The translations under genes were made by a program, and so were the position numbers. A stretch of 64,000 nucleotides of DNA, taken from assembly GCA_000421045.1 (NCBI GenBank), contig ATWC01000005.1, positions 1 to 64,000 of the forward strand, written 5' to 3'. Below are positions 1-64,000 of the stretch, piece after piece. This DNA is from Lachnospiraceae bacterium NK4A179. GTDB lineage: Bacteria; Bacillota; Clostridia; Lachnospirales; Lachnospiraceae. Each line of letters begins with the position of its first letter. The first letter of the stretch is position 1. The notes beneath the pieces were generated by a model that worked only from the letters and a program-made list of their open reading frames with translations, ran no database searches and was not told the DNA's origin.

Positions 1-19
1 CTGAAAACGGAGGGTAATT

Positions 20-508
20 ATGGCAGAGAATGACAGCGCTGCAAAGAAGACAGCAGCAAAGAAGCCTGCAGTAAAGAAGGCAGCAGCAAAGAAGACCACA
101 ACAAAGAAAGTGGCAGCAAAGAAAGCAACAACAAAGAAGGCAGCAACAGCAAAGAAGGCAGTTGCAAAGAAGCCCGCAACAAAGAAAGCTACAGCAGCTA
201 AGAAGACTACAGCTAAGAAGACAACAGCAAAGAAAGCTACAGCAGCAAAGAAGACTACAGCAGCTAAGAAGACTACAGCTAAGAAGACAACAGCAAAGAA
301 GGCAGTTGCAAAGAAGCCTGTAGCAAAGAAGACAGCAGCTAAGAAGACTACAGCTAAGAAGACAACAGCAAAGAAGACAGTTGCAAAGAAGCCTGTAGCA
401 AAGAAGGCAACAGCTAAGAAGGCAGTTGCAAAGAAGCCCGTAGCAAAGAAGACTGCAGCTAAGAAGCCCGCAGCAAAGAAGACTGCAGTTAAGAAGACTA
501 CAAAATAA
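20..508 (+). CDS. Lysine/alanine-rich histone H1-like protein
   Basis: The 162-residue product is almost entirely tandem AAKK/TAKK/VAKK units after a short [10 protein letters not shown] start, with no hydrophobic core. It resembles the lysine-rich C-terminal tails of bacterial histone H1-like (Hc1/AlgP-type) proteins, which bind DNA or RNA by charge. That family role is known; a nucleoid or RNA-binding role here is inferred. GGAGGG sits 7-8 bases before the ATG. The DNA is itself a tandem codon repeat (GCA/ACA-AAG-AAG), so copy number may vary between strains. A terminator hairpin follows. Ribosomal or translation-linked roles cannot be excluded. Confidence 0.8.
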
Positions 509-533
509 TTTCTGAATTTTAAAAAGATACATT

Positions 534-566
534 AAGCGGTACATCATATGATGTGCCGCTTTTCGT
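534..566 (+). terminator. Intrinsic terminator after the lysine-rich gene
   Basis: AAGCGGTACATCAT at 534-547 is complementary to ATGATGTGCCGCTT at 548-561, with one G-U pair, and is followed by a T-rich run. It ends the first transcript before the malQ promoter. Confidence 0.75.
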
Positions 567-586
567 TTTCGAAACTTTCGGTATAA

Positions 587-631
587 TTGACGCATAAAGA
601 CAGTTGGAATATAATTTGGGAAAACGTTTTC
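587..631 (+). promoter_or_regulatory. malQ promoter with LacI-family or cre-like operator
   Basis: TTGACG (587-592) and TATAAT (610-615) are separated by 17 bases, a near-consensus sigma-A promoter. The perfect 12-bp palindrome GAAAACGTTTTC (620-631) covers the expected transcription start. Its AACGTT centre is typical of LacI-family operators (MalR/CcpA type), so sugar-responsive repression of malQ is inferred. Confidence 0.75.
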
Positions 632-653
632 GCAATTTGGGGGATTTTCTTTT

Positions 654-2138
654 ATGAGAGAGAGCGGGATACTTCTGCCGATATCTTCACTTCCTTCAGC
701 CTATGGGATAGGCTGCTTTTCAAAAGAAGCTTACGAGTTTGTTGATTTTTTGGCAGAGAGCAGACAGACTTACTGGCAGGTTCTTCCTATGGGGCCTACC
801 GGATACGGTGACTCACCTTATCAATCTTTTTCGACATTTGCAGGCAATCCGTACTTTGTTGATCTTGAAGAATTCATAGAAAAGAAATGGCTTACAAAAA
901 AAGAATGTGAGAAATGCGACTGGGGAAGTGACAGTGAGAATGTTGATTACGGTAAGGTTTATCAGAACCGCTTCAGACTTCTCAAAAAAGCATTTGCAAA
1001 AAGCGGTATCGAAAATGATCATTCATTTAAGAAATTTGTAAAAGCAAATGCATGGTGGCTTGATGATTACGCTCTGTTCATGGCACTCAAGGAAAACTTC
1101 GGCGGAAAGAGTTATTCGCTCTGGCCCTCAGATATCAAAAAGCATAATAAGAGTGCGGTAAAAAAGTATGCTGCTGATCCGAAATATTCGGATGAAGTGA
1201 TGTGTTACCGTTTCATACAGTATTTCTTTTTCAGACAGTGGAGAAAATTAAAAGAGTATGCAAATGAAAAAGGTGTGAAGATAGTAGGGGACATTCCTCT
1301 CTATGTTGCATATGACAGTGCAGATACATGGTCACATCCTGAACTTTTCAAACTGGATAAGAATGCCGATCCGACCGGTGTTGCCGGATGCCCGCCTGAT
1401 TATTTTTCTGCGACCGGACAGCTCTGGGGCAATCCGCTCTATGACTGGGATTATCATAAGAAAACAGGATATGCATGGTGGATGAAGAGACTGTCGGCAT
1501 GCTTTGAACTTTATGATGTTGTGCGCATTGATCATTTCAGAGGTTTTGAATCCTATTACAACATTCCGTTTGGTGATCCTACCGCAGAGTTCGGGCATTG
1601 GGAAAAAGGCCCCGGTATAGATTTCTTTAATACAATAAAAAAGAAACTCGGTGACCACAGGATCATAGCAGAAGATCTGGGATTTCTTACCCCTGCGGTT
1701 CATAAGCTTGTAAAGAAAACAGGCTTTCCCGGAATGAAGATACTTGGTTTTGCTTTTGACGGAAATGAGTCGAATGATTACCTGCCTCATAACTATACAA
1801 AGAACTGTATCGTTTACACAGGTACGCATGATAATGATACGGCACTTGGCTGGTATAAGAATGCATCAGCTTCCGACAAAAAATATGCCAGAGATTATCT
1901 TGGGATAAAGTCCGGAAAGGATTTTAACCAGGCTCTTATAAGGCTTGCGATGGGAAGTGTTGCAGAAATATGCATCATACCCATGCAGGATCATCTGTCA
2001 CTTGGAAGCGAGGCCAGGATCAATACACCGTCAACACTTGGCGGCAACTGGACCTGGCGTATGAAGAGTGATATCTATACCAAGGAGCTTGCTTCCCGTA
2101 TAGCTGCTGTTACAAAACTGTTCGGAAGATGCAGATGA
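654..2138 (+). CDS. malQ: 4-alpha-glucanotransferase (amylomaltase)
   Basis: A 494-residue GH77 enzyme that transfers alpha-1,4-glucan chains between maltodextrins in the cytoplasm. The N-terminus MRESGILLPISSLPS, the RIDHFRGFESYY segment holding the nucleophile Asp, AEDLG with the general acid Glu, GTHDNDT, and the C-terminal NTPSTLGGNWTWRM are all family signatures. Length is normal for the bacterial short form. It stands alone behind its own promoter and a LacI-type operator, and likely serves glycogen/maltodextrin use together with the GH13 glucosidase further along the window. Confidence 0.96.
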   Translation: MRESGILLPISSLPSAYGIGCFSKEAYEFVDFLAESRQTYWQVLPMGPTGYGDSPYQSFSTFAGNPYFVDLEEFIEKKWLTKKECEKCDWGSDSENVDYGKVYQNRFRLLKKAFAKSGIENDHSFKKFVKANAWWLDDYALFMALKENFGGKSYSLWPSDIKKHNKSAVKKYAADPKYSDEVMCYRFIQYFFFRQWRKLKEYANEKGVKIVGDIPLYVAYDSADTWSHPELFKLDKNADPTGVAGCPPDYFSATGQLWGNPLYDWDYHKKTGYAWWMKRLSACFELYDVVRIDHFRGFESYYNIPFGDPTAEFGHWEKGPGIDFFNTIKKKLGDHRIIAEDLGFLTPAVHKLVKKTGFPGMKILGFAFDGNESNDYLPHNYTKNCIVYTGTHDNDTALGWYKNASASDKKYARDYLGIKSGKDFNQALIRLAMGSVAEICIIPMQDHLSLGSEARINTPSTLGGNWTWRMKSDIYTKELASRIAAVTKLFGRCR

Positions 2139-2147
2139 CAGAAGTGG

Positions 2148-2609
2148 TTAGTTGCTTTTAGTAGCCAGTGATGCATTTCTGTAAGCAGGGTCATGTGTGA
2201 CCTCTTCACCGAACCATTCGGGTTTAACAAAAGAATCGGAGCTTTCATCATCCGGAAATTCTACTTCTACTATTACAAGAGGAGCCAGAGATCCTTCAAA
2301 GATATCGAGTTCTGCAGTAAGGTCTGTACCTTCGAGCGGAATCAGATATCTTTTTTTTGTGATGATATTACCATCGGCTTTTGAGCGCAGATGCTCATAG
2401 CTTTCCTTGTTCAGGTCAAGGTTATATTCGGCATGTTTTACTACACCCTTGCCTTTGTAGGTGAGGTAGTAACTGTCATCCTCTTTCCTTACCCGGACAA
2501 CGGGTGCCGTGCAGAGATAAGCCTGTTCTATTTCATGATATCTGTAATCATTCAGATCCCCGGGGATCTTTTTTACAAGATATTTTTTTTCTATTTCCAC
2601 GTTTTCCAT
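2148..2609 (-). CDS. CYTH domain protein (triphosphate-binding family)
   Basis: 153 residues from the ATG at 2609, which has AGGAG seven bases upstream; the longer frame to 2639 has no ribosome site. The N-terminal EIEKKYLV is the ExExK signature of CYTH/triphosphate tunnel metalloenzymes. Further basic and acidic strands (VRVRKED, YYLTYKGKG, ELDIFEG, VEVEFPDDE) fit the beta-tunnel fold. Members hydrolyse inorganic triphosphate or thiamine triphosphate, or are class IV adenylate cyclases; the exact substrate cannot be read here. It converges tail-to-tail with malQ and diverges from the sigma factor gene. Confidence 0.88.
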   Translation of the reverse strand: MENVEIEKKYLVKKIPGDLNDYRYHEIEQAYLCTAPVVRVRKEDDSYYLTYKGKGVVKHAEYNLDLNKESYEHLRSKADGNIITKKRYLIPLEGTDLTAELDIFEGSLAPLVIVEVEFPDDESSDSFVKPEWFGEEVTHDPAYRNASLATKSN

Positions 2610-2737
2610 ATACACTCTCCTCATGGTATAATATCCCATGTCATTTTGCTTCAGTAAGAACTATTCAGAATTTTACCATAAATATGCAGACGCTCATCCG
2701 TATCTTTATCAGAAGGCGGAAGAGCACGGAGGGGGCC

Positions 2738-3286
2738 GTGACAGAAGAAAAGTTTGAGGCTTGCATAAAAGCCGTATCCGACGGGGACAAGTCAGCGCTA
2801 AAAGAATTATATGAAGAATATATGCCGTATCTTTATACCGTGATCTACGGTGTCCTTGGGAACCGGGAAGAGGCGGAGGATGTCACCAGTGAGTGTTTTA
2901 TAAAGATCTGGCAGACAGCAGATCGCTATAAGCCGGGTAACGGACATAAGGGGTATCTGGCCGCCATTGCCAGGAATATGGCTATAGATTCCATCAGGAA
3001 ACGGTCTAAAGAGGAATTGACGGATGAGATGCCGGAGGATAGCGGTGAATACGGCAAGTCGGGACCGGAAGAGGAAAGTGTTTCAGGTATCACGATCAAA
3101 GCGGCCATGGAAAAGCTACCGCCATCCGAACGTGAGATCATAAATATGAAGGTCCTCTCCGATATGACCTTTAAAGAAATATCGGAAACACTGAAAGTTC
3201 CTATGGGAACGGTTACATGGAGATACAGGGAAGGGATAAAGAAACTTAAGAGATCAGGTTTTGTATTTGGTGACAGAGATGAATGA
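2738..3286 (+). CDS. ECF-type RNA polymerase sigma factor
   Basis: 182 residues from a GTG at 2738 preceded by GGAGGGGG. The open frame continues upstream to 2504 but has no ribosome site and overlaps the divergent CYTH gene. Region 2 is LYEEYMPYLYTVIYGVLG..EEAEDVTSECFIKIW with AIARNMAIDSIRKR; region 4 is LPPSEREIINMKVLSDMTFKEISETLKVPMGTVTWRYR-type helix-turn-helix. The next gene overlaps its end by 8 bp and encodes a membrane protein, the usual sigma/anti-sigma arrangement. The signal sensed is unknown. Confidence 0.93.
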   Translation: MTEEKFEACIKAVSDGDKSALKELYEEYMPYLYTVIYGVLGNREEAEDVTSECFIKIWQTADRYKPGNGHKGYLAAIARNMAIDSIRKRSKEELTDEMPEDSGEYGKSGPEEESVSGITIKAAMEKLPPSEREIINMKVLSDMTFKEISETLKVPMGTVTWRYREGIKKLKRSGFVFGDRDE

Positions 3287-4175
3287 AAAGAATATAAAAA
3301 CTGAATATCCCGATGAGGAATTATACAGACAGGAGATAATGCAGGATATTCCTGATCTGTGGGACAGGATAGATAAGGGTATCGATGCACTGGAAGCTAA
3401 GAGTACTCCATCGGTGTCCGAAGGAGCGACGGTTCCAACCGCGAAGGGAAAGGTCTTTAATTTCAAGAAATTTGCAGCATATGCTGCACCGGTAGCCGCA
3501 CTTCTGCTCATTGCAGGACTTGCACTTCCTGTACTTAATAATGTTTCGCTGGGGACCAAGGATTATACTGCGGCAGAACCTGCCACAGCTGATGCGGCCA
3601 CCTGTGATGATAACTATACGACGACTACGGAAGTATGTGCTGAAACGAACTATGAGACTGAGGCAACTGCGGATGAGGCGTGTGAAGAGTCTGAAACGGA
3701 CGATTACCAGCTGGACATGGCGAAACAGAAAATGAATGCTGATAATGAAAATGGAAGAGACCTTTCGGAAGTTAAAGGAAACGGCAGTTCTGCTGCGGCA
3801 GCCAACGCAAGCAGTGGAGCGACAGCTAACGCAAGCAGCGCTGCATCTTCGTTTGCTTATTCTGCGACTCCCAAAAACGAAGGAATTGCTGATGAAGAAG
3901 GCTCAACGGCAGAGACTGCGGGTGCTTCTGACAGTTATGCGGGTAATGTGATACTTGTAAGCTTTGACGAAGAGATCACCGGGGAACAGAAGATCGCCCT
4001 CATGGCAAAATACGGACTTGAGATGGTATACGATTACAAGTATATGAATATGTGCGCCTTCACCTGCCCGGAATGTGAAGATCTGAATAAGCTCTGTGAG
4101 GATATAGCTAAAGAGGCAAATGTCATAAGTGCAGAGATCGAAGGCAGTGAGGAACTGATGCAGAGCGATAACTGA
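3279..4175 (+). CDS. Membrane anti-sigma factor-like protein with extracytoplasmic domain
   Basis: 298 residues from ATG 3279, overlapping the sigma gene by 8 bp. A cytoplasmic segment (about 1-65, with DIPDLWDRIDKGIDAL) precedes one membrane helix (FAAYAAPVAALLLIAGLALPVL). A long acidic, Thr/Ala/Ser-rich low-complexity stalk follows, then a folded C-terminal region of about 70 residues beginning NVILVSFDEEITGEQ and ending with paired cysteines (CAFTCPEC). There is no visible zinc-binding HxxxCxxC. The C-terminal part is faintly like subtilisin propeptide (I9) folds, an inference only. Translational coupling and topology support the anti-sigma call. Confidence 0.7.
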   Translation: MNEKNIKTEYPDEELYRQEIMQDIPDLWDRIDKGIDALEAKSTPSVSEGATVPTAKGKVFNFKKFAAYAAPVAALLLIAGLALPVLNNVSLGTKDYTAAEPATADAATCDDNYTTTTEVCAETNYETEATADEACEESETDDYQLDMAKQKMNADNENGRDLSEVKGNGSSAAAANASSGATANASSAASSFAYSATPKNEGIADEEGSTAETAGASDSYAGNVILVSFDEEITGEQKIALMAKYGLEMVYDYKYMNMCAFTCPECEDLNKLCEDIAKEANVISAEIEGSEELMQSDN

Positions 4176-4215
4176 CGCTTGAACAGATAACTATATATCT
4201 TTATAATCTTACATT

Positions 4216-5208
4216 ATGAATAAATCACATATACAACCCGAACGCTGCTTTGTGAGTTCGATAGATGCTGCCAAGGAGTTTGTCGAGTACAATGAGTACC
4301 TGCTTGATCCCGGCAGTGAGATATATGAATACATAATGCAGCTAATAGCTTTTAATTACGACAGCACGTCCGCGAGGCGTGCTTCTTTTCGTGACGATTC
4401 CTTTATAGCGGGTATCCTGCCGGAGTCACCCGAAGGCTTTGATGCCTTTGTGGATGTTATTGCGGATGAGATGCATACCCTGCTTAAGGAGGCGTATGGG
4501 CTGACGGCCGGGAGCGGACTGTTTGTTTATGCAACAGTTGACGAGCAGCCGGTTGTGGCTTTTTTCAAGCTCAATTATCAGACACGTTTTGCATGTGAGA
4601 AAAAGTCGGATGGTGAGATAACCTGGACAAAGGACTACAGGCTTCTGCCTTCTCATACACAGAAGGAATATGATTATTTCTTCATAAACATATTTGAGCA
4701 GCGGGCCTGGATGTCGGATGCCGAATGTACGATCGGTGATGAACGCGTTAATTATATGTCCGACAGGATATTGCAGCTTGATCTGAAAAAGTCCGAGAAG
4801 GAAACTGTAAAGGTCATACAGGATGTCATAACCGATACGATCAGGGAATGCTATGAGGATGATGCTCCAAAGAAGCTCTTTGAATACAGAAGGGCTGTGG
4901 CTGATACGGCTAAGGAGGAGGGCGAGATCAATCCGAAGAGGATACGTGAGACCCTGTTTGCTGATAATGAGGCTGCCATGGAAAGCTGCATCAGACGATC
5001 CGAGGATAAGAACGTTGAGGAAAAGCCTGTCTATGTAAGTCCAAAGACCAGACGAAGCCTTGCAAAGAAACAGAAGATAGTGACAGGATCCGGCATCGAA
5101 CTTTTGGTTCCCATCGAACTGCTTGATGATAAGAATACCTTTGATTTTCATCAGGAAAACGGCATGGTCTCCATCACGATCAGCGATGTGAGCGGTGAGG
5201 TCAAATGA
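4216..5208 (+). CDS. Nucleoid-associated protein, NdpA/YejK-like (37-kDa family)
   Basis: 330 residues resembling the NA37 family: an N-terminal alpha region including EIYEYIMQLIAF, the FVYATVDEQPVVAFFKLNYQTRF beta section (split by an acidic loop) typical of the family, and a C-terminal domain with LLVPIELLDDKNTFDF. E. coli YejK is a spermidine-nucleoid fraction protein; its biochemical role is poorly defined. The start is the ATG at 4216, with only a weak upstream AT-rich ribosome site. It lies 40 bp behind the anti-sigma gene and could be cotranscribed with it. Confidence 0.75.
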   Translation: MNKSHIQPERCFVSSIDAAKEFVEYNEYLLDPGSEIYEYIMQLIAFNYDSTSARRASFRDDSFIAGILPESPEGFDAFVDVIADEMHTLLKEAYGLTAGSGLFVYATVDEQPVVAFFKLNYQTRFACEKKSDGEITWTKDYRLLPSHTQKEYDYFFINIFEQRAWMSDAECTIGDERVNYMSDRILQLDLKKSEKETVKVIQDVITDTIRECYEDDAPKKLFEYRRAVADTAKEEGEINPKRIRETLFADNEAAMESCIRRSEDKNVEEKPVYVSPKTRRSLAKKQKIVTGSGIELLVPIELLDDKNTFDFHQENGMVSITISDVSGEVK

Positions 5209-5296
5209 CGGCTCAAACCTTTGCCGGTGATGAAAAATATGCTATAATAACTGCGCTTAAATATTTTAGAAAAAGAGATATAACCAGGAGGAGAAA

Positions 5297-5806
5297 ATGG
5301 CACTGCTTGATGAGTGGCGCGCAAAAGCGTACGATACCGAGAATAACAGCAGAGAATCTTTAAAGAAGATGTGGGCTGATTACTTTGAGAAGGAGAAGGA
5401 TATATATGCCGAACTCCTTAAGAATCCCGATGAGGTTGTAAAGGGAACAGTAAAAGAGCTGGCTGAGAAATATGGCGTTTCCATAATGTATATGACAGCT
5501 TTCCTTGATGGCATTCAGGAAAGTCTTAAGACCCCCAACCCCATAGAGACTATGGAAGAGGATACAGAGGTCTCTCTTGCATTTGATAAAGAGATGCTCT
5601 ACAGGAATATGGTTGATGCTAAAGCTGACTGGCTTTACAGACTTCCTGCATGGGATGACATATTCGATGAGGAGAAACGTAAGGAACTTGCAAAGGAAGC
5701 AAGGGAGATGGGTACTGTTAAGAAACCCAAGAAGATCTATCCCAATGATCCCTGTCCCTGTGGAAGCGGAAAGAAGTATAAAAAGTGCTGTGGTAAGCCA
5801 GCATGA
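5297..5806 (+). CDS. SEC-C metal-binding motif protein
   Basis: 169 residues with AGGAGGAG upstream. The C-terminus YPNDPCPCGSGKKYKKCCGK is a textbook SEC-C zinc-binding motif as found at the end of SecA. The first 140 residues are helical and acidic (DEWRAKAYDTENNSRESLKKMW) and match no enzyme I recognise. SEC-C modules often contact ribosomes or SecB-like partners, so a protein-quality or translation-linked role is possible but unproven. A strong terminator follows, so it closes its transcript. Confidence 0.85.
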   Translation: MALLDEWRAKAYDTENNSRESLKKMWADYFEKEKDIYAELLKNPDEVVKGTVKELAEKYGVSIMYMTAFLDGIQESLKTPNPIETMEEDTEVSLAFDKEMLYRNMVDAKADWLYRLPAWDDIFDEEKRKELAKEAREMGTVKKPKKIYPNDPCPCGSGKKYKKCCGKPA

Positions 5807-5826
5807 CAGTATAAGATTTTTTATTT

Positions 5827-5855
5827 ACCGTCCGGAGAAATTCGGACGGTTTTTT
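5827..5855 (+). terminator. Intrinsic terminator after the SEC-C gene
   Basis: Perfect 8-bp stem ACCGTCCG/CGGACGGT (5827-5834, 5843-5850) with an 8-nt loop, followed by TTTTT. Confidence 0.9.
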
Positions 5856-5924
5856 GCAGCCGTTCACTCTTGACAGAGTGTGTAAAATATCATTAAAAAG
5901 ATTAGTATTTTAGGAGGCGTAAAC

Positions 5925-6962
5925 ATGACTAAGATTGACGTTATTTCGGGCTTTCTCGGAGCGGGCAAGACTACCCTGATAAAAAAGCTTTTAAAGGAAG
6001 CCTGGACGGGTGAACAGGTAGTGCTCATTGAGAATGAATTCGGAGAGATAGGTATAGACGGAGGATTTTTAAAGGATTCAGGCATTGAGATAACTGAGAT
6101 GAATTCGGGCTGCATCTGCTGCTCTCTTGTGGGCGATTTCGGTACGGCTTTAAAAGAAGTTATGGATAAATATCATCCGGATCGTATAGTTATCGAACCC
6201 TCGGGTGTGGGCAAGCTTTCGGATGTTGTGAGAGCTGTTGAGAAGGCAGACCTGGGAGATGATGCAAAGCTCAATTCAGCTATAACGGTTGTGGATGCTA
6301 ACAAGGCAAAGCTTTATGTAAAGAATTTCGGTGAATTCTTTGTAAACCAGGTTGAGAATGCAGGCACCATAATCCTCAGCCGTACAGGTGATATCTCTGA
6401 TGAGAAGCTTGCAAAGGCTATTGAGATACTGAAAGAGCACAATTCAAAGGCTACCATTATCACAACTCCCTGGGATGAGCTTAAAGGAAGCGCTATAAAG
6501 GATACAATGGAAGGAGTGGATCTTATGGATACGCTCCTTAAGGAAGTGATTGAGAGGCACGGGGCAGATGAGGATGAGTGTTGCCACCATCATCATCACG
6601 ACGATGACGACGATCATGAATGCTGCCATCATCACCATCACGATGACGATGATGATCATGATCATGAGCACCACCACCATCATGCGGACGAAGTGTTTGG
6701 AAGCTTCGGTTTTGAAACTGCGGCAAAGTATTCTAAGAGTGATATAGAAGATATCCTTTCTAAGCTTTCCGATGCAGTGACATACGGAACTGTACTTCGT
6801 GCTAAGGGAATGGTTCAGTCAACGGAAGGCGGCTGGATATTCTTTGACTATGTACCGGGTGAGAGCAATGTTAGGAGCGGCGAGCCCCAGCCCACAGGAA
6901 AGATCTGTGTTATAGGCGCAAAGCTTGATGAAGAAGAACTTACGGAGTTATTTAAAAGATGA
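5925..6962 (+). CDS. CobW/COG0523-family GTPase with His/Asp metal-binding tract
   Basis: 345 residues, TAGGAGG ribosome site. Walker A is GFLGAGKTT (about 9-17) and the SGCICCSL segment carries the family CxCC metal motif. The position of the guanine-specificity NKxD motif reads IILSRTGD, an unusual variant. Residues 218-253 hold two copies of CCHHHHH-DDDDDH followed by HDHEHHHHH. The C-terminal CobW domain (about 255-345) ends with an FFDYVPG strand. COG0523 GTPases deliver or allocate metals such as zinc. The stop overlaps the next GTPase gene by 4 bp, so the two proteins are cotranslated and may work together. Confidence 0.92.
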   Translation: MTKIDVISGFLGAGKTTLIKKLLKEAWTGEQVVLIENEFGEIGIDGGFLKDSGIEITEMNSGCICCSLVGDFGTALKEVMDKYHPDRIVIEPSGVGKLSDVVRAVEKADLGDDAKLNSAITVVDANKAKLYVKNFGEFFVNQVENAGTIILSRTGDISDEKLAKAIEILKEHNSKATIITTPWDELKGSAIKDTMEGVDLMDTLLKEVIERHGADEDECCHHHHHDDDDDHECCHHHHHDDDDDHDHEHHHHHADEVFGSFGFETAAKYSKSDIEDILSKLSDAVTYGTVLRAKGMVQSTEGGWIFFDYVPGESNVRSGEPQPTGKICVIGAKLDEEELTELFKR

Positions 6963-7891
6963 AACCAGTATATCTGATAAACGGCTTTCTGGAGAGCGGC
7001 AAGACGCAGTTTATTAAGTTTACTATTGCGCAGCCTTATTTCCAGATAAAAGGGAAGACTCTTCTCCTTCTGTGTGAGGAAGGAGAGGAAGAGTATGACG
7101 ATAAGGTGCTGCATGCATCCAATACTGTTGTGCATGTGATCGAGGATGAAGAGGATTTTAAAGCTGACAAGCTTATCGCTCTTGAAAAGCAGTATGATCC
7201 CGAGCGCATCATTATCGAGTATAACGGAATGTGGAATATGAAGGATCTGACGCTGCCTTTCCACTGGAATCTTGAGCAGCAGATCACCTGCATAGATGCA
7301 TCTACTTTCCCGACATATTACAACAATATGAAATCGATGGTGGCTGAGATGGTAAGGAAATCCGAACTGATCATATTCAACCGCTGCGATAACGTAATGG
7401 AAAGTCTTTCAAGCTACAGGAGAAACATTAAGGCAGTCAACAATTCTGCTGATGTGATCTTTGAGAATGCTGAAGGCGAGATAAACGAGATCTTTGAAGA
7501 AGATCTGCCTTATGACCTGAAGGCCGACAGGATAGAGCTTGATGATAAGACTTTCGGTATCTGGTATCTGGATGCCATGGATCATATCGAGAGGTATGAA
7601 GGAAAAGTCCTGGTTTTTGATGCCATGGTCCTCAAGCCTGAAAAGTTCCCGAAGAATTATTTTGTTCCGGGAAGACTTGCAATGACCTGCTGCGCTAACG
7701 ATATGCAGTTCTTGGGCTATGCCTGCGAGTACGACGATCTGTCTGCTTTTAAGGAAAAAGACTGGGTAAGAGTGGAAGCAAAAGTTAATAAGGAATACTT
7801 TGAAGATTATAAGGGTGAGGGGCCGGTGCTCCATGCTCTTAAAGTTGAGAAAACCGAGAAACCTGCGAATGACATCGTAGGTTTCGGCTGA
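6959..7891 (+). CDS. CobW-like GTPase apparently fused to a YcgQ/DUF1980-like C-terminal domain
   Basis: 310 residues overlapping the preceding cobW gene by ATGA. Walker A is [21 protein letters not shown] aligns with the Walker B region and LIIFNRCDN with NKxD. The CxCC motif is absent. From about residue 198 the protein is not a CobW C-domain: it carries [20 protein letters not shown], which resembles the C-terminal signature (FxxxRxxMxCCxxDxxP-like) of TIGR03943/DUF1980 proteins such as YcgQ. These are membrane partners of YcgR permeases and are often found near zinc-stress genes. The fusion is my reading and needs a profile search. Confidence 0.8.
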
Positions 7892-7908
7892 GACCAAAGG
7901 GAGGTTTT

Positions 7909-8865
7909 ATGGAAAAGATCGGTAAAAACGGCAAACCATTAAGACACATGATGACACCGCTGGATTTCTCTTCCGAGGAGCTTGAAAGGCTTTTTGATCT
8001 GGCTTCTGACATCAAGGAGCATCCTGATACTTATAAGGATGCATGCAACAGAATGAAGCTGGCTACATGCTTTTATGAGCCCAGTACACGTACAAGGCTT
8101 TCCTTTGAGACAGCGATGCTGAATCTTGGAGGACAGATCATAGGTTTTTCTGATGCAAATTCATCTTCTGCTTCAAAGGGAGAGAGCGTTTCGGATACGA
8201 TAAGGGTCATTTCGTGTTTTGCGGATATCTGCGCAATGAGACATCCGAAGGAAGGTGCGCCTATGGTCGCAGCGGCTCATTCAAGGATCCCAGTTATCAA
8301 TGCAGGAGACGGAGGCCATCAGCATCCGACGCAGACACTTACCGATATGATGACCATAAGGGCGCTTAAGGGCAGCTTAAACGGTTATACCATCGGTCTG
8401 TGCGGCGATCTGAAGTTCGGACGCACGGTTCATTCACTTGTAAATGCTATGCTCCGTTATCCGGATAATAAATATGTGTTCATATCACCTGAGGAGCTGA
8501 GGATCCCCAGTTATTTAAAAGAAAAACTTACTGATATGAATATAGATTTCAAAGAGGTTGAACGTCTTGAGGATAGTCTTCCGGAGCTGGATCTCCTTTA
8601 CATGACAAGGGTTCAGAGAGAGAGATTCTTCAACGAAGAGGATTATGTAAGACTTAAAGATTTCTATGTACTGAATAAGGCCAAGATGGAACTTGCACCG
8701 AAGGATATGCTGGTGCTCCATCCGCTTCCCAGGGTTAATGAGATCTCGGTTGAAGTTGATGATGATCCCAGAGCTGTATATTTTGATCAGGTTCAGTATG
8801 GAGTTTATGTGAGAATGGCGCTTATATTGACACTGCTTGGTCTGGATGGAGGTGCACATGCTTAA
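7909..8865 (+). CDS. pyrB: Aspartate carbamoyltransferase catalytic chain
   Basis: 318 residues, GGGAGG ribosome site. It catalyses carbamoyl phosphate plus aspartate to carbamoyl aspartate, the committed step of pyrimidine synthesis. [11 protein letters not shown] is the carbamoyl phosphate loop, with [18 protein letters not shown] and the [12 protein letters not shown]-terminal loop. The regulatory chain gene overlaps its end by 8 bp, indicating an ATCase holoenzyme under allosteric control. No PyrR-type attenuator is evident in the 17-bp gap after the CobW gene. Confidence 0.98.
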
Positions 8866-9292
8866 CGTAGGAAAGATTGAAGAAGGATTCGTTCTCGACC
8901 ACATTCCTGCAGGAAAGGGAATGTCTGTATATTATCATCTGGGTCTGGATAAGCTTGACTGCATGGTGGCTATCATCAAGAATGCGAAGAGCGGAAGGCT
9001 TGGACGAAAGGATATCATAAAGGTGGAGTGTGATATTGATACACTCAATCTCGATGTGCTTGCAGTGATCGATCAGACCATCACGGTAAATGTCGTAAAA
9101 GACGGAGAGATACTTGAGAAGCGTACTCTGGAGTTGCCTAAGGAACTTACAAATGTCATGCATTGTAAGAATCCCAGATGCATCACTTCAATAGAGCAGG
9201 AGCTGCCTCATATCTTCTATCTTGCAGAGGCTGACAGGCAGATCTACCGCTGCAAATACTGTGATGAGAAGAACTCTGAAAAGATGTTCTGA
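8858..9292 (+). CDS. pyrI: Aspartate carbamoyltransferase regulatory chain
   Basis: 144 residues from ATG 8858; GGAGGTG at 8848-8854 decides this start over the frame's upstream TTG. The N-terminal allosteric domain starts [21 protein letters not shown]. The C-terminal zinc domain carries CKNPRC and CKYC, the four ligands that bridge to PyrB. Binding of CTP/UTP and ATP tunes ATCase in the known family. The 8-bp overlap with pyrB implies coupled translation and balanced subunit output. Confidence 0.97.
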
Positions 9293-9324
9293 TATAAATT
9301 TTCAACCGGACAGGAAATATATTC

Positions 9325-10446
9325 ATGGATCTAAAAGATATACGCAAAGAACTTGACGGCATAGATGAACAGATTGCCGCCCTCTATGAAAAGCGCATGA
9401 AGCTTTCGGAGGAAGTTGCCGAATCAAAACGCGAAAGCGGTAAAAATGTTTATGACAAGGAAAGAGAACAGGAGAAGTTAAAGACTGTAACGGCTCTGGT
9501 GCCTGAACCTGAGTACAGGCAGGGAGTTGCGGAACTATTCTCATCCATTATGGCCTCGTCCAGAAAACTCCAGTATTCAAGGCTTTCTGATTCATATAAG
9601 GGAAGCCTTCCTTTTACTGAGGTAGACGGGCTGAATAAAAACGCAAGAGTAGTTTTCCAGGGGGCGGAGGGTTCCTATTCCGAAGCTGCTGCTCATGCTT
9701 TCTTTCCGGAGGGAGCTGATTTTTTCCATCTGGATACTTTCCGAAATGCCATGCTCAGTCTTGATGAGGGCAGTGCCGAATATGCGGTTCTTCCGATCGA
9801 GAATTCAACTGCAGGCATTGTAAGCGAGATATACGACCTGCTTGCGGAATTTGAGCATTATATCGTCGGTGAGCAGATGATACAGATAGAGCATTGTCTG
9901 CTCGGTGTCACGGGAACAACCGAGGCAAGCATAAAGACAGTATATTCACATCCCCAGTCGCTCATGCAGTCAGAACATTTCCTTCGTGAGCATCCCGAGT
10001 GGGAGCAGCGCTCAATGAAGAATAATGCCTTTGCCGCACGTAAGGTTGCGGAGGATGCTGATATCACTCAGGCAGCGATAGCAGGAGCACATGCAGCCGA
10101 AGTGTATGGGCTTAATATACTGAAGCGCGGCATCAATCAGTCTGATACCAATACCACGCGCTTTATAGTTGTAAGTAACAGAAAGATATTTGCAAAGGGC
10201 GCAAAAAAGATAAGCCTTTGTTTTGAGCTTCCTGATGAGAGCGGATCACTTTATCACATGCTCTCACATTTCATATATAATGGTCTTAATATGACCAAGA
10301 TAGAAAGCCGTCCCATAGAGGGACGCAACTGGGAGTACAGATTTTTCCTTGATTTTGACGGAAATCTTTCGGATGCATCCGTAAAGAATGCGCTATGCGG
10401 CCTCAGAGAGGAAGCAAGGAATCTTCGAATACTTGGAAATTACTGA
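9325..10446 (+). CDS. pheA: Bifunctional chorismate mutase/prephenate dehydratase
   Basis: 373 residues in three parts: an AroQ-type chorismate mutase (about 1-85, LKDIRKELDGIDEQIAALYEKR), prephenate dehydratase (about 108-285, with FQGAEGSYSEAAA, VLPIENSTAGIV and NTTRFIVV), and a C-terminal ACT domain (ESRPIEGRNWEYRFFLDFDG) for phenylalanine feedback. It makes phenylpyruvate from chorismate. Start ATG 9325 has CAGGAAA upstream. The gene is 32 bp after pyrI and 38 bp before the DUF815 gene. Confidence 0.97.
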   Translation: MDLKDIRKELDGIDEQIAALYEKRMKLSEEVAESKRESGKNVYDKEREQEKLKTVTALVPEPEYRQGVAELFSSIMASSRKLQYSRLSDSYKGSLPFTEVDGLNKNARVVFQGAEGSYSEAAAHAFFPEGADFFHLDTFRNAMLSLDEGSAEYAVLPIENSTAGIVSEIYDLLAEFEHYIVGEQMIQIEHCLLGVTGTTEASIKTVYSHPQSLMQSEHFLREHPEWEQRSMKNNAFAARKVAEDADITQAAIAGAHAAEVYGLNILKRGINQSDTNTTRFIVVSNRKIFAKGAKKISLCFELPDESGSLYHMLSHFIYNGLNMTKIESRPIEGRNWEYRFFLDFDGNLSDASVKNALCGLREEARNLRILGNY

Positions 10447-10484
10447 TCTGATCATTTGATCATTGGTGAAAGAGAAAGCATAAA

Positions 10485-11747
10485 ATGGATTTTTTTATCT
10501 TATACAGGAATACGGAATGCACCGGACTTATAGAAACGCTTAAAGACATGAATGCCGGCAACAGGGGGGAAGAAAAATACTCTTCAGCCCTCACATCGCT
10601 TTTGAATGTTGCCTACCGGGACGGTTTTGAAGGCAATCTCTGGTGGAGGCTTCTCACAGAGTCATTGGTATATGATGAGAATCCGTACACTTTATCCTGC
10701 GAGCGGCGTCCCTGCATTTCCGCATCCATAAGAGAAGCTGCGATGGAGGATATGGAGCTTTTCTTTAAGCTTTTTAAAAATGACCCGCTTGCAGCGGCAG
10801 GGCTTCCGGACGGGCTTCTTAACTACTCAAACGGCGGCAGGTGTGAGAAGTATAATCCTGTGATGACATCAACGATAAACAGGCTCTCTGAGAGCCTTGG
10901 ACATGCATCCTCTGTTACAGAGATGACAGGTCTTATCGAAGACTTTTACGAGCAATACGGAGTGGGGATCTTTGGACTCCACAAGGCATTCAGGGTTAAG
11001 GGTGACTCGGAGGACAGCTTCACTACATATCCTATACTCAATATTGCTGTCACTTCGCTTTCGGATCTTGTAGGATATGATGATCAGAAGGCACTCCTCA
11101 GAAATAACACCGAAAGTTTCTTAAACGGAGGACATGCGAATAATTGCCTGCTTTACGGTGATTCGGGTACCGGCAAGTCCTCAAGCATACGTGCGATACT
11201 CAATGAATACTATAACAGGGGGCTTCGCATGATCGAAGTGTACAAACATCAGTACAAGGAGATAAACACTCTTATCGATCAGCTCAAGAACCGCAATTAC
11301 CGATTCATAATCTACATGGATGATCTTTCTTTCGAAGAGTTTGAAGTGGAGTATAAATATCTTAAGGCTGTCCTTGAGGGCGGTCTGGAGAGCAGACCCG
11401 AAAATGTGCTCATATATGCAACATCAAACAGGAAACACCTTGTAAGGGAGAATTTTTCCGACAGGGAAGAGCGGGATAATGACAAGCATTCAAATGAAAC
11501 AGTTCAGGAGAAGCTTTCTCTTTATACCCGTTTCGGTCTGCCTATTTATTATGGTGCACCTGAGCAGCAGGAGTACTACAGGATAGTAAAGGAATTGGCA
11601 AAGAGATACAGCATACCTTTGTCGGAGGATGAACTGATCCTTGCGGCAAACAGATGGGAAATCTCCCACGGAGGTTTTTCAGGAAGGACAGCAGCCCAGT
11701 TTATTGATGATGTCAGGAGCAGGACTGAACATGGCGGAGAAAAATAG
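10485..11747 (+). CDS. DUF815-type AAA ATPase
   Basis: 420 residues. The C-terminal half has a P-loop GDSGTGKSSSIRA (about 226-238), Walker B-like FIIYMDDLSFEE, and sensor VLIYATSNRKHLVRE, the signature of DUF815 (YcbB-like) ATPases. The N-terminal 190 residues are helical with no known motif. Family function is not established. Its end overlaps ppx by 17 bp, so it is the first gene of an operon with polyphosphate enzymes; a link between this ATPase and polyphosphate metabolism is a guilt-by-association inference. Confidence 0.88.
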   Translation: MDFFILYRNTECTGLIETLKDMNAGNRGEEKYSSALTSLLNVAYRDGFEGNLWWRLLTESLVYDENPYTLSCERRPCISASIREAAMEDMELFFKLFKNDPLAAAGLPDGLLNYSNGGRCEKYNPVMTSTINRLSESLGHASSVTEMTGLIEDFYEQYGVGIFGLHKAFRVKGDSEDSFTTYPILNIAVTSLSDLVGYDDQKALLRNNTESFLNGGHANNCLLYGDSGTGKSSSIRAILNEYYNRGLRMIEVYKHQYKEINTLIDQLKNRNYRFIIYMDDLSFEEFEVEYKYLKAVLEGGLESRPENVLIYATSNRKHLVRENFSDREERDNDKHSNETVQEKLSLYTRFGLPIYYGAPEQQEYYRIVKELAKRYSIPLSEDELILAANRWEISHGGFSGRTAAQFIDDVRSRTEHGGEK

Positions 11748-13287
11748 AAAGACAAAACTTTTTGCTGCCATAGATGTTGGCAGCTATGAAATGAGTCTGA
11801 AGATCTTCGAGATCTCACCGGGAAAAGGCATGAGGTGCGTTGATTCATTAAAGCATCGTCTTGCGCTCGGCAATGACAGTTACACAAACAGAAAGATAAG
11901 CTATCGAAAGATGGAAGAACTTTTCAGAACACTTGAAAAGTTCAAGACTGTTATGAAAGGATATGGTGTTACGGCTTATAAGGCATATGGCACCAGTGCT
12001 TTCCGTGAGACGGAAAACTCTTCCATGCTGATCGAACAGATAAGAAGCCGTACCGGTATCGAGCTTTTCATCCTTTCCAATTCGGAGCAGCGTTTCCTTG
12101 ATTACAAGGCTGTTGCTTCAAGAGGTAAGATGTTTGACAAAGTCATCGAGAAAGGCACGGCCTTTGTGGATATAGGGGGAGGAAGCATACAGCTTTCACT
12201 TTTTGATCGTGATTCACTGGTGCTGACACAGTCCTTAAAGCTCGGAGTGCTGCGTCTCCATGAAAGGCTTCAGGAAATGAGGCCCAGAGCATCGCAGACT
12301 GAGGATCTGCTTGATGAGATGATAGGCAGCCAGCTTCATGTCTACGATAAACTCTACATGAAGGACAGGGAGATAAAGAATCTCATCATTATGGATGAGT
12401 ATATTTCACCGCATTTCAATGATGCGGTCAGCAGTGCGGATAACAGCGGCTATGCAAAGAGCAGCGATTTCCTTGCGTATGCAGACTCTCTTCTGACAAA
12501 GAGGGATGAAGAGATCGCTGAAGAGCTTCAGATCCCGGAAGAAAATGTCGGATTGCTCAAGCTTTCCGTTGGCATGATCAAAAGGATAGTAAGGGATTTC
12601 GATGTTGAGATGATATGGGCACCGGGGGCTGAACTCTGTGACGGCATTGCCTATGAGTATGCCCAGGATAAGAAGCTCATAAAGATAGCACACGATTTTG
12701 AAGGTGACATCTTAGACAGTGCTGCGATGATCAGCAGACGCTATCAGGGTTCAGGCAAGCATTCAAAGATCATAGAACAGGCTGCGCTGACTATATATGA
12801 CGCGATGAAGGATGTGCACGGCATGGGACAGAGGGAGAGGCTTCTCCTTCGGTTATCCTGCATTCTTAATGATTGCGGCAAATATATAAACATGATGAAT
12901 GTCGGGGACTGTTCCTATTCGATAATCGAAAATACCGAGATAATAGGTATATCACATATGGAGCGAATGACGGTTGCTTCTGCGGTGAGATACAATCATA
13001 CTCCGTTTGAATACTATGATGAACTGCAGGAACATGCGGATATAGATAAAAGATCATATCTTACGGTAGCAAAGCTTACAGCGATACTTCAGCTTGCGAA
13101 TGCGCTTGATAAGGGCAAGAAGGATAAGATCAAGAAAATGAAGGCATATCTTAAAGGGGGAGAACTTCACATATCCGTAAACACGGATGCCGATCTTTTG
13201 TTTGAACGTGAGCGTTTCGGAAAGAAAGCGGTATTTTTTGAAGAAGTTTTTGGCATAAGACCGGTTATAGACAGAAAAGAAATTTAA
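11731..13287 (+). CDS. ppx: Exopolyphosphatase / guanosine pentaphosphatase (Ppx/GppA family)
   Basis: 518 residues from ATG 11731 (AGGAGC upstream; the TTG frame start at 11641 lies deep inside the ATPase gene). Domain I has FAAIDVGSYEMSLKIFE and AYGTSAFRETENS; domain II has AFVDIGGGSIQLSLF, the ASKHA phosphate-binding motifs. The C-terminal third is an HD-like helical domain (RLSCILNDCGKYINMMN). It removes terminal phosphates from polyphosphate or pppGpp. Located directly before ppk, so synthesis and degradation of polyphosphate are coexpressed. Confidence 0.95.
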   Translation: MAEKNRKTKLFAAIDVGSYEMSLKIFEISPGKGMRCVDSLKHRLALGNDSYTNRKISYRKMEELFRTLEKFKTVMKGYGVTAYKAYGTSAFRETENSSMLIEQIRSRTGIELFILSNSEQRFLDYKAVASRGKMFDKVIEKGTAFVDIGGGSIQLSLFDRDSLVLTQSLKLGVLRLHERLQEMRPRASQTEDLLDEMIGSQLHVYDKLYMKDREIKNLIIMDEYISPHFNDAVSSADNSGYAKSSDFLAYADSLLTKRDEEIAEELQIPEENVGLLKLSVGMIKRIVRDFDVEMIWAPGAELCDGIAYEYAQDKKLIKIAHDFEGDILDSAAMISRRYQGSGKHSKIIEQAALTIYDAMKDVHGMGQRERLLLRLSCILNDCGKYINMMNVGDCSYSIIENTEIIGISHMERMTVASAVRYNHTPFEYYDELQEHADIDKRSYLTVAKLTAILQLANALDKGKKDKIKKMKAYLKGGELHISVNTDADLLFERERFGKKAVFFEEVFGIRPVIDRKEI

Positions 13288-13302
13288 AAGGGGTTGCAGC
13301 GG

Positions 13303-15441
13303 ATGGATTTTTCAAATACTGAATATTACACAAACAGGGAGAGATCATGGCTTCGCTTTAATGAGCGCTGCCTTTCCGAAGCACGCGATGAGAATCTGCT
13401 ACTGTTTGAACGTCTGAAATTCTTAAGCATAACGGCATCCAATCTGGATGAATTCTTTATGGTGCGTGTCGCATCATTAAAGGATATGGTACATGCAGGT
13501 TACAAGAAGAGCGATATCGCAGGCCTGTCTGCGACAGAGCAGTTAAAGCAGCTCTATCCTGCGCTGCATGATTTTGTCGATCTTCAGTATGATACATATA
13601 AAAAGCTTTCAAAGGCATGCGTTGAGAACAATCTGCTAATGCTTGAGCATCATGAGGATATGGATGCGAAACAGGCTGCTTTTGCGGACAGGTATTTTAC
13701 GGACAATGTCTATCCCGTACTTACACCCATGGCAGTGGATCAGTCGAGACCATTCCCTCTTATAAAAAATAAATCGCTTAATATATGCGCACTCTTAAAG
13801 AAATCGGAGAAGCATAATGACTTTGCCGTAGTGCAGGTTCCGGGCGGTCTTTCAAGACTGGTGGAGCTTCCTTCGAATGATAAGAACATGCGCGTTGTGA
13901 TAAGGTTAGAGGAGATCATTGAACGCAATATCTCCAAGCTTTTCCTGAATTATGAAGTGCTTTCGGCTGCACCTTTCAGGATCATGCGTAATGCCGATCT
14001 GGATATTGAGGAAGAGGAAGCCGAGGATCTGCTCAAGGAGATAGAGAAGCAGATAAAGAAAAGACAGAGAGGCGAGGCGATCAGGCTTGAGGCCGAAAAA
14101 GGCATAGATAAGAAGCTTCTTGCCAGACTGGGTTCGGAGCTTAAGATTACTGATGATGACATATATGAGATAGACGGCCCTCTTGATCTTACGTTCCTTA
14201 TGAAGGTATACGGCCTTGAAGGGTTTGAAGAATTCAAGCGCAAGCCGTTTCCGCCGCAGGAGGTACCTGAGATACCTGCCGGTTCAGATATCTTTGAGGA
14301 TATCAAAAAAGGCGATATACTGCTTCATCATCCGTATCAGTCATTTGAACCTGTTGTGCGCTTTGTATCAAGGGCAGCGGACGATCCCGATGTGCTTGCC
14401 ATCAAGCAGACACTGTATCGCGTGAGCGGTAATTCGCCCATAGTAAGAGCGCTTGCTCATGCTGCAGAAAACGGCAAGCAGGTAACCGTACTTGTTGAGC
14501 TGAAAGCCCGTTTTGATGAAGAAAACAATATAGGCTGGGCGAGGATGCTCGAAAAAAGCGGATGCCATGTAATTTACGGTCTTGTCGGTCTGAAGACTCA
14601 CTGCAAGATATGTCTTGTGGTGCGCAGGGAAGAAGACGGAATACGCAGATATGTTCATCTTGCGACCGGCAATTACAATGATTCGACGGCGAAGCTCTAT
14701 ACAGACTTCGGATTGTTCACCTGTTCGGAACCTGTGGGCGAGGATGCCACTGCTGTTTTCAATATGCTTTCGGGATATTCCGAACCTTTAGGCTGGAACA
14801 GGCTCTCGCTTGCTCCGCTGTGGCTGAAGAAAAAGCTGCTTAAGCTTATCAGGCGCGAGACCGAACATGCTCTGGAAGGAAGGCGTGCATCGATCAAGGC
14901 CAAGATGAATTCGCTTTGTGATCCTGATGTTATAGCGGCTCTCTACGAAGCTTCTGCGGCAGGCGTCGATATAAAACTTCTTGTGCGTGGAATATGCTGC
15001 CTCAAAGTGGGCATAAAAGGTGTGAGCGAGAATATACATGTATATTCGATAGTAGGTGACTATCTTGAGCACGGCCGCGTATTTATTTTTGATAATGACT
15101 GTGAGCCTGAGGTATTCCTTGCCAGTGCCGACTGGATGCCGCGCAATCTTGAACGGCGTGTTGAGATAATGTTCCCGGTTGAGGACGAGAAGCTGAAGGA
15201 GAGAGTGATAAACATACTTGATCTCCAGTTTGAAGATAATGTGAAGAAGCACGAACTCATGCCGGATGAAAGCTACTCAAAGAAAAAAGTGTCAGGAAGA
15301 AAACGCTACAGCTGTCAGGAGGATTTCTGCGAGAGAGCAGAGGAGATGGCAAAAGCTGTGAGAAATGATGTGAAGGAGAGCAGGGTATTTATTCCGCTTG
15401 TGAATCCTGCTCAGGATAAGGAGATCGAAGATGAAATTTGA
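13303..15441 (+). CDS. ppk1: Polyphosphate kinase
   Basis: 712 residues from ATG 13303 with AAAAGGGG upstream; a TTG at 13294 in the same frame is possible. It reversibly polymerises ATP gamma-phosphate into polyphosphate. The N-terminal domain begins YYTNRERSWLRFNERCL. The first PLD-like domain has VHLATGNYNDSTAKLYTD with the phosphorylated histidine, and the second has YSIVGDYLEHGRVFIF with the second catalytic histidine. The last 50 residues are a basic, less conserved tail. Its end overlaps maf by 11 bp. Confidence 0.97.
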   Translation: MDFSNTEYYTNRERSWLRFNERCLSEARDENLLLFERLKFLSITASNLDEFFMVRVASLKDMVHAGYKKSDIAGLSATEQLKQLYPALHDFVDLQYDTYKKLSKACVENNLLMLEHHEDMDAKQAAFADRYFTDNVYPVLTPMAVDQSRPFPLIKNKSLNICALLKKSEKHNDFAVVQVPGGLSRLVELPSNDKNMRVVIRLEEIIERNISKLFLNYEVLSAAPFRIMRNADLDIEEEEAEDLLKEIEKQIKKRQRGEAIRLEAEKGIDKKLLARLGSELKITDDDIYEIDGPLDLTFLMKVYGLEGFEEFKRKPFPPQEVPEIPAGSDIFEDIKKGDILLHHPYQSFEPVVRFVSRAADDPDVLAIKQTLYRVSGNSPIVRALAHAAENGKQVTVLVELKARFDEENNIGWARMLEKSGCHVIYGLVGLKTHCKICLVVRREEDGIRRYVHLATGNYNDSTAKLYTDFGLFTCSEPVGEDATAVFNMLSGYSEPLGWNRLSLAPLWLKKKLLKLIRRETEHALEGRRASIKAKMNSLCDPDVIAALYEASAAGVDIKLLVRGICCLKVGIKGVSENIHVYSIVGDYLEHGRVFIFDNDCEPEVFLASADWMPRNLERRVEIMFPVEDEKLKERVINILDLQFEDNVKKHELMPDESYSKKKVSGRKRYSCQEDFCERAEEMAKAVRNDVKESRVFIPLVNPAQDKEIEDEI

Positions 15442-16051
15442 TAAACCATGCCTGTTCATACTTGCATCAGGGTCTCCGCGTCGGACCGAGATACTTGATA
15501 AGCTTGGGATCAGACATATGGTTATGGTGAGTGACGTTTCAGAGGAACATGACGAGAAGACCCCTGATGGCGTCGTAAGGACGCTTTCACAACGTAAGGC
15601 ATACTCTGTGTATGAAGAATTCATAAAGGGCAGCAGAGAGGCTTATGAAGGGTATAAGACGCTATGTGTCATAGGCTCCGATACCATAGTCTGGGCAGAA
15701 GGGCACGAACTGGGTAAACCTTCTGACAGAGAAGCGTCACGTAACATGATAAAGAGCATAAGCGGCAGGAGCCATGAAGTATGGTCGGGGCTTACGCTTA
15801 TCATGCACGATACATATACGGGAGACAGAACTGAAGTCTGCATTGCCGATGTGACCAGAGTGAATGTACGTGAGCTTACGGAAAAAGAGATCGATGAGTA
15901 TGTAGCTACCGGCGAGGGCGATGACAAGGCCGGTTCATATGCGATACAGGGACTTTTCGGAAAGTATATAGAGAGTATAGAAGGCGACAGGGATACGGTG
16001 ATCGGGCTCCCGTCAGCAAGATTGTTAAAGGAACTGGAGGAGTTATTATGA
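15431..16051 (+). CDS. maf: Maf-like nucleotide pyrophosphatase
   Basis: 206 residues overlapping ppk by 11 bp. Signatures ILASGSPRRTEIL, GSDTIVW, LGKPSDREAS and DKAGSYAIQGLFGKYIESIEGD are those of Maf house-cleaning enzymes that hydrolyse non-canonical nucleoside triphosphates (dTTP/UTP or m7GTP subtype). Its position inside a polyphosphate operon may reflect phosphate or nucleotide stress expression. The next small gene overlaps by ATGA. Confidence 0.94.
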   Translation: MKFDKPCLFILASGSPRRTEILDKLGIRHMVMVSDVSEEHDEKTPDGVVRTLSQRKAYSVYEEFIKGSREAYEGYKTLCVIGSDTIVWAEGHELGKPSDREASRNMIKSISGRSHEVWSGLTLIMHDTYTGDRTEVCIADVTRVNVRELTEKEIDEYVATGEGDDKAGSYAIQGLFGKYIESIEGDRDTVIGLPSARLLKELEELL

Positions 16052-16317
16052 TAAACGAAAAAATGGACAGAATGGCAGTTGAGACTTTTCTTAAGGAGCA
16101 GACAAAACTTTTTGATGAACCTGTTGCTGAGACTTATGAAGAGGCTGAAGAGTTTCTTACGGATATGCTTGCCGTGATAGTTGATAATATTTCCGAAACC
16201 AGGGAATATCTTGATGAAGCAGGTATGGATGTAAGTGATCTGAAAGATGAAGATATGTCGGAGGTTTCGGAAGTGTTTCCGCTCGAAGACGGAAGATATC
16301 TTATACTTATGGCTTAA
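16048..16317 (+). CDS. Small acidic protein of unknown function
   Basis: 89 residues, strongly acidic, predicted helical (MAVETFLKEQTKLFDEPVAETYEEAEEFLTDML), with no signal peptide, cysteines or known motif. The start overlaps maf by 4 bp with GGAGGAG upstream, which argues for real translation. I do not recognise the family. It is the last gene of the DUF815-ppx-ppk-maf operon and may be an accessory factor, without further evidence. Confidence 0.75.
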   Translation: MINEKMDRMAVETFLKEQTKLFDEPVAETYEEAEEFLTDMLAVIVDNISETREYLDEAGMDVSDLKDEDMSEVSEVFPLEDGRYLILMA

Positions 16318-16328
16318 GACTTTTAAGT

Positions 16329-17135
16329 CTAACCTTTTAAGAAAAACGGAACAAGGCCGTCGTGGTTGTTGTCAGTTTCAGTGATGACATCTGCGGCGGC
16401 TTTTACATCGTCTGTCCCGTTGATCATTGCAATGCCGCAGCCGGCAGTCTGTATCATGGATATATCATTGCCGGCATCGCCTGCCGCAAAGGTGTCTTTC
16501 AGGTCAACGCCAAGGAGTTCTGCCAGTTCTTTGACTGCCGTTCCTTTGCCTGCACTTGAGGGGAATATTTCCAGCAGATGCGGATTGGACATAAGTGCAT
16601 CGACTCTTCCCTCGCAGGCCTCCTTTATGGCAGCCATTATGTGGTCAAGATTCCGGGGCTTAAGTGTTACGCCAAGTATCTTGCAGGGCTCTTTCTCAAG
16701 GCCCTTGGGGAATCCGGGAAGCACACTCCAGGGAAGCTTCACGGTCCTTGTATAAAAATGTATCTCTTCATCATCAGCGCAGGTGATGATAGAGTCATCT
16801 GAATAAGCATGCACATGTATGCCCGCATCCTGAAGAACTTTTGATGCAGCATACACGTCTCTCATTTCAACTGTTTTTTTAACTATATCCTTACCTGAAT
16901 GGACATCCTTTATCCACGCGCCGTCAAAGGCGATGGCATAGCTTTCTTCGAAGATATCGAGCTTTTGCTCTTTCATCGTATCCATGACGCTTTTCATCGG
17001 GCGTCCGGAATTTACTGCGATGAGATTGCCTTTGCTGCACCAGTCTGAGAGTGCATCATAGGTCGCCTCTGAAATATGCTTATCTGTAGTGAGCAGTGTA
17101 TCATCCAGGTCCAGGAAAAATATTTTTTTACTCAA
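16329..17135 (-). CDS. Cof-type HAD-superfamily hydrolase
   Basis: 268 residues. FFLDLDDTLLTTD holds the nucleophile DxD, NSGRP is motif II, the AGKGTAVKELA region carries the lysine of motif III, and GDAGNDISMI is motif IV. The inserted C2 cap fits the Cof/SupH group, which dephosphorylates sugar phosphates or FMN-like substrates; the exact substrate is unknown. It overlaps the ABC-F gene by 4 bp and is cotranscribed with it. It converges with the maf operon over a short palindrome (AGACTTTTAAGTCT). Confidence 0.93.
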   Translation of the reverse strand: MSKKIFFLDLDDTLLTTDKHISEATYDALSDWCSKGNLIAVNSGRPMKSVMDTMKEQKLDIFEESYAIAFDGAWIKDVHSGKDIVKKTVEMRDVYAASKVLQDAGIHVHAYSDDSIITCADDEEIHFYTRTVKLPWSVLPGFPKGLEKEPCKILGVTLKPRNLDHIMAAIKEACEGRVDALMSNPHLLEIFPSSAGKGTAVKELAELLGVDLKDTFAAGDAGNDISMIQTAGCGIAMINGTDDVKAAADVITETDNNHDGLVPFFLKG

Positions 17136-18772
17136 TTCTCGTCTTCCTCGATCTGTGCCTGATATACGGTACGTTTTCTTGCCATTTCATCTGCAGCAAG
17201 ATATTCGTCATAGGTTGTGATCTTGTCGATCATCTTTCCGTCGGGGAGTATCTCGATGATACGGTTTGCGGAAGTCTGCGTGAACTGGTGGTCACGGCAG
17301 GCAAAGAGCACAACGCCCTTGAATTTTATAACGCCCTCGTTGAGTGCACTTATGGATTCCATATCAAGATGGTTGGTGGGCTCATCAAAGACAAGGCAGT
17401 TAGCACCGCTTATCATCATCTTGGAAAGAAGGCAGCGAACCTTTTCTCCTCCGGAAAGGACCTTAACCTTCTTCACGCCGTCTTCACCGGGGAAGAGCAT
17501 ACGACCGAGGAAACCGCGGACATAAGTCACATCCTTAACAGGTGAGTAGCCCATGAGCCATTCGGTGATCGTATAATCGCTTGAGAATTCTTTTGTGCTG
17601 TCCTTGGGGAAGTATGCCTGGGATGTGGTCACGCCCCATTTGTAAGTACCCGAATCAGGCTTTCTCTCACCCATGAGTATCTGGAAGAGAGCAGTCTTGG
17701 CCTGCTCATTGGCACCTACGAATGCTATCTTGTCATCATGTCCCATTGTGAATGAGATGTGATCGAGTATGGGTGTGCCGTCTTCGCCGTTAAGACAGAT
17801 ATCTTCGACCATGAGCACTTCGTTTCCGATCTCTCTGTCAGGTCTGAAATCGATATAGGGATACTTTCTGCTTGAGGGTTTGATCTCATCAAGCTGTATC
17901 TTTTCAAGTGCACGCTTTCTGGAAGTTGCCTGTTTTGACTTTGAAGCATTGGCGGAGAATCTTGAAATGAATTCCTGCAGCTCCTTGATCTTTTCTTCCT
18001 TCTTCTTGTTTGCTTCCTTCATCTGCTTGATGAGGAGCTGGCTGGACTCGTACCAGAAATCGTAGTTTCCGGCATAGAGCTGAATCTTTCCGTAATCGAT
18101 GTCGGCAGTCTGTGTGCAGACCTTATTAAGGAAATAACGGTCATGGCTGACAACGATGACAGTGTTCTCAAAGTTGATGAGGAATTCCTCAAGCCATTCG
18201 ATAGCATCGATATCAAGATGGTTTGTAGGCTCGTCGAGGAGCAGTATGTCGGGATTTCCGAAAAGTGCTCTTGCAAGAAGGACTTTGACTTTCTCACTTC
18301 CGTTCAGATCCTTCATGAGAGAGTAGTGGAGTTCTGTGCCGATGCCGAGGCCGTTTAAGAGAGTGGCCGCATCTGACTCGGCTTCCCAGCCGTTCATTTC
18401 CGCAAACTCACCTTCAAGCTCCGATGCCCTGATGCCGTCTTCATCCGAGAAGTCGGGCTTTGCATAAATGGCATCCTTTTCCTTCATAACTTCATACAGA
18501 CGGCTGTTGCCGGCGATGACGGTATCAAGAACGGGAAATTCATCATATTTGAAGTGGTCCTGTTCAAGGACTGAGAGACGCTGTCCGGGTGTGATTATGA
18601 TCTCACCGTTTGTTGTCTCAAGATCACCTGAAAGTATCTTTAAGAAAGTGGATTTGCCCGCACCGTTTGCGCCTATAAGGCCGTAGCAGTTTCCTTCAGT
18701 GAACTTGATGTTCACCTCTTCAAATAGGGCTTTCTTTCCAACTCTGTAAGTGACGTTGCTTGCTTCGATCAT
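17132..18772 (-). CDS. ABC-F family ATPase, YbiT-like
   Basis: 546 residues with two ABC cassettes and no membrane segments. Cassette 1 has GANGAGKST and LLLDEPTNHLDIDAIEWLEEF; the linker is lysine-rich (KEANKKKEEKIKELQ). Cassette 2 has a degenerate P-loop GANEQAKTALFQ, then LSGGEKVRCLLSKMM and VFDEPTNHLDMESI. ABC-F proteins act at the ribosomal E site in translation or antibiotic protection. The degenerate second Walker A (EQAKT in place of GxGKS/T) is typical of YbiT-like members. A stem-loop with a U-tract lies in its leader. Confidence 0.92.
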   Translation of the reverse strand: MIEASNVTYRVGKKALFEEVNIKFTEGNCYGLIGANGAGKSTFLKILSGDLETTNGEIIITPGQRLSVLEQDHFKYDEFPVLDTVIAGNSRLYEVMKEKDAIYAKPDFSDEDGIRASELEGEFAEMNGWEAESDAATLLNGLGIGTELHYSLMKDLNGSEKVKVLLARALFGNPDILLLDEPTNHLDIDAIEWLEEFLINFENTVIVVSHDRYFLNKVCTQTADIDYGKIQLYAGNYDFWYESSQLLIKQMKEANKKKEEKIKELQEFISRFSANASKSKQATSRKRALEKIQLDEIKPSSRKYPYIDFRPDREIGNEVLMVEDICLNGEDGTPILDHISFTMGHDDKIAFVGANEQAKTALFQILMGERKPDSGTYKWGVTTSQAYFPKDSTKEFSSDYTITEWLMGYSPVKDVTYVRGFLGRMLFPGEDGVKKVKVLSGGEKVRCLLSKMMISGANCLVFDEPTNHLDMESISALNEGVIKFKGVVLFACRDHQFTQTSANRIIEILPDGKMIDKITTYDEYLAADEMARKRTVYQAQIEEDEN

Positions 18773-18802
18773 ATTTGTGGATCTCCTTTCATTTGTTACC
18801 GC

Positions 18803-18842
18803 AAAAAAACAGGCCCGGCGTTATGACAGTCCGCGCCAGACC
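18803..18842 (-). terminator. Terminator/attenuator between the GGDEF gene and the ABC-F gene
   Basis: On the minus strand GGTCTGGCG (18842-18834) pairs with CGCCGGGCC (18820-18812) over 9 bp with G-U pairs and a 13-nt loop, followed two bases later by seven Us. It terminates the diguanylate cyclase transcript. Because only about 30 bp separate it from the ABC-F start, it must also lie inside any ABC-F leader, where it could act as an attenuator. Confidence 0.7.
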
Positions 18843-18884
18843 GCATACTGCTTTGTTATGAAGTGTCAGTTTTTTTCCGTGTGT

Positions 18885-20012
18885 TTAACCTTCGGGAATT
18901 GAAGTGACCACCTGATTCTTTCCGTGCTTCTTGCCGTAGTAGAGACGGTCGTCTGCCTGCTGTATCAGATGTTCTATCTTATAGCCCGGTATGGATTCGG
19001 CCACACCGAAGGTCATGGAAACATGTATCTGATTTCCTTCATGATTGACGATATTCTCGTCAATACGCTTTCTTATCCTGTCGGTCACTTCGGTAGCGCT
19101 TTCGAGAGACTCGTTTAAGACCATAAGTATTTCCTCGCCGCCCCAACGACATACGAGGCCTCCGCCTCCGACATTCTGTCTGATTATATCAGAAACTGTG
19201 ATAAGAACAATATCTCCTGCTTCATGTCCGTAATTATCATTAACTTTTTTGAAATCATCGATATCACCGAGCACCAGGGTAAAGCGTTTTCCCGTCAGCT
19301 TAAGCTGTTCCATCCGCAGTGTCATTTTCTCATTCATACTCCTGCGGTTTAACAGGTGTGTGAGCGGATCTTTATGGGCCAGTTCATCCAGCTGTTCGTT
19401 CTGCATAGTGAGTATTTTCTGTTTGTTTAAGAGCTCCCATACAAACATATATGACAGCATGATTATGATGCTAAATGAGATGACCGCATTCATTATGAAG
19501 AATACACGTGTCCAGGCCGGTGAGAGCGGAGCGATGGGTGCGAGCATCTGTGAAAGTATGTAGGAAAGAATATATGAGAGAAGCAGCGTCACACAGAAAG
19601 TGAGTGAAAGAGATTTCCTTTTTTCACTTTTGATCACGAAAGTAAAATAAAATGAGCCGGATATGGCTGAAAAGAACTGAACGGAATATCCGGATTCCCA
19701 GCCGATGACAAGATTGCAGAATATGGTAAAATTAATGATCCCTAAGATCATGATAAAGTAGACGGTCATATAACGTTCTTTATTTACAAGGGAAATGACG
19801 AAAGTGACAAGAAAGAGAAAAACAACGGCATTTACTATCGTCATAAGTAGTGAACCGGCCAAAAGAGATAAAACTGCAGCAAGGGCATGGAGCATTGCCG
19901 TACTGATAACGGCTTTTTTGTAGATAAGATTCCCCGTGAAAAAACTGTTGCCATCCATCAATTCGTTAATATAATGCTTTATATTATCGGATGTCTTTCT
20001 TTTTTCGACCAT
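18885..20012 (-). CDS. Membrane-bound diguanylate cyclase (GGDEF)
   Basis: 375 residues from ATG 20012 (a TTG two codons earlier is possible; neither has a clear ribosome site). About six hydrophobic helices span residues 30-205, with no recognisable sensory domain motif, followed by a short coiled linker and a GGDEF domain (about 215-370). The active site reads RWGGEEILMVL, close to GGEEF with Ile for Phe, and DIDDFKKVNDNYGHEAGD is intact. No RxxD inhibitory site is visible upstream of it. It makes c-di-GMP in response to an unknown membrane signal. Confidence 0.92.
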   Translation of the reverse strand: MVEKRKTSDNIKHYINELMDGNSFFTGNLIYKKAVISTAMLHALAAVLSLLAGSLLMTIVNAVVFLFLVTFVISLVNKERYMTVYFIMILGIINFTIFCNLVIGWESGYSVQFFSAISGSFYFTFVIKSEKRKSLSLTFCVTLLLSYILSYILSQMLAPIAPLSPAWTRVFFIMNAVISFSIIIMLSYMFVWELLNKQKILTMQNEQLDELAHKDPLTHLLNRRSMNEKMTLRMEQLKLTGKRFTLVLGDIDDFKKVNDNYGHEAGDIVLITVSDIIRQNVGGGGLVCRWGGEEILMVLNESLESATEVTDRIRKRIDENIVNHEGNQIHVSMTFGVAESIPGYKIEHLIQQADDRLYYGKKHGKNQVVTSIPEG

Positions 20013-20134
20013 GATCAAATGATATCATGAAAAGCCATTGATTAAAAGAATCAAAGTCCACGCGCATGTAAAGTGAGGCTAAAAAAAAACAAATATGCAT
20101 AAAAATGACAGTCTCCATTTGTGCATAATGACTA

Positions 20135-20201
20135 TTGAAATAATGACCTCAAAAAATTATATTATCTACTGTAGTTAGCACTCGAATATAGTGAGTGCTA
20201 A
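20135..20201 (+). promoter_or_regulatory. groESL promoter with CIRCE operator
   Basis: TTGAAA (20135-20140) and TATATT (20158-20163) lie 17 bases apart. Downstream, TTAGCACTC (20175-20183), nine bases, and GAGTGCTAA (20193-20201) form a perfect CIRCE element, the HrcA repressor operator, covering the start of transcription. Heat-shock derepression of groES-groEL follows from known HrcA biology. Confidence 0.97.
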
Positions 20202-20246
20202 TAAAACGAGATAACGGACAAAGATATTTATAAGGAGGCAAGGATC

Positions 20247-20519
20247 ATGAAGTTAGTACCTTTAGGAGACAGAGTAGTTCTTAAGCAGCTCGAAGCTGAA
20301 GAGACAACAAAGAGCGGCATTGTTCTTCCCGGACAGAGCAAAGAGAAGCCTCAGCAGGCAGAGGTTATAGCTGTAGGCCCCGGCACTGAGGAAGTTAAGA
20401 TGGAAGTTAAGAAGGGCGATCAGGTTATATATTCTAAATATTCAGGAACAGATGTTAAGCTTGATGATACAGAGTACATCATTGTTAAGCAGAGCGATAT
20501 TCTTGCAATCGTTAAATAA
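20247..20519 (+). CDS. groES: Co-chaperonin GroES
   Basis: 90 residues, slightly short of the usual 94-97. It caps the GroEL folding chamber. [25 protein letters not shown] contains the family start and mobile loop, split here by one dash in no way; [22 protein letters not shown] follows. AAGGAGG ribosome site. First gene of the CIRCE-controlled operon, 26 bp before groEL. Confidence 0.98.
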
Positions 20520-20527
20520 GATAATAA

Positions 20528-22168
<1,641 letters not shown>

Positions 22169-22212
22169 TAAATCCTGAAGACAGACGATCACTTATCTGA
22201 AAAGAAGGTGAT

Positions 22213-22240
22213 TGACAAATAATATTGAATATGTAAAATG
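22213..22240 (+). promoter_or_regulatory. Promoter upstream of the metal ABC importer
   Basis: TTGACA (22213-22218), 16 bases, TAAAAT (22235-22240) is a near-consensus promoter between groEL and the substrate-binding lipoprotein gene. The hairpin at 22251-22283 lies just downstream, inside the leader this promoter would produce. No Zur- or MntR-type palindrome is obvious. Confidence 0.6.
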
Positions 22241-22250
22241 ATTTTTGGAA

Positions 22251-22283
22251 AATCCCTGCCGCGGTATTGCGGCGGGATTTTTC
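22251..22283 (+). terminator. Terminator hairpin between groEL and the metal importer
   Basis: AAATCCCTGCCGC pairs with GCGGCGGGATTT around loop GGTATT, with one bulged T, then TTT. It likely ends the groESL transcript, but it is also positioned as a possible attenuator for transcripts from the promoter at 22213. Confidence 0.75.
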
Positions 22284-22331
22284 GCATTTTAGGGAACAAT
22301 GAAACAAGTGTACATATGAAGGAACGTTAAG

Positions 22332-23507
22332 ATGAAAAAAGGAACTATTGAAAAAAAGAAAAAGAAAGTCGCGCGAATATTTAAGATCTGCACATGGCTT
22401 ATCGCATTTACGATGGAGATGTTTCTTGCTACAGGATGTTCGTCCGATTTCGGATCCGATAACGGAAACATAAATGTGCATGTTGACACCAATGTTAATG
22501 TTAATGGTGAAAATGTTGAAGGTGTCAAAGAGGGAGAGATGGAGGAAGCAGATCCGACAGAAGTAACGGATACGTCTTCTGCGGAAAAGATAGAAATCAT
22601 CTGTACTTCATATGCGGCTTATGACTGGATACAGAATATAATCGCCGGACATTCTGATAGGTTTGAAGTTCGCTACCTGCTCGATCAGGGAGTTGATCTT
22701 CACAGCTATCAGCCCGGTGTTGATGATATTGCTGCCATAAATGATTGTGACCTGCTTGTATATGTCGGAGGAGAGTCCGATGAATGGGTAGGCGAGATCA
22801 TTGGAAAAGATGGGAAAGATGCATCCCATACCTTTAGCATGATGGAGGCTCTCGGTGACTACGTTTACGAAGAGGAAACAGTAGAAGGCATGGAACCCGA
22901 GGCAGAGGATGCCGATGATCCTCAGGCAGGTGGGGAAATGAGTGCAGAGGAAGCAGAAGGAGAAGAAACCGAGTTTGATGAGCATGTATGGCTCTCTGTA
23001 AAAAATGCGGCCAGGATAGTGCCTGCACTTGAAACAGAGCTTGAAACTCTTGATGCACAGGATGCTGCTGATCTTAAAAAGTCATCAGATGAATATGTGG
23101 AAAAGCTGAATGCGCTTGATAAGGAATATGAAGATGCATGTGACACAGCGGGGAGAAAGATAGTTCTTTTTGGCGATCGTTTCCCGTTCCGTTATCTTGT
23201 TGAGGATTATGGCATAGACTATTATGCGGCTTTTTCGGGATGCAGTGCCGAGGCGGAAGCGTCGTTCACTACCGTGGCATTTCTTGCAGCCAAGGTAAAT
23301 GAACTTGATATACCGGTGGTGTTTACCATTGAAAATGCCGATACTTCTGTTGCCGAAATGATCGTTGATAATACAAACAAAAAGTCGGCAAAGATAATCA
23401 CAATGGATTCCCTCCAGTCAGTAAATAAAGATGATATTGTCGGGGGAAAGAATTATATCGATACAATGAGAAGCAATCTGGAAGTACTCAAGGAAGCGAT
23501 GAACTGA
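22332..23507 (+). CDS. Metal ABC transporter substrate-binding lipoprotein (ZnuA/AdcA-like)
   Basis: 391 residues. A basic N-terminus and hydrophobic stretch end in LATGCSS, a lipobox, so it is anchored outside the membrane. The cluster A-I fold is shown by CTSYAAYDWI, LHSYQPGVDD (first His ligand), DEHVWLSVKNA (second His), and FRYLVEDYGIDYYAAFSGCSAEAE. The third ligand position, usually His before xAFxYL, appears to be Asp (FGDRFPFRYL). The usual His-rich loop is replaced by an acidic stretch (about 180-215). Start ATG 22332 has only a weak AAGGAACG site. Followed by its ATPase and permease; metal is likely Zn or Mn. Confidence 0.88.
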   Translation: MKKGTIEKKKKKVARIFKICTWLIAFTMEMFLATGCSSDFGSDNGNINVHVDTNVNVNGENVEGVKEGEMEEADPTEVTDTSSAEKIEIICTSYAAYDWIQNIIAGHSDRFEVRYLLDQGVDLHSYQPGVDDIAAINDCDLLVYVGGESDEWVGEIIGKDGKDASHTFSMMEALGDYVYEEETVEGMEPEAEDADDPQAGGEMSAEEAEGEETEFDEHVWLSVKNAARIVPALETELETLDAQDAADLKKSSDEYVEKLNALDKEYEDACDTAGRKIVLFGDRFPFRYLVEDYGIDYYAAFSGCSAEAEASFTTVAFLAAKVNELDIPVVFTIENADTSVAEMIVDNTNKKSAKIITMDSLQSVNKDDIVGGKNYIDTMRSNLEVLKEAMN

Positions 23508-23508
23508 T

Positions 23509-24258
23509 ATGGCTCTGATCAATTGTCGTGATCTGGTCCTCGGATATGAGGATGGGATCGTTGCTGAAAATATAAATTTTGAAGTGAACGCCGGGGACTA
23601 TCTCTGCATAATAGGGGAGAACGGTGCAGGTAAAAGTACGCTCATGAAGACCCTGCTTCATCTGATAAAGCCTGCAGGCGGCACTCTTGAATTCGGCGAT
23701 GGGTTAAAAGAATATGAGATAGGGTATCTGCCACAACAGACACCTGTACAGAGGGATTTTCCTGCAAGTGTTTATGAGATAGTCCTTTCAGGAAATCTTT
23801 CACGTATCGGAAAAAGATTTTTTTTCGGAAAGACAGAAAAGGAACGTACTGCAGCTGCAATGGAAAAGCTTGGCATTACGGACCTTAAGAAAAAATGCTA
23901 CAGGAATCTGTCAGGCGGACAGCAGCAAAGAGTGCTTTTGGCACGTGCTTTGTGCGCTGCTGATAAACTCATCCTCCTGGATGAACCGGTGAGCGGTCTG
24001 GATCCCAAAGCAACCGATGCACTTTACAGCCTGATAAGGCAGCTTCATCGTGACGGCATGACAGTGATCATGGTATCGCATGATATGCATGCAGCATTGG
24101 GGGATTCTGATCATATTCTTCAGATAGGCGAGCATTCCCAGCTCTATTTCGGACGTACGGAAGAGTATGTAAAGAGCAAGGCTTATTTTAAGCTGGGACT
24201 GAATCAAAGACCCAGGGATACAAGGCAGGTATACAATCCTGATTATAAGGGTGAATGA
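23509..24258 (+). CDS. Metal ABC transporter ATP-binding protein (ZnuC-like)
   Basis: 249 residues, 1 bp after the lipoprotein gene. GENGAGKSTLMKTLL is Walker A, LSGGQQQRVLLARAL the signature, LILLDEPVSGLD Walker B and VSHDMHAAL the H-loop. It powers the adjacent permease. Closest to ZnuC/MntB-type ATPases of cluster 9 metal importers, judged by gene context rather than by metal-specific residues. The permease begins two bases after its stop. Confidence 0.95.
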   Translation: MALINCRDLVLGYEDGIVAENINFEVNAGDYLCIIGENGAGKSTLMKTLLHLIKPAGGTLEFGDGLKEYEIGYLPQQTPVQRDFPASVYEIVLSGNLSRIGKRFFFGKTEKERTAAAMEKLGITDLKKKCYRNLSGGQQQRVLLARALCAADKLILLDEPVSGLDPKATDALYSLIRQLHRDGMTVIMVSHDMHAALGDSDHILQIGEHSQLYFGRTEEYVKSKAYFKLGLNQRPRDTRQVYNPDYKGE

Positions 24259-24259
24259 T

Positions 24260-25093
24260 ATGATAGATACACTTATTCATTTTCTTTCATATGATTTTGT
24301 GAGATATGCTCTTATCGTGGGAGTGCTTATTTCATTGTGCTCTTCATTGCTCGGAGTCACCCTTGTGCTTAAGAGATATTCTTTCATAGGTGACGGTCTT
24401 TCTCATGTGGCCTTCGGTGCAATGGCTGTGGCTACGCTTTTTTCAGGCGTGGAGAAAACATATATCATCATGCCTGTTACCATCATTGCTGCGGTGCTTC
24501 TTTTAAGAGCAGGCCAGAATGCAAAGGTTAAAGGCGATGCAGCCATAGCGATGCTTTCGGTAGGTGCTCTGGCTTTGGGCTATATCATCATGAATGTTTT
24601 TTCAACATCCGCAAATGTGTCGGGCGATGTGTGTACTACGCTTTTTGGCTCAACATCTCTCCTTACGCTGAAAGCTGATGATGTGATCATGACCGCCGTC
24701 TTTTCGCTTATCGTATTAGTTTTGTTTATTATCTTTTATCATCGTATCTTTGCGGTGACGTTTGATGAGAGTTTTGCAAAGGCTACAGGTATCAAAGTCT
24801 CTGCTTATCAGACACTTATCGCGGTGATCATAGCTATAGTGATAGTGATCGGAATGGATCTGGTAGGGTCGTTGCTTATCTCGGCGTTGGTTATCTTCCC
24901 GGCACTTTCAGCAATGAGCGTGATCAAGAGCTTTAAGGGTGTTGTAGTATTCTCTGCGGTGCTTGCTGTTACCTGCGCCGTTATTGGAATGTTCATTTCT
25001 ATCCTTGCAAAGACTCCGGTCGGTGCAACCATAGTGGCAACGGATATTGCCGCATTCATAATCTGCTCTGTAGCCGGAAGAATAAAGAAATAA
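24260..25093 (+). CDS. Metal ABC transporter permease (ZnuB-like)
   Basis: 277 residues from ATG 24260 (AAGGGTGA upstream; the in-frame GTG at 24251 is too close to that site). Eight or so hydrophobic helices; FIGDGLSHVAFGAMAVATLFSG is the typical conserved loop of the ABC-3 permease family, split here around the HVAFG core. Forms the channel for the zinc/manganese importer with the two preceding genes. It converges with the Xre regulator gene, 23 bp away. Confidence 0.94.
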   Translation: MIDTLIHFLSYDFVRYALIVGVLISLCSSLLGVTLVLKRYSFIGDGLSHVAFGAMAVATLFSGVEKTYIIMPVTIIAAVLLLRAGQNAKVKGDAAIAMLSVGALALGYIIMNVFSTSANVSGDVCTTLFGSTSLLTLKADDVIMTAVFSLIVLVLFIIFYHRIFAVTFDESFAKATGIKVSAYQTLIAVIIAIVIVIGMDLVGSLLISALVIFPALSAMSVIKSFKGVVVFSAVLAVTCAVIGMFISILAKTPVGATIVATDIAAFIICSVAGRIKK

Positions 25094-25116
25094 TTCGTGA
25101 GTGGCGTAAACCACGT

Positions 25117-25524
25117 TCAATCTTCTACTATATTCCTCAGTTCATCAACCGAGGCCTTGATCTGATCGAGCAGGTCGCACATTTCTTTCAGGCGCTTTTT
25201 TTCTTCGGCATTTATAAGTCCGTCCTTTGCGATCTCAACCAGTTCATTTGACATGCTGTTCATGGTTTTTGCAGAATTCATAAATCTGATAGCGATACGG
25301 TCGATGCCGCCGAATGCTTCGCCGTCATATTCATCCTTTAAAAGATAATCAGTAGATACGTTGTAGAAATTACTTAGATCAACGATCTTGGCCGTATCAG
25401 GCACTGCATTTCCAAGTTCCCATTTTGAAATAGTCTGCCTGCTCACACCCAGTTCATCTGCTATATCCTCCTGTGAGCAGCCTTTTTGTGTCCTCAGATA
25501 CGTAAGTTTACGGGCTATGTCCAT
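25117..25524 (-). CDS. Xre-family helix-turn-helix regulator
   Basis: 135 residues. The N-terminal HTH (KLTYLRTQKGCSQEDIADEL, then GVSRQTISKWELGNAVPD) is a classic Cro/CI type domain common in Firmicutes. The remaining 60 residues are helical (INAEEKKRLKEMCDLLDQIKASVDEL) and may dimerise. ATGGAGG lies upstream of the start. The target is unknown; it faces away from the pilin gene and may be autoregulated. Confidence 0.92.
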   Translation of the reverse strand: MDIARKLTYLRTQKGCSQEDIADELGVSRQTISKWELGNAVPDTAKIVDLSNFYNVSTDYLLKDEYDGEAFGGIDRIAIRFMNSAKTMNSMSNELVEIAKDGLINAEEKKRLKEMCDLLDQIKASVDELRNIVED

Positions 25525-25750
25525 AGTGGCTCCTCCATTTCTATAGTCTGCAAAAACGATTGTGTTCTGATTAAAAAATACCCATGTGTATCTGATATGT
25601 CAACTGCAGGTTGCGGAAGTTATAACTTGAGTTGGTAGTAAAGGAAAGCCGCAGAATATAGATTATTAATATCAAGAGACGAGGTTAAAAGCGTTGATGC
25701 AGCAAGGCAATATCGGGGCCGTGCAGTAATAGAGTAAAAAGGAGGTAAAT
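25525..25750 (+). other. Intergenic region with potential structured leader before the prepilin gene
   Basis: 226 bp with no gene. TTGCGG (25611-25616) can pair with CCGCAG (25649-25654), enclosing AAGTTATAACTT. A second element pairs TGCA/TGCA and GGC/GCC (25698-25708 with 25718-25725), ending shortly before the AAGGAGG of the pilin gene. I do not recognise an Rfam family, and the arrangement could be chance. Confidence 0.35.
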
Positions 25751-26311
25751 ATGAAAATGATGAGAATGGTAAAGAGAAACAAAGGTTTTTCACTCGTTGA
25801 ACTGATCGTGGTTATTGCAATAATAGCAATACTTGTGGGAGTTGCCTCGCCAAGGCTTATAAAGCATATTGAAAAAGGCAAGGTTTCAAAGGATACACAG
25901 ACTCTGGATCGTATTCATACGGCAATAACACTGGCGATGATGGATCCCGAAGTGATGGCGGCGGATGACGGGAGCCAGCAGATGATAGAGGATATTTTGA
26001 ATTACACGGGCGGAGCTCCGCACAGACTGGATCACTATACAGGTTCATGGCTTAACTGTGCCTTCTGCAAGGCAGTTGAGGAATCGCTTGGCTACAATCC
26101 TTTTGATATGTACGCCAATGTGGATGAACATTTCATTTCTTCCCCTGCACCGGGTCACACGCTGGGGATCATGAGTGTGCAGAATGATTCATTAGACGGT
26201 TTTGCACTTTATCTTCAGTGGTCCGACCGTGAAGGGACCAAGAACGGATCGTTCTATACCGGTGATTACAATGATATAGAAGATACCAGCAGTGTCATAT
26301 TTGTAAAATGA
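25751..26311 (+). CDS. Type IV prepilin-like protein
   Basis: 186 residues with strong AAGGAGG. Basic leader MKMMRMVKRNKG, then FSLVELIVVIAIIAILVGVA, the class III signal with cleavage after Gly, Glu at +5 and a 20-residue hydrophobic helix. The C-terminal globular part has two cysteines close together (LNCAFCKA) and many aspartates. No pilus assembly genes (pilB, pilC, pilD) lie nearby, so it is an orphan pseudopilin relying on machinery elsewhere. It could be a surface pilus subunit or a competence-type minor pilin. Confidence 0.9.
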   Translation: MKMMRMVKRNKGFSLVELIVVIAIIAILVGVASPRLIKHIEKGKVSKDTQTLDRIHTAITLAMMDPEVMAADDGSQQMIEDILNYTGGAPHRLDHYTGSWLNCAFCKAVEESLGYNPFDMYANVDEHFISSPAPGHTLGIMSVQNDSLDGFALYLQWSDREGTKNGSFYTGDYNDIEDTSSVIFVK

Positions 26312-26370
26312 TGTTAAGGCTCCCTCTTTACAAAACAGGTTGCTAGCGTTACAATTCATTGAAATTAAAT

Positions 26371-26609
26371 AAGACCAAATCGTTGAAGAGAAGAGTAAGC
26401 TGGCTGAAACACTACAGAGAGCGCCGCGAAAGCTGAGAGCGGTGTGTGAAGATACCTTCTGAAGACCACCTCTGAGAGGCTCCAATAAAGCCCGGGTAAG
26501 TCCCGTTAAAGACTTTGATGAGAGGCTGTTTGATAAACGGCAATCAGGGTGGAACCGCGCAGAACACATTATGCGTCCCTTTGTGAGATTCACAAAGGGA
26601 CGCTTTTTT
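26371..26609 (+). ncRNA. T-box leader of thrS
   Basis: A T-box riboswitch that reads uncharged tRNA-Thr. The T-box core AGGGTGGAACCGCG is at 26546-26559. The terminator is a perfect 13-bp stem, GCGTCCCTTTGTG / CACAAAGGGACGC (26573-26603), plus six Ts. Upstream stem I material (from about 26371) includes AGAGAGC and GCTGAGAGC elements and ACC triplets at 26454 and 26465, suiting a Thr specifier; which one is used is uncertain. Uncharged tRNA promotes antitermination in this family. Confidence 0.96.
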
Positions 26610-26633
26610 CATTCTTTAACTAAGGAGGCAAAT

Positions 26634-28445
26634 ATGGAAAAAGAAGAATTTTTAGGACTCTACCGACATTCACTTGCACACATTCTTGCAAAGGCTGTAA
26701 TAGAAATATTCGGTAAAGAGAACGTGCAGTATGCTATAGGACCTCAGATCGCTGACGGGTTCTATTATGATTTCGTTCTTCCCAGGACTGTCACAAACGA
26801 TGATTTCAAGACTATCGAGGATAAGATGCGTGAGATCATTAAGCGCCGTGAGGACTGGAAGCGAGAGGAGATCAGCCGTAACGATGCTCTGGAAATGTTT
26901 AAGGATCAGAAGTTCAAGAAAGAGCTTATCGAGGATCTTCCGGAGGATGAGCTGCTTACAATTTATTATACAGGTGAGGATTTCGTGGATCTCTGCAGGG
27001 GACCTCACGTTGAAAACTCACAGTTCCTTATGAATGCAGCATTCCAGATCAAGTCTGTTTCAGGTTCATACTGGAGAGGCGATGAAAAGAGAGAGCAGCT
27101 TCAGCGTATCTATGTATATGCTTTCCCTGACAAGAAGGAATTAAAAGAGCATCTCGCTATGATCAAAGAGGCTATGGAGCGTGATCACAAGAAGATCGGT
27201 CCTCAGCTCGAACTGTTTATGTTCGATGAGACAGCTCCCGGTATGCCTTACTGGCTTCCCCGTGGATGGAAGATGTACAATGCGCTCATCGATTACTGGA
27301 GAGAGATCCATGAGAGACACGGTTACACAGAGATATCGGCACCGGTGCTTAACAGCAAGCGTCTCTGGGAAACATCAGGTCACTGGGGACATTACAAGAA
27401 GAACATGTTCCTTGTGCCTCCCGCAAAGGATAATCCGGTATCAGACAAGGCATCGGATCTTATCGATATAGAGGATGAGGACAGAATGTTTGCTGCAAAA
27501 CCCATGAACTGTCCTAATGCCATCAAGGTTTATCAGAACAAGCAGAGAAGCTACAAGGATCTGCCTCTTCGCTTCAATGAGCTGGATGTGATCCACAGAA
27601 GAGAAAAGTCCGGCGAGCTTAACGGTCTCCTTCGTGTGCAGGAATTCCGTCAGGATGATTCACACAACCTCATCATGCAGGAGCAGATAGAGCAAGAAAT
27701 CGATGATATCATGGATATCGCAGGAGAGATCTATTCAACATTCGGATTAAGCTATATCGCAGAGCTCTCCACAAGGCCCGATGATTACATGGGTGATATC
27801 AATGACTGGAATGCGGCAGAAGCTTCACTTAAGCGTATCCTCGACAAAAAGTACGGTGAGGGCGGCTATGAGATCAATGAAGGCGACGGTGCATTCTACG
27901 GTCCCAAGATCGACCTTAAGATGAAGGACTGCATAGGCCGTGAGTGGCAGATGGGTACAATACAGCTTGACTATCAGCTTCCGCTCAATTTCGATATGAA
28001 GTATGTTGCGGCTGACAGCTCAATGAAGAGACCTGTTATGGTGCACAGAGCTATATTCGGATCCTTTGAGCGTTTCATCGGTATCCTTATCGAGAACTTC
28101 AAAGGTTCATTCCCGTTTTGGCTTTCTCCTTACCAGGTCGGCATAGTTCCTATCAGAGTAGAGAACAACGAGTACGCACAGGAGATCGTTGATATCTGCA
28201 GAAAGAACAGGATCAGATGTGAAGCTGACTACAGCGACAAGAATATGAAGGACAAGATCAAGACATTCAGAAATTATCATGATCCGTATGTTCTTGTTCT
28301 TGGAAATGCTGAGGCAGAGAACAGGACAGTATCTATCAACATCCGCGGAGGAAAGCAGCTTCGTGATGTTTCCATAGATAAGTTTATCGAGATATGCAAG
28401 ACAATGAATGAAACACATTCGATCGATCTGATAGATACACTGTAA
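26634..28445 (+). CDS. thrS: Threonyl-tRNA synthetase lacking the TGS domain
   Basis: 603 residues from ATG 26634 with AAGGAGG. The frame continues upstream only through the T-box terminator, so that extension is not used. The usual N-terminal TGS domain (about 60 residues) is missing. The protein starts directly at the editing domain with HSLAHIL (HxxxH) and DLCRGPHV. Class II motifs follow: MNCPNAIKVYQ, RFNELDVIHRREKSGELNGLLRVQ (in two pieces), YGPKIDLKMKDCIGREWQ and HRAIFGSFERFIGILIE, then an anticodon domain. Charges tRNA-Thr; controlled by the T-box. Confidence 0.97.
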   Translation: MEKEEFLGLYRHSLAHILAKAVIEIFGKENVQYAIGPQIADGFYYDFVLPRTVTNDDFKTIEDKMREIIKRREDWKREEISRNDALEMFKDQKFKKELIEDLPEDELLTIYYTGEDFVDLCRGPHVENSQFLMNAAFQIKSVSGSYWRGDEKREQLQRIYVYAFPDKKELKEHLAMIKEAMERDHKKIGPQLELFMFDETAPGMPYWLPRGWKMYNALIDYWREIHERHGYTEISAPVLNSKRLWETSGHWGHYKKNMFLVPPAKDNPVSDKASDLIDIEDEDRMFAAKPMNCPNAIKVYQNKQRSYKDLPLRFNELDVIHRREKSGELNGLLRVQEFRQDDSHNLIMQEQIEQEIDDIMDIAGEIYSTFGLSYIAELSTRPDDYMGDINDWNAAEASLKRILDKKYGEGGYEINEGDGAFYGPKIDLKMKDCIGREWQMGTIQLDYQLPLNFDMKYVAADSSMKRPVMVHRAIFGSFERFIGILIENFKGSFPFWLSPYQVGIVPIRVENNEYAQEIVDICRKNRIRCEADYSDKNMKDKIKTFRNYHDPYVLVLGNAEAENRTVSINIRGGKQLRDVSIDKFIEICKTMNETHSIDLIDTL

Positions 28446-28461
28446 AAAAGGTTTCCGTAGA

Positions 28462-29340
28462 ATGAGTTTGATCTGGATACTCCTCACACTGTTTTACGGA
28501 CTTACAAAAGGCGCAAGGGAGCTCGTCAAGAAAAAGGCACTTGAGAAAAGCAGCGTCCCTTGCGTCCTTTTTCTGTACTCGCTTCTGGGGCTTATCTTCC
28601 TTCTGCCCGATGCGGCTTTTTCGCTCACCGGAACCATATGGGGATTGGGGCCCATGCAGTACGCGCTGGTGGCAGTCAAATCTTTTATGATATTCATCGC
28701 ATGGATATGTTCGTTCAGGGCGATAAAGAAGATACCGATAAGTGTATACAGCCTGCTCGATCTGTCGAGAGTGATATTTGCCACACTGCTTGGTGTGATA
28801 GTGCTTCACGAGGTGATGGGACTGAATCAGATATTCGGCCTTATGCTTGTGGCGCTCGGCCTTTTGTTCCTGCGTTTCGGAAAGAAGAAGGCACCGGAAG
28901 AGACCGGTGCGGTATATGTCTTCATGGCACTTGTATCCTGTCTGTTAAATGCTCTTTCCGGGCTTATGGACAAGATACTCACCAATACTGAAGCGCCATA
29001 CTATGTGAGCAGCATGCAGCTTCAGTTCTGGTATATGCTTTTTCTTACGATCTTCTACGGGTTATATCTTGCATTCTCAAAAGAGAAGCTTGGTCTTAAG
29101 GCTGCTTTAAAGAACCGTTGGATCTGGCTGCTCAGTATTATGTTCATACTTGCTGACAGGGCACTTTTTATCGCAAATGAGATACCGGATTCCAAAGTAA
29201 CTGTTATGACTCTTATCAAACAGAGCGGATGCCTGGTTTCGATAGTTGGCGGAAGGCTCTTTTTCAAGGAAAAAAATATAGGTTTCAAGCTCGTCTGTGC
29301 CGGCGTGATCATAGCCGGAATCGTGATAGGCGTGATGTAA
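28462..29340 (+). CDS. DMT/EamA-family transporter
   Basis: 292 residues with about ten hydrophobic helices in two repeats of five, the EamA arrangement; for example LLGVIVLHEVMGLNQIFGLML and FFKEKNIGFKLVCAGVIIAG at the ends of each half. Such proteins export or import metabolites, often amino acids or nucleotide sugars; the substrate is not readable. It starts 16 bp after thrS and probably shares its transcript. Confidence 0.88.
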   Translation: MSLIWILLTLFYGLTKGARELVKKKALEKSSVPCVLFLYSLLGLIFLLPDAAFSLTGTIWGLGPMQYALVAVKSFMIFIAWICSFRAIKKIPISVYSLLDLSRVIFATLLGVIVLHEVMGLNQIFGLMLVALGLLFLRFGKKKAPEETGAVYVFMALVSCLLNALSGLMDKILTNTEAPYYVSSMQLQFWYMLFLTIFYGLYLAFSKEKLGLKAALKNRWIWLLSIMFILADRALFIANEIPDSKVTVMTLIKQSGCLVSIVGGRLFFKEKNIGFKLVCAGVIIAGIVIGVM

Positions 29341-29410
29341 AACTGCTATTGAAAGCTGCATTGAAACCGTAAGCCTGTTGTGGTATAAAGTGTAGCGGGA
29401 GACATGAAAC

Positions 29411-29926
29411 ATGAAGGAAAACATCGTACTTTTTACTACTAAAAATCTTGCTGTGCGCCGTCTTAAATCTGAGGATGCCGAGCTTATCTACAAGTATTCG
29501 AGGCAGGAAAGCCATAAGGAACTGCCCAATGATATCTTCGACAGCGTGGAAGATGCAAGGAGACGCATGGATAATGCTATATCCAATTACAGGATAGAGC
29601 ATCTGCCTCTTTTCTTTGCTGTAGTCTACAAACCGGAGAATACAGTCATTGGTGTGCTTTCTTACAAGAGAATGCCTGATTATAATATCCAGATCAATGT
29701 ATCGATCACGGAAGATTATCAGAACAGGGGACTCGGAACCGAGCTGGTAAAGTCCTCTGCGGAATTTGCAAAGGATCATTTCGGCATTGATACAGTTTAT
29801 GCATGCACACGATCTATAAATGCACCGGCCAGATCAGCACTTGAAAAAGCAGGATTCATGCTGGTTTCCGAAGAGGAACAGAACTGGTTTGGAACGATGC
29901 AGCCGATCTGCAAATATGAGATATAG
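29411..29926 (+). CDS. GNAT-family N-acetyltransferase
   Basis: 171 residues of the RimJ/RimL type: LAVRRLKSEDAELIYKYS near the start, ISITEDYQNRGLGTELVKSS with the acetyl-CoA binding Q/RxxGxG/A motif (about 95-110), and SINAPARSALEKAGFM at the end. The acceptor is unknown and may be a ribosomal protein or small amine. It is separated from the DMT gene by 70 bp and precedes a small gene by 9 bp. Confidence 0.92.
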   Translation: MKENIVLFTTKNLAVRRLKSEDAELIYKYSRQESHKELPNDIFDSVEDARRRMDNAISNYRIEHLPLFFAVVYKPENTVIGVLSYKRMPDYNIQINVSITEDYQNRGLGTELVKSSAEFAKDHFGIDTVYACTRSINAPARSALEKAGFMLVSEEEQNWFGTMQPICKYEI

Positions 29927-29935
29927 AATTTAGTT

Positions 29936-30178
29936 ATGAGACTGATAGATTTTAAAATGGAGAGGCCGGGACTTCTTAAAGCCGGTGATGAAGTCCATAT
30001 AACAGAGGGCACACTGCCTTCGAGCTATTACTATACTATAGATCCTTCTCTGGCTATGTCGGCAAATCTGCTTTTCAGGGAAAGGATAAAGTCAAAGAAT
30101 GGCGTGGTAAGAAGCATTGAAGAAACACCACGCGGATTTTATGTAAAAGTTGAGTTTGATGAAGATGAACCGATCTGA
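29936..30178 (+). CDS. Small conserved-looking protein of unknown function
   Basis: 80 residues, mostly predicted beta strand (LLKAGDEVHITEGTLPSSYYYT; GFYVKVEFDEDEP). No membrane segment or cysteine. The ribosome site is poor (GAATTTAGTT). It sits 9 bp after the GNAT gene and 18 bp before ridA in the same direction, which supports it being a real gene. I do not recognise its family. Confidence 0.65.
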   Translation: MRLIDFKMERPGLLKAGDEVHITEGTLPSSYYYTIDPSLAMSANLLFRERIKSKNGVVRSIEETPRGFYVKVEFDEDEPI

Positions 30179-30196
30179 CAAAAAGGAGGAATTATC

Positions 30197-30571
30197 ATGA
30201 AGGTTGTAAGTACAGACAAGGCACCCGCAGCAATCGGCCCTTATTCACAGGGCATCATAGCAGGAGACATGCTTTATGCATCGGGACAGATCCCCATCAA
30301 TCCTGCAACAGGAGAGGTTGAGGCAGTAGGCATCAGGGATCAGGCTACACAGGCTATAAAGAATGTCGGTGAGATACTTAAGGCAGCAGGAACAGATTTT
30401 GATCATGTTGTAAAGACCACTTGCTTCCTTGCCGATATTGCTGACTTCGCAGCTTTCAATGCTGTATATGCAGAGTATTTCACAAGCAATCCCGCAAGAA
30501 GCTGCGTTGCAGTTAAGGATCTTCCCAAGGGCGTTCTCTGCGAGGTTGAGGTTACAGCATACCTTAAGTGA
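30197..30571 (+). CDS. ridA: RidA family enamine/imine deaminase
   Basis: 124 residues. KAPAAIGPYSQGIIAGDMLYASGQIPINP and the C-terminal FTSNPARSCVAVKDLPKGVLCEVEVTAYLK section, both family hallmarks, include the catalytic Arg (PARS) and Glu (CEVEV). It hydrolyses reactive 2-aminoacrylate made by PLP enzymes such as threonine/serine dehydratases. AAGGAGG ribosome site. Confidence 0.97.
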   Translation: MKVVSTDKAPAAIGPYSQGIIAGDMLYASGQIPINPATGEVEAVGIRDQATQAIKNVGEILKAAGTDFDHVVKTTCFLADIADFAAFNAVYAEYFTSNPARSCVAVKDLPKGVLCEVEVTAYLK

Positions 30572-30603
30572 TCATAAAATAATAATATAAGGGAGTGTTA
30601 CAT

Positions 30604-32139
30604 ATGAACGTTTGTCTTCTTAACGATTCGTTTCCCCCTGTCATAGACGGAGTGGCCAATGTGGTGATGAATTATGCGTCCATCATGACAAGGGATGATC
30701 TGGCTGATGTGATAGTGGGTACTCCCGAATATCCGAATGCGGATTATGACGGATATCCGTACAGAGTAGTGCCTTATCAGAGTTTTGATACTACAGGCAT
30801 TGTGCACGGCTATCGCGCCGGTAATCCGCTTGCCATGAGAGCTATCAGAAAGATGAGCGATTTCGCACCGGATATAATACATACTCATTGTCCGGTAGCT
30901 TCTACCATTATGGCAAGAATACTCAGGAACGAAACGGATGCGCCCATAGTATTCACGTATCACACGAAATTTGATGTGGACATTGCAAGGGCAATGAAAG
31001 GAAAGCTTCTTCAGCATGAGAGTATAAAGGCTCTTGTGAAGAATATCTCTGCATGCGATGAAGTATGGACAGTAAGCCGCGGCGCCGGCGAGAATTTAAG
31101 AAGCCTTGGCTTTGAGGGCGAATATCATGTTGTGAGCAACGGTGTTGATTTTGCCAAAGGCAGGGTAAGTGAAGATGATGTCAGGAAGGTGACTGCAGGC
31201 TTTGATCTGCCTGCGGATCTTCCTGTCTTTTTATTTGTGGGCAGGATGATGGTATATAAAGGCCTTCCCATAATAGTTGATGCTCTCTCTCTCCTTTCCG
31301 ATGCAGGTATAGATTACCGCATGGTCTTTGTAGGTGACGGGGTAGACAGACAGGCCATGGAGGAGAGGATAAAGGAACACGGAATTACGTTAGATACCTT
31401 TGATGAAGATGGCAAGAGAGTTGTGACTGAAGGCAGAGCGGGAAGGATGGGACGCGTGATATTTACCGGTGCCGTTCATGACAGGAATGTCCTGCGTGCC
31501 TGGAATACCAGAGCTGATCTCTTCCTGTTTCCGTCAACATATGATACAAACGGTATAGTCGTCAGGGAGGCCGCAGCATGCGGGCAGGCATCCGTCCTCA
31601 TTAAGGATTCATGCGCTGCCGAAGGTATCACGGATGGCAGGAACGGATTCCTGATAGAAGAAAATGCCGAGTCGATGGCTGCAATGCTTAAGGAACTGGC
31701 AAAGGATAAAGGAAGGATGGCATCAGCAGGGCAGCATGCCATGGATGAGATCTATATATCATGGGAAAGTGCGGTCAATGATGCCGTTGACAGATACGGT
31801 GTGATCATAGAGCGTAAGGAAGAGGAACTCGACAGACGTCAGGCAGAAAGCTTCCATGAAAAGCTTTCTGATAATTTCTATGAACTCGGTGATAGTTTTA
31901 TAAGAAACACTTCACATTTCTTTGAACGTCCGAAGGCAATATATGAAGGCATGGAAGAGAATGTCTACGAGATATTCCATGAAGCGAAGGAACGTACGCG
32001 AGAGAATCTCCATGAGGCAAAGGAACGCACGAAGGAAAACATCCATGAAGCATTTCATGAAGTGAAGGAAAAGACCAAAGAAAATTTCCATGAGATAAAG
32101 ACCGAACTTAAGATGTTGGGAAGTGATAAAAGTGAATAA
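30604..32139 (+). CDS. GT4 glycosyltransferase with 11-residue-repeat tail
   Basis: 511 residues from ATG 30604 (AAGGGAG upstream; the frame's GTG at 30595 overlaps that site). GT-B fold: N-terminal LLNDSFPPVIDGVANVV, HTHCPVAS, then donor-side FVGRMMVYKGLPIIVDAL and FLFPSTYDTNGIVVREAAACG with the EX7E motif. It resembles diacylglycerol glucosyl- or mannosyltransferases. Residues about 425-505 form an amphipathic helix with tandem HEAKERTREN-like units that could lie on the membrane. It overlaps the GH13 gene, and a lipid kinase gene follows, which suggests glycolipid synthesis (inference). Confidence 0.88.
   Translation: MNVCLLNDSFPPVIDGVANVVMNYASIMTRDDLADVIVGTPEYPNADYDGYPYRVVPYQSFDTTGIVHGYRAGNPLAMRAIRKMSDFAPDIIHTHCPVASTIMARILRNETDAPIVFTYHTKFDVDIARAMKGKLLQHESIKALVKNISACDEVWTVSRGAGENLRSLGFEGEYHVVSNGVDFAKGRVSEDDVRKVTAGFDLPADLPVFLFVGRMMVYKGLPIIVDALSLLSDAGIDYRMVFVGDGVDRQAMEERIKEHGITLDTFDEDGKRVVTEGRAGRMGRVIFTGAVHDRNVLRAWNTRADLFLFPSTYDTNGIVVREAAACGQASVLIKDSCAAEGITDGRNGFLIEENAESMAAMLKELAKDKGRMASAGQHAMDEIYISWESAVNDAVDRYGVIIERKEEELDRRQAESFHEKLSDNFYELGDSFIRNTSHFFERPKAIYEGMEENVYEIFHEAKERTRENLHEAKERTKENIHEAFHEVKEKTKENFHEIKTELKMLGSDKSE
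31975..32118 (+). repeat. 11-residue amphipathic repeats in the GT4 C-terminus
   Basis: From residue about 458: FHEAKERTREN, LHEAKERTKEN, IHEA plus FHEVKEKTKEN, then FHEIKTELKML. The 11-residue period matches LEA/apolipoprotein/perilipin-like helices that bind membranes or lipid droplets. Confidence 0.8.
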
Positions 32140-33769
32140 CGAATGGTATAAGAGGATGTCCTTTTACCAGATATGGATCCGTTCATTCAAGGATGGCAAC
32201 GGTGACGGTATAGGAGATCTTAAAGGTGTATATGAAAAACTCGGATATATAAAAAGCCTGGGAGTGGACGGTATCTGGTTTTCACCTATCTACCCTTCTC
32301 CCAAGGCTGATTATGGATATGATATATCCGATTATAAAAATATCGATCCGGAATACGGAACGCTTGATGACTTCAAAAAAGTTTTAAATGAGGCGCACAG
32401 GATTGGCCTTAAGATAATAATGGATCTGGTGGTCAATCACACATCGGATGAGCATCCCTGGTTTAAGGAAAGCAGAAAGAGCAGGAACAATCCGTACAGC
32501 GATTATTATATATGGCGTGACAAGCCTAATAACTGGAACTCTCTTTTTGAAGGCAAGGCATGGGAATATGACAGTGAGCGCGGCCAGTATTATCTCCACA
32601 TATTTGCAAAGAAGCAGCCTGATCTGAACATGGATAATCCAAAGGTCAGGGAAGAAGTGAAGAGCATAATGCGCTTCTGGCTTGATATGGGTGTGGATGG
32701 CTTCAGGGAGGATGTGATCAATTTTATATCCAAGGCAGAGGGGCTGCCCGACGGCCTTCCTTTTGTCCCTGCCGTTAACGGTATGCCGTATTATAAAGAC
32801 GGCCCGCATATTCACGAGTATATGGCGGAGTTCAGAAAAGTGTGCGAGGAGTATGACTGCATCCAGATAGGCGAAGGTCCCATGACGACAGTGTCTTCGG
32901 CACTCAAATATCTGACAGGTGAAAACAAGTCACTCGATATGATGTTCTCCTTTGACCATATGATGGCCGACTGTTTCTATACGGAATACGAACACAGACC
33001 GTTCAAGCTCTACAGATACAAGAAGGCTCTTTCAAAGTGGCAATATGCGCTTGCAGGAAAGGCGTGGAATGCACTGTATATAGAGAACCATGATCATCCG
33101 AGGATAATAAGCCGCTACGGCTCGGAGAAGCTTCGGTATGAGAGCGGATCTGCACTTGCGGTAAGTTTCCTCTTCCTTCAGGGAACACCTTTCATCTATC
33201 AGGGGCAGGAGATAGGCATGAGCAATATAAGACTCCATTCGATAGAGAATTATGCAGATGTTTCCTCGATCAATAATTTCAACAGTTATCATCTTAAGGA
33301 GTCGATAGAAAAGCGTCTTAAGCGCATACATCTCTCGAGCCGTGATTCATCCCGAACTCCCATGCAGTGGACGGCTGATAAATATGCCGGATTCTCCACG
33401 CATGAACCATGGTTCTATGTGAACAGAAATCATGTCTATGTGAATGTGGATGAAGAGGAACACAACGAAAGTTCACTTCTGAATTTTTACAGGAAGTGTC
33501 TGCAGATCAGAAAAAACAGCAAAACGCTTATCTACGGGAAATACAAGGAGTATTTTCCTAAGGATCCTTATATCTATATGTATGAAAGATCGCTTGAAGG
33601 GATGCATTATCTGATAATATGTTCCTTTGCAAAACATACTTTAAAAGTGCGCATTCCGAAGAATCTGGCGGAGGTGAAACTGAAGCTTGTGATCTCTAAT
33701 TATGCGGGATTGCGCCACAGTACCTATTTCGCTCCATATGAAGCAAGGGTATACAGATTCAGGAAATAA
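32132..33769 (+). CDS. GH13 alpha-glucosidase (oligo-1,6-glucosidase-like)
   Basis: 545 residues from the GTG at 32132 (GGGAAG eight bases upstream); GTG 32123 or ATG 32156 are alternatives. YQIWIRSFKDGNGDGIGDLKG is the typical start region, MDLVVNHTSDEHPWF contains conserved region I, DGFREDVINF the nucleophile Asp, IQIGEGPM the acid/base Glu and IENHDHPR the third Asp. It has no signal peptide, so it cleaves imported malto- or isomalto-oligosaccharides or trehalose-like sugars in the cytoplasm. It overlaps the GT4 gene by 8 bp. Confidence 0.93.
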   Translation: MNNEWYKRMSFYQIWIRSFKDGNGDGIGDLKGVYEKLGYIKSLGVDGIWFSPIYPSPKADYGYDISDYKNIDPEYGTLDDFKKVLNEAHRIGLKIIMDLVVNHTSDEHPWFKESRKSRNNPYSDYYIWRDKPNNWNSLFEGKAWEYDSERGQYYLHIFAKKQPDLNMDNPKVREEVKSIMRFWLDMGVDGFREDVINFISKAEGLPDGLPFVPAVNGMPYYKDGPHIHEYMAEFRKVCEEYDCIQIGEGPMTTVSSALKYLTGENKSLDMMFSFDHMMADCFYTEYEHRPFKLYRYKKALSKWQYALAGKAWNALYIENHDHPRIISRYGSEKLRYESGSALAVSFLFLQGTPFIYQGQEIGMSNIRLHSIENYADVSSINNFNSYHLKESIEKRLKRIHLSSRDSSRTPMQWTADKYAGFSTHEPWFYVNRNHVYVNVDEEEHNESSLLNFYRKCLQIRKNSKTLIYGKYKEYFPKDPYIYMYERSLEGMHYLIICSFAKHTLKVRIPKNLAEVKLKLVISNYAGLRHSTYFAPYEARVYRFRK

Positions 33770-33785
33770 AAGGTATAATGTATAC

Positions 33786-34679
33786 ATGCGTATATATAAG
33801 AGACTTCTTTTTATAATCAATCCGAATGCCGGTATGAGGCACAGGGAAAGTCCGCTTACGGAAATAATCATGGCCTTTACAGATCATGGTTATGAAACGC
33901 TTATCTGTTTTACGAGAGTTAAGGGTGACGGAAAAGTCCTGGTCGAGGAGCATGCCGATGATGATATAGATCTGGTGGTATGTATGGGCGGTGACGGTAC
34001 GTTAAATGAAGTCGTAGCCGGCTGCAGAAATATAGGCTGGAACAGACCCATAGGTTATATACCTGCGGGCTCCACAAATGACTTTGCAGCAAGTCTGGGA
34101 ATACCGGGCGATACAGTGCTTGCAGCTTCGAGGATAATGGAATCAGAGGCTAAAGAACTTGACCTCGGATGCTTTAACGGAAGAAGTTTTGTTTATACCG
34201 CATCATGCGGGCTCTTTGCAAGCGCATCATTTGAAACGCCGCAGATGGCGAAGAATCTTCTGGGGCATTTCGCATATATAATCGAGGGTATGCGCGATAT
34301 AAGCAAGTTCACACCTTATGAAATGACGATCACTACAGATGTGGGGACGTTTTCGGGAAACTATGGATTCGTTTCGATCTGCAATACATTTTCGCTTGGC
34401 GGTGTGATGACACTGGACCGCGATATGGTAGATCTGAGCGACGGATATTTTGAACTGCTGCTAATAACGGCACCAAAGGATATAGTTCAGCTTAATACGA
34501 TAACCAAGGCGCTTTTGGAACAGAATTATGATACACCTTTGGTGAAGGTCTATAAGGTGAAGAATGTAAAGATAGAATGCGAGGATGCACCAAACTGGTC
34601 ACTCGATGGTGAATATGAGCAGGGAAGGGAAGTGTGTGAATTCTCAGTCCTTCCGGCAGCACTTCATATGAAATACTGA
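33786..34679 (+). CDS. Diacylglycerol/sphingosine kinase-family lipid kinase
   Basis: 297 residues from ATG 33786; the frame runs back into the GH13 gene, and RLLFIINPNAG at the new start is the correct family N-terminus. VCMGGDGTLNEVVAG is the nucleotide-binding GGDGT motif and GYIPAGSTNDFAASLGIP the second signature. The C-terminal domain has LDGEYEQG-like strand features. It phosphorylates diacylglycerol or another lipid at the inner membrane face, recycling lipid left by lipoteichoic acid synthesis in related bacteria. No strong ribosome site is visible. Confidence 0.9.
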   Translation: MRIYKRLLFIINPNAGMRHRESPLTEIIMAFTDHGYETLICFTRVKGDGKVLVEEHADDDIDLVVCMGGDGTLNEVVAGCRNIGWNRPIGYIPAGSTNDFAASLGIPGDTVLAASRIMESEAKELDLGCFNGRSFVYTASCGLFASASFETPQMAKNLLGHFAYIIEGMRDISKFTPYEMTITTDVGTFSGNYGFVSICNTFSLGGVMTLDRDMVDLSDGYFELLLITAPKDIVQLNTITKALLEQNYDTPLVKVYKVKNVKIECEDAPNWSLDGEYEQGREVCEFSVLPAALHMKY

Positions 34680-34749
34680 AATACAAGGGGTTATCTATTC
34701 AGAAGTGTAAGGTATTAGGGGTTAGCATAAGAAAGAGAGGGTTACGATC

Positions 34750-36348
34750 ATGAAGATCACATTTATCGGGGCTGATCATGAGGTTACCGGAAGCTGTCAT
34801 GTCCTGGAGGCTTGCGGGAAAAAGATCCTGCTTGACTGCGGTATGGAGCAGGGAACCAATGTTTATGAAAATGCCGATCTTCCCTTTGAAGAGGGGATGA
34901 TAGACTATGTGCTTTTGTCGCATGCGCACATAGATCATTCGGGACTGCTGCCTCTTATCTATGCCAGGGGCTTCAGGGGCCAGATCATGGCAACGGATGC
35001 GACGGCAGATCTCTGCAGCATAATGCTCAGAGACTCGGCACACATTCAGATGCAGGAAGCTGAGTGGCGTAACAGAAAGGCTCAGCGTGCATCGGACAAT
35101 GCAAAGGTTGTGCCCTTGTACACCATGGAGGATGCTGACGGTGCCATAAGACACCTCGTGTCATTCCCGTATGACGAGATCGAAGATCTGTGCGAAGGCA
35201 TAAAGTTCCGATTCACCGATGTGGGACATCTCCTTGGTTCAGCGTCGATAGAGATCTGGATAACCGAGAACGGCGTTACAAAGAAGCTTGTTTTTTCCGG
35301 CGATATAGGAAACAAGAAGAGCACTCTGATAAGGGATCCGCAGTATGTGCATGATGCTGACATAGTCATCATGGAATCCACATACGGAAACAGGGTACAT
35401 ACAACGGAGAAGCCTGATTATGTGGGCGAGCTTGCAACTGTCATAAGCGAGACTTTAGGACGAGGCGGAAATGTTGTCATTCCTTCGTTTGCAGTAGGCC
35501 GCACGCAGGAGATGCTATATTATATACGTGAGATAAAGGCTAAGAATCTTGTTTCGAACATCCCGGATTTCCCGGTGTATGTCGACAGCCCGCTTGCGGT
35601 TGAAGCGACTGAAGTGTTCAAGAAAAATATCGAGACCTGCTTCTCGCCTGAGGCTCTTGAACTGGTAGAGCAGGGAATCAATCCGATCACCTTCCCTAAT
35701 CTTCACTTAAGTATCACAAGTGATGAGTCAAAGATGATAAATTTTGATACAGAGCCGAAGGTTATCCTTTCAGCATCGGGCATGTGTGATGCCGGTCGTA
35801 TCAGGCATCACTTAAAGCACAATCTCTGGAGACCCGAAAGTACGGTGCTCTTTGTAGGATATCAGGCAGTAGGCACGCTCGGACGCATACTGGTAGATGG
35901 CAAAAAGGAAGTGAAGCTCTTTGGTGAAGATATTGAAGTAAGAGCTGACGTGAAGGTCCTTGCCGGAATGAGCGGACACGCCGACAGGAACGGCCTGCTG
36001 GAATGGATCAACAATATAGGCGGCAAGCCTGAAAAGGTATTTGTCGTACACGGCGATGATGAATCGGCAAAGGTATTTACCGAGCTCCTTCGCGAAAATT
36101 ATGGTTACGATGCTTATGCACCGTACAGCGGCACAGTTTACAACATGATCACGGGCGAGTTTATATACGAGGCAACTCCTGTTCCTGTAAAGAAGAAGGC
36201 AAAGCGTATGTCCGATGTCTTTGCAAGACTGGTTGCGGCAGGTCAGAGACTGCTTTCCGTTATATACAAAAACGAGGGCCTGACGAACAAGGACATGGCG
36301 AAATTTGCCGATCAGGTGAATTCGCTTTCAGACAAATGGGACAGATAA
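34750..36348 (+). CDS. Metallo-beta-lactamase/beta-CASP RNase-like protein
   Basis: 532 residues. LSHAHIDHSG is the metal-binding HxHxDH motif; TDVGHLLGSASIEI and VFSGDIGN supply further ligands. The beta-CASP insertion and Zn motifs continue with NVVIPSFAVGRTQEM, PKVILSASGMCDAGRI and GMSGHADRNGLLEW. This is the CPSF/YsxX-like group of RNA-processing nucleases rather than RNase J, judged by length and the RIRHHLKHNLW segment. GAGAGGG ribosome site. The MATE gene overlaps its end by 13 bp. Confidence 0.93.
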   Translation: MKITFIGADHEVTGSCHVLEACGKKILLDCGMEQGTNVYENADLPFEEGMIDYVLLSHAHIDHSGLLPLIYARGFRGQIMATDATADLCSIMLRDSAHIQMQEAEWRNRKAQRASDNAKVVPLYTMEDADGAIRHLVSFPYDEIEDLCEGIKFRFTDVGHLLGSASIEIWITENGVTKKLVFSGDIGNKKSTLIRDPQYVHDADIVIMESTYGNRVHTTEKPDYVGELATVISETLGRGGNVVIPSFAVGRTQEMLYYIREIKAKNLVSNIPDFPVYVDSPLAVEATEVFKKNIETCFSPEALELVEQGINPITFPNLHLSITSDESKMINFDTEPKVILSASGMCDAGRIRHHLKHNLWRPESTVLFVGYQAVGTLGRILVDGKKEVKLFGEDIEVRADVKVLAGMSGHADRNGLLEWINNIGGKPEKVFVVHGDDESAKVFTELLRENYGYDAYAPYSGTVYNMITGEFIYEATPVPVKKKAKRMSDVFARLVAAGQRLLSVIYKNEGLTNKDMAKFADQVNSLSDKWDR

Positions 36349-37796
36349 CTAAAGATAAAGCTACAATAAAAGAAATAGAACAGTACAAAAAGATGACCGG
36401 GAAGCCGGTGCCTGCTTTGATCGCAGGCCTGGCTCTCCCGGCCATTATTAGTATGCTGACAACGATGATATACAATCTCGTTGATGCTTTTTTTGTGGGG
36501 CGGCTTGGAACATCGGCAAGTGCGGCTATCGGCATAGTGATGAGTCTCCAGGCCATATTCCAGGCTTTCGGATTTATGTTTGGGCATGGCTCGGGAAGCC
36601 TTATAGGACGATATGAGAGCGAGGGTAAAAAGGATGAGGCTGACAGATGCCTAAGCACGGCTTTTCTGGCAGGGCTGGTCGTCAGCGTGATACTTATGAC
36701 TGCAGGTCTCATTTTCAGAAAGCAGATCGTAGTACTCATGGGAAGCATAGGCGATATAATCCCGTATTCGGAAGCATATGCTTTTTACATACTTGCAGCA
36801 GGCCCCGGATTTGTCATAAGCTGCATACTGAACAATGTGATGCGTTACGAGGGTAAGGCTTTTTATGCGATGATAGGTCTTGTAAGCGGCGGGGTCCTGA
36901 ATATGATAGGTGATCCTATCTTTATGTTCGGACTGGGACTGGGAATAGATGGCGCAGGCCTGTCTACCATGATATCCCAGTATATAAGCTGCGGCATACT
37001 GCTTTATATGTTCTTATCGGGCAAGACCATTGCCAGGATATCGCCTGAAACAGTTCTTAAGAAGGGCAACAGGAAGCGGATATTAAAAGATGTTTTTAGG
37101 ATCATGAAGACAGGATTCCCAAGCCTTATCCGTCAGGGACTTAACAGCGTATCCACCATGACTCTTAATATATGCGCAGGCCCTTACGGCGCTCCGGGTA
37201 TCGCTGCAATGACTATAGCGGGCCGTGTCATGATGTTTATGGGGTCAGTGCTCATAGGCGTGGGTCAGGCACTGCAGCCTGTATCAGCCTTTAATTACGG
37301 AGCCAAAAAGTATAAGAGATTAAGAGAAAGCTTCATGTTCACGTGGATAACAGGCACGGCCATGATGCTTGTGATGGCATCAATGGGAGCTATATTCTCT
37401 GACCGGATAGTGAGGGTATTCATAGATGATCCCGACCCCGCAGCGATCGCGGCTACCGTGGCAGCAGGGACACCGGCGCTCAGGTGTATGTGCGTGGCCA
37501 TAATCGTCCAGCCTGTGAGCGTGCTTTCCAATATGATATTCCAGAGCATAGGAAGGAGCAGAGTTGCATCCTTTATCGCAACATTAAGATCAGGCATCTG
37601 CTACATACCGGCCCTGCTCATACTTCCGAATCTGTTTGGGATATTTGGTCTGCAGTCGTCACAGATGATAGCGGATATACTGGCCAGCATTATTTCGGCG
37701 CCGTTTATGATCAGGTTTTTCATGAAGGAAGTGCCTGATCGGGATGAACGCACGGCCATGGATGAACAGATCGACAAATCTTTACTTTTAGAATGA
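36336..37796 (+). CDS. MATE-family efflux transporter
   Basis: 486 residues with about twelve membrane helices in two halves. PALIAGLALPAIISMLTTMIYNLVDAFFVGRLG (in segments) is the classic MATE opening and FPSLIRQGLNSVSTMTLN the second-half counterpart. It exports cationic compounds with sodium or proton exchange in the known family; substrate unknown. The ATG lies inside the end of the beta-CASP gene, so translation is probably coupled. Confidence 0.94.
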   Translation: MGQITKDKATIKEIEQYKKMTGKPVPALIAGLALPAIISMLTTMIYNLVDAFFVGRLGTSASAAIGIVMSLQAIFQAFGFMFGHGSGSLIGRYESEGKKDEADRCLSTAFLAGLVVSVILMTAGLIFRKQIVVLMGSIGDIIPYSEAYAFYILAAGPGFVISCILNNVMRYEGKAFYAMIGLVSGGVLNMIGDPIFMFGLGLGIDGAGLSTMISQYISCGILLYMFLSGKTIARISPETVLKKGNRKRILKDVFRIMKTGFPSLIRQGLNSVSTMTLNICAGPYGAPGIAAMTIAGRVMMFMGSVLIGVGQALQPVSAFNYGAKKYKRLRESFMFTWITGTAMMLVMASMGAIFSDRIVRVFIDDPDPAAIAATVAAGTPALRCMCVAIIVQPVSVLSNMIFQSIGRSRVASFIATLRSGICYIPALLILPNLFGIFGLQSSQMIADILASIISAPFMIRFFMKEVPDRDERTAMDEQIDKSLLLE

Positions 37797-37857
37797 AATA
37801 CACTAAAATTTTACTCAGTGTGTTTTAACATTAAATCTATAAAGAAGGAGAAAGAAT

Positions 37858-39516
37858 ATGGAAATTTCACCGCTTCAGAAAGCAAGATATGAGTATAGCC
37901 CCAAGCTTCCGGGAATGCTCAGGAACGGCATCGCAGATATCTGCGTGAAGGAAGGCGAGGAGACAGCGAGCGTTGCAGATCAGGACAAGATCAAGGCTCT
38001 CTTCCCCAACACCTACGGTAAGAAAGAAATTACCTTTGAGAAGGGTCAGAATACCTCTGTTGCAAAGAAGCAGGTTGTAGGCGTTATCCTTTCAGGTGGT
38101 CAGGCTCCCGGAGGACATAATGTTATCTGCGGTCTTTACGATGCTCTTAAAGCTACAGACAAGAGCAATGTTCTCTTAGGCTTCAAGGGCGGTCCCAGTG
38201 GACTTATCGATGATGATTATGTTGAGTTTGATGATAAGTTCATTGATGCATACAGAAATACCGGTGGTTTCGATATCATCGGATCAGGCAGAACAAAGCT
38301 TGAGACAGAGGAGCAGTTTGCTATCGTAGAGCAGGTTGCAAAGAAGCACGGTCTTACAGCTGTTGTCATCATCGGCGGTGACGATTCCAATACAAACGCA
38401 GCAGTTCTTGCTGAGTATATGGCAGCTCACAACACGGGCGTTCAGGTTATCGGATGCCCCAAGACTATCGACGGTGATCTTAAGAACGAAGATATTGAGG
38501 CTTCATTCGGATTCGATACAGCTACGAAGACATACAGTGAGCTTATCGGTAACATAGAGAGAGATGCAAATTCAGCAAAGAAGTACTGGCATTTCATAAA
38601 GGTTATGGGACGTTCTGCTTCACACGTTGCACTTGAGTGTGCACTTGAGACACAGCCTAATATCTGCCTCATCGGTGAGGAAGTTAAGGCTAAGAAGATG
38701 TCTCTTGCACAGATCACAAATTACATAGCTGACGCTGTTGAGAAGAGAGGCAATGCAGGCAACAACTTCGGCGTTGCCATCATTCCCGAGGGTATCGTTG
38801 AGTTCGTTCCCGAGTTCTCAAAGCTCATCGCTGAGATCAACGAGCTTCTTGCAGGAAAGAAGACAGAGGAGTTCAATGCACTTCCCGACTGGAATGCAAA
38901 GTACAACTTTATCAAGGCTGGTCTTACAGCTGAGTCCTTCGCAGTATTTGATATACTTCCCCAGGGCATCCAGCAGCAGCTCTTCCTTGAGAGAGATCCT
39001 CACGGAAACGTTCAGGTTTCACTTATCGAGTCAGAGAAGCTATTCTCCGAGATGGTAAAGAATGAGCTTGCTAAGAGAAAGGCAGCAGGCACATATAAGG
39101 GTAAGTTCGGAGCACAGCATCACTTCTTCGGTTATGAAGGAAGATGCGCATTCCCTTCAAACTTTGATGCAGATTACTGCTACTCACTCGGTTACAATGC
39201 ATTCATGCTCATCCAGTATGGCTACACAGGATATCTTTCAAAGGTATCGAATATCTCAAAGCCTGCTGATCAGTGGGTTGCAGGCGGTATGCCCATCACC
39301 AAGATGATGAACATGGAGAGACGTAACGGCGAGGATAAGCCTGTTATCAGAAAGGCGCTTGTAGAGCTTGACGGTAAGCCTTTCAAGTATTTCGAGGCAC
39401 ACAGAGATACATGGGCAGTTGAGACCTGCTTCACATATCCCGGTGCGATCCAGTATTACGGACCTGCTGAGGTATGTGATCTTACAACAAGAACTCTTGC
39501 TCTTGAAAAAGGCTAA
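37858..39516 (+). CDS. pfp: Pyrophosphate-fructose-6-phosphate 1-phosphotransferase
   Basis: 552 residues, the long plant-beta/clostridial-type [22 protein letters not shown] shows Asp in the GGDD position that selects pyrophosphate over ATP, and [10 protein letters not shown] carries the second PPi-type Lys. [16 protein letters not shown] is the N-terminal binding loop. It reversibly phosphorylates fructose 6-phosphate with PPi, saving ATP in glycolysis. AGAAGGAG ribosome site; strong codon bias (GTT, GCA, AAG) suggests high expression. Followed by a strong terminator. Confidence 0.97.
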
Positions 39517-39538
39517 GACGTTCTGAAAAGGTAAATAT

Positions 39539-39573
39539 ACGGGCGGAGAGATATGTCTCTCCGTCCGTTTTTT
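39539..39573 (+). terminator. Intrinsic terminator after pfp
   Basis: A 13-bp stem ACGGGCGGAGAGA / TCTCTCCGTCCGT (one G-U) with a 4-nt loop, running into TTTTTT. Confidence 0.93.
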
Positions 39574-39632
39574 ATATCGCAGAGCCGCCGTATGGAAAAA
39601 TGTCAGCTAAAGCCGGATGCAGCACTGCTTTA

Positions 39633-39661
39633 TTGAATATATGTCTGTGGAAGATTATAAT
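39633..39661 (+). promoter_or_regulatory. Promoter of the hybrid histidine kinase gene
   Basis: TTGAAT (39633-39638), 17 bases, TATAAT (39656-39661), about 34 bp before the ATG. No operator palindrome is apparent. Confidence 0.7.
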
Positions 39662-39694
39662 TAAAAACAGGCAAATTTTTACGGAGATCACAGG

Positions 39695-42487
39695 ATGAAA
39701 AGGCTCGGCCGATCATTATTATTTTCAATTTTATTGATGCTTCTTATACCTGTTTCTGCATCTGCTTCGGCTGCTGTGTCAGAAGGGGATACTGTATCCG
39801 AAAACAGTTCCGGTGCGATAAGGACTGTTTCGAACAAGTATCGTATCATGGTGCTTTCTTCATATGCCATGGGGGATGAAGTATCGAGCCTTGAGATAGA
39901 GGGACTGCAGAAAGCTCTGCCGTCCGATAAGTGTGAAGTAAGCTATGAGTTTATGGACACAAGGCGCTTCAGTTCAGGTTATGACCTTTCGGTACTCTAT
40001 ATCTTCCTCATGAAAAAACTCAGCAGGATGCCTGAGTTTGATTGCTATATAGCTGTTGATGATCCGGCACTGGATTTCCTCATGGCCAGAGAAGACATAG
40101 TCGGTGATGTTCCCATCGTTTACTTCGGGATACAGAACAGTAAGATCATCGAACATGCCTCCAAGTCTTCGGGCATTACAGGCGTGCAGAAAAATTATGA
40201 TTTCGCATCCAACTTTGATACCATAAAGAATCTTTTTCCGGGCAGAAACAATATCATATTCGTTACAGATTCTTCACGTGCCGGTAAGGATGATACGTTA
40301 AGCTTTACCGCGGCAGTTGAAGCGGATGGAAGGTTTTCATACGAGATACTAAATATCTCGGAAACACCGGAGTCTGAAGTGAAGGGGAAGCTGTCAGCAG
40401 CCGGAGCGGATTCTGTGGTGATCATCCAGAATACTTTCAATCTGAATGACGGGAGCATTTCGACTCTCGGCTATATGACCGATATGCTCATGCCGTATAT
40501 TTCCGTACCGGTATTTTCAGTCAACATGGATCTTACCGAGCACGGTACCTTTGGCGGCATTATCTATGACTGTGTGGCATCAGGAGAAATGGCAGGCAAG
40601 ATGGCTCTTCAGATAGCTGAAGGCGCCGATCCTTCCGATGTGCCTGTTGTAACGGATACGCCGGTAAAGGCCGTGTTCAATAAAAAGATGATGGATCATT
40701 ATATGATCAAGGCTTCAGCCCTGCCTGCGGATGCGATCATCGTGAACAATGAAAAGAATTTCTGGCAGAGGTATTATAAGCCAATAGTTGTCATGACTCT
40801 GGTAATATCCTTTCTCCTGTTGCTGATAGCTTTGCTGTCCCGCCGTGTCTCCAGTCAGAAGGAGGAGATAGACAGTGATGAAGAGATTATGAGGATAGTT
40901 ACAAATGATGCGATCAATTTTGTTGCAGTCATTAATGTAAAGGATGCGATGGTAAAGCTGCGCAGCGGTTCCTGGACAAAAAAAGGAGCCATAGTGCCTG
41001 AAAGCGAAAGGACCATACCCTATAAAGTGTTCATAGAAAAAGCTGCTCAAAATATCCATGATAAAAAAGTAAGAGAGCGTTTTCTTAAAGTAAGTGATCT
41101 GAAGTATACGGTTGAAACGCTCAAAAGACAGCCTGAAATATGTGAGAGCATGGAATTAAAGCCGGAAAACGGACCGATCATGCAGAAGCAGTTTAACCTT
41201 TCGAGACTTGATAAGGATGTGAACCGTATACTCATATATGAGACAGATGTTACTCAGGTACTGAGCGCGGAACGCGAGAAGAATGAGCTGCTCAGAAAAG
41301 CTGCTGAGGCAGCCGAGAGAGCAAATGCCGCAAAGACAAATTTCGTATCCAGGATCAGTCATGATATACGTACACCCATAGGTGCCATACTGAACCTTAC
41401 TGATTTTGCCAAGAAGGATATGGATGACAGGGAAGCGCTTACGGATGATATTGAAAAGATCGCCACAAGCGGCCGTTTCCTTCTTTCGCTCATAAATGAT
41501 GTGCTTGATATATCCAAGATCGACAGCAACAATCTGGAGCTGTCGGAGGAAAAATATAATTTCACTGATTATATCTCCGAGATACGCAATATCATGGATC
41601 CCATGTGCAGCGTAAAGGGACTCAAAAATGAAGTGAACGGGACCGAAGAGGGCAACGGATATGTCATGATGATAGATAAGGTCAGGATCAACCAGATCAC
41701 GCTTAATATCATTTCCAATGCCGTTAAATATACACCTGAAGGCGGCAAGGTAAGCTATAGCGGTGGCATATATGATGTAAAGGACGGAAAGGGAACTCTG
41801 TGTTTTACCGTTAAGGATGACGGTATAGGCATGAGTGAAGAGTTCCAGAAGGTCATGTTTGATGAGTTTTCGCAGGACAGTGATAATCCTGAACGGAGAA
41901 AGGTTACGACCGGTACGGGACTGGGACTGTCTATCGTAAAGCGTATTACAGAGCTTATGAGCGGCACCATCGAAGTAAAGAGCGAAGTAGGGAAGGGAAC
42001 CGAGATGAAAGTATCCATTCCCGTAAAAGTGGAACATACTGAAGGTGCAGGAAAAACGGAGACAGATACTGACAGGGAAGATGGCAAGATGCATTTTTCA
42101 GGCAAAGTACTGCTTGCCGAGGATAATCTTATAAATGCCGAGATCGCAAAGCGTATGATCGAGGAAACCGGTGTTTCGGTGGAACATGCCGAGAATGGTG
42201 CAGAGGAGCTTGAGATATTCAGGAAAGCTCCGCAGGGCACATATATAGCGATATTTCAGGATATACAGATGCCTGTCATGAACGGATATGATGCGGCTGC
42301 AGCGATCAGGGAATTTGAGAGGGAAGAAGGCAGGGATATAAGGATACCGATCATTGCCATGACTGCAGATGCTTTTACGGATGCATTGGAACGTTCAAAA
42401 GAGGCCGGAATGGACAGTTTTATAACCAAGCCTATCAAGGAAGAAGAGATAAAGGCGATGCTGTCCAAATATACTGAGGGTGATTAA
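39695..42487 (+). CDS. Hybrid sensor histidine kinase with ABC-type periplasmic-binding sensor
   Basis: 930 residues. Signal sequence/anchor (about 5-27); an extracellular domain (about 45-345) like ABC_sub_bind proteins (YRIMVLSSYAMGDEVSSLEIEGLQK start, split after EVSS; DVPIVYFGIQNSKI; GGIIYDCVASGEMAG); one membrane helix (IVVMTLVISFLLLLIALLSR); a coiled linker; HisKA with SRISHDIRTPIGAI; HATPase with ISNAVKYTPEGG, DDGIGMS and TGTGLGLSIVKR; and a receiver domain VLLAEDNLINAE..IFQDIQMPVMNGYDA..FITKP. The following gene is an Hpt protein. It likely senses a ligand bound directly or by relay, output unknown. Confidence 0.93.
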   Translation: MKRLGRSLLFSILLMLLIPVSASASAAVSEGDTVSENSSGAIRTVSNKYRIMVLSSYAMGDEVSSLEIEGLQKALPSDKCEVSYEFMDTRRFSSGYDLSVLYIFLMKKLSRMPEFDCYIAVDDPALDFLMAREDIVGDVPIVYFGIQNSKIIEHASKSSGITGVQKNYDFASNFDTIKNLFPGRNNIIFVTDSSRAGKDDTLSFTAAVEADGRFSYEILNISETPESEVKGKLSAAGADSVVIIQNTFNLNDGSISTLGYMTDMLMPYISVPVFSVNMDLTEHGTFGGIIYDCVASGEMAGKMALQIAEGADPSDVPVVTDTPVKAVFNKKMMDHYMIKASALPADAIIVNNEKNFWQRYYKPIVVMTLVISFLLLLIALLSRRVSSQKEEIDSDEEIMRIVTNDAINFVAVINVKDAMVKLRSGSWTKKGAIVPESERTIPYKVFIEKAAQNIHDKKVRERFLKVSDLKYTVETLKRQPEICESMELKPENGPIMQKQFNLSRLDKDVNRILIYETDVTQVLSAEREKNELLRKAAEAAERANAAKTNFVSRISHDIRTPIGAILNLTDFAKKDMDDREALTDDIEKIATSGRFLLSLINDVLDISKIDSNNLELSEEKYNFTDYISEIRNIMDPMCSVKGLKNEVNGTEEGNGYVMMIDKVRINQITLNIISNAVKYTPEGGKVSYSGGIYDVKDGKGTLCFTVKDDGIGMSEEFQKVMFDEFSQDSDNPERRKVTTGTGLGLSIVKRITELMSGTIEVKSEVGKGTEMKVSIPVKVEHTEGAGKTETDTDREDGKMHFSGKVLLAEDNLINAEIAKRMIEETGVSVEHAENGAEELEIFRKAPQGTYIAIFQDIQMPVMNGYDAAAAIREFEREEGRDIRIPIIAMTADAFTDALERSKEAGMDSFITKPIKEEEIKAMLSKYTEGD

Positions 42488-42535
42488 AGGCTACAAATAT
42501 TTATATAGATTGTCATACAAAAGGGAGAGGTAATT

Positions 42536-42901
42536 ATGGATAAACAGGTACTTATCGATGCCGGATTTGACTATGAAGGCGGATTGTCAAGATGCATGGG
42601 AGATGAGGCTCTTTATGAGAAACTCTTGGGGATGTTCAAAAGGGACAGATCCTTTGAACGTCTGCAGGATGGAATGGCAAGAGAAAGTGTTAAGGATGCT
42701 TTCGAAGGAGCACATTCGCTTAAGGGTGTTGCCGGAAATCTGGGTATGACAAAACTCTACAATACGGATGTGGAACTGACCGAGGCTCTCCGCGGAGAAG
42801 GAGATATGGCAAAGGCTAAGGAACTCTATCCGGCAGTCATCGCAAGCTATGAAAAGGCCATGGAAGCAATTAAGGATATAAAGGAACCCGAAAAGAAATG
42901 A
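42536..42901 (+). CDS. Hpt domain phosphotransfer protein
   Basis: 121 residues, one Hpt domain. DAFEGAHSLKGVAGNLGM has the phosphorylatable His in HSLKG. AGGGAGAGG ribosome site, 48 bp after the hybrid kinase. It completes a His-Asp-His relay with that kinase; the final response regulator is not in the neighbourhood. Confidence 0.93.
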   Translation: MDKQVLIDAGFDYEGGLSRCMGDEALYEKLLGMFKRDRSFERLQDGMARESVKDAFEGAHSLKGVAGNLGMTKLYNTDVELTEALRGEGDMAKAKELYPAVIASYEKAMEAIKDIKEPEKK

Positions 42902-42981
42902 GACCGATACTACTTGAAATTCAAATGCCATGCATTTACAATACATATGGTTAAAAACAACACGAAAGGAAGGTAATAGTT

Positions 42982-43947
42982 ATGCCCTTAGTTACATCAG
43001 AAGAAATGTTCAAGAAGGCTTATAACGGTGGTTACGCGATCGGAGCCTTCAACGTAAACAACATGGAGATAGTTCAGGCTATCGCAGAGGCAGCTGATGA
43101 GCTTCACAGCCCTGTTATCATGCAGGCATCAGCAGGCGCAAGAAAGTATGCAAAGCCCGCATATCTTAAGCACCTTGTAGAGGCTGCTGTTGAGACAACT
43201 AATATCCCCATCGTTCTTCATCTCGATCACGGCGCTGATTTCGAAACCTGCAAGGATTGCATAGACGGCGGCTTCACATCAGTCATGATCGATTATTCAA
43301 GCCACACTTTCGAAGAGAATATTGCAGAATCAAAGAAGGTTGTTGATTATGCACATGCACACGGCGTTGTTGTAGAGGCTGAGCTTGGTACTCTTGCAGG
43401 TATCGAGGATGACGTAAAGGTTGAGGCTGGTCATGAGTCATATACACGTCCTGAGGAAGTTCAGGAGTTCGTTGAGAAGACAGGTGTTGACTCTCTTGCT
43501 ATCGCAATCGGAACATCACATGGTGCTTATAAGTTCACACCCGAGCAGTGCACAAGAAACGAGGATGGTATCCTTGTTCCGCCTCCCCTTAGATTCGACG
43601 TACTTGAGGATTGCATGAAGATGATTCCCGGATTCCCTATCGTTCTTCACGGTTCTTCTTCTGTTCCTCAGGAATATGTAAAGATCATCAACGAGCACGG
43701 CGGAAAGATGCCGGATGCTATCGGTATTCCCGAAGAGCAGCTTCGTAAGGCAGCTAAGCTTGCAGTTTGCAAGATCAATATCGATTCCGATTTAAGACTT
43801 GGTCTTACAGCAGGTATCCGTCAGCACTTCGACGAGCATCCTGAGCACTTTGATCCCAGACAGTACATTGGCGACGGCCGTGCTAATGTTAAGGCTATCG
43901 TTGCTCACAAGATCAAAGAGGTTCTTGGATCTGATAACAAGGCTTGA
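42982..43947 (+). CDS. fba: Fructose-bisphosphate aldolase, class II
   Basis: 321 residues. AFNVNNMEIVQAI near the start, VLHLDHGADFETCKDCIDGG with the catalytic/metal-binding DHG, and IVLHGSSSVPQ match class IIB aldolases (fructose- or tagatose-bisphosphate). The fructose assignment is inferred from biased codons, single-copy context and proximity to pfp. GGAAGG ribosome site and a perfect terminator after the gene. Confidence 0.95.
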   Translation: MPLVTSEEMFKKAYNGGYAIGAFNVNNMEIVQAIAEAADELHSPVIMQASAGARKYAKPAYLKHLVEAAVETTNIPIVLHLDHGADFETCKDCIDGGFTSVMIDYSSHTFEENIAESKKVVDYAHAHGVVVEAELGTLAGIEDDVKVEAGHESYTRPEEVQEFVEKTGVDSLAIAIGTSHGAYKFTPEQCTRNEDGILVPPPLRFDVLEDCMKMIPGFPIVLHGSSSVPQEYVKIINEHGGKMPDAIGIPEEQLRKAAKLAVCKINIDSDLRLGLTAGIRQHFDEHPEHFDPRQYIGDGRANVKAIVAHKIKEVLGSDNKA

Positions 43948-43972
43948 GCCTGACTTAAGTTTAACAAAACAC

Positions 43973-44001
43973 AAAAGCAGCAGGGCAACCTGCTGCTTTT
44001 T
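43973..44001 (+). terminator. Intrinsic terminator after fba
   Basis: Perfect 12-bp inverted repeat AAAAGCAGCAGG / CCTGCTGCTTTT with loop GCAA and a following T-run. Confidence 0.93.
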
Positions 44002-44036
44002 CTTGAAAGAAAACACTCAAAGGAGGATTTGGTCTG

Positions 44037-44573
44037 ATGCGGATAAACGTGGTTCTGTTTGAGCCTGAGATCCCACAGAATGCGGGAAATATAATGAGGA
44101 CATGTGTGGCAGCAGCATGCAAGCTGCATCTGATAAAGCCGCTCGGATTTGATATAGATAATCCAAAGTTCAGGAGATCCACAACAAACCATATTACATG
44201 GGCAGACTATAACATTTACGAAAACTATGAAGATTTCGCTTCAAAGAATGAGGGCGAATATTTTTTCATGACAAGGTACGGAAAGAAACCTCCTTCGGAT
44301 ATTGATTTTGCGGGTATCCCGTCAGATAAAAAAATCTATCTCATATTCGGAAAGGAAAGTACGGGAGTACCCAAGGAAATACTGAAAGCCAATCTGGACA
44401 GATGCTTCAGACTGCCTATGACGGCCGAATGCAGGAGCCTTAATCTTTCGAATGCCGCAGCGATAGTCATATATGAAGTGCTGCGTCAGACAGGATATCA
44501 GGGACTGTCATTAACGGAAGTACAGAAGGGTGAGGATTATCTGGAATCGTATGATGAAACACTGAAGTTTTAA
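44037..44573 (+). CDS. trmL: tRNA (cytidine(34)-2'-O)-methyltransferase
   Basis: 178 residues of the SPOUT superfamily. INVVLFEPEIPQNAGNIMRTC is the N-terminal signature, LIFGKESTGVPKEI and RLPMTAECRSLNLSNAAAIV form the knotted SAM site. TrmL methylates the wobble ribose of tRNA-Leu in the known family. AAAGGAGG ribosome site; it follows the fba terminator and is the last gene before the yybP-ykoY riboswitch. Confidence 0.95.
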   Translation: MRINVVLFEPEIPQNAGNIMRTCVAAACKLHLIKPLGFDIDNPKFRRSTTNHITWADYNIYENYEDFASKNEGEYFFMTRYGKKPPSDIDFAGIPSDKKIYLIFGKESTGVPKEILKANLDRCFRLPMTAECRSLNLSNAAAIVIYEVLRQTGYQGLSLTEVQKGEDYLESYDETLKF

Positions 44574-44581
44574 ATTTTGGC

Positions 44582-44610
44582 TTGACAGATAAATTATACT
44601 TTGGTTAAAT
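44582..44610 (+). promoter_or_regulatory. Probable promoter of the riboswitch-ABC operon
   Basis: TTGACA (44582-44587), 17 bases, TTAAAT (44605-44610), placed about 15 bp before the 5' strand of riboswitch helix P1. Confidence 0.6.
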
Positions 44611-44625
44611 ATACCTAACTTAATG

Positions 44626-44717
44626 ATTCTTAAGGGAGTAATCGGCGCTAAGGCGCGACAAAGTCGTCATCACGGATAACAATCCCGGCTTTGTCTTAAA
44701 CGGTGAGACTTGAGTAT
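44626..44717 (+). ncRNA. yybP-ykoY (manganese) riboswitch aptamer
   Basis: GGGAGTA (44634-44640), ACAAAGTCGTCA (44658-44669), CCGGCTTTGT (44685-44694) and GGTGAGACT (44702-44710) are the conserved blocks of the yybP-ykoY family, and the middle two match the structurally studied Lactococcus aptamer as I remember it. P1 forms between ATTCTTAAG (44626-44634) and CTTGAGTAT (44709-44717). This family binds Mn2+ and usually switches expression on. The downstream genes are an ABC exporter rather than the usual MntP/TerC/P-type ATPase. Confidence 0.92.
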
Positions 44718-44746
44718 GGCTTTTTGCTGTACCCGGTCTCTTTTTT
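44705..44746 (+). terminator. Riboswitch expression-platform terminator
   Basis: GAGAC (44705-44709)/GTCTC (44736-44740) with an inner stem GTATGGC/GCTGTAC (44714-44720, 44726-44732), loop TTTTT, then TTTTTT. The 5' arm reuses the 3' strand of aptamer helix P1, so aptamer and terminator exclude one another, as expected for a ligand-ON switch. Confidence 0.8.
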
Positions 44747-44760
44747 AAGGAAATCTTCAG

Positions 44761-44792
44761 GCGGATACAGCATACAGTATCCGCTTTTTTTT
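44761..44792 (+). terminator. Second terminator in the same leader
   Basis: Perfect GCGGATAC/GTATCCGC stem (44761-44768, 44777-44784), 8-nt loop, eight Ts, only 31 bp before the ABC gene start and with no promoter visible after it. TACAGC (44766-44771) is complementary to GCTGTA (44726-44731) of the first terminator, suggesting linked antitermination. Confidence 0.82.
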
Positions 44793-44822
44793 GTGCGATA
44801 AGGATGGAGCAGGGAGGTGTTT

Positions 44823-45521
44823 ATGAAAATTACTGTGAAAGATCTGCACAAGTCTTACGGCGACGGTGACAGCAAGGTTGAAGTATTAAAGGGCATCAAC
44901 TGCAGTGTGGAAGATGGAGAGGTGTGCGTATTGCTAGGACCGTCAGGTTCAGGCAAATCCACGCTGCTCAATATCATCGGAGGTATTGAGCCCGCCTCAT
45001 CCGGAGCGATCCTTATAGGCAGTGACAGTACTGCAGATATGGATGAAAAGAAGCTCACGCTCTACAGAAGAAACCATCTGGGCTTCGTATTTCAGTTTTA
45101 CAATCTCATTCCTAATCTGACGGTAAAGGAAAACATTGAGGTTTGTTCGTATCTGAGTAAAGATCCGCTTGATATTGATGAACTGTTAAGGACTCTTGGT
45201 CTTTATGAACATAAGGACAAGCTTCCCTCACAGCTCTCAGGTGGTCAGCAGCAGCGTTGTGCTATAGGGCGTGCACTTGTAAAGAACCCGTCACTTCTGC
45301 TTTGCGACGAGCCCACAGGTGCGTTGGATTACAAGACATCAAAAGAGATACTTGTACTTATAGAGCAGATAAACAGAAAGTACAGGAATACGATAATCAT
45401 CGTTACTCACAATGATGCGATAAAGAACATGGCTCACAGGATACTTAAGATGCGTGACGGTATGATCGTTTCGGATATTGTTAATGAAGAGCCTCTTAGT
45501 GCAGCAGATATCGAATGGTAG
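44823..45521 (+). CDS. MacB/LolD-type ABC transporter ATP-binding protein
   Basis: 232 residues from ATG 44823 with GGGAGG upstream. LGPSGSGKSTLLNIIGG is Walker A, SQLSGGQQQRCAIGRAL the signature, LLLCDEPTGALDYKT Walker B and VTHNDAI the H-loop; LYRRNHLGFVFQFYNLIPNLTV is typical of MacB/LolD ATPases that drive FtsX-type permeases. The gene lies directly under the yybP-ykoY riboswitch and is followed by its permease with no real gap. Confidence 0.94.
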   Translation: MKITVKDLHKSYGDGDSKVEVLKGINCSVEDGEVCVLLGPSGSGKSTLLNIIGGIEPASSGAILIGSDSTADMDEKKLTLYRRNHLGFVFQFYNLIPNLTVKENIEVCSYLSKDPLDIDELLRTLGLYEHKDKLPSQLSGGQQQRCAIGRALVKNPSLLLCDEPTGALDYKTSKEILVLIEQINRKYRNTIIIVTHNDAIKNMAHRILKMRDGMIVSDIVNEEPLSAADIEW

Positions 45522-45530
45522 GTGATCGCC

Positions 45531-47798
45531 ATGATGAATCCGCTTAACAAAAGATTCCCAAAGGAATTCAAGGCCAATATCGGAAGATATATAAGTACAT
45601 TTATTCTGCTTGTCATAACCATTATCGTAGGTTCAGGTGCACTGATCGTAATGGAGGGTGCAAAGGCTACCATCGATGAAACGGATGTGGAGAATGCAGT
45701 AGAAGATGGTTTCTTCGAGACCAAGCATGAAATCTCCAAAGCGGCACTGAAGGCTATAGAAAAAAGAGATATTCATGTTTATGAAAACTTTTACATAAAG
45801 GATAAAGAGTTTGACGGCAATGCAAAGTTCTATGTCTTCAATGAAAGAAAGGAAGTCGATCTTCCGTCGCTTTTTGAGGGAAGACTTCCTGATGAGACCG
45901 CTGATGATGAGATAGCACTCGACCGTATTTTTGCATTAAACAGAAATATACAGATCGGCGACCGTATAGATGTTAACGGGGACGGTTTGCTGGTTACGGG
46001 GATCGTTGCACTGCCTGATTACAATGCACTGTTTCTGAATAACCAGGACATGATGATGAACACTAAAGATTTTGGTGTTTCGGTTGTTTCAGAGAGAACC
46101 TTTGGTGCCATGAAAGATGAGGGGCTCACATACAGATACAGTTATCGTTTTGATGAGAGGGATAAGACCGATAAGGAAAAGTCTGATGAGGCTGAGGAGA
46201 TATTTAAGATCCTTGTTAAGAATGGCGCTGATGTGCAGGAGTTCCTTACGGCCGAAGGCAATCAGAGTATCACTTATCTCAAGAATGATATGGGTCATGA
46301 CGGCCCCATGATCAAGATGTTTGTATATATCCTTGTTGCAGTGATAGCCTTCATATTCGCTGTGTTGACTGCCAATACGATCGAACAGGAGGCAGCGATC
46401 ATAGGAACACTCAGGGCGCTTGGTTATAAAAAAGGTGAGATAATATTCCACTATCTTGTGCCTACACTGGTGATAGCAACGCTTGCGTCGGCGGTAGGCA
46501 ATCTGCTGGGATACACGGTCATGATCGATGCGTTCAAGAGTGTCTACTATGAGATGTATTCGCTCCCGCCTCTCAGGATAAGCTTCAATGCAGAAGCCTT
46601 CATACTTACGACAGTAGTTCCGGTCGTGATCATGGTAGCGGTGAATTTCATAATGCTTTATGACAAGCTTTCACTTTCGCCGCTTAAATTCTTAAGAAAG
46701 GATCTTAAGAAGAGGCATCAAAAGAAAGCGGTCAGGCTTCCGGCTTTTGATTTCCTTACAAGGTTCAGGATAAGAGTGATACTGCAGAACAAGGGAAGCT
46801 TTCTCGTAATGTTTTTCGGTATATTCTTTTCAAGCTTCCTTTTAATGTTTGGCATAGGTCTGTCTCCGCTTATGGATCACTATGTGGATGAAGCCGATAA
46901 CACATTGACTTATGAATATCTGTATATGTTAAAAAACAAGGTTCCTGCGAGCGGTGGTGAAAAGCTTTATATGACGACGCTCTCCACACAGTATTATCTT
47001 TCGGGAAAGGATATGGATATTACATTCTACGGAGTGGATACTGACAAGTCCGACAGTTTGTTTGCGGATGCCTGCGTACCTGTTGAAAAAGGACAGATCG
47101 CGGTTACCGATTCATTTGCCAAGAAAATGAAAAAGAATGTGGGAGATGTGGTCCTGTTTAGGGATAAGAATACAGATGAATCGTATTATCTGGAGATAGC
47201 GGCGATAAACTCGTACACCAACAATATGGGCGCATATATGGACAGGGGACAGCTCAACAGGATGCTGGATAACCGGAATGATGAATACAACGCCTATGTC
47301 TCAAACGAAAAGCTTGATATAGATGACGAGGATATAGCCAAGTTTATGAAGCGTGATGACATGGTGGGTGCCGCAGCGCAGATGATGGCATCATTTGGTG
47401 GGATCATAACAGCATTTAATGTGTTCTCGATATTTGCATATATCGTGATCATGTATCTGTTAACAAAGGTCGTGATAGACAAGAATTCACTGTACATCTC
47501 ATTTATGAAGGTGTTCGGATATGAAAAGAATGAGATAAGAAAGCTTTATCTGGATGCTTCTGCGATAGTGACAGTCATTTCGTTGTTTATCTGTCTTCCG
47601 CTTGAAGTATGGTTTTTTAAGGCTGCGATGGTTTACTTTTCGAGTCTTATAGAAGGATATATGGATTTCTACCTTCCGACATCGGTATATGTAAAGATCG
47701 TGCTCATAGGTATCATTTCATATTTTGGAATAAATGCTCTGCATATGAACAGGATAAAAAAGATCCCGATGAGTGAAGCTTTGAAAAACCGCGAATAA
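45531..47798 (+). CDS. FtsX-family ABC permease
   Basis: 755 residues from ATG 45531 (AGGTGA upstream; GTG 45522 and ATG 45534 are alternatives). One N-terminal helix (TFILLVITIIVGSGALIV), a large extracytoplasmic MacB_PCD-like domain, then an FtsX domain (IKMFVYILVAVIAFIFAVLTANTI, split in the middle; GTLRALGYKKGEI), then a second copy with helix MFFGIFFSSFLLMFGIGL and C-terminal FtsX (FMKVFGYEKNEIRKLY). Exports or mechanically extracts an unknown substrate with the preceding ATPase. An HlyD-like gene follows, as in tripartite-like MacAB systems. Confidence 0.9.
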   Translation: MMNPLNKRFPKEFKANIGRYISTFILLVITIIVGSGALIVMEGAKATIDETDVENAVEDGFFETKHEISKAALKAIEKRDIHVYENFYIKDKEFDGNAKFYVFNERKEVDLPSLFEGRLPDETADDEIALDRIFALNRNIQIGDRIDVNGDGLLVTGIVALPDYNALFLNNQDMMMNTKDFGVSVVSERTFGAMKDEGLTYRYSYRFDERDKTDKEKSDEAEEIFKILVKNGADVQEFLTAEGNQSITYLKNDMGHDGPMIKMFVYILVAVIAFIFAVLTANTIEQEAAIIGTLRALGYKKGEIIFHYLVPTLVIATLASAVGNLLGYTVMIDAFKSVYYEMYSLPPLRISFNAEAFILTTVVPVVIMVAVNFIMLYDKLSLSPLKFLRKDLKKRHQKKAVRLPAFDFLTRFRIRVILQNKGSFLVMFFGIFFSSFLLMFGIGLSPLMDHYVDEADNTLTYEYLYMLKNKVPASGGEKLYMTTLSTQYYLSGKDMDITFYGVDTDKSDSLFADACVPVEKGQIAVTDSFAKKMKKNVGDVVLFRDKNTDESYYLEIAAINSYTNNMGAYMDRGQLNRMLDNRNDEYNAYVSNEKLDIDDEDIAKFMKRDDMVGAAAQMMASFGGIITAFNVFSIFAYIVIMYLLTKVVIDKNSLYISFMKVFGYEKNEIRKLYLDASAIVTVISLFICLPLEVWFFKAAMVYFSSLIEGYMDFYLPTSVYVKIVLIGIISYFGINALHMNRIKKIPMSEALKNRE

Positions 47799-47823
47799 TA
47801 AGGGATTTGTAATAAAAAATAAA

Positions 47824-47879
47824 TTTAAGGATAGTTTGAGAGTGATTTAAGGATTATTTAAGAATTCGAATTGTATTAT
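47824..47879 (+). promoter_or_regulatory. hlyD promoter with four 11-bp-spaced TTTAAG boxes
   Basis: TTTAAG 47824-47829, TTTGAG 47835-47840, TTTAAG 47846-47851 and TTTAAG 47857-47862 repeat every 11 bp on one DNA face, and 11 bases after the last is TATTAT (47874-47879). Direct repeats ending near -35 are typical for OmpR/PhoP-type activators; the nearby response regulator is the obvious candidate. Confidence 0.8.
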
Positions 47880-47910
47880 GAACACAGTTAATAAACAGGA
47901 GGGTTTAACA

Positions 47911-49401
47911 ATGAAAAAGAAAGGTATTGCAGTTTCAGTTTTAATGACGGGCGTATTTGCTCTTACAGCATGCGGTAAGATGCCGGATGCAGACCAGACA
48001 ACCGTTCTTGAGGAAAAGAATTTTACCAAGACGGTTATAGCAGACGGAACCGTTGAATGTGCCGATCCTGAATATATATACGCTGAAGACCAGCTTCCCA
48101 TCAAGGATGTGCTTGTAAAGGCAGGAGACAGCGTAAAGGCAGGAGATGTGCTCTGCGTGCTTGATACCACTTCTATCGAAAACGAGATAGAGCTTCAGCA
48201 GGCATCAATGGAACTTAAAGGAAGAAGCGTGAGCGTTGATATGGCAAGCGCTTCACATCAGTTAAGCTATTACAAGGAAGGTATCAACAGCGGAAAGGAT
48301 TCAAATCTCGTAGCTGCAGATGCAAAGGTAAGCCAGGCTCAGGCAGCATGGGCAACAGCATTAAAGAAGTACAACGACTACAAGGAGTCACTTGATCTGG
48401 GAACCAACCGTGAACTGTTAGCAGCTGATAACGCAGTCAACAGTACAGCAAATTCTCTTCAGCAGGCCAAGTCAATGCAGGAAGAGTATAAGGACAAGAA
48501 AGATGATGAAAATGAGCACATCACAAAGATAATGCTCGAGCAGGCTGAAGACAGTGTAGACAGTGCAAGCCTTGCATACTCACAGGCATTAAGGACCAGA
48601 GACAGCGTTCTCAGGGAAACAGATGTGGCTCTTGCAGATCTTGCGATGGCTGCAGGCACTGCACAGATGGATTATCTTATGGCAGTGAATGCAAAAGAAG
48701 CTGCTGTAAGAGATCTTAAGAATGCTAAGCAGACAAGTGCCGATTCATATGCAAAGGCTGAGATCGCAAGTGATATGTCTGTTGAAGAGATCAAGCTTGC
48801 ACAGCTTCAGACAAGACTTGCAGATGCAACCATCAAGGCAAGTAAGAACGGAACCGTTACATCCGTTAATAAAGATCAGGGTGAGCTTTCAACCGGCATA
48901 CTCTTCTCGGTTGAGGATACTACAGATCTTATTGTAACAGCGAGGGTGGAGGAATCAGATATAAATTCAGTCCAGGTTGGACAGAAGGCAAACGTTACGC
49001 TTAAAACAGATTCTTCTGATGTTTATGAAGCACAGGTTACATCAATAGCTCCGGCTGCTACTAAGAACAGTGCCGGCAAGACCGACACATCAGGTGATGA
49101 TGCCGAGTATGAGGTAACTCTTAAGGTACTTTCTCCGGATGAGAATATCAAGATCGGTATGAATACAGATGTTGAGATCACGGTATTTGAAGAGCCCGGA
49201 TGCTACTCAGTTCCCGACAGGGCTATCTACACTGACAATGATGGAAACTCATTCGTATATGCAGTCAGCAAGAGTGGTGATGTTAACAAGCTTTCCGTAG
49301 ACAAGGGTGTAAGCGCAGGTAAGACTACAGTAGTAAGCGGAAGCGGATTAAAAGACGGTGTAGTGATAGTAAACGACGCTTCGACAGAAGCAGCACAGTA
49401 A
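47911..49401 (+). CDS. HlyD/MacA-like membrane-fusion lipoprotein
   Basis: 496 residues from ATG 47911 with AGGAGGG. LTACGKMP is a lipobox, so it is membrane anchored outside the cell. A lipoyl half-motif (LPIKDVLVKAGDSVKAGDVL) precedes about 170 residues of alanine/glutamine-rich coiled coil. The second lipoyl half follows (ATIKASKNGTVTSVNKDQGEL, divided by turn), then a beta-barrel domain (VTARVEESDINSVQVGQ). Acts as the adaptor of the preceding ABC exporter. It has its own promoter with TTTAAG boxes. Confidence 0.92.
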   Translation: MKKKGIAVSVLMTGVFALTACGKMPDADQTTVLEEKNFTKTVIADGTVECADPEYIYAEDQLPIKDVLVKAGDSVKAGDVLCVLDTTSIENEIELQQASMELKGRSVSVDMASASHQLSYYKEGINSGKDSNLVAADAKVSQAQAAWATALKKYNDYKESLDLGTNRELLAADNAVNSTANSLQQAKSMQEEYKDKKDDENEHITKIMLEQAEDSVDSASLAYSQALRTRDSVLRETDVALADLAMAAGTAQMDYLMAVNAKEAAVRDLKNAKQTSADSYAKAEIASDMSVEEIKLAQLQTRLADATIKASKNGTVTSVNKDQGELSTGILFSVEDTTDLIVTARVEESDINSVQVGQKANVTLKTDSSDVYEAQVTSIAPAATKNSAGKTDTSGDDAEYEVTLKVLSPDENIKIGMNTDVEITVFEEPGCYSVPDRAIYTDNDGNSFVYAVSKSGDVNKLSVDKGVSAGKTTVVSGSGLKDGVVIVNDASTEAAQ

Positions 49402-49426
49402 GCAGTTCTCAGTTTTTCTAAAGCTG

Positions 49427-50653
49427 TTATCCTTTTCTGAATACGACGGTGACGGTGAAACGGTCCTCCCCTTCGGCCGCGAAAACGTCACCGTCCATTT
49501 CTTTCATAAGCTTTCTGCAGATATAAAGACCGAGCCCGCTGCCGGTTTTTTTTGTCGAATTTGAACCTCTGTAGAAACTGTCAAAAATATGATGAAGTTC
49601 ATCTTCCGGGATCTTTTCACCGGTATTGGATATGGATATAAGTCTGCAGTCCTCTTCTGCATCGAAGCTTATATGTATCTCTTTTCCGTCGCCGTATTTT
49701 ATGGCGTTTTCCATGATGTTCTGGAGCACTTCCACGGATCTGTCCCTGTCACCTTTTAAGAGACAGTCTCTATGTTCATCGATCATAAAATCGGTGCGGT
49801 CGATCTTTAATCTGTCGCGATAGTAATCCCTGATGGATCCTATGATCTCATCCAGATAGAATTCGGAATTATTGACTTCAAGATTAAGGAAATCATCTCT
49901 GGAAGCGGTTATGATATGTGATATATATTCTTCGATCTCATCGGCCTGTTTGTTGATGCCTTTGGCAATCTCTGCCTGCTTCTTGGGATCTTTGTAAAGA
50001 CCTCGTTCAATTGCTTTAGCAGAGAGTTTGATGGCCGAGAGCGGTGTCTTTATATCATGAGAGAGAGAGAGTAAGAGTGTTTTCTTCTGTTTTTCAAATT
50101 CAAGATCAGCTTTCTTCTTGTCTTCAAGCTGTTCCCTGAGCAGATCCAGACCCCATACAAAACGGCCGAAATACTTGTTTTTTTCTTCCTTTATGGGCAC
50201 GGTAAGATTTCCCTTTGCAAGCTCTTCCGGTACTTCCGTGAGCCTGTTGAAAGGCATGAGTATTTTTATTCTGAGATAGAAGAGGATAGCGAGGACAAAA
50301 AGCAAAGAACCTGCCATTATCAGATCGATAATGATGATAAGTCCTTTGGGGTCATAAAGAGCCTTTTTGTAATCAAAACGATAGAGCTTACCGTTAGAAA
50401 CGGCCAGGATATAATCACTGTTGCCGGTGTAAAAGGATGTGTCTGTCGGATCGGTTATTTCGGTGACATTGGTCACATATTTGCATGAGGAGATGTTATA
50501 AAAATCCCCGCTGTTTGCCAGGCGTTCGATCTCTATACGGTACTCACGTCCGGTATCTTTCTTACTGTACTTAACGAGCATCAGGTCGGCAACAGCTGTA
50601 ATAAGGATAAAAACAAGAATGACGGTTATAAAGATTCTGTTAAAGTTTTTCAT
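49427..50653 (-). CDS. Sensor histidine kinase
   Basis: 408 residues. Two membrane helices (about 8-27 and 112-132) flank a small extracellular loop of about 80 residues. HAMP-like region, HisKA with SLSHDIKTPLSAIKLSAKAI, HATPase with MENAIKYGDGKEI and GSGLGLYICRKLMKEMDGD. The N-box lacks a strong DxGxG, reading SNTGEKIPE. Start ATG 50653 overlaps the regulator gene by 4 bp. Likely senses envelope damage or an antimicrobial and controls the neighbouring ABC genes (inference). Confidence 0.94.
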   Translation of the reverse strand: MKNFNRIFITVILVFILITAVADLMLVKYSKKDTGREYRIEIERLANSGDFYNISSCKYVTNVTEITDPTDTSFYTGNSDYILAVSNGKLYRFDYKKALYDPKGLIIIIDLIMAGSLLFVLAILFYLRIKILMPFNRLTEVPEELAKGNLTVPIKEEKNKYFGRFVWGLDLLREQLEDKKKADLEFEKQKKTLLLSLSHDIKTPLSAIKLSAKAIERGLYKDPKKQAEIAKGINKQADEIEEYISHIITASRDDFLNLEVNNSEFYLDEIIGSIRDYYRDRLKIDRTDFMIDEHRDCLLKGDRDRSVEVLQNIMENAIKYGDGKEIHISFDAEEDCRLISISNTGEKIPEDELHHIFDSFYRGSNSTKKTGSGLGLYICRKLMKEMDGDVFAAEGEDRFTVTVVFRKG

Positions 50654-51312
50654 TGATACTTATATCCTACGCCCCATACGGTGATTATCTTCTGCGGATT
50701 TTTCTCATCCTTCTCGATCTTGCTGCGAAGTCTTTTTATATGTACAGTGAGAGTCTGGGGTTCGGAAACCGAATCAAAGCCCCAGATCCTGTTGAAAAGG
50801 AAATCCTTATTAAGAACCTTTCCTTTATTCTCGGCCAGAAGAAGGAGCAGCTCAAATTCTTTTATAGTCATATCAAGAGGCTTGCCGTCCCTGTATGCCT
50901 TGCATTCCGCCTTGTTTATCACCAGATCGCCGTCTACGATCTCGTCCTGTGAGTAGCGTCTTTTGAACAGTCCCTTGATCTGCGCGATCAGCAGATCGAT
51001 ATCATAAGGCTTTTCGATATAATCATCTGCGCCAAGAAGAAGACCGTTTAATTTGTCATCTTTTTCGGTCTTGGCACTGAGCATAAAGATAGGTGTGTTG
51101 CTGTCTTTCCTGATCTCGGAACATACAGCATAGCCGTCCATCCCGGGCAGCATGATATCAAGCAGTACCAGCTTGGCTCCGTACTGTCTGTATAACTTAA
51201 GTGCTTTTTCTCCGGAATCGGCAACGGACACGGAATAATTTTCCGCAGTGAGAAAGTCTCTGAGCAGATCAGATATTTCCTTGTTATCTTCTACAATAAG
51301 AATATCAGACAT
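50650..51312 (-). CDS. OmpR-family response regulator
   Basis: 220 residues. Receiver domain ILIVEDNKEISDLL..VLLDIMLPGMDGY..MLSAKTEKDD..GADDYIEKPYD with phospho-acceptor Asp at about 53; winged-helix output LDMTIKEFELLLLLAENKG..FDSVSEPQTLTVHIKRLRSKI..TVWGVGYKY. GGAGGGG upstream. It forms a 4-bp overlapping pair with the kinase. The shared 11-bp TTTAAG repeats before three nearby promoters fit its expected binding mode. Confidence 0.96.
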   Translation of the reverse strand: MSDILIVEDNKEISDLLRDFLTAENYSVSVADSGEKALKLYRQYGAKLVLLDIMLPGMDGYAVCSEIRKDSNTPIFMLSAKTEKDDKLNGLLLGADDYIEKPYDIDLLIAQIKGLFKRRYSQDEIVDGDLVINKAECKAYRDGKPLDMTIKEFELLLLLAENKGKVLNKDFLFNRIWGFDSVSEPQTLTVHIKRLRSKIEKDEKNPQKIITVWGVGYKYQ

Positions 51313-51330
51313 AAAAAAACCCCTCCAAAC

Positions 51331-51347
51331 AGAGTATATTTTACTCT
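51331..51347. promoter_or_regulatory. Inverted repeat in the regulator promoter region
   Basis: AGAGTA-TATTT-TACTCT is a perfect 6-bp inverted repeat just upstream of the response regulator ribosome site; it overlaps possible -10 sequences (TAAAAT or TATACT on the minus strand). The bound factor is unknown. The rest of 51313-51453 holds purine-rich repeats but no TTTAAG pair. Confidence 0.4.
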
Positions 51348-51453
51348 ATTTGAAAGGGAAGGGAAAGGGGAATGGGTATAAAAAGGGCTTTCCCTTTCGA
51401 AGATGGAGAGCAGCCAAAGGGGACTTAAAACTACTCTCCGCGAAATTGTCAGA

Positions 51454-52248
51454 TTACCAGCCCATCTCCATGAGCCATTCGTTCAGATGTCTTTCGCGCG
51501 ACTTGATCACTGATTCATCTGTGTCATCAAACTTGCCGAGCTCGTATTCGCCTTTAATATTGCCGTCTACGATGAAGAGCACTCTTGTGCACTTGGCTGC
51601 AACCTTTGCGTCATGTGTTACGAGCATTATGGTTGCGCCTTCGTTGTTTATACGGACCATCTCCTTCATGACTTCGTCGGAAGAAGAGCGGTTGAGCGCT
51701 CCTGTGGGCTCATCGGCAAAGATTATACGCGGCTTGTTTATCATGCTGCGTGCGATGCAGGCACGCTGCAGCTGACCGCCGGATACTTCATTGATATCGT
51801 TATCGGCAGTATCTATAATGCCGAACTTTCTCATGAGCTCCTCACCTCTTGCCTTGGTTTCCTTTCTGCTCTCGTGCAGTTTCTTGGACTGCATTGCGGG
51901 AAGGATAACATTATCGAATACTGTGAGATTTTTCATCATATACATCTGCTGGAATATGAATCCCATCTCATCAAGTCTTATCTCGGCCATCTTGTTGTCG
52001 GGGAGTTTGGTTATGTCCTGTCCGCAGAAGAATACCTCACCTGCGGTGGCCTTATCCATACCCGAAACAGAGTAGAGGAGTGTGGATTTGCCTGATCCGG
52101 AAGGTCCCATGACAGCGACCATCTCACCGGATGTTATTGTGAAGCTTACATTCCTTAAGACATTAAGCTGTCTTTTGTTTGTGATGTAAGTCTTGCAGAG
52201 GTCACGAACCTCTATAACGTTTTCTGCAGCCATTGCTGTGTTATCCAT
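51454..52248 (-). CDS. ABC transporter ATP-binding protein (MacB/BceA-type)
   Basis: 264 residues from ATG 52248, set by GGAGGAG seven bases upstream; the TTG at 52272 lies in the permease end. GPSGSGKSTLLYSVSG, NEVSGGQLQRACIARSM and IIFADEPTGALNRSSSDEVM are the nucleotide-binding motifs; FIFQQMYMMKNLTVFDNV is typical of BceA/MacB ATPases. It follows permease 1 directly, and probably also serves the paralogous permease 2, which has no ATPase of its own. Confidence 0.94.
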   Translation of the reverse strand: MDNTAMAAENVIEVRDLCKTYITNKRQLNVLRNVSFTITSGEMVAVMGPSGSGKSTLLYSVSGMDKATAGEVFFCGQDITKLPDNKMAEIRLDEMGFIFQQMYMMKNLTVFDNVILPAMQSKKLHESRKETKARGEELMRKFGIIDTADNDINEVSGGQLQRACIARSMINKPRIIFADEPTGALNRSSSDEVMKEMVRINNEGATIMLVTHDAKVAAKCTRVLFIVDGNIKGEYELGKFDDTDESVIKSRERHLNEWLMEMGW

Positions 52249-52264
52249 TTTATTCTCCTCCGTT

Positions 52265-54622
52265 TTATTCAAGGTTTGCCATATCGGAACTCTTGATCTT
52301 GTTTGTATAAAGTGATGTGATGAATACCGAGATCACCGTCATTGCTATTATAATGCCGGGGAAGACGGCTGTGATATTCAAAATATTATAAGTGTAATCA
52401 ACCTGTGAGATTCCTGTCATGCTAAATACGGGGTTCATCAGTGTTCCCGTAAGAGGAACAGAGAGTGCTCCGGCTAAAAGTACCGCAATGATCGCAACCA
52501 GGGAGAACCTGAGAACCTGCCAGGTAACCACATCGCCGGGCTTGAAGCCTATGGCTTTAAGAAGAGCGATCTGGTTTGTTTCACCGCTGATAAATGTTCT
52601 CTCCATAAGTATCGATATGAGCAGTACGACTATAAGTGAGATACCAAGGAGAAGTATCTTTATGGCATCAATAGGCTCTGCAACTCCCATGTTTACAGAA
52701 ACGAATGTGGCAGCGGTCTGGACTGACTTGAAATTATAATTTTCCTCCAGGAATCTGCATCTTTCTTCAGCTGTTTTCTTATTCGGATCATCCCTGTAAC
52801 CTATTATATAATAACCTACCATCGGATATCTGTCTCCGCCACGGAATGGCGGATCCTGACATAAGCGTGCCGATTCACCCATATTGTTAAAGGACTGGTA
52901 GATACCCGTGACCGTAACTTCTTTCATTCCATGTCCATAATCAACTTTTAAGGTGTCGCCGATCGTAAGATCATTATTGGCGGCAAGCTTCGCACCAAGA
53001 GCGATTTCGGACGGATCTGAAGGCTCGCGGCCTTCCGTGAACTTCTGCGTGTTCTCCGGAACATTGTAGCCTGTGGTAGTAAGGTAGTTGTCCTCAACTC
53101 CGTTTATCTCATAGTTGAGCATGAGCATATCTTCTGTATAGACATCGCAGGGGATACCGTCAGCATTTAACTTATCTTCAAATCTCTGACACAGATTTGA
53201 TACATCGTATCTGCGCATATCTTCCATGTCCTCGGGATACAGTTCGCAGACCACATCACCGTCTATCATCATGGCATCCATTAAAGTGTCGCTTTTTAAT
53301 GTTGTCGCAACGTTATCAAGGATAAGTATGATAAGTGTGCAGAGGCAGAAGGTAATGAGTATGGATATATAGCGCTTGGGAGAACTGAGTATGTCGTTGA
53401 GCGACATGTAAAGCGCTGTCTTTATTTTACTGTTTGGAATACGTAAACCTTTATTGCCTGAGAATCTTTCACCACCCTGACTGTAGCGTATAGCATCAAG
53501 CGGTGTGAATTTCTTTATCTTTCCTGTGCAGTGCCATGCATAGGCAGTGATCACGATCGCAATGAAAAGTCCGCCTGCTATGTTGGGGAGCACGCCTGCG
53601 GTGCTTTCAAGCACCATGCTGGCAGCCGATGAACTTAAGAGCAATTTGCCTACGGGTATGCTGAAAACTGTACCGATAATTGAACCTATGGCAGCTATGC
53701 CCATGTATTTGATCGTGTGGAGATATCTTATCTCGTAATTGGGAAGGCCTATTGCCTTTAAAACACCTATCTCCCTGAATTCTTCGTCAAGCGTGAAGTT
53801 TACGGAGAAGCGCAGGATAACGAAGGAAACTATTATCAGAGCTATACTGATGATCAGCATTATTATGCTTGCCAGCAGATCCATGATGTAGATTATCTTC
53901 AGGGTTGCCATATCCAGTGCCTGCTCATATGAATCCAGATCACGGGCAAAATCCTTTACTCCCTGAATGTCATCGGTAGCAACATATACGAAATAACCTG
54001 CATAATTGCCCGAGTTAAATACAGGATTGGAAATGATCTCATCAAAATCCCTCTGGTTTAAGATAAAACGTGAATTGCCGATCATGTTGGCATTTCCGAA
54101 GACTGCATCTTTCATAGGACCGTCAACGATCAGATCAGTCTTTCGTTTATCGATCTTTATGGTTATCGTATCGCCGGTCTTTATATCATTTATATCCATG
54201 AAGCTCTTGTTAAGATAGATGTGACCTTCATCAACCGAAGTGATCATTTCATTGTTTTCATTGAAGATTTTTTCGGCCGTATCGTTGATGCTGATAAAAG
54301 CAGGTGAAGAGCTTTTTAATTCAACTCCGTTATTTTCAACACAGTTTGAATACAGGTAAACTTTTTCGACACCGGCTGATTTTACGGCAGCACACTTGTT
54401 TACGAGCTTTTTGGTGTCAGACTCTGCACTTTTTCCGCTAAAGATCATTATCATATCTCCGGCACCGGCTATCTCATAGAAATGATCCAGACCTCCGGCA
54501 ACCGAAAGCATATTTGAGATGCCGCTTCCGGTAAAGAGCGATGCTATGAGAACAAAAAGAAGCAGTATGACGTTCATGGTTTTTCTTCTTTTTAAGTCTT
54601 TGGAAAGAATTCGAAATAACAT
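52265..54622 (-). CDS. Large FtsX-family ABC permease (paralogue 1)
   Basis: 785 residues, AAAGGGAG ribosome site. N-terminal helix MNVILLLFVLIASLFTGSGISN, an extracytoplasmic domain to about 240, FtsX block 1 (EFREIGVLKAIGLPNYEI), central helices, a second extracytoplasmic domain (about 445-640) and FtsX block 2 (NQIALLKAIGFKPGDVV). It is a clear relative of the next gene upstream (shared RRTMN-ILLLF, GDTI, FREIGVLKA, LKSD motifs). Probably an antimicrobial-peptide or lipid-stress type exporter with the following ATPase. Confidence 0.9.
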   Translation of the reverse strand: MLFRILSKDLKRRKTMNVILLLFVLIASLFTGSGISNMLSVAGGLDHFYEIAGAGDMIMIFSGKSAESDTKKLVNKCAAVKSAGVEKVYLYSNCVENNGVELKSSSPAFISINDTAEKIFNENNEMITSVDEGHIYLNKSFMDINDIKTGDTITIKIDKRKTDLIVDGPMKDAVFGNANMIGNSRFILNQRDFDEIISNPVFNSGNYAGYFVYVATDDIQGVKDFARDLDSYEQALDMATLKIIYIMDLLASIIMLIISIALIIVSFVILRFSVNFTLDEEFREIGVLKAIGLPNYEIRYLHTIKYMGIAAIGSIIGTVFSIPVGKLLLSSSAASMVLESTAGVLPNIAGGLFIAIVITAYAWHCTGKIKKFTPLDAIRYSQGGERFSGNKGLRIPNSKIKTALYMSLNDILSSPKRYISILITFCLCTLIILILDNVATTLKSDTLMDAMMIDGDVVCELYPEDMEDMRRYDVSNLCQRFEDKLNADGIPCDVYTEDMLMLNYEINGVEDNYLTTTGYNVPENTQKFTEGREPSDPSEIALGAKLAANNDLTIGDTLKVDYGHGMKEVTVTGIYQSFNNMGESARLCQDPPFRGGDRYPMVGYYIIGYRDDPNKKTAEERCRFLEENYNFKSVQTAATFVSVNMGVAEPIDAIKILLLGISLIVVLLISILMERTFISGETNQIALLKAIGFKPGDVVTWQVLRFSLVAIIAVLLAGALSVPLTGTLMNPVFSMTGISQVDYTYNILNITAVFPGIIIAMTVISVFITSLYTNKIKSSDMANLE

Positions 54623-54656
54623 ATCTTATGTCTCCCTTTTTCCTTTGTATGGCATC

Positions 54657-54690
54657 ATATTACTCCGTCAATTCTTAAATAATCCTTAAA
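54657..54690 (-). promoter_or_regulatory. TTTAAG-box promoter of permease 1
   Basis: On the minus strand TTTAAG (54690-54685), GATTA, TTTAAG (54679-54674), then 11 bases and TAATAT (54662-54657), with TATGAT three bases further on. The 17-mer TTTAAGGATTATTTAAG is identical to the last two boxes before hlyD. Confidence 0.82.
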
Positions 54691-54699
54691 CGGAAAAAA

Positions 54700-57075
54700 T
54701 TATTCGATATTTGAAATATCGGAGCTCTTGATGCCTTTCATGCTTAAGGAAGTAAAGAAAACAGAGGCAAGATTGATGACAAGTACTATTGCCGGGTAGA
54801 TAAGGAAAATGTTTGTGTAATTATATCTGAATTCAGGGTGGGAAACTCCCATGCTTGCAAATAATGGGGTTACGGCAAATGAGGTTGAGGGAATGGAAAG
54901 AACAGCCGCAAGCATGACAGACATGAGAGTAACGATCGCAAACCTTATCATATGCCATGCTATAAGGGAAGAAGCCCTCATGCCGGTTGCTTTAAGAAGG
55001 GCAATCTCATTTTTATCACCTGTGATAAATGTGCGTTCCATAAGAACTGACACAAGGATGATGACTAAGAGCATGATCGAAAACATCATTTTTTTAACCG
55101 CATCAAGAGGCTTGGCAGTACCGGTGGTGATCGCACAGAAATCGTTTCCGGCAGTTGCTCTGAGAAAGCCGTAGTTGTTTCCTAACAGCTCTATGCGTCT
55201 TTTGATTTCTTTGTTATCAGGATTGTCAGTAAAGTTTATATTGATGGTATTCGAAGTGACAATGGTATCCGTGATAGGGCTGTGTTCTGCTATACGTATG
55301 GAATAACCAAGGTTTGTAAAGCACTGGAAAAGTCCGCAGATCACAACATCCTGTGGACCATGTCCGTAATCGACCTGTATAGTATCACCGATCGAAAGAT
55401 CATATTCTTCGGCTATGGCGTGACTGACGGCAATTTCATTCGGGTTTTCGGGACCGCTTCCGGCATAGTAAGAACGGTCTTCTTGAAGAAAATTCAGGCC
55501 GGTCTGTGATGTGTATAAATGTCTTTTTCCGTCTATTTCACAGAAAAGAGGTTCTGACCGGCACATGGAAACACGGCAGGGGATACCGTCTTCATTGAAA
55601 CGTTCCTCATATTCATCCAGAATGGCATATATATCCATATCCCCGGAAGCTGTCAGTCCCATGATCTTAAGTATCTGTTCCCTGGAAAAGTCACATACAA
55701 CATCGGCTTTTCCTATCAGACAGTCTATCAGGGAATCACTTTTTAATGTGCTTGAAACGTTGTCGATGGTAAGGACAATGTGAGCGCATATATAGAATGA
55801 TAAAAATATTGTCAGATAGCGTTTGGGTGAGCATATGATATCGTTGATCGCAAGAAACAGAGGAACGGGAAGTTTTTTGTCAGGAATACGCATTCCTTTT
55901 TTCATAGTAAAACGCTCGCCGCTCTGCCCGAAACGAATAGCATCGAGAGGGGTGAATCGGTTGAGCTTTCTTGTGCATATCCAGGCATATGCTGTTATCG
56001 TGATTATGATGAGCAAAGCTCCATAGAAATTGGGTGCAAGACCGAATGAGCTTACAAGGATTATGGATTTTGAACTGTTCTTAAGCAACAGGTTTTCAAG
56101 AGGTATACCTGCAAAGAAGCCGATAAGAGCTCCCAATAATGCAATGGCACTGTATTTGATCATGCATAAGAGACGTATGTTTTTGTTTTTTATTCCGAGA
56201 GCTTTAAGTACTCCGATCTCTTTGAATTCTTCGTTCAGTGTGAAGGTTACGGAAAAATTAAGCACAAGGAAAGAAATCAGTATAAGGGCCACACTGAGAA
56301 CGAGGAGCAAAAAGGATGTCAGCAGATCCGTGATATAGAGAGCTATCAGAGAAGCTGTTGAATTGAAAAAGAGCAGTCCTTTAATTGTTGATGTATGTGT
56401 CTCCAGAGCCTTTACGTTATCGCTGTCAACGTAGTATAGCATTATGTTGAAAAGCGGATAATCGCGGAATGCGGGACATGAAGATAACTTTTCGTAATCT
56501 TTGTCATTCATGACAATTCTTACCATGGAAAGCATCTGAACATTTCCGAAAACCGCGTCTTTGGAGATCCCGTCTATCACAAGCGGAAGTTTCATTCCGT
56601 CTATATCGATCGTTATGGTATCGCCTGCATTTAATCCATGTATATTCATAAAGCTGTTGCAGAGCCAGATGTGACCTTCTTCAATATCTGTGATCTCACG
56701 GTTGTTTTCATCAAAGATTTTTTCTGACTGTCCGCTCTTAGGGATAAAAAGAGGAGGTGCACCTGATAATTTTTGGCCGTTTCTATCATTCAGACAGTCA
56801 TAGTAGTACAGTCCTTCTTCCGAACGGAAAGAGGATACCTCAGGCAGGTGTTTTAAGTATTCTTCTATTTCGTCCTTGTCACAATCACCCGTGAAGAAGA
56901 TAATGGCGTCTCCGGTCTGCGCCATTTCAAAAAATGTACCTACGCCGCCCCAGACTGCAAGCAGATTTGCCGTTCCACTTCCTGTGAACATTGAAGCGAT
57001 CACGATAAAAAGCAGGAGGATGGTATTCATCGTCCTGCGGTGTATCAGATCTTTTTTCAGGATAGTAAAGAACAT
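54700..57075 (-). CDS. Large FtsX-family ABC permease (paralogue 2)
   Basis: 791 residues from ATG 57075 with AAGGAGCGG; the longer frame to 57111 would start inside the -10 box. Same plan as paralogue 1: MNTILLLFIVIASMFTGSGTAN helix, extracytoplasmic domain, FKEIGVLKALGIKNKNI, central helices, second extracytoplasmic domain, NEIALLKATGMRASSLI, C-terminal SLSMKGIKSSDISNIE matching the SSDMANLE end of paralogue 1. A tandem duplication is clear, yet each copy keeps its own TTTAAG promoter. Confidence 0.9.
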   Translation of the reverse strand: MFFTILKKDLIHRRTMNTILLLFIVIASMFTGSGTANLLAVWGGVGTFFEMAQTGDAIIFFTGDCDKDEIEEYLKHLPEVSSFRSEEGLYYYDCLNDRNGQKLSGAPPLFIPKSGQSEKIFDENNREITDIEEGHIWLCNSFMNIHGLNAGDTITIDIDGMKLPLVIDGISKDAVFGNVQMLSMVRIVMNDKDYEKLSSCPAFRDYPLFNIMLYYVDSDNVKALETHTSTIKGLLFFNSTASLIALYITDLLTSFLLLVLSVALILISFLVLNFSVTFTLNEEFKEIGVLKALGIKNKNIRLLCMIKYSAIALLGALIGFFAGIPLENLLLKNSSKSIILVSSFGLAPNFYGALLIIITITAYAWICTRKLNRFTPLDAIRFGQSGERFTMKKGMRIPDKKLPVPLFLAINDIICSPKRYLTIFLSFYICAHIVLTIDNVSSTLKSDSLIDCLIGKADVVCDFSREQILKIMGLTASGDMDIYAILDEYEERFNEDGIPCRVSMCRSEPLFCEIDGKRHLYTSQTGLNFLQEDRSYYAGSGPENPNEIAVSHAIAEEYDLSIGDTIQVDYGHGPQDVVICGLFQCFTNLGYSIRIAEHSPITDTIVTSNTININFTDNPDNKEIKRRIELLGNNYGFLRATAGNDFCAITTGTAKPLDAVKKMMFSIMLLVIILVSVLMERTFITGDKNEIALLKATGMRASSLIAWHMIRFAIVTLMSVMLAAVLSIPSTSFAVTPLFASMGVSHPEFRYNYTNIFLIYPAIVLVINLASVFFTSLSMKGIKSSDISNIE

Positions 57076-57106
57076 AAAAGACCGCTCCTTGAATATGTAT
57101 GAACAT

Positions 57107-57140
57107 ATCATACATCAGATTATCTTAAATAAATCTTAAC
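57107..57140 (-). promoter_or_regulatory. TTTAAG-box promoter of permease 2
   Basis: On the minus strand GTTAAG (57140-57135), ATTTA, TTTAAG (57129-57124), 11 bases, TATGAT (57112-57107): the same geometry as the hlyD and permease 1 promoters. The stop codon of the upstream SulP gene lies within the first box. Confidence 0.8.
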
Positions 57141-59391
57141 TGTTTTTGTCGGTCTCATCACGTATCTCATCAATGCGTGAGAGCAGTTCGGGATACTTCT
57201 CTCTAAGTATCTGCCTGTGACTGTGGCGTTCGGCACGATAGCGCTCATATGCCTTGGGGGCTTTCTTTTTGAAAGCAAGTTCACGCTTGCGTCTTGCCCT
57301 TATAAGGTCTGTTACGAGCCTGCTGTCCTTTTCGGCGAGCTTATGGTCGAGTGCAGCGTGGTAACTGGCGATGGAATTCTCTATCTTTTCCATATCCTGT
57401 CTGAAGCGGATATAGTCACTGTCATTCTCGGTTTCGGGAGAGTGGGAGGCATCATATTCGGCCAGTTGCATCTCCACTATATCAAGAAAGCGTTCTTCGT
57501 CCATGATACCCCAGCTGGGGATCAGTTCTTTGATCATATTTTCAGGTGGGATCTTGTCGATATTTTCATTATCTTCTGCAAGTTCTATCATGTGGGCCGT
57601 GAATTGTTCCGCAAGTAAGTTCATCCTGTTTTCGGCATCGCTTCCGAAAGCCCATTCGAACTGGGCCTGTACCTTCCGCTGGCTGTCGGAAGAGTGGGTT
57701 TCGGTTTTTCCATAGTGCTCAAGCAGCGTATCATCTTCGATAGGCCATGGCTCTGAGAATCCGCTGAGCCTCAACGCCTGATCGATATGCGGTACCACTG
57801 CCCATTCCGAGAGAAGTCTTCCGCAGTCAAATTCATGAAGCATGTCATTTAGTTCACCTTCATGCTCTGTAAGGAAGAAACGTATACCCTTTGATTTTAA
57901 ATTCTCATAGATCTTAAGCAGATATTCTGCAGCGGTAATATCTATGCTGCTTATGCTTCCTGCATCGATGATAACAACTTTTGTATCAGGGGTTATCGCA
58001 GCTTCTATATCGTTTTTGAAATCCTGTACATTCGCAAAGAATAGAGGTGACTGGAAGCGATAGAGTACAGCTCCTTTGATCGGTTTTACTCCACGATGTC
58101 TGCCGGTCGAATAAAAGCCGCGCTGGCCGGGAATACATCCGAGATAGCATCTTGACGGTTTGGCTGCTCTGAATACCACGGTGAGGCAGGCGAGGAGTAT
58201 ACCCATGACAACACCTGCCATTGGGCCGGCAAAGAGCACTGCAAAGAAAACTATCAGGAAGATTATGAATTCGGCTTTGTCAGCCTTGAAAAGCTTGGCT
58301 GCAAGTTCCAGCTCGAGTATGCCTATCAGTGCCGATATGACAATTCCGGTGAGTATCGGAACGGGAAGATAAGCTATTAATGGTGTGCAAAAGAGCAGTA
58401 TGAGGACCATAAAGAATGACGCAGCAAGAGGCATCGCTCTTGTGCGAACCTTGAACTGATCTGCGATGCCTGTCCTTGATACGGAACCGTTTACGGGGAA
58501 GCAACCGGATGCGGCAGCCGCAGCCATGGCTGCGCTATAGGCAAAGAGCTCTTTCCTTCCGTTTACTTTTGCATCATTTTTCAGCGCAAAGCTTTGTGTA
58601 GCCAAAAGTGTTTCGGCTGTCACGATGAGCGCTATAGTAAGTGCAGAAGAGAGTATTTCCGAATGATATGTTATAAGCAGTGATATGTCCGGGAAGGATG
58701 GGATGAAGAGCCCGGGCTTTGGGGCTTCCATCAGTATCACACCGTGATCCTTAAGATGAGCGCAGGCACCCAAAAGGCCGCCTGCAGCCATCATCACAAC
58801 GGTCATGGGGATCCTGGGAGCAAGCTTTCGCATGACTACTATTATTACGATCGTGCTTACGCCAAGTATGAATGACAGAACATGGAAATGCTCTGTGGCA
58901 GCGGCTATGATGCCTTTAATAAGATGCGGCAGTTCGCCGTGCAGAGCACTCCCGCCAAAGAGTTTGGGAACCTGCATTAGTATTATCTCGGTGCCTATGC
59001 CGGTGATAAAGCCTCCCATTACGGGCGAAGAAACAAATCTGGTGAGTCTGTCGGCTTTAAAAAGTGCGAGCAGAAGAAGTATGAGTGCAGTGCATAGTGT
59101 GAGCACAGGTATGAGCTGTATCGCTTCTTCAGAGCCTGCGGTTATACCGAGCGTAACCAAAAGTGAGCCGGTGAGTGCGGCCGGCGCGGCATCAACTCCG
59201 AATACAAAATAAGGTGAGGATGTTATAAGTCCGAAGAAAAGAATTGGCAGAACTGATCCGTAGAGACCATAAACGGGGGGAAGCCCTGCTATTTGCGAGT
59301 ACCCCATTGAAATGGGGATGGAGACCAGGGCTACCACCAATCCGGTAAAAATATCCTTGATGATATCGGTAAGATCTGTGTTTTTTCTCAT
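57136..59391 (-). CDS. SulP-family anion transporter with STAS domain and long C-terminal extension
   Basis: 751 residues. SulP transmembrane core (about 10-400; GLVVALVSIPISMGYSQIAG and GLPPVYGLYGSVLP), then a STAS domain (about 430-535; LYRFQSPLFFANVQDF, VVIIDAGSISSIDITAAEYL). Uptake of sulfate, bicarbonate or dicarboxylates is possible in the family. The last 190 residues are unusual: acidic then basic helices (LVTDLIRARRKRELAFKKKAPKAYERYR, split at RKR) with no known domain. It is transcribed divergently from a TetR gene. Confidence 0.9.
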   Translation of the reverse strand: MRKNTDLTDIIKDIFTGLVVALVSIPISMGYSQIAGLPPVYGLYGSVLPILFFGLITSSPYFVFGVDAAPAALTGSLLVTLGITAGSEEAIQLIPVLTLCTALILLLLALFKADRLTRFVSSPVMGGFITGIGTEIILMQVPKLFGGSALHGELPHLIKGIIAAATEHFHVLSFILGVSTIVIIVVMRKLAPRIPMTVVMMAAGGLLGACAHLKDHGVILMEAPKPGLFIPSFPDISLLITYHSEILSSALTIALIVTAETLLATQSFALKNDAKVNGRKELFAYSAAMAAAAASGCFPVNGSVSRTGIADQFKVRTRAMPLAASFFMVLILLFCTPLIAYLPVPILTGIVISALIGILELELAAKLFKADKAEFIIFLIVFFAVLFAGPMAGVVMGILLACLTVVFRAAKPSRCYLGCIPGQRGFYSTGRHRGVKPIKGAVLYRFQSPLFFANVQDFKNDIEAAITPDTKVVIIDAGSISSIDITAAEYLLKIYENLKSKGIRFFLTEHEGELNDMLHEFDCGRLLSEWAVVPHIDQALRLSGFSEPWPIEDDTLLEHYGKTETHSSDSQRKVQAQFEWAFGSDAENRMNLLAEQFTAHMIELAEDNENIDKIPPENMIKELIPSWGIMDEERFLDIVEMQLAEYDASHSPETENDSDYIRFRQDMEKIENSIASYHAALDHKLAEKDSRLVTDLIRARRKRELAFKKKAPKAYERYRAERHSHRQILREKYPELLSRIDEIRDETDKNS

Positions 59392-59439
59392 TCAGTATCT
59401 TTTTTACGTAATGTAAAATTCCTGTTTTGTTACTCTCTG

Positions 59440-59460
59440 ATTATAACATATTGTTAATAA
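59440..59460. promoter_or_regulatory. Palindrome between sulP and tetR overlapping the sulP -10 box
   Basis: TAACA-TAT-TGTTA (59444-59456) is a perfect inverted repeat inside a near-palindromic 20-mer. The minus-strand TATAAT for sulP occupies 59445-59440, so a bound repressor would block it. A tetR-strand TATAAT lies at 59490-59495. TetR binding here is inferred from divergent gene order. Confidence 0.6.
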
Positions 59461-59574
59461 AAATTAGCTTTATATACATAAATATATAGTATAATCATAT
59501 ATACAGAGAACCTTGACATGTTGAATAAATCCAAGAGAAGCAAGTCAACAATTCTCATTTTCGAAGGTGAGCCT

Positions 59575-60204
59575 ATGAAGAAAGAAAATATCAGTACAAA
59601 AGAAATGTTTATGGATGAGGCTCTGCGTTTATTTGCAGAGAGAGGCTATGATGCGGTGAGTGTGTCCGAGATAGCAGATGCTGTCGGATGCAGCGCGCCT
59701 GCGCTTTACAAGCACTTTTCCGGCAAACGTGATCTTTTTGATGCGATACTTGAACGAAGCGAGCAGGGATTTAAAGAATGCATGAGGAGATTCAAACTTG
59801 ATTATGAGAGTTTCAAGGATAACAAGGAATACTATCTGAAGCTGTCGGAAAGGGAATTCGTAAGGACTGCGAAGACGTTTTTTTCTAACTCGATACACGA
59901 AGAGATGCCGGCATTGTTCAGAAAGATGATGACGATCGAGCAGTTCCATATGCCCGAACTTGCAAGGATCTACGATCGTCGTTACATTGAGTCTCTTATT
60001 GATGTCTATACGGCATATTTCAAGCTGCTTATGGAAAATGGCAAGATGAAAAAGGCAGATGCCAAAACACTTGCCGTAGGCTTCATGTCGGTGCCGGTTA
60101 TGATGCTCAATATGTGTGACAGGGATCCGTCAAAGGAAGAGTGGGCATTGAAGATGATAGAGAAACACATTAAGGAATTCAACAAAACTTACAGAATAAA
60201 ATGA
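59575..60204 (+). CDS. TetR-family transcriptional regulator
   Basis: 209 residues from ATG 59575 (GAAGGTGAG upstream); an ATG 57 bp earlier is possible. FMDEALRLFAERGYDAVSVSEIADAVG and CSAPALYKHFSGKRDLFDAIL form the N-terminal HTH. The remaining helices form a ligand pocket of unknown specificity. It probably controls the divergent sulP gene and itself. Confidence 0.93.
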   Translation: MKKENISTKEMFMDEALRLFAERGYDAVSVSEIADAVGCSAPALYKHFSGKRDLFDAILERSEQGFKECMRRFKLDYESFKDNKEYYLKLSEREFVRTAKTFFSNSIHEEMPALFRKMMTIEQFHMPELARIYDRRYIESLIDVYTAYFKLLMENGKMKKADAKTLAVGFMSVPVMMLNMCDRDPSKEEWALKMIEKHIKEFNKTYRIK

Positions 60205-60206
60205 TA

Positions 60207-60234
60207 GTAAACCCGGTCAGTCGGCCGGGTTTAC
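60207..60234. terminator. Bidirectional hairpin between tetR and the CDF gene
   Basis: GTAAACCCGG / CCGGGTTTAC, a perfect 10-bp inverted repeat with an 8-nt loop, overlapping the CDF stop codon. There is no long U-run, so termination strength is uncertain. Confidence 0.6.
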
Positions 60235-61116
60235 ATGTATCATGATATGTTTGATCTCCGGAAAATTCTTTTCCACCTCAGAATGGACACGTTCTGCGAC
60301 GGCATGGGATTCCCGGAGTTTTTTATCGCCGTCGACCGCTATCTCCATATCCACATATATACGGCTTCCAAACTGTCTGGATCTGAGCACATCCACACGT
60401 ATCACGTCTTCCTGATTCTCGGCAAACTCTCTTATCCGGTTTTCGTATTCTTCACTGCAGGAAGTGTCGAGCATTTTGGAAATGGCATCTTTAAGTATGT
60501 CATAGGAAACCTTGAATATGAATAAGCAGATGACAACGCTCGCGATGGAATCCATCACAGGGTAGCCAAGACGCGCTGCTCCTATACCTATGAGCGAACC
60601 TATTGAAGAGAGTGCATCGGAACGGTGATGCCATGCGTCAGCCATAAAGGCGGGAGAATTTATCTTCTTTGCATAGTATCTTGTGTACCAGTACATTCCC
60701 TCCTTCGCGATAATGGAAACAAGTGCTGCCGCAAGAGCGATAACACCCGGAACTTCAAGAGAAGCAAAGTCGCCGGAGAAAATATTGGTAATGCCTACTT
60801 TACCTATGCCGGCACCGGTCACAAGCAGTATCGCACCCAGAATAAGAGATGCTACACATTCAAGACGTTCATGACCGTAGGGGTGTTCCTTATCGGCAGG
60901 CTGCTTTGACAGTCTTACCCCGAGAAAGGCTATGAAGGTTGCAAACACATCGGAAAGTGAGTGGACTGCATCAGATACCATCGCGCCGGATCGACCATAT
61001 ATACCTGCAAACATTTTAAATGCCGCAAGAATTATATTGCCGAAAATACCGACATAAGAGACTTTTTTTATGATTTCAGATTCGTTTTTATTTGTTTTCA
61101 TGATTGAAATATCCAT
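60217..61116 (-). CDS. Cation diffusion facilitator (metal efflux)
   Basis: 299 residues: six membrane helices (to about 215) and a cytoplasmic C-terminal domain (IRVDVLRSRQFGSRIYVDMEIAVDGD, divided after GSR). Metal site residues appear in VSDAVHSLSDVFA of helix 2 and ADAWHHRSDALSSIG of helix 5. CDF proteins export Zn, Fe, Mn or Cd by proton exchange; this motif set does not decide the metal. Isolated gene, convergent with tetR. Confidence 0.94.
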   Translation of the reverse strand: MDISIMKTNKNESEIIKKVSYVGIFGNIILAAFKMFAGIYGRSGAMVSDAVHSLSDVFATFIAFLGVRLSKQPADKEHPYGHERLECVASLILGAILLVTGAGIGKVGITNIFSGDFASLEVPGVIALAAALVSIIAKEGMYWYTRYYAKKINSPAFMADAWHHRSDALSSIGSLIGIGAARLGYPVMDSIASVVICLFIFKVSYDILKDAISKMLDTSCSEEYENRIREFAENQEDVIRVDVLRSRQFGSRIYVDMEIAVDGDKKLRESHAVAERVHSEVEKNFPEIKHIMIHVNPAD

Positions 61117-61199
61117 ATCGTAAGACCTGAACCTATGGCTGTCAAGTCTGAAAGATGGTAAACTGATAGCTGTTTATGATCATATTTTAAGGGACATAT

Positions 61200-62939
61200 A
61201 TGCATATGAAAAGGTCGGTTATAAATGTTCTCATGTTTTCTTTTATGGGACTTGCTGCAGTGGCCTGCACTGCAGGAGGCGGAGAAGGCGTGGTTGATAA
61301 AACAGAGGATACTGACAGCCTTGAGTTTTCGAAGGCAGGCGGCTTCTATGATGATCCGTTTGAACTTGAGATAAGGGCGCCTGAAGGAATGCAGATATAC
61401 TATACGCTTGACGGAAGCGAACCGGATAGCACGGGACTACTGTATGAAGGACCGATAGAGATAAAGGATCGTTCACCGGAAACCAATGATCTGTCGGCAA
61501 GAAAAAAACTGATACCGCCTTCAAAGTGGGGGCCGGAAGTTTCGCCCTCAGAGCCCGTGGATAAAGCTACCGTTGTGCGGGCGGCCTCTTTTGATGCTTC
61601 AGGTAAGATGAGCGAGAGCGTGAATGCGACTTACTTTGTGGACTATGATCAGAAGGCCGGATTTTATAAAGATATGAAAGTGATATCTCTTATCACCGAT
61701 CCGGACAATCTTTTTGACAGCGCAAAAGGGATTTATGTTCTGGGAGATACGTATGATAAATGGAAAAACGGACCGGACTATGATGCTGCGATGGATGAAT
61801 GGGTGATACCTGCCAATTATCATGAACGCGGCAGGGACTGGGAGAGGCCTGCGATCATGCAGTTCTTTGATAAGGGCGAACCTGTATACGAAACTGCGGC
61901 CGGGATCAGGACACACGGAGGCTCCTCCAGAGCTGTGGAACAGAAGAGCTTCAATGTCTATCTGAGAAAGGATTACGGTGCGGCCAAGCTTGAATATGAT
62001 CTGTTTGACGGAGCCAATATAAGTGAAGCTAACGGAGATGTTATAGATAAGTATGACAGCTTTGTGCTCAGGAACGGAGGCAATGACTGCAAGTTTTCGC
62101 GTATAAGGGATAAGCTTATCCAGGGGTTAGTAAATGACAGGAAGTTCCTGACTCTTGAGATGGAGCCCTGCATAGTTTTTATCGATGGTGAGTTCTGGGG
62201 ACATTACGAGATAACGGAAAAGATAACAGATGAATTTATAAGCGATCATTATGATGTTGATAAGAAGAATGTCGTCATAATCAAAAACAGCGAACTGGAG
62301 GATGGCGAGGAAGCTGACCTGGATGAGTTCAACGGATTCAGGGAATGGATAAAGAATACTGATCTGTCCGATCCTGCTAAATATGAAGAACTGAATGAAC
62401 AGATAGATATGGAAGCTTTTGCGGAATACATGAGTACCCAGATATATATCTGCAATTACGATCTTTCGGAAAAAAATATATGTATATGGAAGGTAAGGGA
62501 ACCTGTTTCCGATGAAGGCGTCGGTGACGGAAGGTGGCACTTTATACTGTTTGATACGGAATACAGTTCATCTCTTTACGACAGTCCAAAACCGGATCTG
62601 AATATTATCGAGGAGCTTAGGGATAAAGACTGTTTTGTGAATGATCTGTTTTTCGGCGCTCTGGAGAATGAAGAGTTCAGAAAAATGTTCAGTGAGAAGT
62701 ATGAGGATATCAGCAGAAATAATTTTGAGGACAGTCGTGTAGATGAGGCGATAACTGCGCTTTCGACTGAATATAAAGAATTCACATATGCAACATATGA
62801 TCGTTTCTGGCCTGTATGGCCGGGTGGAAAAAATGTCGAGATCAATTATGCACAGCAGATAAGCGGTATCAGAAAATTCTATAAGATGCGCAGGACTTAT
62901 TGTGATAAGCATGTTGAGGAACTGCTGGAAGGATATTGA
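61200..62939 (+). CDS. CotH-kinase domain lipoprotein with chitobiase-type N-terminal domain
   Basis: 579 residues. Signal and lipobox end in AAVACTAGG. A chitobiase C-terminal-like (CHB_HEX) module follows (about 42-85; IYYTLDGSEPDSTGLLYEG), then a CotH domain (about 150-560) with RTHGGSSR, FVLRNGGNDC, KLIQGLV, IDGEFWGHYEITEKI and HFILFDTEYSSSLYD. CotH proteins are atypical kinases known for spore coat phosphorylation, but many non-spore surface versions exist. AAGGGA ribosome site. The domain order implies an extracellular phosphorylation or polymer-binding role (inference). Confidence 0.9.
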   Translation: MHMKRSVINVLMFSFMGLAAVACTAGGGEGVVDKTEDTDSLEFSKAGGFYDDPFELEIRAPEGMQIYYTLDGSEPDSTGLLYEGPIEIKDRSPETNDLSARKKLIPPSKWGPEVSPSEPVDKATVVRAASFDASGKMSESVNATYFVDYDQKAGFYKDMKVISLITDPDNLFDSAKGIYVLGDTYDKWKNGPDYDAAMDEWVIPANYHERGRDWERPAIMQFFDKGEPVYETAAGIRTHGGSSRAVEQKSFNVYLRKDYGAAKLEYDLFDGANISEANGDVIDKYDSFVLRNGGNDCKFSRIRDKLIQGLVNDRKFLTLEMEPCIVFIDGEFWGHYEITEKITDEFISDHYDVDKKNVVIIKNSELEDGEEADLDEFNGFREWIKNTDLSDPAKYEELNEQIDMEAFAEYMSTQIYICNYDLSEKNICIWKVREPVSDEGVGDGRWHFILFDTEYSSSLYDSPKPDLNIIEELRDKDCFVNDLFFGALENEEFRKMFSEKYEDISRNNFEDSRVDEAITALSTEYKEFTYATYDRFWPVWPGGKNVEINYAQQISGIRKFYKMRRTYCDKHVEELLEGY

Positions 62940-62991
62940 GTCTCTGCGGCATCACGTGGCAGGCAGCTATAAATATGAGGAGAAGTAATAA

Positions 62992-63552
62992 ATGGAAAAT
63001 AAAAATGAACTTGAGTGGCAGCTTTTAAGCGAAGAACATATCATCAATGATGAATGGATAGATTTCAGACGCAGTTCATGGAAGTTTCCGGACGGCAGCA
63101 TCTATGAACCCTATTACAGCTATTCGCGCAAGGACTATGTTGTCATAGCGGCTACTGATACTGATGGAAACTATATTTGCGTAAAGCAGTTTCGTCAGGG
63201 CACGCGTGAGATCACGACAGAGTTTTGTGCAGGCGGGATCGAGAAGGGTGAGGATCCTTTAAAGGCAGCGATAAGGGAGCTTCAGGAAGAGACAGGATAT
63301 GTGTCGGATAACTGGAAGATGCTCTCAAAGCTCCCATCCAATGCGACAATAGCTGATAACTATGCTCATATCTTCTGCGCTACGGGTTGCAGGAAAGAAG
63401 CAGAGAGACACTTAGATCCCATGGAGTTTATCGATGTGGTGATAATGAAACCTGAAGAACTTGCAGAGCTGATAGATAAAGACGGCTTCAAGCAGGCTGT
63501 TCATGTGGTTGCATATTATAAAGCGCTTCAGTATAAGAATGGTGCTGTATAA
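62992..63552 (+). CDS. NUDIX hydrolase (ADP-ribose pyrophosphatase type)
   Basis: 186 residues. The Nudix box reads GGIEKGEDPLKAAIRELQEE plus TGYV, matching GX5EX7REUXEEXGU. KQFRQGTREITTEF before it and the C-terminal LDPMEFIDV suit the ADP-ribose/ADP-sugar group. GAGGAGA ribosome site. A stand-alone housekeeping enzyme, convergent with the YolD-like gene. Confidence 0.95.
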   Translation: MENKNELEWQLLSEEHIINDEWIDFRRSSWKFPDGSIYEPYYSYSRKDYVVIAATDTDGNYICVKQFRQGTREITTEFCAGGIEKGEDPLKAAIRELQEETGYVSDNWKMLSKLPSNATIADNYAHIFCATGCRKEAERHLDPMEFIDVVIMKPEELAELIDKDGFKQAVHVVAYYKALQYKNGAV

Positions 63553-63563
63553 GAAGCGCGCTT

Positions 63564-63929
63564 TTAGCATAATTCCAGCCCGCAGATATCATCAAGAGGG
63601 ATGCAGCTGCCGTCTTCCATTATAAGAAGGCGCCTTCGCAGATCGATCTCTTTAGTGAATCCTTCCATATCGATCATATGCCCGCCGGCCTTAAGCCTGT
63701 CCTCAACGAAAAAACTGACATGTACAAGACATTTTCCGTTTCGGGCATACATGATCTCGGAGAGTCTGGCGTTAAGTTCATAGGCCAGATCATCATCAGT
63801 GGCAGGCCTCGGCACGGTAAGACGCATCTCTTCTTTATACATATCACCAAGACCCGTAAGAGCCGCAAAGGGAGCAAATTGTGCGGCACGCTGATCTATA
63901 GATAATTTTTTTCGGGGCTTTTTATTCAT
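63564..63929 (-). CDS. YolD-like protein
   Basis: 121 residues from ATG 63929; the frame continues to 63974 but crosses the promoter. KLSIDQRAAQFAPFAALTGLGD matches the YolD-like family start and the second half is beta rich (GKCLVHVSFFVEDR). In many Firmicutes yolD precedes a Y-family DNA polymerase (DinB/UmuC type) in SOS operons, but here the gene that follows downstream is a convergent NUDIX gene, so any polymerase would be elsewhere. A LexA box lies 14 bp upstream and no ribosome site is visible. Confidence 0.85.
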   Translation of the reverse strand: MNKKPRKKLSIDQRAAQFAPFAALTGLGDMYKEEMRLTVPRPATDDDLAYELNARLSEIMYARNGKCLVHVSFFVEDRLKAGGHMIDMEGFTKEIDLRRRLLIMEDGSCIPLDDICGLELC

Positions 63930-63935
63930 AGCTAC

Positions 63936-63964
63936 AGTATATCGAACAAATGTTTGCAAATCAA
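63936..63964 (-). promoter_or_regulatory. LexA-controlled promoter of the YolD-like gene
   Basis: CGAACAAATGTTTG (63943-63956) fits the Bacillus LexA/DinR consensus CGAACRNRYGTTYG. On the minus strand TTGATT and TATACT (63941-63936) are 17 bases apart and enclose the box. The predicted transcription start falls at or next to the ATG at 63929. Confidence 0.85.
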
Positions 63965-64000
63965 GCCTCGGCACTTGACGATGAAGGGCAAAAACTGTAT

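Follow-up and report, generated by a model that had tools for sequence, protein, structure and literature searches.

A candidate OmpR/PhoB-type operator shared by three ABC-exporter promoters and conserved beside a YbbAP-like cassette

Three ABC-exporter genes lie close together in a 64-kb stretch of DNA (the whole stretch analysed, hereafter the window) from a bacterium with Lachnospiraceae as its nearest relatives, and their upstream regions carry the same direct repeats, which raises the question of whether a single regulator controls them all. On the minus strand, a cassette encodes a sensor histidine kinase (49427-50653; Pfam), with two TM-like segments in its hydropathy profile and about 77 residues between them, a response regulator with receiver and Trans_reg_C domains (50650-51312; Pfam PF00072 and PF00486), an ABC ATPase (51454-52272; Pfam ABC_tran) and two permeases. 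Permease 1 (52265-54622) has 785 amino acids, two FtsX halves recognized by Pfam and a YbbP-like predicted fold, and permease 2 (54700-57075; 791 amino acids) is 42% identical to it. On the plus strand stands hlyD (47911-49401), encoding an HlyD-type adaptor that was recognized by Pfam on a longer open reading frame and that has a lipoprotein-like signal at its N terminus when read from ATG 47911. Upstream of hlyD, two genes for an ABC ATPase and an FtsX permease (44817-47798, plus strand; Pfam) form a second exporter.

The preliminary description spoke of a riboswitch-led exporter, and this holds only in part. A conserved leader RNA with terminator-like hairpins (44620-44800, plus strand) does exist, but the gene behind it is that of the ATPase (44817) and not hlyD, and all Rfam models stay below their cut-offs on it (the best, SSRC10, scores 30.1 bits vs 56). 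The leader may resemble yybP-ykoY; the manganese riboswitch model RF00080 was rejected as a candidate, with no match in the genome at an E value of 0.001.

At the promoters themselves, direct reading of the sequence bears out what had been reported. The hlyD operator (47824-47862, plus strand; matrix score 43.7-44.0) consists of four TTTAAG-type boxes with a period of exactly 11 bp (TTTAAG at 47824, TTTGAG at 47835, TTTAAG at 47846 and TTTAAG at 47857), and 11 nt separate the last box from the -10 hexamer TATTAT (47874-47879). Each permease gene has two boxes on the minus strand. Those of permease 1 (TTTAAG at 54690 and 54679) are followed after 11 nt by TAATAT (54662-54657), and those of permease 2, GTTAAG at 57140, a single base away from TTTAAG, and TTTAAG at 57129, are followed at the same distance by TATGAT (57112-57107). 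The 17-mer said to be common to two sites is TTTAAGGATTATTTAAG, which occurs with the same letters at 47846-47862 on the plus strand and as the permease 1 operator at 54690-54674 on the minus strand (matrix score 34.3-34.5). The permease 2 operator, GTTAAGATTTATTTAAG (57124-57140, minus strand), is the weakest among the three, with a score of 17.9.

The sequences at the -35 positions (GGATTA, GGATTA and GATTTA) share one of six bases with TTGACA, and the three -10 elements are unused by any of the 24 sigma-70-type matches in the region. A weak promoter-like match (47836-47865; 9 of 12 positions) overlaps the hlyD operator, so a basal sigma-70 promoter might also serve this gene. The dinucleotide CA lies seven bases past the -10 at all three sites and at 52 of 74 relatives' sites, a placement that suggests transcription starts at 47886 (plus strand), 54650 and 57100 (both minus strand). 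Given the predicted starts at 47886 and 57100, translation probably begins at ATG 47911 in hlyD and at ATG 57075 in permease 2, instead of at the open reading frame starts 47878 and 57111.

The box pair alone is unspecific, with 6 exact matches genome-wide and 52 with up to one mismatch, where the reversed pattern has 33. In the window, 16 pairs occur when up to two mismatches are allowed, and 7.6 are expected. The genome scan proposed earlier, with TTTAAG-N5-TTTAAG-N11-TANNAT, was more telling. This composite pattern has three exact matches in the 3.22-Mb genome, two of them within the window, and the only match with one mismatch is the third window site. When up to three mismatches are allowed, there are 95 matches vs 61 for the reversed pattern; the specificity lies at the top end. 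A matrix built from 71 relatives' sites scores the window promoters at 43.7 (hlyD), 34.3 (permease 1) and 17.9 (permease 2) and finds no further site above 5 in the 64-kb window, and the maximum in 50 shuffled windows, scored with a nearly identical matrix, was 3.9. The initial matrix omitted loci L092 and L093 yet contained L117, a contig of a genome of the same genus (G016); the 71-site matrix leaves out L117 and gives the three scores just stated, still the sole window sites above 5, and other loci of the genus may be among its 71. Exact copies of the 17-mer at C6:82414, C18:48651 and C30:3005 are not counted as sites because a TANNNT is missing at N11 and their matrix scores are under 8. 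Pattern or matrix matches distant from cassette genes, a point against the reading given below, occur in G071, at a second site in G076 and at three more places in this genome. Further regulon members are likely, with CotH-like and YccF-like genes as candidates.

The design was present at all 78 homologous permease loci that were collected as the best-scoring, and thus not random, loci of one database scan (titles mostly Lachnospiraceae, Ruminococcus, Oscillospiraceae or Clostridia): 64 exactly, 13 with one mismatch and 1 with two. Shuffled upstream regions, scored at N11 only, gave no exact match. The 934 kb of DNA at these loci contain 67 exact matches, of which 64 belong to the query permease and 2 to second permeases, and the last lies at most 82 bases from another gene. 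At the best sites, the distance between box and -10 is 11 nt in 74 loci and 10 nt in the other 4. A comparison of 230 genomes found the exact pattern in 8 of the 11 that have the permease cassette and in 1 of the 219 that lack it, for which the Fisher P value of 9e-12 is indicative only because the genomes share kinship. In addition, six of the eleven (this genome, G003, G027, G016, G010 and G038) do not count as independent evidence because the pattern was written after their sites had been viewed. In the other five (G007, G063, G070, G076 and G177) it is exact in two, and G007 and G177, which lack a motif-scan match, nevertheless carry a degenerate pair at exactly N11.

Not every part of the design is shared equally. 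Boxes 3 and 4 of the hlyD array correspond to the conserved site, whereas boxes 1 and 2 are an additional pair absent from relatives, where further boxes upstream were seen in 0 of 74 sites at -11 and in 2 of 74 at -22; the four-box array was found in this genome alone. The hlyD operator turned up only in this genome and in two others of the genus, whose neighbourhoods are rearranged; an identical run of 18 columns is common to the three. No site exists at L213 and L214, distant loci that also carry hlyD homologues. The closest paralogous permease (C2:102997-105336) likewise has none and is not flanked by a clear regulator homologue, the one match there reaching 29 bits. Some distant cassettes have a spacing of 21-22 nt between boxes and -10, longer by one repeat period. 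Because the design recurs beside a like transporter and regulator in so many relatives, a conserved on-switch of a familiar kind is very probably real.

OmpR-family regulators bind direct repeats of 10-11 bp next to the -35 position. The locus has direct repeats of this period in place of the -35 and, nearby, a regulator with a receiver and a winged-helix Trans_reg_C domain. The three sites are best read, with good but not full confidence, as the operator-promoters of one OmpR/PhoB-type regulator, likeliest that at 50650-51312, which would activate transcription. The operator would comprise two head-to-tail units of 11 bp (consensus TTTAAKRATTW) that span approximately -41 to -19 and replace the -35 hexamer. 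A dimer of the phosphorylated regulator would bind both units and recruit RNA polymerase to the -10 exactly 11 nt past the second box, and transcription would start at CA, seven bases beyond the -10. The regulator would thereby control the permeases and ATPase of its own cassette, which form a YbbAP-like exporter, and, within this branch of the genus, also hlyD, the adaptor gene of the neighbouring exporter.

A homologue of the local regulator above 200 bits is present in the fetched DNA of 68 of the 78 loci, and 9 of the 10 loci without one are truncated, on one or both sides, where the contig stops; the remaining locus, L127, has none despite 6 kb on each side. The homologues share a near-invariant SE.QTLTVHIK, which is complete in none of the 16 paralogues in this genome. 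The earlier proposal of one OmpR-type design read by the local regulator thus has strong comparative support (78 of 78 loci for the design, 68 of 78 for the regulator, and rarity in genomes without the cassette). What the sequences show is the promoter anatomy, how far it is conserved and that it accompanies the cassette; that a regulator binds, that it activates instead of repressing and which regulator it is we infer, and the regulator at 50650-51312 is the most likely reader of all three operators. It is unlikely, though well within reason, that another OmpR-type regulator reads these operators mainly or also, with the two systems sharing or competing for them. The genome encodes 17 OmpR-type DNA-binding proteins, and the foremost candidate is the nearest paralogue (C5:110 kb; 209 bits), which lies 60 kb away. 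Its cassette, a paralogous permease-ATPase pair, is preceded by a box pair at C5:105033 (TTTAAG-N5-TTTAAA) with a -10-like TAGTAT at 22 nt. There is precedent in the pneumococcal vex123 transporter, which is induced by two different regulators (PMC11034029). Against this, the N11 design tracks the local cassette across the 230 genomes. Among 20 distant cassettes, moreover, all six whose regulator scores at least 196 bits against ours have an N11 site scoring 18 or more, whereas none of nine with a regulator of 125-181 bits has such a site, a comparison in which relatedness is a confounder, L204 and L212 are near-identical and the nine include a truncated regulator. Counting against strict operator specificity, the paralogue 60 kb away and more distant cassettes have nearly identical boxes.

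That the local regulator uses the boxes to repress, or to switch, instead of simply activating is considerably less probable. CiaR represses one target, manLMN (PMC8317062), but the boxes here lie upstream of the -10 at the fixed distance given above (11 nt in 74 of 78 loci, 10 nt in 4), and this position, together with the match of one in six bases at -35, fits a bound regulator that touches RNA polymerase. A functionless resemblance, whether by chance in AT-rich promoters or by common descent of the duplicated promoters of two paralogous permeases, has almost no probability left, since shuffles come nowhere near the observed scores and with the relatives' matrix rule out a chance origin, hlyD is no paralogue of the permeases, and the operator is kept where its flanks have diverged.

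A wider picture can be sketched tentatively. A superfamily of YbbAP-like exporter cassettes might share one box grammar, in which regulator clades differ in whether the pair stands 11 or, one 11-bp repeat farther out, 21-22 nt from the -10. Single genomes would have captured additional genes, among them that of another exporter's adaptor HlyD, by gaining the operator, and two export machines would thereby answer to one sensor. The operator offers a genome-searchable signature for a two-component system and exporter cassette that are so far uncharacterised and occur in the 78 collected loci, three transcription starts are predicted to single-base precision, and two start codons are corrected. 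The sites also vary naturally in spacing (11 or 22 nt) and in box number (two or four), and this variation might serve to study the tolerance of OmpR-type activators for a shift of one helical turn.

Our searches of open-licence papers turned up no report of such a regulon, and several known systems invite comparison. VncRS of pneumococcus is, like the present system, a two-component system paired with an ABC transporter, vex123, and its VncR motif is called unknown (PMC11034029). The Bce modules of Firmicutes resemble the cassette in that a kinase and a regulator are encoded together with a large ABC transporter of FtsX type (PMC3023708). Bce permeases have ten TM segments and one large loop, Bce kinases a linker of fewer than 11 residues, and the operator is an inverted repeat (TTACAA-N2-TTGTAA in S. 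mutans). Here, hydropathy gives the permeases 8-9 TM-like segments, their large outer regions number two, the kinase loop is about 77 residues and the repeats are direct, which together rule out membership. Similarity is seen with E. coli YbbAP, whose full-length permease also joins two MacB-like halves in one chain. The AlphaFold2 model of permease 1 (pLDDT 81.7) has the YbbAP structures 9ge6 and 9ge7 as its best fold matches (TMq 0.63 and 0.48; for the top Foldseek match, 9ge6_A, rmsd 8.8), although sequence identity is 11-13% and the ATPase scores 181.9 bits vs a YbbA equivalog cut-off of 336.

Other parallels are at the level of the operator. An OmpR/PhoB-type regulator binds the enterobacterial PmrA box, with half-sites CTTAAG and NTTAAT five bp apart, in head-to-tail arrangement (PMC3973317); the first base is T here and C there, the targets differ, and the regulator itself was rejected as a PmrA family member (128.3 bits vs an NCBIfam cut-off of 330). 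CiaR of streptococci recognizes the direct repeat TTTAAG-N5-TTTAAG directly upstream of the -10, favours C just ahead of the start and mostly activates (PMC3091779, PMC8317062). This repeat is exact at hlyD and permease 1, and the GTTAAG of permease 2 agrees with the published NTTAAG form. Predictions of CiaR sites put the -10 at distance ten (PMC3091779), unlike the 11 nt at all three window sites. In further contrast, information here spans the whole 11-bp unit (GATTA, AATT), the second box in relatives is mostly TTTAAT, and the targets belong to a YbbAP-like exporter cassette. The operator is of a kind already known, since its boxes agree with the repeat published for CiaR and are similar to the box of PmrA.

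Sequence inspection of the three exporter promoters bears out the boxes, periods and spacings of the preliminary description. Ahead of hlyD, which encodes a HlyD-type adaptor, and of the genes for FtsX permeases 1 and 2, two TTTAAG-type boxes separated by five bases are followed 11 bases later (N11) by a -10. The plus strand of the window carries an ATPase, an FtsX permease and hlyD, while the minus strand carries the cassette of permease 2, permease 1, an ABC ATPase, a response regulator (50650-51312) that is the presumed reader of the boxes, and a histidine kinase. Permease 1 has the predicted structure of a MacB-like chain in two halves, and among solved structures it is matched best by E. 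coli YbbAP. A hairpin of 17 pairs followed by seven T (51358-51320, minus strand) ends right at the ATG of the regulator and includes its likely ribosome-binding site, GGAGGGG, making it a possible terminator or translational control element between ATPase and regulator. The window also holds a T-box leader (26374-26583, plus strand) above the Rfam cut-off.

The box pair alone is common in this genome (6 exact matches and 52 with at most one mismatch; reversed control, 33). The genome scan proposed in the preliminary description, for TTTAAG-N5-TTTAAG-N11-TANNAT, returned only three exact matches, two of them inside the window, and a sole one-mismatch match, which is the third window site; at up to three mismatches there are 95 matches versus 61 for the control. 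The third exact match (C18:20429-20462) lies about 35 bases 5' of a YccF-family gene and scores 24.0 on a matrix built from relatives' sites. It is a candidate further member, as are sites before a CotH-family gene (C1:62674, score 32.1) and about 120 bases before a gene called oxidoreductase-like from reading of the ORF alone (C47:11965, score 24.7); all three are unconfirmed.

Across genomes, the design travels with the cassette. Among 196 genomes of the order, five have an exact TTTAAK-GATTN-TTTAAK-N11-TANNNT and six the cassette permease (E below 1e-90); among 35 of the genus the figures are likewise five and six (permease at E below 1e-100), and this genome is counted in both sets. The pattern is present in 8 of 11 genomes with the cassette, six of which had been seen before the pattern was written, versus 1 of 219 without it (G071; Fisher p 9e-12). 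Of the other three cassette genomes, G063 carries an exact TTTAAT-GTTTG-TTTAAG-N11 site that the stricter spacer excludes, and in G007 and G177 the pairs at N11 are degenerate. A second site of the same design precedes an MFS transporter gene in G076 (L174:6132-6165, minus strand).

A search of 60 genomes, this one included, yielded stretches from six others with matches below E 1e-100 (G027, G003, G016, G010, G007 and G038). The design stands at the permease promoter in five of these six, with TTTAAT as first box in G010 and G038; G007 has the degenerate GTTAAA-N5-GTTAAG, N11, TATGAT (score 35.1). G027 and G003 carry the design at hlyD and the second permease as well, even though their regulator and kinase lie in inverted orientation with respect to the permeases. 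The closest paralogous permease of this genome (C2:102997-105336), 40% identical to permease 1, has no operator, and neither an ATPase homologue nor a clear regulator was recognised beside it.

A wider survey covered 78 loci kept from one scan of a species-genome collection, three of which (L092, L093 and L117) are apparently contigs of G003, G027 and G016. In 64 loci an exact TTAAK-N5-TTTAAK-N10..12-TANNNT lies no more than 200 bases from the permease start (61 at N11, 3 at N10); a further 13 loci show it with a single mismatch and one locus with two. When the upstream regions were shuffled and scored at N11, each set of 78 gave zero exact matches and on average 0.12 with one mismatch. Over their full 934 kb the loci contain 67 exact matches, which precede 64 of the query permeases, two second permeases and one DUF4097-domain gene. 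A regulator homologue (over 200 bits) is present in 68 loci, on the permease strand downstream in 39 or upstream in 24, and on the other strand in 5; SE.QTLTVHIK is almost invariant among these homologues. Ten loci have no such homologue; nine of them are cut short by a contig end on one or both sides, and the tenth, L127, has 6 kb to either side. The ATPase-regulator gap is at most 169 bases in 34 of the 37 loci having both in a row, so read-through probably gives positive autoregulation there.

Among 20 more distant cassettes, an N11 site scoring at least 18 is found in all six whose regulator matches ours at 196 bits or more, in none of nine with a regulator at 125-181 bits (one incomplete), and in none of five without a regulator in the DNA searched. 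Inspection of 11 of these 14 site-less loci for box pairs revealed TTTAAK-N5-YTTAAD in ten (L198, L200, L201, L203 and L206-L211), with TANNNT at 22 (8) or 21 (2) bases, one repeat period further upstream of the -10 than 11 bases; the remaining locus has no pair. A paralogous cassette of this genome (C5:105033) has a spacing of 22, and three of five relatives of its permease have an N11 site (L221, L223 and L224, not L222 or L225). Thus, as judged from sequence, a superfamily of cassettes shares these boxes, whose distance to the -10 varies by one repeat, and cross-talk may occur.

The hlyD operator forms an 18-column run identical in this genome, G027 and G003, in a region otherwise diverged. 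Its two extra boxes are absent from G027 and G003, and single boxes at their offsets are rare among relatives' sites (0 of 74 at -11, 2 of 74 at -22). In two distant loci, L213 and L214, an hlyD homologue occurs without a site. The sites listed as terminator-like include none between the FtsX gene and hlyD, so transcription reading through from the operon under leader control may reach hlyD in addition to that from its own promoter. That leader (44620-44800), before the second exporter, has conserved counterparts in G027 and G003 and carries terminator-like hairpins. Its best Rfam match is SSRC10, under its cut-off, and the leaders of L069 and L070 matched nothing up to E 1. The available portion of PMC3675131 places SSRC10 of S. 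pyogenes 5' of a putative calcium transporter. The leader may be a riboswitch.

The 74 N11 sites have the consensus ATTTAAKGATTATTTAATAATT, with seven bases between it and TATAAT and five more before CA. The complete CA occurs in 52 of the 74 and at all three window sites, where it puts predicted starts 25-28 bases 5' of corrected start codons. The hexamer 17 bp away from the -10 is GGATTA or GATTTA at the window sites, matching TTGACA at one of six positions. A promoter scan gave 24 matches versus 27.7 expected, none using the three -10s; one weak match (47836-47865) overlaps the hlyD operator. On its sequence features, this anatomy corresponds to an activator sitting on the -35 position, likewise described for CiaR promoters in the accessible part of PMC3091779, and the half-sites here are similar to those of the PmrA box as given in the portion available of PMC3973317.
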